NCBI RefSeq assembly: GCF_000423465.1 | Contig: NZ_KE384025.1 | Coordinates: forward strand, 25,367 to 60,076 | Length of the DNA stretch: 34,710 nt | DNA from: Propionicicella superfundia DSM 22317 | GTDB taxonomy: Bacteria; Actinomycetota; Actinomycetes; Propionibacteriales; Propionibacteriaceae | Direction of reading: 5' to 3' | In this document: one piece after another, positions 1 to 34,710 of the stretch | Position numbering within the stretch: position 1 is the first letter of the stretch | How the letters are laid out: each line of letters starts with the position of its first letter | Notes under the pieces: generated by a model | Database searches by the model: none | Seen by the model: only the letters and a program-made list of their open reading frames with translations | What the model was told of the DNA's origin: nothing | Position numbers and translations under genes: made by a program

Positions 1-172
1 GGTGGTTGAGCCTGCCGAAACCACCGCCTCCGAACCAGCGTCCTTTCGACAAGCTCAAGGACCACCAGGGGGTTACGCTCAGGGACCTTTCGACAGGCTC
101 AAGGACCACCACGGGGTGAGCTCAAGGACCTTTCGACAGGCTCAAGGACCCAGGGTTGGCTCAAGGACCGGG
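1..172. repeat. Cluster of TTCGACAGGCTCA-type dispersed repeats
   Basis: Three near-identical copies of a 22-base unit, CCTTTCGACAGGCTCAAGGACC, lie at about 42-63 (with AAG for AGG), 86-107 and 129-150. Partial copies of its 3' half (GCTCAAGGACC) lie near 120-130 and 159-169. A related palindromic variant (GGTGGTT at 1-7 facing AACCACC at 19-25) opens the window. The unit is partly self-complementary. Repeats of this kind are, to my recollection, common between genes in Microbacteriaceae. The cluster lies directly 3' of the permease gene, where it could also act in transcription end formation. It is not a CRISPR array because spacing is irregular and there are no unique spacers. Confidence 0.75.
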
Positions 173-1630
173 TCAGGTCCCGGGCGGCGGGTCCTGGTCC
201 TCGGGGCTGTCGGTGTAGATGCCGGGACGGTCGACGATGAGGACCGTCCCCCCGGCCTCGTCGGCTTTGAGATGGCTCGGAGCGAGCCAGCGCGCCAGGT
301 GGTACACGGCCACCGTGACGATCGTGCCCAGCGCGATGCCCGACAAGGTGAAGCCCGGCGTGATCTGCAGCGACACGTCGCCGACGCCGATGATGATGCC
401 GGCGGAGGCGGGGACGAGATTCAGCGGGTTGCCGAAGTCGACCTTGTTCTCCTTCCAGATCTTCGCTCCGAGCAGGCCGATCATGCCGTAGAGGACGACG
501 GTGATGCCGCCCAGCACCCCGCCGGGGGTCGCGGAGACGACGGCCCCGAACTTCGGCGAGAAGCCGAACAGGATCGCCACGATCGCGGCCACCACGTACG
601 CCGCGCTCGAATACACGCGCGTCGCGGCCATGACCCCGATGTTCTCGGCGTACGTCGTGGTCGGGCCCGCGCCCACGGCTGTGGCGAGGACCGACCCGAC
701 GCCGTCGGCCGCGATCGCGCGACCCATGTACTTGTCGAGATTCGCCCCCGTCATCTCGGCGACAGCCTTGACGTGGCCGGTGTTCTCGGCGATGAGCGCG
801 ATGACGACCGGCAGCGCGATGATGATGAAGCCCAGGTTGAACACCGGCGCATGGATGCCCACGATGTTCGTGTCGGCGCCGAACTTCCAGGTGGACAGGT
901 CGGTCAGCGGCGGCAGGCCGATCCAGTCGGCCGCGGCGACGTTCGTCCAGTCGACCCGCCAATGCGTCGTGACCTCCCCGGCCGATGCCGAATAGGACGT
1001 GATCTGTCCGAAGACCAGATCGGCGAGCCAACTCAGCACATACCCGATGATCAGCGACAGGAAGATCGCGATACGGCTGACGAATCCGCGCGCCCCGACG
1101 CTGAGGACGACCACGATCACCATGACGATGAGGGCGATCCACTGGTCCTGCGGCCAGTAGGTGCCGGCCACGACGGGAGCGAGGTTGAAGCCGATGAGCA
1201 TGACGACCGCGCCCGTCACGACGGGCGGCAGCGTCTTGTGGATGACGCCGGCCCCCGCGAAGTGGATGATGAGGCCCACCATGAACAGCAGGACGCCGAC
1301 GCACAGCAGCGCGCCGCTGAGCTCGGCCGGGTTGCCGCCGGCGCCGTAGATCGCCGTGGCGACGCCCACGAAGGACGCCGACGATCCCAGGTACGACGGG
1401 ACACGGCCGTTCACAACCAGCAGGAAGACCAGTGTCGCGACGCCCGACATCATGACGGCGAGCTGCGGGTTCAGCCCCATGAGGAGGGGGAACACGAACG
1501 TCGCGCCGAACATGGCCACGACGTGCTGCGCCCCGAGACCGACCGTCTTTCCCCAGGTGAGACGCTCGTGGGGAGCTACGACGTCCCCCGGCGCGAGCTT
1601 GCCGTCACCGTGCAGTTTCCACCAGGCCAT
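173..1630 (-). CDS. Uracil/xanthine permease, NCS2 family
   Basis: A 485-residue integral membrane symporter of the nucleobase-ascorbate (NCS2/NAT) family, predicted to import uracil or a purine with a cation. Seen: the TM1 QH motif (GAQHVVAMFGATF), many hydrophobic segments, the IAENTG segment of TM8, and the NAT signature ENIGVMAATR in the second half. The reading frame is open further upstream, but the ATG at 1630 is chosen because AAGGGG lies 6 bases before it and a TACAGT -10 box lies at 1660-1665; the upstream extension is Arg-rich and unlike the family. The gene stands alone, with a hairpin separating it from the surface-protein gene. Uracil versus xanthine specificity cannot be decided here. 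Confidence 0.9.
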   Translation of the reverse strand: MAWWKLHGDGKLAPGDVVAPHERLTWGKTVGLGAQHVVAMFGATFVFPLLMGLNPQLAVMMSGVATLVFLLVVNGRVPSYLGSSASFVGVATAIYGAGGNPAELSGALLCVGVLLFMVGLIIHFAGAGVIHKTLPPVVTGAVVMLIGFNLAPVVAGTYWPQDQWIALIVMVIVVVLSVGARGFVSRIAIFLSLIIGYVLSWLADLVFGQITSYSASAGEVTTHWRVDWTNVAAADWIGLPPLTDLSTWKFGADTNIVGIHAPVFNLGFIIIALPVVIALIAENTGHVKAVAEMTGANLDKYMGRAIAADGVGSVLATAVGAGPTTTYAENIGVMAATRVYSSAAYVVAAIVAILFGFSPKFGAVVSATPGGVLGGITVVLYGMIGLLGAKIWKENKVDFGNPLNLVPASAGIIIGVGDVSLQITPGFTLSGIALGTIVTVAVYHLARWLAPSHLKADEAGGTVLIVDRPGIYTDSPEDQDPPPGT

Positions 1631-1659
1631 CGCATGCCCCTTCGTCCGAGATCGGGTGC

Positions 1660-1665
1660 ACTGTA
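1660..1665 (-). promoter_or_regulatory. -10 box (TACAGT) of the permease gene
   Basis: TACAGT on the minus strand would place the transcript start about 20 bases before the ATG at 1630, leaving room for the AAGGGG ribosome site. No clear -35 was recognised. Confidence 0.4.
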
Positions 1666-1720
1666 CGCAGAAGAAGGGGCGTCCGGTGCCGAAACGGACA
1701 TTCCTGGACGTCTCCCGTGG

Positions 1721-1756
1721 GTGCCGCCGCGACGTGTAACGAGGTCGCGGCGGCAC
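1721..1756 (-). terminator. Hairpin terminator of the surface-protein gene
   Basis: A perfect 13-base inverted repeat (GTGCCGCCGCGAC at 1721-1733, GTCGCGGCGGCAC at 1744-1756) with a 10-base loop starts 15 bases after the stop codon of the minus-strand surface-protein gene. There is no U-run, which is usual for high-GC actinobacteria. Confidence 0.7.
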
Positions 1757-1770
1757 CCCGGGAGGACGCG

Positions 1771-3009
1771 TCAGCGGCGGCGGTGCAGCGCCACCGTCGC
1801 AGTGCCGGCGACGAGGAGCAACGCCGCGAGGATCGCCGCGATGCCGCCCTGCGCACCGGTGTCGGCCAGGACGTCACCCGGCGTGGTGGGCGTTGGCGTG
1901 GCCACGGTCACGCTCGGCGTCGCCACGGTCACGGTCGGCGTCGCCACGGTCTCACTCGGCGTCGGCACAGTCTCACTCGGCGTCGGCACGGCCTCGCTCG
2001 GCACCGGCTCGTCCTGCACCACCGGCGTCCGCGGGGGCGTCAGGACGCCGTTCCCCCCGGCTCCGGCCATCACGGAATACGTGATCCGGGCCGAGGCCTC
2101 ACCGAGGGTTCCCGTCACCGAGTTGGTCAGGACGTCGCCCTCCTGCACGCCGGGAGGCGTCTCGGCCAGGTAGGACAGGACCAGGACGTTCGACCCGCTC
2201 GGGATGCTCCCCGAGATCGAGATCTCGGAGCCGTCGGAGGAGGGAGTCGCCTCCACCTCGATCGGCTCGAACCCGGCGCCGGACGATCCGGCGGATGCCC
2301 ACTCGTCGGCCGTGCCGCTCCACACATACGCGGTCACGCTGTCCGCGGTGTACGTCATTCCGCTGCCGAAGGTGTCGGTGAGCGCGAAGTCGGAACGGCC
2401 GGTGACGTCGGCGATGATCCGCCACTGGACCTGCGACGTGTCCGCCGAGTACTGCCAGCCGTCCTTCTGCACACCCTCGGGAAGGCTCCCGTCGCCGTCG
2501 CCCGTGACCCCGATCCCGCCCGTTCCCGGAAGGTCGACGTAGCGGATCTCGCCACCGATCGTGAACGGCACCTGTTCCTGGGTGGTCGTCGTCGAGGCGG
2601 CCAGGGTGAGCCAGAAGTAGAAGTCCTTGAAGCCGTCCCTGCCGGTGACGAAGTCGCCGAGCGTGCAGGTGGCCGATGCCGCCGACACCGCGCAGACGCC
2701 GATCTCCTCCCCGTCGGGCGACAGGATCGGCGTCGAGGCGGACACGCCCTGGAGGACCTCCGGGAACTCGATGACGTAGACGTCCCCCGCCGCCAGGTCA
2801 TCGGGAAGATCGAACGTCGCTTGCAGTCGCAGCCTGTCGTCCTGGCTGAGCTGACCGGTGATCGGGTTCCCGTCGGTGTCCGTCACCGACAGCCGCAGAT
2901 TCTCGACAGCCACCGTCGCCGCATGAGCGACGGGGGTCGCCGCCACGGACGCGACGGCCCACGTGACAAGCGAAACTAGGAGCATCAGCCCCCCCAGGCG
3001 AGCTCTCAT
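1771..3009 (-). CDS. LAXTG-anchored surface protein with Ig-like adhesin region
   Basis: A 412-residue exported wall protein. The N-terminus is a signal peptide (basic MRAR, hydrophobic stretch, ATPVAHA cleavage region near residue 30). About residues 31-320 are acidic, Thr/Ser/Gly-rich and beta-strand-like, resembling the SdrG/fibrinogen-binding Ig-like modules of MSCRAMM adhesins; this family call is by eye. A Pro/Thr/Ser/Val heptad repeat linker follows (coded at 1897-2001). The C-terminus has LADTG at 381-385, a hydrophobic segment and HRRR. LAXTG is the motif favoured by class E sortases of high-GC Gram-positives, so anchoring to peptidoglycan is inferred. No sortase gene is in the window. 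The ATG at 3009 has GGAGGTG just upstream. The ligand is unknown. Confidence 0.85.
   Translation of the reverse strand: MRARLGGLMLLVSLVTWAVASVAATPVAHAATVAVENLRLSVTDTDGNPITGQLSQDDRLRLQATFDLPDDLAAGDVYVIEFPEVLQGVSASTPILSPDGEEIGVCAVSAASATCTLGDFVTGRDGFKDFYFWLTLAASTTTTQEQVPFTIGGEIRYVDLPGTGGIGVTGDGDGSLPEGVQKDGWQYSADTSQVQWRIIADVTGRSDFALTDTFGSGMTYTADSVTAYVWSGTADEWASAGSSGAGFEPIEVEATPSSDGSEISISGSIPSGSNVLVLSYLAETPPGVQEGDVLTNSVTGTLGEASARITYSVMAGAGGNGVLTPPRTPVVQDEPVPSEAVPTPSETVPTPSETVATPTVTVATPSVTVATPTPTTPGDVLADTGAQGGIAAILAALLLVAGTATVALHRRR
1897..2001 (-). repeat. Five tandem 21-base repeats coding a heptapeptide linker
   Basis: Five consecutive 21-base units (1897-1917, 1918-1938, 1939-1959, 1960-1980, 1981-2001) encode variants of a seven-residue Pro-Thr-Pro-Ser-Glu-Thr-Val motif. 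They form the wall-spanning stalk just before the sorting signal. The in-frame unit length suggests copy number can vary by slippage. Confidence 0.85.
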
Positions 3010-3048
3010 GGCACCTCCAAAACGCGTATTGAATCGCTCCGGCCGGCC

Positions 3049-3104
3049 GCCTCCACACAGAAGGAGGCAGCAGGTCGGTAACGAGGATTCCTCCGCAGAT
3101 CCTA
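3049..3104 (-). promoter_or_regulatory. Promoter and structured 5' leader of the surface-protein gene
   Basis: TAGGAT at 3099-3104 is a candidate -10 box, implying a leader of about 80 bases. Within it GCCTCC (3049-3054) and GGAGGC (3063-3068) form a perfect 6-base hairpin with an 8-base loop. Whether the hairpin matters is unknown. Confidence 0.35.
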
Positions 3105-3160
3105 GAGATCCATGGGGTCATCACGACGCCCGGTAACCCGCCGATCCGGTCCCGCCCCGG

Positions 3161-3191
3161 GCCGCATCCGGCTGAGAAGGGCTTATGCGGC
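3161..3191 (-). terminator. Putative terminator of the DUF6891-like gene
   Basis: GCCGCAT (3161-3167) and ATGCGGC (3185-3191) form a perfect 7-base stem with a 17-base loop, 57 bases after the stop of the minus-strand gene. No other use was evident between 3105 and 3248. Confidence 0.4.
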
Positions 3192-3248
3192 GACGACCCG
3201 CTGCGCGGAGCCGACGAGACCGACCGACGCCCCTCCGGCGCCGCGGTC

Positions 3249-3917
3249 TCAGACCCGCGCCAGGTATGTCACGTTGGACAGCCGAAGCCGGTCCTCGATG
3301 CTCTCGGTCCAGTCCACGTCGATGCCGTGCTCCAGCAGGATCGGGATGACGACCTGCTTCACGAGCGAGACGGTGAGCTTCTCGTAGGCCTCCTGCTGCT
3401 CCGCGCCGGACAGGGCGTTCCAGTCCTGAGCGGTGAAGAACGCCGGCAGCCGCACGCCGTACGCGAGGTGGGTGTGTCCGTTCTCGATGATGTCGGCGGT
3501 GTCGCCGCCGTGGTAGTACACGGCGCCGAGCCAGGTCCGGGAGTCGTCGAACTCGCCGACGATCTCCCCGGAAGCGCAGTCCAGGCAGCACGCGAAGTTC
3601 TCCCGCGCCAGGACGTTGTGCTGTTCGAGCACGGCGAACGCCCGCGACAGGGGTGTCGGGCCCGGCTCACCGGGTGCCCACTGCGCCTGCTGCGCGCGTC
3701 GCGCGTCCCGCAGGAAGGCCGCGAGCTGATCGACCTCGTCGTCGGTGAGCGGCGTGCCGATCCTCTCGGTGGCGTACTCGCCGAGCAGGTAGCCGTCGTC
3801 CTCCCCGCGCAGCAGCAACTGCCAGCCGCGCGTCCGCAGCGCCTCCTCCTCGGACGGCGTCAGCCCGTACGACGACGGCAGGCGCAGTCCGTCCGGCTGC
3901 TCGTAGTACTTCCACAC
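3249..3917 (-). CDS. DUF6891-like cytosolic protein
   Basis: A 222-residue soluble protein of unknown function. It shows a CCLDC cluster in the segment ARENFACCLDCASGEIVGEF, then YYHGGDTADI and HLAYG, an arrangement I recall from actinobacterial DUF6891 proteins; this assignment is from memory. The paired cysteines could bind metal. The start is taken as GTG at 3917 (VWKYYEQ), because a TACCCT box at 3925-3930 ends 7 bases before it, which fits a leaderless transcript. An ATG at 3992 would overlap the upstream methyltransferase gene and adds a low-complexity extension. It follows that methyltransferase on the same strand by 61 bases. Confidence 0.65.
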   Translation of the reverse strand: MWKYYEQPDGLRLPSSYGLTPSEEEALRTRGWQLLLRGEDDGYLLGEYATERIGTPLTDDEVDQLAAFLRDARRAQQAQWAPGEPGPTPLSRAFAVLEQHNVLARENFACCLDCASGEIVGEFDDSRTWLGAVYYHGGDTADIIENGHTHLAYGVRLPAFFTAQDWNALSGAEQQEAYEKLTVSLVKQVVIPILLEHGIDVDWTESIEDRLRLSNVTYLARV

Positions 3918-3924
3918 GCCACCA

Positions 3925-3930
3925 AGGGTA
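3925..3930 (-). promoter_or_regulatory. -10 box for leaderless transcription of the DUF6891-like gene
   Basis: TACCCT with 7 bases to the GTG start at 3917, so the start codon's first base falls at the expected transcript start. Confidence 0.5.
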
Positions 3931-3978
3931 GGCCGGGCGACAACCGGGCCGAAGGTGCCGCGGTCCCCCGGGCGGGGG

Positions 3979-4767
3979 TCACCGGGGTGCATGCCCCTCG
4001 ACGGCCGTGGCGTCGAGGCCGGCGTCGGTTCGTACCCGGACGCGGGCCAGGCCCGCGTCCTGCAGGATCCGGGCCGCGCGGGGTGCCTGATCGACGGAGA
4101 CCTCTGTGACAAACCGTCCCCGCGCCGCCAGCCGCGGAGCCAGCAACGGGGCGACGCGGCGCAGCGGGTCCAATCCGTCACGGCCTCCGTCCAGGGCGGG
4201 CAGGGGCTCGTGGTCGCGGGCGTCGCGCGGCATCAGGGCCAGGTGCGCCGTCGGCACGTACGGGAGGTTCGCGGCGATGGCCCCGAACGTCCCCGGCTCG
4301 GCGCCGAGGACGTCGGCGGCGTCCCCGCACACCACGCGCGCATCGGGCGGCAGGTTGCGGCGGGCGCACGCGACCGCCCGGGGATCGATGTCGACGGCCG
4401 TCACCCGCACGTGCGGGACCCGTGCCGCGCACCAGGCCGCGATGGTGCCCACGCCGCACCCGAGATCGAGCAGCGCGTCACCGGGCCGCAGCCGGCGCCG
4501 GGCACGCCGTGCCGTCAACAGCGTCCGTGCCCGCGGGACGAACGTGCCCGGGACGACCGCGAGGCGCAGTCCGCCGAAGACGGCCGACCCCACGACGTGC
4601 TCGAGCGGCTCCCCCGCCACGCGGCGATCGAGCAGACCGGCCAGGTCACCGGCCGGGCCGGCGGCGCGCAGCAGTTCGGCCCACTCGTCCTCGGCGAAGA
4701 CGCACCCTGCCGCCCGGAGGCGGTCGAGAGCGGCCTCCCGGTCCGGGGCGCGATCTGGCCGGGGCAT
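3979..4767 (-). CDS. PrmC-related N5-glutamine methyltransferase-like protein
   Basis: A 262-residue class I SAM-dependent methyltransferase related to PrmC/HemK, which methylates the GGQ glutamine of release factors. Seen: an N-terminal helical region, the SAM-binding DLGCGVGTIA (about 101-110), the VDIDP acidic strand (about 125-129), and NLPYVP (167-172) in place of the canonical NPPY. The NLPY variant marks an actinobacterial PrmC-related subfamily, so the real substrate may differ from release factors. ATG at 4767 is preceded by AAGGTG at good spacing. It is transcribed divergently from the DUF2252 gene. Confidence 0.8.
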   Translation of the reverse strand: MPRPDRAPDREAALDRLRAAGCVFAEDEWAELLRAAGPAGDLAGLLDRRVAGEPLEHVVGSAVFGGLRLAVVPGTFVPRARTLLTARRARRRLRPGDALLDLGCGVGTIAAWCAARVPHVRVTAVDIDPRAVACARRNLPPDARVVCGDAADVLGAEPGTFGAIAANLPYVPTAHLALMPRDARDHEPLPALDGGRDGLDPLRRVAPLLAPRLAARGRFVTEVSVDQAPRAARILQDAGLARVRVRTDAGLDATAVEGHAPR

Positions 4768-4810
4768 GCGTGGGCACCTTCCAGCGAGCGGACGGGCAGA
4801 CGACGCAACG

Positions 4811-4816
4811 ACGCTA
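4811..4816 (-). promoter_or_regulatory. -10 box (TAGCGT) of the methyltransferase gene
   Basis: TAGCGT on the minus strand, 43 bases upstream of the ATG at 4767, in the divergent intergenic region with the DUF2252 gene. Confidence 0.35.
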
Positions 4817-4891
4817 CCCCAGACCTCCCCGGCCCCCGGGCACGGCCCCGCCGGTACGACCGCGACGATTCCCTCCGCGGCGCGGGGTTCG

Positions 4892-4897
4892 TACACT
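4892..4897 (+). promoter_or_regulatory. -10 box (TACACT) of the DUF2252 gene
   Basis: TACACT lies 20 bases upstream of the ATG at 4918, followed by AAAGGGGAG as ribosome site. Confidence 0.4.
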
Positions 4898-4917
4898 GCT
4901 GAAGCGAAAGGGGAGCG

Positions 4918-6366
4918 ATGACGCAGTTCGCACGGGTGCTGACACCCCTCGGCGGAACCGACAACGTCCGCAGCATGGTGAGCCTGCGGTCCCAGGTGAC
5001 GACGCGCGCCGAGCGGTTCGCGATCGGCCGCACCCTGCGCACCACGCGGCCGCTGTCCAATCTCTCGCTGTGGGAGGTGACCCCCGGCAGGACGGGCGTG
5101 GTCGACCTCGTCGGGAGATCCCACGAGGGGCGGGTCGAGAGCCTGATCGGGATCCGCGTGGCCCGGATGATCTCGTCGCCGTACGGGTTCCTGCGCGGTT
5201 CGGCGGTCGTCATGGCCGACGACGTCGCCCGGCTTCCGGTCACGGGCATCGCCCCGGTCGTGTGCGGTGACGCCCACCTGGGCAACTTCGGGTTCTACCG
5301 CTCCCCCGAGGGCGCACAGGTGATCGACCTCAACGACTTCGACGAGTCCCACGTCGGCGCCTGGGAGTGGGACGTGAAGCGGCTGACGGCATCCATCTGG
5401 GTCGCCGGACGCGAGAACGGGCTCACCGAGCAGCAGTGCGCGGACGCCGTGACGAGTTGCGCGACCGCCTACCGCGACGAGGTCGCGCGCCTGGCGAATC
5501 TGCCGCTGCTGACGCGGTCGTACGAGCGGATGGACGTCGACCACCTCACGAAGAAGGCGAACGACCGGACTCTGCAGGACGCGATCAGGCGTGCGGCGAA
5601 GGCGGCGCGCAAGCGGACGAGCGATCGGGCGCTGCCGCGGTTCACGACGGAGGAGGACGGCCGACGGCGCATCGTCGCCGAGCCTCCGCTCATCGAACCG
5701 CTCGGCGACGCCGAGGCCGAGGACCTGGCCGAAGGACTGGACGACTACCTCATGACGCTGCCTGCGCAGTGGCGCCGCGTCCTGTCGGGCTACACGCTGG
5801 TCGATGTCGCGCACAAGGTGGTGGGCGTGGGCAGCGTCGGGCTGCGGGCCTACGTCGTGCTCGCCGAGGGGACGAGTCCCGACGACGTCATCTTCCTTCA
5901 GCTCAAGCAGGCGCGGCGATCGGTGCTGGCCCGCTACGTCCACGGCGAGCACGCCTGGCACGCCCATCAGGGGCAGCGCGTCGTCGAGTACCAGCAGGCG
6001 CTGCAGACGGTGTCGGACCCGCTTCTCGGCTGGACCGGCTTCGGCGGCAACCAGTACTACGTGCGCACGTTCCGGAACATGAAGGGGACGGTCCCGCTCG
6101 ACGGCCTGGACGCGGGCGCGCTCAGCGACTATGCACGCGTCGTCGGCCTGCTGCTGGCAAAGGGACACGCCCGGACGTCCGGCGCATCGATGATCGCCGG
6201 GTACCTCGGGGCCGACGACGAGGCCGCCGAGGCGCTCGCCGCCTTCGCCCGCGCCTACGCCGACCAGACCGAGGCGGACCACGCGACGATGGTCGCGGCC
6301 GTCAAGCGGGGAGAACTGCCGCTGGCCGAGGGCCACATGGGATCGGCGTTCCGCCCTGGCGGGTAG
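4918..6366 (+). CDS. DUF2252 family protein
   Basis: A 482-residue cytosolic protein matching the DUF2252 family, which has a kinase-like fold. Seen: CGDAHLGNFGFY (about residues 118-129) followed by DLNDFDES, which resemble the catalytic HGDxHxxN and IDFD motifs of aminoglycoside/choline-type phosphotransferases, and a later RTFRNMKG segment. Substrate and activity are not known to me. The start is fixed by AAAGGGGAG 3 bases before the ATG. It is monocistronic, with its 3' end facing the carbonic anhydrase gene 81 bases away. Confidence 0.85.
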   Translation: MTQFARVLTPLGGTDNVRSMVSLRSQVTTRAERFAIGRTLRTTRPLSNLSLWEVTPGRTGVVDLVGRSHEGRVESLIGIRVARMISSPYGFLRGSAVVMADDVARLPVTGIAPVVCGDAHLGNFGFYRSPEGAQVIDLNDFDESHVGAWEWDVKRLTASIWVAGRENGLTEQQCADAVTSCATAYRDEVARLANLPLLTRSYERMDVDHLTKKANDRTLQDAIRRAAKAARKRTSDRALPRFTTEEDGRRRIVAEPPLIEPLGDAEAEDLAEGLDDYLMTLPAQWRRVLSGYTLVDVAHKVVGVGSVGLRAYVVLAEGTSPDDVIFLQLKQARRSVLARYVHGEHAWHAHQGQRVVEYQQALQTVSDPLLGWTGFGGNQYYVRTFRNMKGTVPLDGLDAGALSDYARVVGLLLAKGHARTSGASMIAGYLGADDEAAEALAAFARAYADQTEADHATMVAAVKRGELPLAEGHMGSAFRPGG

Positions 6367-6447
6367 GCCGCGGCGTGCATGGACGGCGTCGCGGCCGGTC
6401 TCGGCCCACCGGGCCGGATGGTCCTCGTGGCCGTCACGCCCGCGCGC

Positions 6448-6945
6448 TCAGGCGGGGAGGATCTCCCGCAGCCGGCGGCTCACGACGTCGAAGACGAAGC
6501 CGCGCAGGTCGTCCAGGTGCCGCACGGCGCTCTCGGCACGGATGCGTGCCATGCCCTGCCGGACCTCGGCGTCCACGTCGTGGAAGGTCTCGACGGCCCA
6601 CTGGGGCCGCAGGCCCGTCTCGACCTCGACGTCGTGCCGGAAGGCATCGCCCTCGAACGACCCCATGCCGCAGTCGGTGTGCATGACGAGCATCACGTGC
6701 ACCGTCCCCAGCTTCCGCTGGCTCACGGCCAGGGAGCGCAGGACGTCGTCGGTGACGATGCCGCCCGCGTTGCGGATGACGTGCGCCTCGCCCGCCCGCA
6801 GCCCGAGGGTGTTGTACGGGTCGATGCGGGCGTCCATGCAGGTCACGACCGCGAGCTGCCGGGAGGGTGCGGCCGTCCCGACGAAGTCCATGGCGTGGTC
6901 GGCATAGGCGGCGTTCGCGGCGACGACCTCGTCGATGGTGGTCAC
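6448..6945 (-). CDS. Beta-class carbonic anhydrase
   Basis: A 165-residue zinc enzyme interconverting CO2 and bicarbonate. Zinc ligands and catalytic dyad are visible: C36, D38 and R40 in CMDAR, and H89 and C92 in HTDCG; RNAGG precedes them as in the family. The small size and sequence resemble the short beta-CA subclass typified by mycobacterial Rv1284. The start is GTG at 6945, with AAAGGAG five bases upstream; a GTG at 6951 directly abuts the ribosome site and is less likely. It lies 37 bases behind the DUF4921 gene and is probably co-transcribed with it. Confidence 0.92.
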   Translation of the reverse strand: MTTIDEVVAANAAYADHAMDFVGTAAPSRQLAVVTCMDARIDPYNTLGLRAGEAHVIRNAGGIVTDDVLRSLAVSQRKLGTVHVMLVMHTDCGMGSFEGDAFRHDVEVETGLRPQWAVETFHDVDAEVRQGMARIRAESAVRHLDDLRGFVFDVVSRRLREILPA

Positions 6946-6982
6946 GTTCACTCCTTTCCCGCGGGCCGGTGCCTCTGCGAGC

Positions 6983-8320
6983 TCACCGCGTCCCCGTGTT
7001 GTACCGCAGCGGGTTGGGCCGGCACTCCGCCTCGGTGGCGATCCGCAGGTGCGCGATGCGCCCCTCGTCGCGCAGGGCGAACAGCCGGGGCACGACCCGG
7101 TCGCGGATGGCGTAGGGGTCCATGGTGTTGAGGTACACCTTGGTCGCCCCCTCGAATCCCGCCAGCGTGGAGATGCGCCACTTCAGCAGGACCCGCCACG
7201 GCATCGCGAGATCGGTGTCGACCGGGCGGTAGTGCCACTCCTCGTTGCTGGGGACGTCCACACCGGTCGCGGCGTGCATGGCGTGGATGAGGTCGCTCAT
7301 GCCCGCGATCTCCTCGGGTTCGTGCTCCCAGACGTCGGAGTGCTCGCTCTTGCTCCAGATCTCGATCGTCGGGTACCTGTGGCCGAAGCCGGCGAACGCG
7401 ATGGCGTGGTCGTTCTCGGCGATGACCAGGTTCTGGTAGCTCGCGAAGTTGACGGCGAGCTCGTTGAAGATGTTGGGGTTGGCCCGCAGCCGCTGCAGCG
7501 CGAGCTCGTTCTGCACGCCGCGCTCGTCGATCGCCACGAGTTGTTTGTGCAGGTGGTCGAACGAGGCACCGGCGGGCTTGAGCCAGTTCTGGAACACGGC
7601 GGCGTACCGGGCGTAGCGGTTGACGTTGAACAGGCTCTTCACGGCGCTGACGGTGAAGGAGATGAACTGCCGGTGCTCGTCGACCGACAGCGTGCCCGAC
7701 GATGCGAGCTGGGAGTCGTCGGTGGCCCCGTCGACGAAGTGCCGCCGGGCGACGACGAGGTCGTGCCCGCCGCCGAAGAAGCCCGATGCGTACCTGAGTC
7801 GTTCGTCGACCGGCATCGCCTCGATCTCGGCGTCGGTGCGTCCGGCGGCGCGCAGCTTGTTCGCGACGACGGCGAGGACGTGCGTCCTGCCGGCGTCGCT
7901 GGACAGATACGCGGCCTTGCGCCCGGCGATGTGCTCGGGGAGCTCGAACCCGTAGTTGGCGTGCCAATAGTCGTAGGAGAGGATCTCGAAGAGGTTCGGG
8001 ATCCGCCGGAACTCGGCCACGGTCTCGGAGAGCTGCTCGACGGTGGTCCGGCTGAGCGTCTCCCATGCGCCGTCGGGGCGGCGGACGACGCGAGCCTTCT
8101 CGGGCGGCGTCTCGAGGTACCGGTCGGGGCAGAACGCGCACCAGGACGTCGCCTGCCCGGCCGAGAGCGGCGCCGGGGCGTGGGGCGCGACGCCCAGGGG
8201 GCGGTGGCTGCGGCCGGGGATCGTCCAGACCTCGGTGCCCGTGAACGGGTTCACCTGCTTCACGGTGCCGTCGGCCATCCGCTGCAGGAAGTTGGGCTCG
8301 GGGTTGAACGACGTGACCAT
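6983..8320 (-). CDS. DUF4921 family protein (GalT/HIT-like)
   Basis: A 445-residue protein of the DUF4921 family, related to galactose-1-phosphate uridylyltransferase and the HIT superfamily. Seen: a zinc-type CAFC pair at 61-64, long conserved regions, and the nucleotide-transfer-like FDHLHKQ (histidines 256 and 258). The histidine pattern suggests nucleotidyl transfer or hydrolysis, but the substrate is unknown. ATG at 8320 has GAGGGAG at good spacing and a TAGCCT -10 box at 8349-8354. It is followed closely by the carbonic anhydrase gene. Confidence 0.82.
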   Translation of the reverse strand: MVTSFNPEPNFLQRMADGTVKQVNPFTGTEVWTIPGRSHRPLGVAPHAPAPLSAGQATSWCAFCPDRYLETPPEKARVVRRPDGAWETLSRTTVEQLSETVAEFRRIPNLFEILSYDYWHANYGFELPEHIAGRKAAYLSSDAGRTHVLAVVANKLRAAGRTDAEIEAMPVDERLRYASGFFGGGHDLVVARRHFVDGATDDSQLASSGTLSVDEHRQFISFTVSAVKSLFNVNRYARYAAVFQNWLKPAGASFDHLHKQLVAIDERGVQNELALQRLRANPNIFNELAVNFASYQNLVIAENDHAIAFAGFGHRYPTIEIWSKSEHSDVWEHEPEEIAGMSDLIHAMHAATGVDVPSNEEWHYRPVDTDLAMPWRVLLKWRISTLAGFEGATKVYLNTMDPYAIRDRVVPRLFALRDEGRIAHLRIATEAECRPNPLRYNTGTR

Positions 8321-8348
8321 GCGGCTCCCTCACAGACCTCGGGCGACA

Positions 8349-8354
8349 AGGCTA
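8349..8354 (-). promoter_or_regulatory. -10 box (TAGCCT) of the DUF4921-carbonic anhydrase unit
   Basis: TAGCCT on the minus strand would give a leader of about 22 bases carrying GAGGGAG before the ATG at 8320. Confidence 0.4.
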
Positions 8355-8665
8355 CCCGCTGCCGGCAGCGGCCGTCCGCAGCGGTGCCCACCGGGCCCGC
8401 GGGGCGGGTTCCGGCGGCGCCGGACCCGGCCTGCGACGTCGCGGCCGCGCTCGCCGGGTCCGGGATGTCGGCGCGTACCTGAGTATGCGTACTCATCTGG
8501 GCTAGGTATCTCACCTCACTCAGAGTCGGGTAGTCCGGCCCAGCCATCGAGTTCCCCTTATATACAAGACATGCGATGCTTAGAGCGCTCCGTTTTCGAG
8601 GGAACGACACGGATACCTCGGGACGTCGGAAGACGAGTCCAGACCGCCGAGCCGAAAGCATCGAC
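8355..8665 (+). promoter_or_regulatory. Upstream region of the whiB-like gene
   Basis: No gene is supported in the 345 bases between the DUF4921 and WhiB starts. At 8480-8495 is a perfect palindrome, TGAGTA-TGCG-TACTCA, a possible operator. An AT-rich TTATATACAAG at 8558-8568 is the best -10 candidate. A 32-codon ORF (ATG 8571, stop 8669) overlaps the WhiB ATG as ATGA and could couple translation, but its codons look random, so it is not called as a gene. Long 5' regions are usual for whiB genes. Confidence 0.4.
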
Positions 8666-9238
8666 ATGACCGCCATGAGCCCCATCGGCAGCCGCACCCC
8701 CTGCGTCGAGTTCGCCGCCCTGTTCCAGCACCGCCTGGTCGAGGATCCCGCCCCCGCGAGCGCCCCCGTCGAGATGCGGCGCAGGTCGCTGATGATGACT
8801 CGGAAGGCCCAGCACCTCTGCACCCAGTGCCCGGTGATGGCGCAATGCCTCTACGACGCGGTCGTCCGGTTCGACGTCGCGGGATACGCGGGCGGAGCGA
8901 CCGCCAAGCAGCGGGCCGAGATCCGTGTCCGGCTGGGCATCCGGGTCGCGTACGAGAACTTCGGCTCCATGGCCGGTGTCGCCGCCGGGCGCCGCCAGGT
9001 CGATCACGACGAGGTCCTCCGGCTCCACAACGCCAACCCCGAAGCCTCGCTCGAGACGATCGCCGTGCGACTGGGCTGCTCCCTGTCGACCGTGAAACGC
9101 CACATGCGCCAGGCCAGGATGGCCGCGGCCGTCGCCGAGAGGGCCGCCCCCGAGCCGCTGCCCGAGATGGCGGAGGTCCTCACCGCCTACCGCGCCATCG
9201 TCACCGACCCGGACGACCGGCGCCCGTACCTCGCGTGA
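8666..9238 (+). CDS. WhiB-family iron-sulfur regulator with C-terminal HTH
   Basis: A 190-residue actinobacterial regulator. The four cluster-binding cysteines are C13, C52, C55 and C61 (CTQCPVMAQC), followed by the turn GYAGG (73-77) in place of the usual GVWGG. WhiB proteins bind a 4Fe-4S cluster and usually the primary sigma factor. Most are about 80-130 residues; this one adds a C-terminal segment (about 114-150, DEVLRLHNANP...STVKRHMRQAR) that looks like a helix-turn-helix. ATG at 8666 is chosen because upstream in-frame codons look non-coding; a second ATG at 8675 is possible. The ribosome site (GAAAGC) is weak. It converges on the glycosyltransferase gene with a 7-base gap. Confidence 0.85.
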   Translation: MTAMSPIGSRTPCVEFAALFQHRLVEDPAPASAPVEMRRRSLMMTRKAQHLCTQCPVMAQCLYDAVVRFDVAGYAGGATAKQRAEIRVRLGIRVAYENFGSMAGVAAGRRQVDHDEVLRLHNANPEASLETIAVRLGCSLSTVKRHMRQARMAAAVAERAAPEPLPEMAEVLTAYRAIVTDPDDRRPYLA

Positions 9239-9245
9239 CCCCGGC

Positions 9246-10271
9246 TCACGCCGTCGTCGCCGCGCCCTCCGACTCGTCGGTCCCCGGGGACGCCGTCACC
9301 TCGACCGCCGTGGGCACGCCGGCCACGCCGGGGCCCGCGGAGAAGCCGTAGGTCTCCTGGACGCCGTACAGCGGGCGGTTCTTCACCTCGGTGTAGATCC
9401 GCCCCACGTACGAACCGATGATCCCCATCATCACCAACTGCAGGCCCCCGACCAGCAGGATCACGATCACCGTGAACGCCCACCCGGCGACGGCGACCTC
9501 CGGGAAGAAGATCCGCACGAACAGCACGTACAGGATGCCGAGCAGCGCAAGGACCGAGAACACGTAGCCCACGCGCGTGATGAGCTGCAGCGGCTTGCTG
9601 CTGAACCCCATGATCCCGTCGGCGGCGAAGCGCAGCATCTTCCGCAGCGGGTAGCCGGTCTCCCCCGCATGGCGGGCATGCCGATCGAACGGGACGGCGA
9701 TCTGCTTGTACCCGGCGTGGCTGATCATGCCGCGCAGGAACCGGTCATGCTCGCGGTACTGCGCCAACTGGTCGGCCGCCCGGCGGCTGATGAGCCGGAA
9801 GTCGCCCGTGTTGCGCGGGATCTCGATCTCGGACAGCGCATTGAGGGTGCGGTAGAACAGATCCGCCGTGAGCTTCTTGAACGCCGTGTCCTGGCGGGAG
9901 CGACGCTGTGCATAGGCCACGTCGTATCCCTCCTCCCATTTCGCGATGAGCTCGAGGCTCACCTCGGGAGGATCCTGCATGTCGGAGTCCATGATGATGA
10001 TCGCGTCGCCACGGGCCGCATCGACCCCGGCCGTGACCGCGAGCTGGTGCCCGAAGTTCCGGGACAGGTCGATGACCCGGCACCGCGGGTCGGAGCGGGT
10101 GAGCTCGATGAGAAGCTCCAGCGAGTCGTCGCGGCTGCCGTCGTTGACGAAGACGAACTCGACGTCGTAGGCGAGCGGCTTCACCACCTCCGACATGGTC
10201 TGATGGAGGAGCGCGATGTTCCCGGACTCGTTGTAGATCGGGAAGACGTAGGAGATGAGGCCAGTGCCCAT
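9246..10271 (-). CDS. GtrB-type polyprenyl-phosphate glycosyltransferase (GT2)
   Basis: A 341-residue membrane-bound GT2 enzyme that would move a sugar from a nucleotide donor to undecaprenyl phosphate on the cytosolic face. Seen: FPIYNESGN at the N-terminus, NDGSRDDS, the DSDMQDPPE donor-metal motif, RNTGDFRL, and two C-terminal membrane helices with VGRIYTEVKNRP. A poorly conserved Ala/Thr/Gly tail follows. The start is ATG at 10271: TAGAGT at 10279-10284 leaves 7 bases, fitting a leaderless transcript; an in-frame GTG at 10280 overlaps that box. It is the last gene of the GT-C/GtrA/GtrB set, with its own extra promoter. The sugar is unknown. Confidence 0.88.
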   Translation of the reverse strand: MGTGLISYVFPIYNESGNIALLHQTMSEVVKPLAYDVEFVFVNDGSRDDSLELLIELTRSDPRCRVIDLSRNFGHQLAVTAGVDAARGDAIIIMDSDMQDPPEVSLELIAKWEEGYDVAYAQRRSRQDTAFKKLTADLFYRTLNALSEIEIPRNTGDFRLISRRAADQLAQYREHDRFLRGMISHAGYKQIAVPFDRHARHAGETGYPLRKMLRFAADGIMGFSSKPLQLITRVGYVFSVLALLGILYVLFVRIFFPEVAVAGWAFTVIVILLVGGLQLVMMGIIGSYVGRIYTEVKNRPLYGVQETYGFSAGPGVAGVPTAVEVTASPGTDESEGAATTA

Positions 10272-10278
10272 GGGGGTC

Positions 10279-10284
10279 ACTCTA
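10279..10284 (-). promoter_or_regulatory. -10 box for leaderless transcription of the GtrB-like gene
   Basis: TAGAGT with 7 bases to the ATG at 10271, inside the 56-base gap after the GtrA gene. Confidence 0.45.
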
Positions 10285-10327
10285 GGACATCCCGGGCACA
10301 GTCAGCGCACAGAACGACCCCGCGCCG

Positions 10328-10861
10328 CTACTCGGCCGGAGGCTCGCCGGCCCCGTCCGCGTCGGCCTTCGGCCGCCGGGTAAACACCACGCGCGAGTAC
10401 AGCAGATAGTTCCAGGTGAGCGACCCGACGGTGGCGACGAGCTTCCCGGCGAACAACACGATGTAGTCCTGCGGCACCATCGGCCGCAGCCCTGTCGTCA
10501 CGAGCCAGATCAGCACCGGCTGGAGCACCCACAACCCGGTGAGCGTCACCAGGATGAACGGCACGATCTCGCGCCGTTTGCTCCCTTCGGAGCGGAAGGT
10601 GAACCGGCGGTTCATCACGAAGCTGAAGACGATCGACAGGGATGTCGACAGATAGTTCGCGACGTACTGGTTCACCCCGAGCGCCACGAAGACGAACAGC
10701 AGCGCGAAGTCCAGCGCCGTGTTGGCGACGCCGACGAGCCCGAAACGCAGCTTCTCCGCGTGCCGGACGAGGAGTCGTCGGAGGATCCCCTGCGGCTCCG
10801 CTCCGGTGTCGGCGGCCTGCGCCGGCGGGCCGCCCGTCACACCGCTGTCGTCAGAGCTCAT
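10328..10861 (-). CDS. GtrA family membrane protein (putative flippase)
   Basis: A 177-residue GtrA/DPMS-associated protein with about four membrane helices (starting at FGLVGVANTALDFALLFVF and ending at WNYLLYSRVVF) and the loop motif SFVMNRRFTF typical of the family. GtrA proteins are thought to flip lipid-linked sugars across the membrane. The ATG at 10861 overlaps the end of the GT-C gene by 11 bases, indicating translational coupling. It lies between the polymer-modifying membrane protein and the GtrB enzyme, the classical arrangement of a three-component glycosylation system. Confidence 0.88.
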   Translation of the reverse strand: MSSDDSGVTGGPPAQAADTGAEPQGILRRLLVRHAEKLRFGLVGVANTALDFALLFVFVALGVNQYVANYLSTSLSIVFSFVMNRRFTFRSEGSKRREIVPFILVTLTGLWVLQPVLIWLVTTGLRPMVPQDYIVLFAGKLVATVGSLTWNYLLYSRVVFTRRPKADADGAGEPPAE

Positions 10862-13292
10862 AGATGCTCACGGGTCCTTCCGTGTGGACGAGGTCGGCCA
10901 GGTCGGCCAGCCGGGGCGACACCGGCCCGGCGAGCTCGTCGGCGTACAGGAACCGCACCCCGGCCGCACGCAGCCGCTCGATGCCGTCGGCCGTCGGGCT
11001 CGTGAACACCGCATCGTTCTGCGCGAAGCGCGCCGGGTCGTGGAAGGGCTGCCGCTTGTAGGCGAGCCCGTTGACGCCGTGCCGCTGCCGGGCCTCGCCG
11101 GTGTAGGCCCACCCGCCGATATGGACCCGTCGCTCCGCGAGCGCCGACACCCAGAACCCGCGGGCGTCGCAGTCCTCGGTCGTGACCTTCTCCAGGCAGT
11201 GGACGTTGGTGGCCACGACGTCCCGGGGGTCCGAATGCCCGCGCAGCCACACAGCGGCACTCGCCTCGTCCTGGGTCACCACGGACACGTCGTCGCGCGG
11301 CAGACCCTGGGCCGGAGCCACCGGCGCGACGACACCGAGCACCCCCGCGACGAGGCTGCTCGCCGCGACCAGCGCCGAGAAGAACCGCCGCGGCGACGGC
11401 GGGCGGCCGCCCCGCGTCACGACGGCCAGGATCACCGCCCCGACGAACACCACGGCAGCGACGACCGTCGCCACCATCGTGGGACGCGGTCCGAGACGGG
11501 CGGCGAGCCCGGCGCCGAGCAGGACCGCGCAGCCGACGAGACCGACGAACAGCCGCGGAACCGGGCGCCGGCGCAGGACGACCAGGACGATCAGCAGGCT
11601 CAGCAGACCCACGCTCCACGGCAGCAGGGCGAGGGCGATTCCGGCGCTGAGATCGGCCGGATCGGAGATCGGTGCCACGAGCGACCGGCCCCACATCCCG
11701 GCCACGCCCCCCGCGGCGAGCCCGGCGACGACCAGAGAGACCGCCGGCCACGGCGCCGTCGCCGCGGCCCGGCGCACCAGCACCGAGAACCCCCAGGCCG
11801 CGAACAGGTACCAGCACAGCAGCGCGCTGGCCATGAAGTACACCTGGGACAGCCCGTCCTGATTGATCAGCAGCATGGCGGCGAGACCGCCCACGCCCGT
11901 GCCGAGCAGCGCCCAGCCCGACAGGTCGCGGCGGCTCAGGGCGGGCAGGCCCAGCAGCGCCCAGCCGTAGGACACGGCCCAGCCGATCATCACCACGGCC
12001 AGCAGGGTCCACGCTCCGGGCCGGCCCATCCCGGGCGGCAGGATGCCCAGCGACAGCGGCGATCCGGCGAAGGTCTTCCACGGCGGCAGTGCCCGCACCG
12101 TCGAGAACAGTTGAATGCTCGACCCGCCCCCGCCGCCGGCCACCAGCGGCCACGTCACGGCCAGCGCGGCCACCGTCAGCGCCAGCGCCGCGAGCGACCC
12201 GCGCACGAGAGCGCGGTTGGCGACGAGGGCGACGAACGCGGCCAGCGCCAGCCCGCAGACGAGGACCGGCAGCACCGACGCCTTCGCCCCCGCGACACTG
12301 AGCAGTGCGAGCGCGAGCAGCACCCACGAGCCCCGGTTCACCCTCCGCCCGCGCAGGATGTCGATGAGCGGGACCAGGGCAAGGAGCAGGAACGGACCCG
12401 AGAAGTCCTGCGACGGCGAGAACGCCACGAACGCCGACGCGCCGGTGTACCCGTACCACGTCGCCTGGATGCGGATCGCGACGACAGCCATCACGCTCGC
12501 CAGCGCCCCGGGCCAGGCCCGGCCCGTGAGGTGCTGGCCGACCACCGCCAACCCCAGCACCGTGAGCACCACGATCGGGACGGCCCACAGGCGCGTGAGG
12601 ACGAGCGGCGTGTCGAGCCCGGTCGACCACGTCATGGCCGCGATGTGCGCATCGGCGAACCAGTGGTAGGACAACGGCTCCCCCACGACCTGCGGGTCGG
12701 TGGGCAGAACCGATCTCTTCAGCTCCGCCACCAGCGCGAGGTGCCAGTACAGATCCTGGAACCACCGTCCCGCCGCGGGCGGGACCGGGGACGCGGCCGC
12801 GACGCCCATGGACCCGCGCGCCGACCACACGGCCGCCACGGCGAGCACGAGGGACGTCGCCGGGTTGAGCCGCCGTTCGTACCGCGTGAGCGTCCACGCC
12901 GGCCGCAGGCGGGGCACCGCCGCGCACGGGACGACGACGAGCAGCGGCCAGGCCGCCAGCCACGACTGCAGGCCCACGGCGGTGAACAGCGCCCACGCGA
13001 GCAGGTTCAGAATGAGCCCCGTCGCACCACCCAGCACGACGTCGGCCAGCAGCGTGCTCGGACGCCCGCGGAGCAGGCGGAACACGAGCATCCCGGGGAC
13101 GACGACCGACCATGCGAACACGAGTCCGTACCAGGCCGACGTCGTGACCGGCACCTGCTGCGCCCGTGCCAGCAGGACCACCGCGACCGCGGCCAGCACC
13201 GCGGGCAGCCAGCGCAGCACGCCGCTGACCCGCGGATCGAGACTCGAGGTGCCCGGCGGCGTCGCCGTCACCGCATTCGCCGGGCTCGTCAT
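10851..13292 (-). CDS. Large GT-C-like membrane protein of the glycosylation operon
   Basis: An 813-residue polytopic membrane protein with a dozen or more hydrophobic segments and a C-terminal extracytoplasmic domain (roughly the last 160 residues, with CLEKVTTEDCDARGFW). The first large external loop contains WFQDLYWHLALVAEL and GEPLSYHWFADAH, an Asp/His pattern like the catalytic loops of GT-C glycosyltransferases. With GtrA and GtrB beside it, it is the likely enzyme that transfers the lipid-carried sugar to a cell-surface acceptor. ATG at 13292 overlaps the stop of a short upstream ORF as ATGA; GTG at 13307, with GGAG six bases before it, is the alternative. Family and acceptor are not identified. 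Confidence 0.75.
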   Translation of the reverse strand: MTSPANAVTATPPGTSSLDPRVSGVLRWLPAVLAAVAVVLLARAQQVPVTTSAWYGLVFAWSVVVPGMLVFRLLRGRPSTLLADVVLGGATGLILNLLAWALFTAVGLQSWLAAWPLLVVVPCAAVPRLRPAWTLTRYERRLNPATSLVLAVAAVWSARGSMGVAAASPVPPAAGRWFQDLYWHLALVAELKRSVLPTDPQVVGEPLSYHWFADAHIAAMTWSTGLDTPLVLTRLWAVPIVVLTVLGLAVVGQHLTGRAWPGALASVMAVVAIRIQATWYGYTGASAFVAFSPSQDFSGPFLLLALVPLIDILRGRRVNRGSWVLLALALLSVAGAKASVLPVLVCGLALAAFVALVANRALVRGSLAALALTVAALAVTWPLVAGGGGGSSIQLFSTVRALPPWKTFAGSPLSLGILPPGMGRPGAWTLLAVVMIGWAVSYGWALLGLPALSRRDLSGWALLGTGVGGLAAMLLINQDGLSQVYFMASALLCWYLFAAWGFSVLVRRAAATAPWPAVSLVVAGLAAGGVAGMWGRSLVAPISDPADLSAGIALALLPWSVGLLSLLIVLVVLRRRPVPRLFVGLVGCAVLLGAGLAARLGPRPTMVATVVAAVVFVGAVILAVVTRGGRPPSPRRFFSALVAASSLVAGVLGVVAPVAPAQGLPRDDVSVVTQDEASAAVWLRGHSDPRDVVATNVHCLEKVTTEDCDARGFWVSALAERRVHIGGWAYTGEARQRHGVNGLAYKRQPFHDPARFAQNDAVFTSPTADGIERLRAAGVRFLYADELAGPVSPRLADLADLVHTEGPVSIYEL

Positions 13293-13369
13293 CGGGTCGA
13301 CCCGCACCGGGTGCTCCGGCCGGGGAGCGTCGTCCGCAGCCGCAGGCCGTCACCCGGCAGATCGGACAT
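13289..13369 (-). CDS. 26-residue leader ORF coupled to the GT-C gene
   Basis: ATG at 13369 is preceded by AAGGAG at ideal spacing (6 bases) and, further up, by a TACAAT -10 box. The ORF reads MSDLPGDGLRLRTTLPG and onward to a TGA that overlaps the GT-C ATG at 13292 (ATGA). It may be a leader peptide that couples translation. Alternatively it is the true N-terminus of the GT-C protein separated by a frameshift, since it has the strongest ribosome site here. Confidence 0.45.
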   Translation of the reverse strand: MSDLPGDGLRLRTTLPGRSTRCGSTR

Positions 13370-13404
13370 CACAGACTCCTTCGCAGATCGCGCAGCCGCG
13401 CGTC

Positions 13405-13410
13405 ATTGTA
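13405..13410 (-). promoter_or_regulatory. -10 box (TACAAT) of the glycosylation operon
   Basis: TACAAT on the minus strand, 35 bases before the leader ORF start, followed by AAGGAG. No convincing -35. Between here and 13489 nothing else was recognised. Confidence 0.5.
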
Positions 13411-13489
13411 CGGCCGGCGCGGCGACGCAGGGGGACGCCGAGGCAAAGTGACGGACACACCGGGTGCCCCCCTCCGCGGGCAGGCGGAA

Positions 13490-14275
13490 TCAGCCGAACC
13501 AGCGATCCAGTTCCAACGGCGTTCCGCCCTCGTCGAAGGGCGCCGTGACCGCATCGGCGACGTCGCGTACCTCGGGCGGCGCCTGTCCGAGCGCCACGCC
13601 CCGCCCGGCCCAGCGCAGCATCTCGATGTCGTTGCGGCCGTCCCCGATGGCAAGCACGTCGGCGCGGTCGACGCCGAGGTCGGCCGCCACCTCGGCCAGG
13701 GCCACGGACTTGTCGACGCCCCGGGGGGCGATGTCGAGCCACGCGCTCCAACCGATGAAGTAGCTCAGCCCGTGCAGCCCCAGCTTGCGGGCGAAGGCGA
13801 TGAAGTCGTCGTCGGACGAGTTCGGATCGCGCACGATGATGCGCGTGACCGGCTGGTGGGCCAGCTCGCCGACGGGGACGACCTCGATCGTCCCGTCGAG
13901 GTCCCCGTCGGGGAACGGCGAGTTCACCCGGTAGCCGCTGCCGAGCACCTCCACCGCGACCAGCGCGTCGGGGTGGTTCTTGACGACCTTCGTGATGACC
14001 GGCCGGGCGTCGAACGTCTTCAGCCGGCCGTACTCCACCGGCGGGAAGGTGACCTGCACGGCGCCGTTGGACGAGATCGCCGGGCCGCGGGGCAGGGAGA
14101 GAGCCTCGACGAGCGGACGCGTGGCGTGCCAACTGCGTCCGGTCGCGAGCACGACCGGGACGTCGGCGGCGACGACGCGGGCGACGGACTCGCTCACCTC
14201 GGCGGGCAACGCACCGGAGTGGTCGACGATGGTGCCGTCGATGTCGAGCGCGACGAGGCGTGGTCTCCACGACAT
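13490..14275 (-). CDS. Cof-type HAD-superfamily phosphatase
   Basis: A 261-residue HAD hydrolase of the Cof/C2B-cap type, acting on small phosphorylated metabolites. Seen: motif I DIDGTIVD at the N-terminus, motif II in VLATGRS, the lysine in GVDKSVAL, and motif IV GDGRNDIEML near the C-terminus. ATG at 14275 follows GAAAGG at suitable spacing. It begins 27 bases after the serS stop on the same strand, so it is probably expressed from the serS promoter. The substrate is unknown. Confidence 0.9.
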   Translation of the reverse strand: MSWRPRLVALDIDGTIVDHSGALPAEVSESVARVVAADVPVVLATGRSWHATRPLVEALSLPRGPAISSNGAVQVTFPPVEYGRLKTFDARPVITKVVKNHPDALVAVEVLGSGYRVNSPFPDGDLDGTIEVVPVGELAHQPVTRIIVRDPNSSDDDFIAFARKLGLHGLSYFIGWSAWLDIAPRGVDKSVALAEVAADLGVDRADVLAIGDGRNDIEMLRWAGRGVALGQAPPEVRDVADAVTAPFDEGGTPLELDRWFG

Positions 14276-14302
14276 ACGGGGCCTTTCGGACAGGAGTGCG
14301 GT

Positions 14303-15571
14303 TCAGACGGGACGCAGGACGTCCGTCCCGAGATAGGGACGGAGCACCTCGGGCACCGTCACCGACCCGTCGGCCTGCTGATGGTTCTCCAGGATCATGA
14401 TGATCGTGCGGGTCATCGCGCACAACGTCCCGTTGAGCGTCGACACCGGGCGCACACCCTCGGCATACCGGGCGCGGATGTTCAGGCGGCGCGCCTGGAA
14501 CTCCGTGCAGTTCGAGGTGGACGTGATCTCGCGGTACCGGCCCTGTGTCGGAATCCATCCGTAGCAGTCGTACTTGCGGGCGGCGCTCAGACCGAGGTCG
14601 CCTGCCGCGACCTCCAGCACCTGGAACGGAAGCCCGAGCGAGGAGATGAAGGTCTTCTCGAACTCCAGCAGCCGCTGATGCTCGGCTTCGGCGTCGGCCG
14701 AGTCGCAGTAGACGAACATCTCGACCTTGTCGAACCAGTGGACACGGAAGATGCCGCGGGTGTCCTTGCCGTAGGAACCCGCCTCACGGCGGTAGCAGGG
14801 GCTGTAGCCGACGTAGTGACGCGGCAGGGTGTCGGCGTCGAGGATCTCTGCGCTGTGCATCGCGGCGAGCGCGACCTCGGACGTCCCGACGAGGTACAGG
14901 TCGTCGGCGGGCAGGTGGTACACGTCCTGCGCGGCCTGCCCGAGGAAGCCCGTGCCCTCCATCGCCGACGGCTTCACCAGCGCCGGCGGGATCACCGGTG
15001 TGAATCCCCATTCGGTGGCCACGCGGATCGCATGGTTGATGAGTGCGAACTCCAGGAGCGCGCCCTGACCGGTCAGGAAGTAGAACCGAGAACCGGAGAC
15101 CTTGGCGCCCCGTTCCATGTCGATCGCGCCGAGGAGCTGCCCGAGTTCGAGGTGGTCGCGGGGGGTGAACCCCTCGGCGGCGAAGTCGCGCGGGCTGCCG
15201 ATCGTCTCGACGACCGTGAAGTCGTCCTCGCCTCCGCGCGGGACGTCGTCGAACACCGGGTTCGGCAGGGTCAGCATCAGCTCGGTGAACGCCGCGTCGG
15301 CGCCCGCCGCCGCGGCCTCGGCCTCCTTGACCTCTGCTGCGAGCCGCTTGGTCCGGCCCAGCAGCTCCTGCTTCTCGTCACCCGAGGCCCGGGACACCTG
15401 CTTGCCGAGATCCTTCTGCCCGGCACGGAGGGTCTCGAAGGAGGTGACGGCGGCCCGGCGGGCCTCGTCGGCGGCGATCAGGTCGTCGACCAGCTCGACG
15501 GACTCGCCGCGCGCCTGCTGGGCGCGGCGCAGACGGTCGGGGTCGGTGCGGAGGAGCTTCGGATCGATCAC
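14303..15571 (-). CDS. serS: Serine--tRNA ligase
   Basis: A 422-residue class II aminoacyl-tRNA synthetase charging tRNA-Ser. Seen: an N-terminal coiled-coil arm (about residues 30-100, rich in Arg/Glu/Ala), motif 2 (CYRREAG followed by [12 protein letters not shown]), [13 protein letters not shown], and the motif 3 region [13 protein letters not shown]. Length matches the family. GTG at 15571 starts the canonical VIDPKLLR; a TAGGCT box at 15579-15584 leaves 7 bases, indicating a leaderless transcript. It is divergent from the PAP2-DAGK gene. Confidence 0.97.
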
Positions 15572-15578
15572 GGCCGTC

Positions 15579-15584
15579 AGCCTA
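15579..15584 (-). promoter_or_regulatory. -10 box for leaderless serS transcription
   Basis: TAGGCT with 7 bases to the GTG start at 15571. Confidence 0.55.
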
Positions 15585-15647
15585 CCCCGTCGGCTCCCTC
15601 GGCCCGGGTGGCATAGTGGGGCCACGCCTGCGCAGAGGAGAGGGACC

Positions 15648-17174
15648 GTGAGCTGGAAGCGCGCCTTGCCCGCGACGGCCGCCCTGGTCGCCTTCTGCGC
15701 CTGGACGATCCTTCTCGGCCGCGGGGCGTGGGCGGATCTGGACGCCGCCTGTCGCCTCCCCCCGCTCACGCCTGCATCCGCCGTCGGCCAGATCGCGGCG
15801 GCGGTCAGCCTGGTCACCTGGCCCGGTGTCTCGTATCTGGGTCTCGTCCTGCTCGCCCTGTGGGCGTATCGGCGCCGGCTGAGCCGCCTGGCGATCACGA
15901 CCCTCGTCGCCGGGGCTCTGAGCTGGGCCCTGCACCTCGCCGTCGCCTACATCGTGGCCCGGCCGCGACCGCCCGGCGCCCTGCCCCTCATCACGAGCAC
16001 CGGGTACTCCTACCCCTCGGGCCACCTCACCGCCGCGACCACACTGCTGATCATGGCCGTCGTCGCGGTCGCCGTCACGCGGCAGCCGCGGCGGGTCCGG
16101 CGCTGGGTCGCGCTCGGCGGCTACGGCGCCCTCCTGATCGTCACGGCCGCGCAGTCCCTCGTGCACGCGGGCCGTGTCAGCGACCTCGTCGGCGGCTTCC
16201 TGCTCGGCGCGACGGTCGCGATCGGCATCGTCACCGTGAGCGATCTGCGTCCGGAGTTCCTGCCCCGCCGCCGGCCCTCGTCACGCGGCCGCTGCGTCGT
16301 CGTCGTCAACCCCGCCAAGGTCGAGGACTGGGCCACCTTCCGTCGGTACGTCACCTACGAGGCCGACCACGCCGGGTGGCGGGTCGCCTGGGTCGAGACA
16401 TCCACCGACGAGGGCACCGCCGAACTCGTCTCCGAGGCGCTGCGCAGCCGGCCGGGGCTGGTCGTCGCCGCCGGGGGCGACGGGACGGTGCGCGAAGTGA
16501 GCTCGGCGCTCGCCGGCAGGGACGTCGCCCTCGGCATCCTCCCCCTGGGAACCGGCAACCTGCTGGCCCGCAACCTGGCCATTCCCCTCGACGTGCAGGA
16601 CGCCGCCCGCGTCGCGTTCGGCCCGACCACGCGCCGTATGGACCTCGTCCGCCTCACCGCCGACGAGCGCCCGCCCGAGCACTTCGCGGTGATGGGCGGG
16701 ATGGGCATCGACGCAGCGCTCATGAACGCCACCAACGCCGAGCTGAAGCGCCTCGTCGGCCCCGCCGCGTACGTCCTGGCGGCGCCTCAGGTCCTCACGA
16801 CCCGCCCGTTCTCGTGCCGGATCGCGATGGACGGGAGCGAAGAGGTGTCCACCACGGCGTCGATGGTCCTCGTCGGCAACGTCGGCAGCGTCATGGGACA
16901 GATCCAGTTGCTGCCGGACGCGTTGCCGGACGACGGCGTCCTCGACGTCGTCATCGCCTCGCCGCAGCGCGTCGCCGACTGGGCGCGGATCGCCGGACGC
17001 GTGATCTCGGGCGCCGACGACCCTGCGGAACTGGCGCGCGCCAGCGGTCAACGGGTGACGATCGAGATCGAGGGCGGTCCGGTCGAGTACCAGCTCGACG
17101 GGGACACGGTCGGGACCTGCTCGCGGGTCGTGGCGGAGGTCGTCCCTGCCGCGCTGACCGTCAAGGTCCCCTGA
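15648..17174 (+). CDS. PAP2 phosphatase-diacylglycerol kinase fusion
   Basis: A 508-residue two-domain lipid enzyme. The N-terminal membrane half has PAP2 motifs: RPRPPG (105-110), PSGH (123-126), and H173 with D179 in VHAGRVSD. The C-terminal half, from about 215, is a DAGK/sphingosine-kinase-type catalytic domain: VVVNPAK, AGGDGT (275-280), [13 protein letters not shown] (298-310), then the beta-sandwich ending in EYQLDGD. One half would remove phosphate from a lipid and the other add phosphate to a lipid, suggesting phosphatidate/diacylglycerol or polyprenol-phosphate turnover. GTG at 15648 is fixed by GAGGAGAGGG just upstream. It converges on pheA with a 5-base gap. Confidence 0.88.
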
Positions 17175-17179
17175 CGGCC

Positions 17180-18112
17180 TCAGGCCTCCTCGCTGCGCGT
17201 GGACGCGGTCGGGTCGATGTTCTCCAGCCACAGGTCGGCGTCGTAGAAGTCCTCGTCGGTGAAGCCACGCGTCGCGGACGGGACCACACCGTCGGCCCGT
17301 TCGTACGACCCCAGGTACACGACCTTCTTGCACACCCGGTGGAGCCCCTTCAGCGCCTCGCGGATCCGCGGGTCGGCGACGTGGCCGTCGACGTCGATCG
17401 AGAAGCAGTAGTCCCCGAGCGCCGCCTTCGTCGGGCGGGACTCGATGCGGCACAGGTTCACGCCGCGTCCGGCGAACTGCTCCAGGATCTCCAGCAGGGC
17501 GCCGGGGCGGTCCTTGTACATGTAGGCGACGACCGTGGTCTTGTCGTGTCCTGTCCGTGCCGGGGGGGCGCCCGCCGGGCCGACGAGGACGAATCGGGTC
17601 ACGGCCTTCGCGTTGTCGGCGATCCGGTCCACCGCGACCGTGAGCCCGTACAGCTCGGCGGCGATCCTCGCGCAGATCGCGGCGTCGTACTGCGAGTCGG
17701 GGTCGGCGACCTCGGCCGCGGCCGCCGCGGTCGACCCGCCCTCGGTCACGCTGGCGTGCGGCAGGTGACGGGTCACCCAGGTGCGGCACTGCGCGGCCGC
17801 GTGCGGATGGGTGAGGACCCTGCGGACGTCCTTGGTCTTCGTCCCGGCTCGCACCGCCAGGCTGAACTGCACCGGCAGCAGCACCTCGCGGACGATCGTC
17901 AGCGGCGCGCCCATCGCCAGGTTGTCCAGCGTGGCGGTGACGCCGCCCTCGACCGAGTTCTCGATCGGCACGAGGGAGGCCTCCGTCTCGCCCGAGCGGA
18001 CGGCATCCAGTGCGAGCATGACGGACGGGAACGCCTGCGCCTCGGCATCCGGAGCGATCGAGATCAGCGCCTGATGGGTGAACGTTCCCTGCGGTCCGAA
18101 GTATCCGAGCAC
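17180..18112 (-). CDS. pheA: Prephenate dehydratase with ACT domain
   Basis: A 310-residue enzyme converting prephenate to phenylpyruvate in phenylalanine synthesis. Seen: the N-terminal YFGPQGTFT, PIENSVEGGV, the catalytic TRF in DNAKAVTRF, and a C-terminal ACT domain with the ESRPT phenylalanine-binding motif. No chorismate mutase domain is fused. The start is taken as GTG at 18112, because a TAGGCT box at 18120-18125 leaves exactly 7 bases (leaderless). An ATG at 18139 would add nine residues but would put the promoter inside the gene. Confidence 0.93.
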   Translation of the reverse strand: MLGYFGPQGTFTHQALISIAPDAEAQAFPSVMLALDAVRSGETEASLVPIENSVEGGVTATLDNLAMGAPLTIVREVLLPVQFSLAVRAGTKTKDVRRVLTHPHAAAQCRTWVTRHLPHASVTEGGSTAAAAAEVADPDSQYDAAICARIAAELYGLTVAVDRIADNAKAVTRFVLVGPAGAPPARTGHDKTTVVAYMYKDRPGALLEILEQFAGRGVNLCRIESRPTKAALGDYCFSIDVDGHVADPRIREALKGLHRVCKKVVYLGSYERADGVVPSATRGFTDEDFYDADLWLENIDPTASTRSEEA

Positions 18113-18119
18113 GCCGGCA

Positions 18120-18125
18120 AGCCTA
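18120..18125 (-). promoter_or_regulatory. -10 box for leaderless pheA transcription
   Basis: TAGGCT with 7 bases to the GTG at 18112. Confidence 0.5.
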
Positions 18126-18197
18126 GCGCCGTCCGCCATCGAGGCCGCGCGCGACCGCAGCCGGGAACTGGCCGCCGGCCCATAGGCCCCCGACCCG

Positions 18198-18259
18198 CGC
18201 CGAACGCTCCCAAACCGCCGGATTCGGGTCGTTTTCCGGCAGTTCGGGAGCGTTCGGCG
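18198..18259. repeat. Long palindromic element, 25-base arms
   Basis: Arms 18198-18222 and 18235-18259 are inverted copies with two mismatches; the shared core is CGCCGAACGCTCCC and GCCGGA. The loop is 12 bases. It lies 8 bases after the stop of the DUF2510 gene and could end its transcription. Its length and internal mismatches look more like a dispersed palindromic (REP-type) unit than a simple terminator. Confidence 0.75.
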
Positions 18260-18266
18260 TCCCGGG

Positions 18267-19130
18267 TCAGGCGTCCGCGACGCCCGCGACGGCGGTCGCC
18301 GCCGCGTCGCGCGAGGAGTCGCTCATCAGGTCGTCGGTGAGCAGCACCACCGCGGCCAGCGCCCCCGGGTACACCTCCACGACGCGAGCGGCGAGCCGGC
18401 GCGTGTGGCGCGTGCCGTCGAGATCGAACGCGACCGTCGCGGTCGCCTCGTACGCCGCTCTCGAACCCGTCGCCGCCACGCGTTCCACACCCGTCGGCGT
18501 GTAGGTCCCGCCGACCGCCGAGTGGGCCCGTTCGCTCCAGGTCTCCGCCAATCGTTCCGCGGCGTCGGCGACCGGCATCGCCCCCACCCACGACGGCTGC
18601 AGGACGCCGGCCGCCAGGACGGGCGGCACGGTGGTGCTCGATCCCGAGCCGGTCCGGGTGAACGCGGTGTCCGCGTACAGGCAGGCCGAGGCGAAGAGTC
18701 CCTCGATGTCGGAGCAGAGACCGCGGTCCAGCCTCCACGGCGATCCGGGCACGGGCATGGTGAGACGTCCGCCGAGCACGGTGACAAGGTGCGCGGCCTC
18801 GTCCACCTCGGCGGACGCCGCGCCGATCGGCGGCACCGTCGACGGCGTCCCTGTCACGGGGGTGGCCACCGTGTCGCCGCGGGATGCCGGGCCGACCGCG
18901 AGACCGACGATCGTCAGCCCGGCGAACACGGCCAGCGCGACGGCGAGGACGGACACCGCGAGCCAGGGGACGTTCCGCCCGGGCGGCACCTCGGGCAGGC
19001 CCGGCGGGGGTGCGGGTGCGTCCGCGGAATCGCTCAGCGCAGCGGTCCAGCCGGTGCCGCTCCACCACCGGAACCGACCGGCGTCCTCGGGATCGCGAAA
19101 CCACCCCGGACGCCTGTGTGCGCTCGCCAT
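18267..19130 (-). CDS. DUF2510 membrane-anchored protein
   Basis: A 287-residue protein. The N-terminal cytosolic DUF2510 motif is PGWFRDPEDAGRFRWWSGTG and then WT, followed by a Pro-rich linker, one membrane helix (about VPWLAVSVLAVALAVFAGLT) and a roughly 200-residue extracytoplasmic domain with two cysteines (GLCSDIEGLFASACLYAD) that may pair. The outer domain family and function are unknown. The start is ATG at 19130, seven bases after a TAGGGT box (19138-19143), so a leaderless transcript; a GTG at 19139 overlaps that box. Repeat elements lie on both sides of the gene. Confidence 0.8.
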   Translation of the reverse strand: MASAHRRPGWFRDPEDAGRFRWWSGTGWTAALSDSADAPAPPPGLPEVPPGRNVPWLAVSVLAVALAVFAGLTIVGLAVGPASRGDTVATPVTGTPSTVPPIGAASAEVDEAAHLVTVLGGRLTMPVPGSPWRLDRGLCSDIEGLFASACLYADTAFTRTGSGSSTTVPPVLAAGVLQPSWVGAMPVADAAERLAETWSERAHSAVGGTYTPTGVERVAATGSRAAYEATATVAFDLDGTRHTRRLAARVVEVYPGALAAVVLLTDDLMSDSSRDAAATAVAGVADA

Positions 19131-19137
19131 ACGGGCC

Positions 19138-19143
19138 ACCCTA
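19138..19143 (-). promoter_or_regulatory. -10 box for leaderless transcription of the DUF2510 gene
   Basis: TAGGGT with 7 bases to the ATG at 19130. Confidence 0.5.
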
Positions 19144-19180
19144 GAGCGGCGGCGGGAGGTCGTCAGCCCGAGGCGGTCCC

Positions 19181-19270
19181 GGCGTAGCTACGCTCCGGGC
19201 CACGACGCTACGCCAAGGCCGCGATGCTACCGGTCCCCCAGTAGCTTCGCGGCCGGAGCGTAGCTACGCC
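19181..19270. repeat. 90-base palindromic element, copy 1
   Basis: Perfect 18-base inverted arms, GGCGTAGCTACGCTCCGG (19181-19198) and its complement (19253-19270), enclose an inner hairpin (GCTAC near 19226 facing GTAGC near 19241). A second copy of the whole element lies at 22997-23086. No coding content. Confidence 0.85.
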
Positions 19271-19318
19271 CGACCGTGAGCCCCTGGGATCGGGCGCACC
19301 GTGCCCCGGAGGACCGCT

Positions 19319-19640
19319 CCCGAGGTCCTGTGGTCCGGGGAACGGTGAGCGTGGACGGGACTGGCCCCCACTCAGCCGCACCCGAGGTCCTGTGGTCCGG
19401 GGAACGGTGCCATGAGCGTGGACGGGACTGGCCCCCACTCAGCCGCACCCGAGGTCCTGTGGTCCGGGGATCGGTGCCGTGAGCGTGGACGGGACTGGCC
19501 CCCGCCGAGCTTGCGAGGCGGGTGGTTGCGAACGGCACCGCCCCCCGGACCACAGGACCGAACCACAGGACCGAACCAGACCGGACCACAGATCCGGACC
19601 ACAGGACCGAACCAGACCGGACCACAGGCCCGGACCACAG
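19319..19640. repeat. Compound tandem and inverted repeat region
   Basis: Three tandem direct repeats start at 19319, 19381 and 19448 (periods 62 and 67), each opening with CCCGAGGTCCTGTGGTCC and containing GAGCGTGGACGGGACTGG. The opening is repeated in inverse at 19543-19559 (CCCCGGACCACAGGACC). The third unit and this copy form a 28-base stem (19453-19480 with 19532-19559, two mismatches) around an inner CCCGCC/GGCGGG hairpin. From about 19546 to 19640 there are two 36-base direct repeats plus partial ones built from GGACCACAGGACCGAACCAG. ORFs crossing the region only translate the repeats. It lies 3' of the mannosyltransferase gene. Confidence 0.85.
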
Positions 19641-19654
19641 CACCACCCAAACGG

Positions 19655-21244
19655 CTACGACACCGGCGTCTTCGGGCCGCGCACCCGTTCGATCCGCTCC
19701 TGCGTCCGCCGCCTGCGCAGCCGGTCGGGACGCTCGATCAGCCACCACAGACCGAGGAACGCGAGGATCCACATCTGGATGGTCGGGCTCACCGCGTCCC
19801 GGAGGTAGTTCGCGACGGACAGGACCCCCGTGTCGACGTCCACCGACCGGCTCGCGACGTACGCGACCGACAGCGCCGCGCCCCTCCAGATGAACACCCC
19901 CACGAGCGCCGAGGGGGCCATGATCGCCAGCGGGACCCAGACGATGAGGTCGTACCACGGCAGCGTGTACGGGGCCGTCAGCAACCAGGCCGCCGAGAGG
20001 ACGAGGGCGCTCCGGACAGCGACGGTCAGCGGGTCCCGGCGAGGGTCGGCCAGGGGGTCGATGCCGACCACACCCGTCCAGGGAAGGATCTGGTACAACG
20101 CGATCGCCACGAGCACGAGCAGCACGCCGGACATCACGGTGACGACCACGCGAGCCACGTCACCGCCCAGCGGAGCCCACAGCCACCCGAGCACCCAGGC
20201 CGCCCACGAACCCGACGACACGTACCCCGTGTTCCGGAGGGCGGCGAACAACGCCTCGGGCGCCAGCAGTCCGTAACAGATGGCGAACGGCACGAGCGCA
20301 CCCGCGAGGAGCAGCGCGAGCTGCTTGAGGTTGCGCCGGTACGCCCACAGCATCGCGATGCCGTAGAACACCAGCGTCACCTTCACGCATCCGGCGAGCC
20401 CGATGCCCACCCCGGCGAGCACCGGGTTGCGTCGCAGGAAATAGAGCCCCGCGACGGCGAACACGACCGCCAGGGACTCGTTGTGCCCGCCGGCGACGAT
20501 CGCCCAGATCAGCAGCGGGTTCCCGACGGTGAGGAACACGGCGCGCGCCTGCGTCGCGGGTTCGCCGTGAGCCAGCCGGACCGTGATCGCGCCGAGAGCG
20601 AGGAACGACACGACCGTGAACGCCTGCAGCCAGAACACGATGTCGTGCATGTTGTCGCCGCCGAGGACGTTGGCGGCGTACTGCACGAACGACGCGATCG
20701 GGCCGTAGACGCTCGGGGTGTCCTGCCAGGGGCGCTCGGTGAAACGCAGCACCGCGTCGTACTGCTGCCGGAAGATCTCGGCGGGCGTCACCGTGTAGGG
20801 ATCGGCCCCGAGGACCTGAACGCGCCCGTACGCCGCGTACATGAGGACGTCCCCCGAGGTCATCGGGGGGACGAGGGCCGTGAGGATGTTGAGGCCGGCC
20901 GCCAGCGCGAACAGCCGCCTGTGCCGGGGACGCCACCCCGCGCGGATCGCCCGCAGCGCGATCCACAGTCCCACGCCGCCGGCCACGATGGCCGCCCACA
21001 GCGCAGGCATCAGCACCCAGTCCGGCAAGGCGATCATGCCGACCGGCAGGTACCAGGGCGGAAGCAGGCTGCGCCGCGGTCCGAGGGTGAGGACGACGGT
21101 GGACGGGCCTGTGAGCCCGATGAACACGGTGGTCAGGCATCCGCCGACGATCAGGCCGAGGGCGAGCCGCGGGCTGCGGGTCCATCCCCTGTCCAGCAGG
21201 CCCACCAGGAAGTCACGCAGGAGATTCAGGTATTGCGTGACCAT
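19655..21244 (-). CDS. MptB-like alpha-1,6-mannosyltransferase (GT-C)
   Basis: A 529-residue polytopic membrane enzyme resembling MptA/MptB, which use polyprenyl-phosphate mannose to build lipoglycan mannan outside the membrane. Seen: about a dozen hydrophobic helices and the first-loop motif TSGDVLMYAAYGRV with GADPY and TPSVYGP, where the Asp is the expected GT-C catalytic base. ATG at 21244 is chosen because GGAGAGGAGAG lies just before it; the frame is open 18 codons further up. A TAGGGT -10 box lies at 21298-21303. The product in this organism, probably a mannosylated membrane glycolipid, is an inference. Confidence 0.82.
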   Translation of the reverse strand: MVTQYLNLLRDFLVGLLDRGWTRSPRLALGLIVGGCLTTVFIGLTGPSTVVLTLGPRRSLLPPWYLPVGMIALPDWVLMPALWAAIVAGGVGLWIALRAIRAGWRPRHRRLFALAAGLNILTALVPPMTSGDVLMYAAYGRVQVLGADPYTVTPAEIFRQQYDAVLRFTERPWQDTPSVYGPIASFVQYAANVLGGDNMHDIVFWLQAFTVVSFLALGAITVRLAHGEPATQARAVFLTVGNPLLIWAIVAGGHNESLAVVFAVAGLYFLRRNPVLAGVGIGLAGCVKVTLVFYGIAMLWAYRRNLKQLALLLAGALVPFAICYGLLAPEALFAALRNTGYVSSGSWAAWVLGWLWAPLGGDVARVVVTVMSGVLLVLVAIALYQILPWTGVVGIDPLADPRRDPLTVAVRSALVLSAAWLLTAPYTLPWYDLIVWVPLAIMAPSALVGVFIWRGAALSVAYVASRSVDVDTGVLSVANYLRDAVSPTIQMWILAFLGLWWLIERPDRLRRRRTQERIERVRGPKTPVS

Positions 21245-21297
21245 GGCTCTCCTCTCCTGCGCCGGTGAACGGGGGCGGTCGTCGTACTCCGCGGTCA

Positions 21298-21303
21298 ACC
21301 CTA
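21298..21303 (-). promoter_or_regulatory. -10 box (TAGGGT) of the mannosyltransferase gene
   Basis: TAGGGT 53 bases upstream of the ATG at 21244. From 21304 to 21568 no gene, RNA or clear signal was recognised; a short open plus-strand stretch around 21405-21510 has protein-like codons but no start or end. Confidence 0.4.
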
Positions 21304-21568
21304 ACCACCATCCCGACCACCTGGCACCGCTCGTCCCCCGGTCGCTATCAGTCTGTTATCAACTGCTGTGGGCCGCCTGGGAGCCCCTCGCCCCCGAACG
21401 CGGTGGCGGATGGGCCTGCGTCGCCGTGATCGACATCATCGGCATGGACGACGTCGGGATCCCCCGCGTCGCTGGACTGCGCACACGGGACGAAGGCCGT
21501 GTCCCCTTCTCGCGTCGGGACGGTCCGCGTCCTCGAAGGCGGGCTTCGCGCGACACGGCCCGCGATGG

Positions 21569-21609
21569 GACCGTCCGGGCCTGCCGCCGGAGCAGCAGCC
21601 CGAACGGTC
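21569..21609 (-). terminator. Terminator hairpin of the TetR gene
   Basis: GACCGTCCGGGC (21569-21580) pairs with GCCCGAACGGTC (21598-21609) over 12 bases with one wobble and a 17-base loop. The stem begins at the stop codon itself. Confidence 0.6.
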
Positions 21610-22213
21610 AGGTCGCGGGCTCGGACGGCGGACGGTCGTCGCCGACGTGGCGAACGTACGGCTCGAGCAGTTCCCGGACGAGGCGCCGCACCTCGGGCGC
21701 GGGGGCTCCGGCATCGAGCATCCGCGCCCCGGTGAACGCCAGGGACTGGATCAGCTCGGCCATCCGTGCGGGCTTCTCGACGCCGAGGTCGGTCAGGGCG
21801 CGGGTGAGCGGGATGCGGATCGACTCGTGCGCCATCCGGCCGCTGTGGCGTCGTCCCTCGGCGCCGACGAGCCCGAGGACGATCGCGTGGTCGCCGCGGG
21901 CGATCAGGCGCAGGTTGGCGTCGACGTACTCGAGGACCCGGTCGGCCGGGTCGTCGACGGCGTTCATCGCCTCGTCGACGTACGCGACCCACCCGGGGAA
22001 CGCGTCGTGCACCGCCGCCACGATGAGATCGTCGCGGGAGGCGAAATAGGAGTACACGGCCGGACGCGACATGCCGACCCGCTCGGCGACCTCGCCGATG
22101 CTGGGTGGTTCGCTGCGCCCGGGCTCCGCGAGGAGGCGCCGGGTGGCCTCCAGCAGCGCCTCTCGTCGCGCGGCGCGATGCTCCGCGACGGTGGGCGCGT
22201 CGATCTTGGGCAT
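21608..22213 (-). CDS. TetR/AcrR-family transcriptional regulator
   Basis: A 201-residue repressor-type protein. The N-terminal HTH reads ppSIGEVAERVGMSRPAVYSYF with a preceding helix (AARREALLEATRRLLAE), as in TetR proteins; the C-terminal helical part would bind a ligand and dimerise. ATG at 22213 is preceded by TAACCT (22220-22225) with 6 bases between, so the gene is probably leaderless. It is divergent from the cobalamin riboswitch transcript. No target is evident; the mannosyltransferase gene is the nearest same-strand neighbour downstream. Confidence 0.9.
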   Translation of the reverse strand: MPKIDAPTVAEHRAARREALLEATRRLLAEPGRSEPPSIGEVAERVGMSRPAVYSYFASRDDLIVAAVHDAFPGWVAYVDEAMNAVDDPADRVLEYVDANLRLIARGDHAIVLGLVGAEGRRHSGRMAHESIRIPLTRALTDLGVEKPARMAELIQSLAFTGARMLDAGAPAPEVRRLVRELLEPYVRHVGDDRPPSEPAT

Positions 22214-22219
22214 GCGGGT

Positions 22220-22225
22220 AGGTTA
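22220..22225 (-). promoter_or_regulatory. -10 box for leaderless transcription of the TetR gene
   Basis: TAACCT with 6 bases to the ATG at 22213. Confidence 0.45.
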
Positions 22226-22283
22226 CTCCGCCCGCTCGCGCGCGGGCAGTCGCCCGATGGTCCACGCCACCCGGCGAAGGCTC

Positions 22284-22311
22284 CCTCGACCCGCTCCGAC
22301 CGGGCTATAGT
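22284..22311 (+). promoter_or_regulatory. Promoter of the riboswitch transcript
   Basis: TATAGT at 22306-22311 is a near-consensus -10 box, with CTCGAC at 22284-22289 as a weak -35 at 16-base spacing. Transcription would start just before the aptamer. Confidence 0.5.
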
Positions 22312-22314
22312 GGC

Positions 22315-22405
22315 GGGCGTCGAGCGGTGCGGAAGTCGGTGAGAATCCGACACGGTTGCGCCACTGTGAGGGATGACCCGAGTCAGACCTGCATCGCCTC
22401 GTCGC
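22315..22405 (+). ncRNA. Cobalamin (B12) riboswitch
   Basis: The conserved landmarks of the B12 aptamer occur in order: GGTGCGGAAGTCGGTGAGAA then TCCGAC (22324-22349), CGCCACTGTGAGGGATGA, and the B12-box-like GAGTCAGACCTGC near the 3' end. These match actinobacterial cobalamin riboswitches, which repress the following gene when adenosyl- or another cobalamin is bound. The next strand-matched ORF has only 27 codons and no B12 or cobalt gene follows, so the target is missing or unrecognised. The limits given are approximate. Confidence 0.85.
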
Positions 22406-22450
22406 AGTCTTCCGATCGCGGGCCGCACCAGCCCGAAAGGAGCCGCCCCA

Positions 22451-22534
22451 ATGTCGCACCTCGTTCCTCCCGTGCAGGCACCGTCCGTTGCAGCGGTCGC
22501 CCACCCCGAGCGGTCGCGCGCAGGCACCCACTGA
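22451..22534 (+). CDS. 27-residue ORF directly after the B12 riboswitch
   Basis: ATG at 22451 has AAAGGAG eight bases upstream, a good ribosome site, and opens a short frame, MSHLVPPVQAPSVAAVAHPE and seven further residues, ending at TGA 22532-22534. It is the only start-plus-ribosome-site combination I see after the riboswitch. It could be a leader peptide, a genuine small protein (HPE and SHL histidines might bind metal), or the surviving 5' end of a deleted riboswitch-controlled gene. No family was recognised. Confidence 0.4.
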   Translation: MSHLVPPVQAPSVAAVAHPERSRAGTH

Positions 22535-22996
22535 TCTTTCCGGGCCCGGCCGTGTCCCCGCGGGCAGGCGACCCGTCGGCGAGCGTCCTGGCGACGCCGC
22601 ACGACCCCCACAGACCTCGGCGCGGTGTGTCGAACGTACGTGTCGAGTCCAGCGTCCGGTCCGGCGCGTGGAACGCCGGGCCGGACGCCCTTTCCGGCCG
22701 CGGCCGGAAGTGACCAACGTTCTCTGCTGGGACGCCGGAATGATCGCAGAACTGACCAACCGCCTCGTCCTGGCCGGGGTGAGGTTGGCGTCGGGCCGGG
22801 AGCGCCTCTCGGCGCGAGGCCGCTCGTAGCGGCGAGTGTTGGAGCCCGGGGCTACCGCGGCCCGACGCCGAGACGAGGATAGGCGCCCGGAGCCCTGGGG
22901 CCAAGCTCATCGTTCACCGGCAGCAGTCCTGCCGTCCCGGACAGGCCCTTCCGGCGTGGTGACCGCCAGGTTGTGCGAGGCTCGGCCTGCACCGTC
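22535..22996. other. Non-coding stretch with hairpins after the riboswitch
   Basis: No supported gene. TGACCAAC occurs twice (22711-22718 and 22753-22760), bracketing a 34-base segment whose ends are inverted (GTTCT and AGAAC). Further on are two hairpins: GCCTC/GAGGC (22804-22808, 22816-22820) and GCCGCT-cgt-AGCGGC (22819-22833). This could be the tail of a non-coding RNA, but no known RNA family was recognised. Confidence 0.35.
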
Positions 22997-23086
22997 CGCG
23001 TAGCTACGCTCCGGGCCAGGACGCTACGCCAAAGCCGCGACGCTACCGGGGGACCGGTAGCTTCCCGGCCGGAACGTAGCTACGCG
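22997..23086. repeat. 90-base palindromic element, copy 2
   Basis: Arms CGCGTAGCTACGCTCCGG (22997-23014) and 23069-23086 are inverted copies with one mismatch. The interior closely matches copy 1 at 19181-19270 (shared GACGCTACGCCAA, GCTACCGG and TAGCTTC). It ends 13 bases before the 3' end of the next minus-strand gene. Confidence 0.85.
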
Positions 23087-23099
23087 AAAGCCCGCCCGA

Positions 23100-23702
23100 T
23101 CACTCCAGCGATCCGGCCCGCCAGAGGCGCGCGCATGCGGCGAGATCGGCCGCCAGCGTCTGCAGTCGTGCCGCCCGGCGAGCCGAACGCGTGCCCTCCG
23201 ACACGTCGGCGCGCCCCGACGTGACGACGAGGCAGAACGCCGCGGCCCGCTCCAGCGCGATCGCCAGGTCACCGGCGAACACCCCGCGCAGGATGTCGTC
23301 GGCGACCCGCCGCACTTCGTCCGGCCCGGGCGGGTCGACGCCGGCGACGACGTGGTTCGGCTCGGTGAAGCGGATCCCGGCGGCGTACTCACGCGCCGCC
23401 GTCTCGGGATCGCGCTGCACCCATTCCCGCAGCAGATACAGACGCCACAGCGCTCCGGGCAGACTTCGAGCGGGCCGCGTCGACCACAGCTCGGCCAGGG
23501 TCGACAGACCGATCTCGTCGGTGAGCGCGATGAGTCGCGCCAGTACCTCGGGATCGTCGGCGGCGCGCCCGGCGCGTACGAGGACGGCCGCGGTCTCGTG
23601 CGCCGCGTGCATCTGCTCGATCGGGTCGGATCCCTCTCCCAGAGCCTCCAGCGCCGCGGGCTCCCGATAGCTCGGGCGGCGCGGCCTGCCTGTGTCACTC
23701 AC
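23100..23702 (-). CDS. Conserved hypothetical actinobacterial protein
   Basis: A 200-residue soluble, mostly alpha-helical protein. It starts with a basic Pro-rich segment (RPRRPSYREPA), then helices with GEGSDPIEQMHAAHETAAVL, and W/R-rich helices (LWRLYLLREWVQRDP). I recall similar proteins in Microbacterium sometimes labelled RNA polymerase beta subunit, which nothing here supports. The start GTG at 23702 follows a TAGCCT box (23709-23714) by 6 bases, so it is leaderless. Function unknown. Confidence 0.7.
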   Translation of the reverse strand: MSDTGRPRRPSYREPAALEALGEGSDPIEQMHAAHETAAVLVRAGRAADDPEVLARLIALTDEIGLSTLAELWSTRPARSLPGALWRLYLLREWVQRDPETAAREYAAGIRFTEPNHVVAGVDPPGPDEVRRVADDILRGVFAGDLAIALERAAAFCLVVTSGRADVSEGTRSARRAARLQTLAADLAACARLWRAGSLE

Positions 23703-23708
23703 CCGGCA

Positions 23709-23714
23709 AGGCTA
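23709..23714 (-). promoter_or_regulatory. -10 box for leaderless transcription of the hypothetical gene
   Basis: TAGCCT with 6 bases to the GTG at 23702. Confidence 0.45.
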
Positions 23715-23750
23715 GCTGCGGGGTCAACCGCCGACCCCCGCGGACCGGGC

Positions 23751-24059
23751 TCAGTCGGCGCGCGACGGACGCGCGTTGTAGGCGAGGTCCAGGTACTCCG
23801 GATGGCGGCTGATCCAACCCGAGATGAACGGGCAGACCGGGAGCACCTTCCGCGTACCGTCCGCGCGCACCTGATCGAGCGCGCAGCGGGCGATCGCCGA
23901 CCCGACCCCGCGGCCCTCGAACGCCGGGGCGACCTCGGTGTGGGTGAACACGATCAGAGCGTCGGCGAGCTGGTACTCGGCGAACCCGGCCAGCGCGCCG
24001 TCCTGGGTCGCCTCGAACCGCCGCCGGCCCGGGACGTCGGTGACGACGAGCGCGCTCAT
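23751..24059 (-). CDS. YjdJ-like GNAT-fold N-acetyltransferase
   Basis: A 102-residue minimal GNAT protein of the YjdJ type. Seen: AGFAEYQLADALIVFTHTEV, the acetyl-CoA pyrophosphate loop EGRGVGSAI, and the C-terminal CPFISGWISRHPEY that is typical of this short subfamily. Its ATG overlaps the stop of the ferredoxin-like gene as ATGA (24056-24059), so the two are translationally coupled. Enterobacterial yjdI-yjdJ shows the same pairing. The acceptor is unknown. Confidence 0.85.
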   Translation of the reverse strand: MSALVVTDVPGRRRFEATQDGALAGFAEYQLADALIVFTHTEVAPAFEGRGVGSAIARCALDQVRADGTRKVLPVCPFISGWISRHPEYLDLAYNARPSRAD

Positions 24060-24304
24060 CGCGCTCCTCCCGCCGCCGACGGATCGTGCTCCTCGATCCG
24101 CAGCGCTCCCGAAGGGCACCGGCCCACGACCTCGCGCAGGTGATCGGCCCGCTCGGACGTGCCCGCGACCAGGGGATCGATCCACGGCCGCCGCTGCGTG
24201 TCGAAGACCTCGGGCATGCCCCGGACGCACTCGGCCGCGTGGCGGCACAGATCCTTGTCGAACGAGACGTCGACGAGCGAGCCTCGGTAGTTTCTCCGCG
24301 TCAT
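24056..24304 (-). CDS. YjdI-like divergent 4Fe-4S mono-cluster protein
   Basis: An 82-residue protein of the Fer4_19 type. Seen: C20 and C26 in DLCRHAAECVRGMPEVF, WIDP, and C63 in GRCPSGAL, the typical pattern of these small iron-sulfur proteins. It is the first gene of a two-gene unit with the YjdJ-like acetyltransferase. ATG at 24304 lacks a strong ribosome site. It is divergent from the DeoR-family gene, with a perfect palindrome between them. Confidence 0.85.
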   Translation of the reverse strand: MTRRNYRGSLVDVSFDKDLCRHAAECVRGMPEVFDTQRRPWIDPLVAGTSERADHLREVVGRCPSGALRIEEHDPSAAGGAR

Positions 24305-24322
24305 GAACCGTCAACAGTGCTT

Positions 24323-24344
24323 CCCATCGGCCTATTCCGATGGG
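24323..24344. promoter_or_regulatory. Operator-like palindrome between yjdI-like and DeoR-family genes
   Basis: CCCATCGG (24323-24330) and CCGATGGG (24337-24344) are perfect 8-base inverted arms around CCTATT. The position between two divergent starts (24304 and 24436) suits an operator, possibly for the DeoR-family protein itself; a hairpin role is also possible. Confidence 0.4.
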
Positions 24345-24395
24345 CTCCTGGCGCCGCGGGCCGGCTCGCCGCGAGGGATCCGGCCGTCTTGTTGG

Positions 24396-24401
24396 TAGCG
24401 T
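24396..24401 (+). promoter_or_regulatory. -10 box (TAGCGT) of the DeoR-family gene
   Basis: TAGCGT 34 bases upstream of the ATG at 24436. No clear -35. Confidence 0.35.
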
Positions 24402-24435
24402 TGCACCGTTCCGGCCCCTCCGACCTGGTGTGTGC

Positions 24436-25182
24436 ATGAATCTGGACTTCGAGAATCGCTCACAGGCGCTCCTGGAGATCCTTCGTGCCCACGGGGAGAT
24501 CCGCACCGTCACCTCGGCCGAGGAGCTGGGCGTCAGTCAGATGACGATCCGCAGGGATCTTGCGGAACTGGAGCGGCTCGGACTGGTGAGACTCGTCCGC
24601 GGAGGAGCCAAACCGGCGGACGCTCGCCCCTTCTCCACCCGCAACGTCCTGTTCGACGCCGAGAAATGGGTCGTCGCGAAGAAGGTGGCGCGGCTGGTGC
24701 CGAAGACCGGGACCATCGCCATCGACTCGTCCACGACCATGGCCCGGCTGTGCAAGATCCTGCCGTCGGGCTCCGGCCTCACCGTCGTCACCAACAGCCT
24801 GATCAGCTTCCAGACCCTCCAGAGCCTGCCCGGCGTCACTGCCCTGCTCACCGGAGGGTTGTTCGACGTGCGCAGCGACTCGCTCGTCGGCAGCAACTGC
24901 CAGCAGTTCATCGCCGGCTTCGCGTTCGACATCTACTTCGCCTCGACGGCCGCCTTCAGCCCGAGCCGCGGCGGGTTCGAGTCGACGCAGGAGGAGGCCG
25001 CGGTCAAGGCCGCGTTCGTGCGCTCCTCGGCGAAGGTGGTCGTCGGGGTGAACAGCCAGAAGCTGGACGATCACGCGCCGTTCGCGTCGTTCTCCACCTC
25101 CGAGATCGATGTCCTGTGCGGCGATCAGGACCCGTCGTTCTGGGCGGGCACCGGGCTCTCGCCCCACACGGAGACGCGCTGA
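24436..25182 (+). CDS. DeoR/GlpR-family transcriptional regulator
   Basis: A 248-residue repressor. The N-terminal winged HTH has the DeoR signature, VSQMTIRRDLAELERLGLVR then RGGA (about residues 34-58). The C-terminal sugar-phosphate sensor domain has IAIDSSTTMARL, VVTNSL, LTGGLFD and ASTAAFSPSRGGFES. DeoR-family proteins usually control sugar or nucleoside catabolism and respond to a phosphorylated intermediate. The nearest candidates are the aldolase/kinase/dehydrogenase operon at the right end and the amidase-MetNIQ operon converging on it; neither link is proven. ATG at 24436 is used; its ribosome site is weak. Confidence 0.9.
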   Translation: MNLDFENRSQALLEILRAHGEIRTVTSAEELGVSQMTIRRDLAELERLGLVRLVRGGAKPADARPFSTRNVLFDAEKWVVAKKVARLVPKTGTIAIDSSTTMARLCKILPSGSGLTVVTNSLISFQTLQSLPGVTALLTGGLFDVRSDSLVGSNCQQFIAGFAFDIYFASTAAFSPSRGGFESTQEEAAVKAAFVRSSAKVVVGVNSQKLDDHAPFASFSTSEIDVLCGDQDPSFWAGTGLSPHTETR

Positions 25183-25195
25183 CGAACCCGGATCC

Positions 25196-25228
25196 TGCCG
25201 GGGCTCGGCGAAGCGGAGCGGGCCGGCA
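25196..25228. terminator. Bidirectional terminator between convergent genes
   Basis: TGCCGG (25196-25201) pairs with CCGGCA (25223-25228), with an inner GCTC/GAGC stem. It lies between the convergent DeoR-family gene (stop 25182) and amidase gene (stop 25256). Confidence 0.45.
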
Positions 25229-25255
25229 CGGATATGGCGGGTCGACAGCCCTCGG

Positions 25256-26740
25256 TCAGGAGGACGACGGGTCGCCGGGCCGGGGCGGGCGGATCCGGCC
25301 CGCCGGGACGGACTGCTCGAAGGCCGCACCGATCCGCAGGAGCTCGACCTCTCCGAACGGACGACCGACCAGTTGGATCCCGACCGGGAGCCCGTCGCCG
25401 GTGAACCCGCAGGGCACCACCAGGGCGGGAACCCCGATCAGGGTGATCGACTGAGCGAGCTGCGTCCAGCGGGAGTAGTCGTCGAGCCCGGTCCCGGCGA
25501 CCTGCCGCGGCCAGTCCCACGCCGCCGGGAACGGGGCGATGACCGCAGCGGGAAGGGCGAGGACGTCGGACTCCCGCCACACCGCCAGAGCCGCCCGCCG
25601 GAGCGTCGTCTGCGCGGCCAGCGCCGCCCACACCCGCTCCGCGGTCACCGACCGGCCCGCCGCGACGTCGAACACCAGGTTCGGCCCGACCAGCTCGGGC
25701 CGCTCCTCGACCAGCCGCCCGAAGCGACGCGCCGCCGCCCAGTGCCGAAGCGTGCGGAACGACACGTCGGCGAGATCGCGGTCGACGGGGAGGTCGACCG
25801 GGTGCACCCGTGCGCCGAGCCGCTCGAACGCGGGCCGCGCGACATCGTCCAGCACCCCGCGGACGACGGGATCGACGGGGAAGCCGGCCGGATGCGGGCA
25901 CCAGCCCACGCGCAGCCCCCGCAGATCCGCGACGGACCCGCGCGAGACCAGCGTCCGCAGCGGCCCCGGATCCACCGGCACGCTGACCGGGTCTCCGGGG
26001 TCGTGCCCCGCCAACGCGGCGAGCAGCAGTGCGACGTCGGCCACGGAGCGTCCCATGGGACCGTTGACGCCGAGAGTCCAGTACCCCATCTCCGCCGCCC
26101 CGCGTGTGACCAGGCCCGGCGTGGGCCTCAGCCCGACGACATTGCAGAAGGACGCCGGCGTCCGCAGCGAGCCGCCCATGTCGCTGCCGTCGGCGAGCGA
26201 GACCATGGACGCGGCGAGGGCCGCGGCCGCGCCCCCGGACGAACCGCCGGCGCTCCGGTCCGGCGCATACGGATTCCTCGTGACCCCGAACACCGCGTTG
26301 ACCGTGTGCGATCCCAGACCGAACTCGGGGGTGTTCGACTTGCCGAGCGAGATCGCACCGGCGGCCGCCATCCTCGTCACCACCGCGGCGTCGGCGCGCG
26401 GAACATGGTCGGCGAAGGCCCGGCTGCCGTAGGTGGTCCGGACGCCCGCCGTGTCCTGCAGGTCCTTGTGCGCCACCGGCAGCCCGTGCAGCAGACCGAG
26501 CGGGCCGCCACGGGCCTGGCGCTCGTCCGCGGCGGCCGCCCTGCGCGCGGCGCGCTCGAGGTCGAGCGTCACCAACGCGTTGATCGCCCGATTGGACGTC
26601 TCGATCCGCGCGATCACCGCATCGAGCAGCTCCCTGGCCGAGACCTCCCCCGTCACCAGCAGCCGCCGCTGCTCCGACGCCGACGCGTCGGCCAGCTCGG
26701 TGCCGGTGCCGGGGGTCGGCGTCCCGATCCCGTCGGTCAC
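25256..26740 (-). CDS. Amidase-signature hydrolase 1
   Basis: A 494-residue amidase-signature enzyme hydrolysing a C-N amide bond. The catalytic triad is visible: K92 (VAHKD), S168 in GGSSGG, and nucleophile S191 in GSDMGGSLRTPASF. Length is normal, and there is no signal peptide, so it is cytosolic. GTG at 26740 overlaps the metQ-like stop (GTGA), placing it as the last gene of the five-gene operon. Its substrate is probably what the importer brings in, or a product of the other amidase. It shares the catalytic motifs with the second amidase at 29386-30816 but diverges elsewhere, so they probably have different substrates. Confidence 0.9.
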   Translation of the reverse strand: MTDGIGTPTPGTGTELADASASEQRRLLVTGEVSARELLDAVIARIETSNRAINALVTLDLERAARRAAAADERQARGGPLGLLHGLPVAHKDLQDTAGVRTTYGSRAFADHVPRADAAVVTRMAAAGAISLGKSNTPEFGLGSHTVNAVFGVTRNPYAPDRSAGGSSGGAAAALAASMVSLADGSDMGGSLRTPASFCNVVGLRPTPGLVTRGAAEMGYWTLGVNGPMGRSVADVALLLAALAGHDPGDPVSVPVDPGPLRTLVSRGSVADLRGLRVGWCPHPAGFPVDPVVRGVLDDVARPAFERLGARVHPVDLPVDRDLADVSFRTLRHWAAARRFGRLVEERPELVGPNLVFDVAAGRSVTAERVWAALAAQTTLRRAALAVWRESDVLALPAAVIAPFPAAWDWPRQVAGTGLDDYSRWTQLAQSITLIGVPALVVPCGFTGDGLPVGIQLVGRPFGEVELLRIGAAFEQSVPAGRIRPPRPGDPSSS

Positions 26741-27621
26741 AGACCGCTCAGGTCCACCAGCTTGCCGGCGTTCACCGGCAGCAGCGAACCCGCGTACAGC
26801 TCCTTGTAGACCCGCGCCACGCGATCGGAGTGGTACGCGTCGACGACCTTCGCCAGGACCGGATCGTCCTTGTCCTCGCCGCGGACCGTGAACACGATCA
26901 CGAAGTTGAGCTGGAAGGGGTCGTTCGCGAAGTCCAGCCCGTTCTTCAGGATCGGGTCCGTGGTCGGGTCCAGTCCGCCGTCCACCGCGTTGATGGAGTA
27001 GACGAAGCCGGCATCGACGTCCTCGAGTGTGCGCACCATGGTGTCGGACGGGATCTCCTCGAACTCGAGGTCCGACGGATTGGAGTTGATGTTCTCCACG
27101 GTCGGGAACACCTCGTAGTCGGTGTCCAGCCCGATCACGTCGTTCGCCGCCAGGATGAGCAGCGCGCGCCCGCCGTTCAGGACGTCGTTGGGGATCGCCA
27201 CCGTCGCACCGTCCGGCAACGCGTCCACCGAGTCGTACTTCTCGGAGTACAGGTCCAGGGTCGAGATGTGGATGTCGCCGATCGACGTGAGATCCGCGAA
27301 CTTCGCGTCGGACGCCTGGACGTACGACAGATACGCGCGATGCTGGGCGACGTTGATGTCGATGTCGCCCTCGAGCAGAAGCTCGTTCAGGTTGATCGAC
27401 GTGTCGTAGGCGGTGTTGACGACCTTGATGTGCTCCGACTCGAGCTCGGCGTTCAACGCCTCGAACACCTCGTCGTAGTCGTATCGTGCGGCGGTCTGGA
27501 TCGTGGTCCACTCGCCCGCGTCGGCGGAGTTCGTGCCGTCGCCCGACGGCGAGGCGGAGCAGGCGGTCATCACGAGCAGCGCTGCGGCGGCGGCCACGGG
27601 GATTCTCAGTCGACGGATCAT
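26737..27621 (-). CDS. MetQ/NlpA-type substrate-binding lipoprotein
   Basis: A 294-residue extracytoplasmic binding protein of a MetNIQ-type ABC importer. A lipoprotein signal peptide ends in VMTAC with lipidated C21. The mature part has the NlpA/MetQ fold features: TAYDTSINLNELLLEGDIDI, NVAQHRAYL, VAIPNDVLNGGRALLIL, and a C-terminal LDPTTDPILKNGL. ATG at 27621 is preceded by AAAGGAC. Family members bind methionine or related amino acids and dipeptides. With two amidases in the operon an amide-modified amino acid is plausible, but binding-site residues cannot be judged by eye. Confidence 0.9.
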   Translation of the reverse strand: MIRRLRIPVAAAAALLVMTACSASPSGDGTNSADAGEWTTIQTAARYDYDEVFEALNAELESEHIKVVNTAYDTSINLNELLLEGDIDINVAQHRAYLSYVQASDAKFADLTSIGDIHISTLDLYSEKYDSVDALPDGATVAIPNDVLNGGRALLILAANDVIGLDTDYEVFPTVENINSNPSDLEFEEIPSDTMVRTLEDVDAGFVYSINAVDGGLDPTTDPILKNGLDFANDPFQLNFVIVFTVRGEDKDDPVLAKVVDAYHSDRVARVYKELYAGSLLPVNAGKLVDLSGL

Positions 27622-27656
27622 TGCGGTCCTTTCTCGGGTGTCGCCGGGTGCGACAG

Positions 27657-28334
27657 TCAGTGGGAGGTCCTGCGGAGGACCAGGTTTCCGGCGCCTTGCA
27701 GGGCGAACACGATCACCAGCAGGAGGATCAGGGAGATGAGGGTGATGTCGGGCATGAAGCGGGCATACCCGTAGCGGATGGCGAGGTCGCCGATGCCGCC
27801 GCCCCCGACGACGCCGGCCATCGCCGTGTAGCCCACGAGGCTGATGGACGACAGCACGAGGGCTCGCACGATGCCCGAGCGGCCCTCCTTGAGCAGCACC
27901 CGCCCGATCACGTACGGCCGGGAGAAGCCCAGGGACAGCGCCATGTCGATGACGCCTCGATCCACATCGGCGAGGGCGAGCTCCACCTGCCGGGCGACGA
28001 AGGGCACCAGCGCGACGATGATGGGGACGACGGCCCCGGGCACGCCGACCGCGGTACCGGCGACGAGGCGGGTGAACGGGATGATCACCGCGATCATGAT
28101 CACGAACGGGATGGAACGCATCAGGTTGACGACCCTGGGGACGATGGCGTCCAGCAGCCTGTTCTCGTAGAGGTGCCCGGGAGCGACGACCAGGAGGAGG
28201 ATTCCCAGCAGCACGCCGAGCGGCACCACGAAGGCCAGGGCGATGCCGACCATCTGCAGCGTCTCGATCAGGGACGTGACGATCCTCGGCCAGTACCGCA
28301 CGGCGTTCGGCAGCCACTGCTCGATCCAGTCCAT
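27657..28334 (-). CDS. MetI-type ABC permease
   Basis: A 225-residue membrane subunit of the importer with about five helices. Seen: RSIPFVIMIAVIIPFTRLVAG and the cytoplasmic coupling segment around ALSLGFSRPYVIGRVLL, then GYTAMAGVVGGGGIGDLA typical of MetI. Its ATG overlaps the metN-like stop by one base (TGATG), and the metQ-like gene starts 35 bases after its end. Confidence 0.92.
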   Translation of the reverse strand: MDWIEQWLPNAVRYWPRIVTSLIETLQMVGIALAFVVPLGVLLGILLLVVAPGHLYENRLLDAIVPRVVNLMRSIPFVIMIAVIIPFTRLVAGTAVGVPGAVVPIIVALVPFVARQVELALADVDRGVIDMALSLGFSRPYVIGRVLLKEGRSGIVRALVLSSISLVGYTAMAGVVGGGGIGDLAIRYGYARFMPDITLISLILLLVIVFALQGAGNLVLRRTSH

Positions 28335-29389
28335 CAGGCGACCGCCCGCCGTGGGTGCGTGCCCGCGACGACGTCCAGCCCGACACCGCGGGCGCGCAGG
28401 TCGTCCGCGGCGGCGGCCAGCCGGTCGGGCGGCCCGTCGAAGGCGACGTAGAGGCAGCCGACGAGCACCCCGTGAAGCACCCGGACGGTCCCGTAGACGA
28501 CGGACAGGTCGACACCGTAGGAACGCGACAGGCGAGAGATGGTCGCCGCGTTGGCCTCCTCGCCGACGAACAGCAGCCGGGCGACGAACCCGCCGCTCGC
28601 CGCGATGCCCTCGACCAGCGGGGTCTCCAGCGCGGCGGTCGCACCGTCGTCGTCGAACAGCGAGCGCGAGAACTGCTGGGTCGCCTCGTGGCGCGGCCGG
28701 GCGAACACGTCGGCGGTCGTCCCCACCTCGGCCACCTCACCTGCGTGGAGGACCGCGACCCGGTCGCAGATGTCCTTGACGACGCTCATCTCATGGGTGA
28801 TGAGCAGGATGGTCAGCCCGAGCGACCGGTTCACGTCGCGCAGCAGGGCCAGGATGGAGACGGTCGTCTCGGGGTCGAGCGCCGACGTGGCCTCGTCGCA
28901 CAGCAGGATCTCGGGATCGTTGGCCAGCGCCCGGGCGATCGCGACGCGCTGCCGCTGGCCGCCCGAGAGCTGACTGGGGTAGGCGGACGCCCTGTCCCCC
29001 AGGCCGACGACGTCCAGCAGCTCGTGCACCTTGTCCGCACGCTCGCGGCGGCCGAGGGTCGAGTGCCGCAGCGGGAGTGCGACGTTCTGCCGGACGGTGT
29101 CGTTGCGCAGCAGATGGAAGTGCTGGAAGATCATGCCGATCTTGCGGCGCTTCCGCCGCAGCTCGGCCTCGGCCATGGAGGTGATCTCCTCGCCGCCGAC
29201 GCGGATCCGGCCCTGGTCGATCGTCTCCAGCCGGTTGATGCACCGGATCAGCGTGGTCTTTCCCGAGCCGCTGCGTCCGATCGCCCCGAAGATCTCGCCC
29301 GACCGCACGTGCAGGCTGACGTCGCGCAGGGCGGCGACGTCTCCCTGCGGGGTCCGGTAGGTCTTGGAGACGTTCTCGATGTCGATCAT
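28334..29389 (-). CDS. MetN-type ABC ATPase with NIL domain
   Basis: A 351-residue ATPase driving the importer. Seen: Walker A GRSGSGKTT (about 38-46), Q-loop in IFQHFHLL, signature LSGGQRQR, Walker B ILLCDEATSALD, and the switch His in ITHEMSVV. The C-terminal ~90 residues form a NIL-type domain, which in MetN senses cytosolic methionine and inhibits transport; so feedback by an internal amino acid product is expected. The ATG at 29389 overlaps the upstream amidase stop as ATGA. Confidence 0.92.
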   Translation of the reverse strand: MIDIENVSKTYRTPQGDVAALRDVSLHVRSGEIFGAIGRSGSGKTTLIRCINRLETIDQGRIRVGGEEITSMAEAELRRKRRKIGMIFQHFHLLRNDTVRQNVALPLRHSTLGRRERADKVHELLDVVGLGDRASAYPSQLSGGQRQRVAIARALANDPEILLCDEATSALDPETTVSILALLRDVNRSLGLTILLITHEMSVVKDICDRVAVLHAGEVAEVGTTADVFARPRHEATQQFSRSLFDDDGATAALETPLVEGIAASGGFVARLLFVGEEANAATISRLSRSYGVDLSVVYGTVRVLHGVLVGCLYVAFDGPPDRLAAAADDLRARGVGLDVVAGTHPRRAVA

Positions 29390-30816
29390 GCGCCGGCCGG
29401 GATCGGCTCGGCGACGGGGACGCGGCCGGCGACGTTCTCCACCGCTTGCGCGACATCCAGCAGATCCTGCTCGCCGAACCGGCGACCGATGACGTGCACG
29501 CCCAGCGGGATCTGGTCCCAGACCACGTCGGTCGGGACCACGATCCCGGGCAGTCCGAGCACGGGCGTCGCGCATGACGGCCACTGGGCGTACACGATCT
29601 CCTTCCGTCGCGACACGTCGGCCCACTGGTCCTCGTCGGCGAGGAAGGGCGTCTGCGCCGACGCGGGGGTGAGGATCGCCAGGTAGTCCTCGAGCAGCGA
29701 CTGCGCGCGTTTGATCGTGCTCCCGCGACGCGCGTAGGCGTCCAGCAGACGGTCGAGGGTCAGCGGCCCGCCGAGCAGGTCCTCGCTGATCGCCGCCGGA
29801 CCGGCCAGGCCGTTGGCGAGGATCTCACCGCCCTCGGCGATGTGCTCCCGCCCCGAGTACAGGTACTCGGCGAAGCAGAGCACGACCTCCAGCTCGAACG
29901 CCTCCTCGAAGACGTCGGTGGTCAGCGGCTCCACGGCGTATCCCTGTGCGCTGAGCGCGTTCGCAGCACGCAGCACGGCATCCTCCACGGGCGGGTCGAG
30001 CGGGTGGAGCTCGGTCCCCAGGTAGAGACCGATCCGCCGTCCACGACCCCGCGCCTGCACGGTCGGCACCGACACCGGGTCGCGCGGGGAATAGCCGCGC
30101 AGCGCCTCCAGCCCGAGCGCCGCGTCCTCGACCGAGCGGGCCAGCGGCCCGGCGACGGCGAAGAGCTGGTTCGACAGTGCCTTGTGGCGCGGCGCGATGT
30201 CGTTGCCCGGCACGACGCCCGGGGTGGGACGCAGCCCGACCACGCCGACCGCGTAGGCCGGGTAACGGATCGAGCCGGCGATGTCGTTGCCCTGCGCGAC
30301 CGGAACCAGGCCCGCCGCCACGGCCGAGGCGGCGCCCCCGCTCGATCCGCCCGGGGTGTAGGCCGGATTCCGGGCATTCCTCGTCGCCCCGAACAGGTCG
30401 GAGGTCGTGAACCACTGCCACGACCAGGGCGGGGTGCTGCTGGAGCCCACGATGACCGCGCCTCCGCCGCGGAGGTTCTCCACGAGCGGATCGTCCCGGG
30501 AGGCGACGTTGTCGGCCAGCGCGGTGACGCCGTAGGTCAGCCGGTGCCCGGCCGCGGCGGTGTTGTCCTTGATCGCCACCGGCACCCCGGCGAGCGGCCC
30601 GAGCCGGAGCCCGTGGCGGATCGCCGTGTCGACGGCGCGCGCCTGCTCGGGCGCCGCCTCGGCCCAGACGTCCACCAGGGCGGTGAGCCCCGGATTCAGC
30701 CGATCGATCCGGTCGAGGGCCGCGTCGACGAGCTCACGACTCGAAACGGCTCCCAAACGCAATGCGGACGCGGCCTCGGCGGCAGACCAGTGTCCATTTT
30801 CGGGCAGAGAAGACAT
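29386..30816 (-). CDS. Amidase-signature hydrolase 2 (first gene of the operon)
   Basis: A 476-residue amidase-signature enzyme. The triad is K83 (AIKDN), S159 in GGSSGG, and S182 in GNDIAGSIRYPA, where the usual GSDTGG reads GNDIAG. There is no signal peptide. ATG at 30816 follows GTGAGG at good spacing; a start 9 codons up lacks this. It leads the operon amidase-metN-metI-metQ-amidase, all joined by overlaps or short gaps. The substrate is unknown; an amide or N-acyl form of the transported compound is the simplest guess. Confidence 0.9.
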   Translation of the reverse strand: MSSLPENGHWSAAEAASALRLGAVSSRELVDAALDRIDRLNPGLTALVDVWAEAAPEQARAVDTAIRHGLRLGPLAGVPVAIKDNTAAAGHRLTYGVTALADNVASRDDPLVENLRGGGAVIVGSSSTPPWSWQWFTTSDLFGATRNARNPAYTPGGSSGGAASAVAAGLVPVAQGNDIAGSIRYPAYAVGVVGLRPTPGVVPGNDIAPRHKALSNQLFAVAGPLARSVEDAALGLEALRGYSPRDPVSVPTVQARGRGRRIGLYLGTELHPLDPPVEDAVLRAANALSAQGYAVEPLTTDVFEEAFELEVVLCFAEYLYSGREHIAEGGEILANGLAGPAAISEDLLGGPLTLDRLLDAYARRGSTIKRAQSLLEDYLAILTPASAQTPFLADEDQWADVSRRKEIVYAQWPSCATPVLGLPGIVVPTDVVWDQIPLGVHVIGRRFGEQDLLDVAQAVENVAGRVPVAEPIPAGA

Positions 30817-31204
30817 GACAACCTCACAGGAGGAAAAAGGCAAGCGAAATAACGCCTCGGCAAGGCGTCACGCAGAAAGGAAAGAACCCGGCAGAACCGC
30901 CGGAACAGTCAAGACAGAAGGGTCGAGTGCGTCAGAGCGCGAGGACGACCTCGAGCATTCGCGCAGCCATCCCGCGGAGACATCGCTTCGCGGACAACCG
31001 GGCTGCCGGTGCTCTCATGATCCAATCCCAAGGCTCGAATGAAGGGGTATGGGCACCATTGATATCACGCTCGGCGTGAGATTGCACGATCTGCCCGAAA
31101 AACGGACCGGATTCTCCGTCGGCGCCGCGCGGGACGTGGCCGCGGGCGGCCGGGACGAGCGGACGGGCGGCGGTCCGCCTCACGCGCCCCCCCGGCACGT
31201 CGAA
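30817..31204 (-). promoter_or_regulatory. Upstream region of the amidase-MetNIQ operon
   Basis: No gene is supported between the dehydrogenase stop and the amidase start. Immediately upstream of the amidase is a small hairpin (ACGCCT/AGGCGT around 30852-30868). At 31060-31079 two overlapping palindromes, TGATATCA and TCACGCtcgGCGTGA, look like an operator. A 28-codon minus ORF (31018-30932) ends before the amidase and is not convincing. I looked for a SAM riboswitch because of the MetNIQ context and did not recognise one. The promoter itself was not located. Confidence 0.35.
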
Positions 31205-31220
31205 CGCTCGCCTTCGAGCG
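31205..31220 (-). terminator. Hairpin downstream of the dehydrogenase gene
   Basis: CGCTCG (31205-31210) and CGAGCG (31215-31220) form a perfect 6-base stem with loop CCTT, 106 bases after the dehydrogenase stop, with partial pairing beyond (GAAC/GTTC on the minus strand). Likely transcription end of the aldolase-kinase-dehydrogenase operon. Confidence 0.4.
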
Positions 31221-31325
31221 GGTTCTCTCAGACTCCCGCACGAAGCCGAGCGTCCGACGCCGGGCAGGTGCCGGGGCCACCGGTCGCCGGACCCGATGGG
31301 GGCGGGCACGTCCCTGAGTCGAGGG

Positions 31326-32675
31326 TCAGCGGCTCCCGTAGCCGAGGCGGTCCGCGACGGTCTCGGCGATCTCCCGGGCACGCCCCAGCGTCTCGATCAT
31401 CCACAGCGAGTTGTACCGACCCGCCCGCAGCTCCTTGGCGTACAGCACGCTGTCCACGAACTCCTGGCGGGAGATTCCGAGTTCCACGGGGGTCGAGGGG
31501 CACCCGGCGCGGCGGAGCCGACCGGCCACCTCCGTGGCGGACGGCGTCTGCTCGTACCTCTGCCGCAGCGAGTCCGCCACGTCCCTCAGGCGCCGGAGCT
31601 CGGCCATCTGATGCTCGCGACCGAACACGTGGTTGCCCTGCTGCAACGCCAGGACGTCCGCCGCGCCCTGGCCGTAGGCGCGTCGCACGCCGGCCTCCCA
31701 CTCACCGGGATCGGGCAACGGCCCCGGCACGTCCGGCAGACCGGCCGCCATGATCTCGTCCCAGATCATCAGGTTCGCCACCGTTCCGGCGCCGACCGCC
31801 TGGCCGTGCATCGACTGGGTGTCGCCCCGCCGGTCCTGGCACATGATCCAGAAGTGGTTGAGCTGGTGCTCCGCTCCCGAACCGCAGATCGACGATCCGT
31901 ACCACGCCATGCCGACCGCGCTGCGATACAGCCCGTCGGTCAGGTCGGCGAGCGCCTGCGGATCCCGGACCGCGATCCCGTCCACGGTCGCATCGGACGC
32001 GCCCGCGGCTATGCAGGAGCCCATCATGTCGGCGATGCGATCGCAGTAGTAGACCTGTTTGACCTGGTTCGCCGCCCACCAGTCCAGGCCGGCGCTGATC
32101 TTGGCGCAGACCTCCCCGACGCCCGCGGCGTTCATGAACGTGGGACACCTGGCGATGACCTCGGTGTCCGCCATGACCACCGCCGGATAGTCGAGGTAGT
32201 ACGTGTTCTGCACCTCGTTGACGATGATGACCGACATGTTCGTGAAGAAGCCGTCCATGGTCATGGCGGACGGGATGCTCACGACCGGCAGGCCGAGCCG
32301 CGACCCGACGTACCTCCCGAGATCGGTGATCGTCCCGCCACCGATCGACACCAGATAGTCGGTGTCCATGGGAATGTTGCAGACGACCCGGCCAACCGCC
32401 GACTCGTTGGGCACCACCGGGCCCGCGAGGACCAACGGACGCAGCTCGATCCCGGCCGAGCCGCACGATTCGAGCACCTGATCCCCGACGAGTTCGATGA
32501 TGTTCTCGTCGGCTATCAGGACCCCCTTTGCACCTACCTTTCCGTTCACGATCTCCTGGGGCAGATCCTGCAGGACGCCCGCCCCCACTCTCATCTTCCC
32601 GATGGGCATCTTGTGAATACGCGCACAGTCGCATTCGAATTCGTGCCTCTGGTAGATATCCACAATGTCCAGCAT
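31326..32675 (-). CDS. Glycerol-1-phosphate dehydrogenase-like (AraM/EgsA family) oxidoreductase
   Basis: A 449-residue NAD(P)- and metal-dependent dehydrogenase of the Fe-ADH_2 type (AraM/EgsA). Seen: the nucleotide-binding IGGGTITDLGRYV, then SIPSAMTMDGFFTNMSVI (equivalent to the family's PTAxSMDGY), and metal-ligand histidines in GSGAEHQLNHFW and SMHGQAVG. Bacterial AraM makes glycerol-1-phosphate from dihydroxyacetone phosphate, but relatives in sugar operons may use other keto-/polyol phosphates, as suggested here by the adjacent kinase and aldolase. ATG at 32675 has TTTGGAG five bases before it. It is the last gene of the operon, 42 bases after the kinase. Confidence 0.82.
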   Translation of the reverse strand: MLDIVDIYQRHEFECDCARIHKMPIGKMRVGAGVLQDLPQEIVNGKVGAKGVLIADENIIELVGDQVLESCGSAGIELRPLVLAGPVVPNESAVGRVVCNIPMDTDYLVSIGGGTITDLGRYVGSRLGLPVVSIPSAMTMDGFFTNMSVIIVNEVQNTYYLDYPAVVMADTEVIARCPTFMNAAGVGEVCAKISAGLDWWAANQVKQVYYCDRIADMMGSCIAAGASDATVDGIAVRDPQALADLTDGLYRSAVGMAWYGSSICGSGAEHQLNHFWIMCQDRRGDTQSMHGQAVGAGTVANLMIWDEIMAAGLPDVPGPLPDPGEWEAGVRRAYGQGAADVLALQQGNHVFGREHQMAELRRLRDVADSLRQRYEQTPSATEVAGRLRRAGCPSTPVELGISRQEFVDSVLYAKELRAGRYNSLWMIETLGRAREIAETVADRLGYGSR

Positions 32676-32717
32676 GATGCTCCAAAGTCTCTCGGGGCGG
32701 ACGGCCCGCACGGCCAG

Positions 32718-34238
32718 TCAGAAGATCTTCCCGTCCAGTGCCTCGTAGGCCTCGTCGAATCGGCGATGGGCCGCCTGATAGACGTCGAATCGGGTCGGGT
32801 CGGGAGTGAAGGTGCGCGTGAGCTGCACCGCCTGCGCCGCCGCGTCGTGCGGACTGGCGTACGCGCCGACCGCCAGTCCCGCGTACATCGCGGCGCCCAG
32901 GCACCCGGTCTCGGAGGACTTCAGCACGGAGATGGGACGCTGGGTGATGTCGGCCATCATCTGGCACCACAGGGGACTGTTGGCCGCGCCGCCGGTGAGC
33001 CGGATGCCGTCCAACTGGATGCCCGCGGCCAGTTCCGCCCGCACGATGTCGTACATCTCGAAGCTGACGCCCTCCATCACCGCCCGCGCCATGGCCGGCT
33101 TGGTCGTGCCGAGCCGCATGCCGAGGAACATCCCCCGGGCCCTGTCGTTGATCTTCGCCCCCGACGCGCCCTGCAGATAGGGAAGGAAGGTCACGCCGTC
33201 GGCTCCGGGGGCGACGGACGCGATCTGATCGTTGATCACGTCGTAGGAGTTTCGCCCGCTCACGGCCGCCGCTGCCTGCTCACTGTCGCCGAAGACGTCG
33301 TGATACCAGCGGTAGGCCGAGGCGCAGGTGTTCGAGAACGCCTCGATCGTGTAGTTGCCCATTCCGAAGTTCGGCTTCACGACCAGGGTCATGTCGGGGT
33401 CGCGGATCGATTCGTCGGACACGATGAAACACGAGCCGAACGTCCCCATGACCATCACCGCGGCGCCGGATTCGACGGCCCCCGACCCGAACGTGTTGCA
33501 GTTCTGGTCGAAGGTGCTCATGCCCACGGGCGTGCCGGCGACCAGGCCCATCCGTTCGGCCACGTCGCTGCCGAGGCGGGTCATCACGCGTCCGGGCTCG
33601 CTGAGGATCTCGGGCCGCAGGTCCAGCGGCATCCCGAGAAGGTCGTGCAGCCTGTCCGACCAGACGCCCTCGTCGATGTCCATCATCCCGGTACGACTGG
33701 CCGTCGCCGAGTCGGTGAAGTAGCCGTCCGCGCCGAGAAGGCGCAGGAAGTAGTCCTGCTGGTCGAGGAGCTTCACCGTCCTGGCCCAGTTCTCGGGCTC
33801 GTTCTGCTTCAGCCACAGGTACTTCGTGACGCTGAAGAGCAGCCCGAGCGGGTCGCCGGTGATGCGGTAGAACTCCGACCTCGGGATCCGGTCGAGGATC
33901 CACGCGATCGCCTCGCGCCCGCCGCGAATGTCCTGCCAGCTCACGAACGGCCGGATGAGCTCGTCGTGCTTGTCCATCATCGCTATGACGGACCCTTGCG
34001 TGGACATGCTCAGGCCTGCGACGTCCTGCGGGCGGATGCCGGATTTCTCGACCGCGGCCCGGCAGGTGTCGAACACCGCCGGCACCATGTCGTCCGGGCT
34101 CTGCTCGACGTAGCCCGGATGCGGGTAGTAGGACGGGTAGGCACGGTAGTCCCGCGCCAGCATGTTCCCCTGGGTATCGAACACGCATGCCTTGCAGCCG
34201 GTCGTCCCAGCGTCGATTCCGATCAGATACTGCGTCAT
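32718..34238 (-). CDS. FGGY-family carbohydrate kinase
   Basis: A 506-residue sugar or polyol kinase using ATP. Seen: the phosphate-binding GIDAGTTGCKACVFD at the N-terminus, SMSTQGSV, WQDIRGG, MSTFDQNCNTFGSGA, and the C-terminal FGGY signature region RLTGGAANSPLWCQMMADI with GCLGAAMYAG. The length is standard. The subgroup (xylulose, rhamnulose, erythritol, other) cannot be fixed by eye. ATG at 34238 follows GAGGA. It sits 33 bases after the DeoC-like gene and 42 before the dehydrogenase, so phosphorylation feeding the aldolase or dehydrogenase is inferred. Confidence 0.92.
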   Translation of the reverse strand: MTQYLIGIDAGTTGCKACVFDTQGNMLARDYRAYPSYYPHPGYVEQSPDDMVPAVFDTCRAAVEKSGIRPQDVAGLSMSTQGSVIAMMDKHDELIRPFVSWQDIRGGREAIAWILDRIPRSEFYRITGDPLGLLFSVTKYLWLKQNEPENWARTVKLLDQQDYFLRLLGADGYFTDSATASRTGMMDIDEGVWSDRLHDLLGMPLDLRPEILSEPGRVMTRLGSDVAERMGLVAGTPVGMSTFDQNCNTFGSGAVESGAAVMVMGTFGSCFIVSDESIRDPDMTLVVKPNFGMGNYTIEAFSNTCASAYRWYHDVFGDSEQAAAAVSGRNSYDVINDQIASVAPGADGVTFLPYLQGASGAKINDRARGMFLGMRLGTTKPAMARAVMEGVSFEMYDIVRAELAAGIQLDGIRLTGGAANSPLWCQMMADITQRPISVLKSSETGCLGAAMYAGLAVGAYASPHDAAAQAVQLTRTFTPDPTRFDVYQAAHRRFDEAYEALDGKIF

Positions 34239-34271
34239 TGTCAGTCCTCGTCGTCTGCGGGTGGCGTGGTG

Positions 34272-34710
34272 TCAGCCGGTGTAGGCGGGAACGACGCCGA
34301 TCCGGCGGAACGTATCGAGCTGATCGATCACCGCCGGCGCCGCACGCGTCCCGATCAACTCAGCCCCCGCCATCAAGAACACATACGCATTCTGCGCATG
34401 CGGCGCCTTGATCCCCGACACCTTCACCCGCGTACCCGACCCCGCCAACGTGTCCACCATCACCAACACCTGCTCCAACGTCGGCGCCTCGAACTGACCC
34501 GTCGCCGACTTCGCCCAATCGATCCCCGCCTCCGCGATCAACCGACACGCCGTCGCAACCTCCTCCACCGACAAGAACGCCGTATCGATGATCATCTTCG
34601 TCATCACACCCTGCGCCGCATCCACATACTCCCGGAACTCCGCCAGGATCTTGTCGTACTTCCGATCCTTCAGATCATGCAGATTCATCGTGTTGTCCAA
34701 CACCGTCGCC
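34272..34710 (-). CDS. DeoC-like aldolase, 5' end outside the window
   Basis: Only the C-terminal ~145 residues are present; the frame stays open to the window edge. It resembles deoxyribose-phosphate aldolase (DERA/DeoC): MTKMIIDTAFLSVEEVATAC, then WAKSATGQF where DeoC has VKTSTGF with the Schiff-base lysine, then VKVSGIKAP and AGAELIGTR near the phosphate site. It would split a phosphorylated sugar by retro-aldol cleavage. Codon use is odd: almost every codon up to about 34324 ends in G (GCG, ACG, GTG, TTG, TCG, GGG), while the last ~16 codons switch to C-ending ones like the neighbours. It heads, or is upstream within, the kinase-dehydrogenase operon. Confidence 0.8.
   Translation of the reverse strand, partial: ATVLDNTMNLHDLKDRKYDKILAEFREYVDAAQGVMTKMIIDTAFLSVEEVATACRLIAEAGIDWAKSATGQFEAPTLEQVLVMVDTLAGSGTRVKVSGIKAPHAQNAYVFLMAGAELIGTRAAPAVIDQLDTFRRIGVVPAYTG

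Follow-up and report, generated by a model that had tools for sequence, protein, structure and literature searches.

A cbtBA-type cobalamin riboswitch that has probably outlived its operon in Propionicicella superfundia

A well-kept adenosylcobalamin (AdoCbl, B12) riboswitch is present on the plus strand at positions 22305-22444 of the stretch of Propionicicella superfundia DNA analysed here (34,710 nucleotides; hereafter the window), and no recognisable target gene follows it. Its nearest relatives in the Propionibacteriaceae precede cbtB, a member of the cbtBA cobalt-transporter pair. The explanation favoured here, with a probability of about 85%, is that the cbtBA coding region has been lost and that the intact leader and a stub of cbtB remain. 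An ordinary leftover of gene loss is considered most likely because the cobalt-uptake genes controlled by such switches in the relatives are missing here. We infer the loss event itself, the mechanism of the loss and any present activity of the switch from the comparisons described below.

The aptamer, its expression platform and its promoter

A search of 951 bases with the AdoCbl covariance model RF01482 gave a plus-strand match at 22305-22444 (42.6 bits, E 2.7e-6) that spans the whole model (1-149 of 149), and the element scored 23 bits with RF00174 in a whole-genome search. Both scores lie below the Rfam gathering scores (50 for RF01482 and 31.5 for RF00174), and an Rfam scan of the window at the gathering scores listed nothing. 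A score below threshold, which the initial annotation had named as grounds against its own claim of a cobalamin riboswitch, was thus formally obtained, but this threshold does not discriminate among the leaders of the family: a B12 riboswitch match at E<=0.01 is found in 17 of 19 CbtB loci from the same bacterial family, while only one of the 19 passes a gathering score, the other 18 having no match above it. The gathering score is therefore little informative here, and most cbtBA-type B12 leaders of the Propionibacteriaceae are missed by it.

All 22 named base pairs that were tested form in the window element, those of the kissing loop and of the hairpin at the ribosome binding site included, as compared to 19 to 22 in the relatives. 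The L5 loop bases TGCG (22357..22360) pair with 22424-22427, which are the loop bases CGCA of a hairpin at 22419..22435 that constitutes the putative expression platform, and the hairpin is immediately followed by the ribosome binding site AAAGGAG (22436..22442), which was read from the sequence and aligns with the ribosome binding sites of cbtB genes. Conservation of the pairs was assessed in an alignment of 13 rows, comprising the window element and 12 of the 18 cbtB leaders. The 22 pairs are formed in 92.3% of the cells, as against 28 to 49% in controls in which the pairing was slid, and 15 cells are changed on both sides (shuffled mean 6.4). Two of the five covariation measures did not stand above the shuffles, namely the pairs changed on both sides (4 versus 3.1) and the further pair types (8 versus 9.8). 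The pairs of the platform hairpin are kept in 87.7% of the cells, with its outermost pair absent in 8 of the 13 leaders; at the level of single pairs, 10 of the 13 rows lack the kissing pair 46-186 and 8 lack the hairpin pair 178-194. The covariance match, together with the helices and the kissing interaction, argues for a real member of the cobalamin/AdoCbl riboswitches (clan CL00101), in agreement with the original assignment.

In the relatives, judging from the anatomy and from what is known of the family, the L5-L13 kissing loop, which involves the hairpin next to the ribosome binding site, should close when adenosylcobalamin binds, and CbtB and CbtA would be made only when B12 is scarce. 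The position of the ribosome binding site next to the kissing hairpin points to translational control rather than transcription; for another bacterium, a review reports that coenzyme B12 suppresses cbtBA 43-fold, an effect ascribed there to transcription (PMC8123684).

The leader promoter claimed initially was borne out in part. Of 12 related cbtB leaders, 11 carry a TAnnnT counterpart of the -10-like box TATAGT (22306..22311, plus strand), placed 51-59 bases upstream of the core, at a background of 6 in 6500 positions, but a scan with the promoter consensus, for which a -35 box is required, returned no site resembling a promoter.

Kinship of the leader and the missing transporter genes

Searches with the leader DNA were performed in 198 genomes of the family, with the best 8, 4 or 2 candidates per genome scored, so that a distant copy may be missed. 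The three top matches (genomes G017, G086 and G096; 72.5, 70.7 and 69.8 bits, the next being 59.9) were also the top three in an earlier sample of 97 genomes, and the leaders in all three precede cbtB, as identified by Pfam for G017 and G086 and by a profile for all three, G096 included. The match in G017 and G086 covers 22331 to about 22445, from the aptamer to the ribosome binding site, whereas most of the other DNA matches are confined to a core of about 40 bases. In operon-wide blastn comparisons with the relatives, similarity stops at about 22445, just upstream of the ATG.

A FastTree phylogeny was constructed for 47 leaders (19 of cbtB, 10 of cbiM and 18 others including that of the window). 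The tree excludes six loci that carry no recognisable core as well as truncated or duplicated leaders, and the leader sets do not include two CbtB loci, one with an unparsed start (L091) and one with no riboswitch match (L087). The window leader groups with those of G017, G086 and G096 with a support of 0.95, within a wider clade (support 0.944) of 14 leaders consisting of the window leader, 12 cbtB leaders and one cobT leader. Kinship with the cbtBA type is thus shown by the tree and by the best DNA matches. The clade is not exclusive to cbtB: in one relative (locus L162 of genome G141) a leader of this clade lies directly before cobT instead of cbtB, an arrangement which suggests that cbtB-type leaders can switch genes. 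CbtB itself is patchy in the family, occurring in 18 of the 198 genomes.

The Propionicicella superfundia genome (3.6 Mb) is about 98% complete, and the element lies in the interior of its contig, 47.6 kb into 60 kb, with a TetR-like gene (21608-22213) on one side and the gene at 23100-23702 on the other. A whole-genome search found no CbtB above the cut-off (best 13.5 bits against a cut-off of 27) and no match to CbtA at E<=10, which upholds the earlier statement that the riboswitch has no recognisable target gene, a 27-codon stub being all that follows it. Three other B12 riboswitches in the genome score above the RF00174 cut-off and precede a tetrapyrrole methylase gene (L001), a gene for a family 5 solute-binding protein (L002) and cbiM (L003). 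CbiM is therefore kept, right behind a B12 riboswitch of its own, and cobalt is presumably imported through it. Three further B12-riboswitch-like matches in the same genome (L004, L006 and L007) lie below the cut-off.

The short open reading frame and the region behind it

An open reading frame of 27 codons and a stop (22451-22534, plus strand) follows AAAGGAG at 22436-22442, confirming the short frame with a strong ribosome site noted earlier, and its start occupies the position of the cbtB start in the relatives. An N-terminal CbtB profile built from 12 of the 18 CbtB proteins gives its N-terminus 7.2 bits; of the ATG-started peptides drawn from 118 kb of this genome, 2 of 1670 score as high, as do 2 of the 175 that start with MS. 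The match is short (14 residues) and partly compositional, with a composition bias of 4.2 bits. The full CbtB profile gave no signal over the region behind the leader, and the CbtB proteins compared share a membrane helix and a His/Cys motif at the C-terminus, both of which the reading frame lacks. Since it begins like CbtB, the frame is read as the truncated 5' end of cbtB. What would remain after the loss of cbtBA is then the -10 box, the aptamer, the ribosome binding site and the beginning of cbtB, namely its start codon and approximately 14 to 20 of its initial codons, running on to a stop. Transcription of the switch may persist, as may its control over translation of the stub, which could give a peptide of no more than 27 residues that would have no transporter function.

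The initial annotation offered the peptide as one candidate for the regulated product, and this survives only insofar as translation of a cbtB stub may continue. That the peptide is a true product or leader peptide regulated by B12, with its translation under riboswitch control, is improbable, although the strong ribosome site and the intact platform would suit it and translated short reading frames are reported to work with B12 riboswitches in Mycobacterium tuberculosis (PMC11260477). Four genomes of one genus of the same family (g23) likewise have a B12 riboswitch, then a reading frame of 14-24 residues, then cobT. In the known cases, however, a same-strand gene lies downstream, while the gene that comes next in the window lies on the minus strand, with no codon-position signal in between; in addition, the start of the frame is CbtB-like, the peptide is not known from any other genome, and the DNA searches covering the frame (best candidates per genome) match relatives only up to about 22445. 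In the g23 loci (L046/L168, L049, L167 and L169) the short reading frame contains Cys and is separated by a similar spacer from the cobT-like gene, confirmed by Pfam for L046 only, and the arrangement looks like a pair of riboswitch and upstream reading frame.

A leader so well kept, yet followed by no recognisable gene, calls for either a recent loss or continued use, and recent loss is the simple answer. The corresponding alternative, in which the leader was kept by selection after cbtBA was lost and now serves a new role through a B12-gated, histidine-ended peptide of 27 residues or a short RNA, is about as improbable as a regulated peptide. Ongoing selection on the leader, should there be any, would make it a case of switch reuse.

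Loss of the operon may also have left a trace of cbtA. In 15 relatives, the distance from the start of cbtB to the stop of cbtA is 996 to 1375 bases. A stretch at 22692..22829 on the plus strand, ending in TAG, is a possible remnant of the CbtA C-terminus, although the evidence is suggestive only: the tblastn match of CbtA to 22692-22817 reaches 25.0 bits, while other parts of the same 1.3 kb reach 24.6. The CbtA profile was built from 15 CbtA proteins of 18 parsed CbtB loci, and a C-terminal profile from 11. The C-terminal profile, chosen after the first match, ranks the stretch 13th of 2991, its score being reached by 30 of 2000 shuffled sequences and in 14 of 992 windows of the genome. The full-length CbtA profile was negative on the region (844 of 2000 shuffles do equally well), and the stretch did not stand out when 118 kb of this genome were searched by tblastn.

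Beyond the short frame, the roughly 450 bases previously described as having no coding signs retain that appearance. Codon-position GC over 22535-23000 is flat (0.74/0.77/0.69), which is different from the flanking genes, and Pfam at E<=1 returned nothing for five reading frames tested in that interval. The hairpins reported after the frame are also present. One, seen in both structure and sequence, is a perfect 15-bp stem-loop (22652..22688, plus strand) that may mark the end of a short transcript; it has no T-run, and a search for T-run terminators found none. Another, at 22986-23099, is a palindromic repeat of about 90-110 bases that is interspersed in the genome: a further copy lies at 19182-19269 of the window, and matches at E<=3.6e-13 occur at 26 or more other sites (among the best 40 of 151 candidates scored). 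Insertion of this repeat as the disrupting event was rejected, as it lies about 450 bases past the stub and splits no recognisable gene. A short motif, TGACCGCCAGGTTGTGCG, at 22960-22977 of the window recurs at numerous sites of the genome, with some pairs about 50 bases apart.

The minus-strand gene noted downstream proved to be a conserved one: it lies convergently at 23100-23702 and has matches in 89 of the 198 family genomes (its own included) with up to 77% identity. Its protein has no Pfam match above the cut-off, no NCBIfam match and no match to a B12-related family. A non-coding RNA under riboswitch control was proposed initially with Listeria and Enterococcus as the precedent, and found no positive evidence; it would, for example, be an antisense RNA against this gene or base-pair elsewhere. 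The layout is similar to that of Listeria pocR, where a B12 riboswitch likewise faces a convergent gene (PMC9943018); however, the RNA of 22310-22700 folds no better than its shuffles (z 0.02), and the 15-bp stem and the palindromic repeat stand between the leader and the gene. The convergent gene, for its part, has no B12-related family match and, despite being present in 89 of the 198 genomes, has surroundings that were shared with none of the 20 compared, and the survey of antisense cases treats those beside pseudogenes as fortuitous (PMC9943018). Such a role is thus very unlikely, slightly more so than that of the peptide.

Gene order was examined over 10 to 17 kb in each of 20 relatives carrying the 23100-23702 gene, using the other 13 reading frames of the window (some of which may not be genes) as queries at E<=1e-8, and no match was obtained; the order around the site is thus not shared with these relatives. 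The unshared gene order and the interspersed repeats nearby would fit a leader copied from elsewhere together with the first cbtB codons, cbtBA never having been at the site, but this is the least credible account, since the genome has no donor cbtB and a loss would be needed too, and decay in place would be favoured by the weak CbtA-like stretch, whose order and strand are right. A plasmid search with 22284-22850 found no match.

Loss of the operon and comparison with known systems

Deletion of the target gene, one of the possibilities raised at the outset, thus accounts best for the region: the leader is of the cbtBA type, both genes are absent from the genome and the short frame starts like CbtB. 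Against this stands that the deletion is not seen directly, as no relative among those compared is close and shares the gene order. On this reading the locus would provide a clear example of a riboswitch outliving its operon, and it cautions against equating an orphan B12 switch with a regulatory RNA.

No description of an orphan cbtBA leader was found in the literature, as judged by titles and abstracts. The closest known counterparts are the AdoCbl riboswitches of cbtBA operons in the same family, with which the window element has in common the aptamer, the kissing loop, the ribosome-site hairpin, the position of the -10 box and the place of the start codon; it is different from these operons in having cbtB reduced to a stub and cbtA unrecognisable. 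In Listeria, an antisense RNA to pocR is placed under a B12 riboswitch (PMC9943018), and there too the aptamer faces a convergent gene, but the convergent gene of the window has no B12 link and the transcript is hypothetical. In Mycobacterium tuberculosis, a translated upstream reading frame is likewise linked to a B12 riboswitch, and is reported to modulate a same-strand gene (PMC11260477), whereas the window has none downstream. The nearest precedent is that of Cutibacterium acnes, in which B12 riboswitches before pseudogenes are reported (PMC9600381). The two cases are alike in that a B12 riboswitch precedes broken or unknown genes, and differ in that the pseudogenes of C. acnes are described as adhesin fragments (PMC9600381), while the lost target here is most likely a cobalt transporter. 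The present locus is thus a new instance of a B12 riboswitch standing before broken genes.
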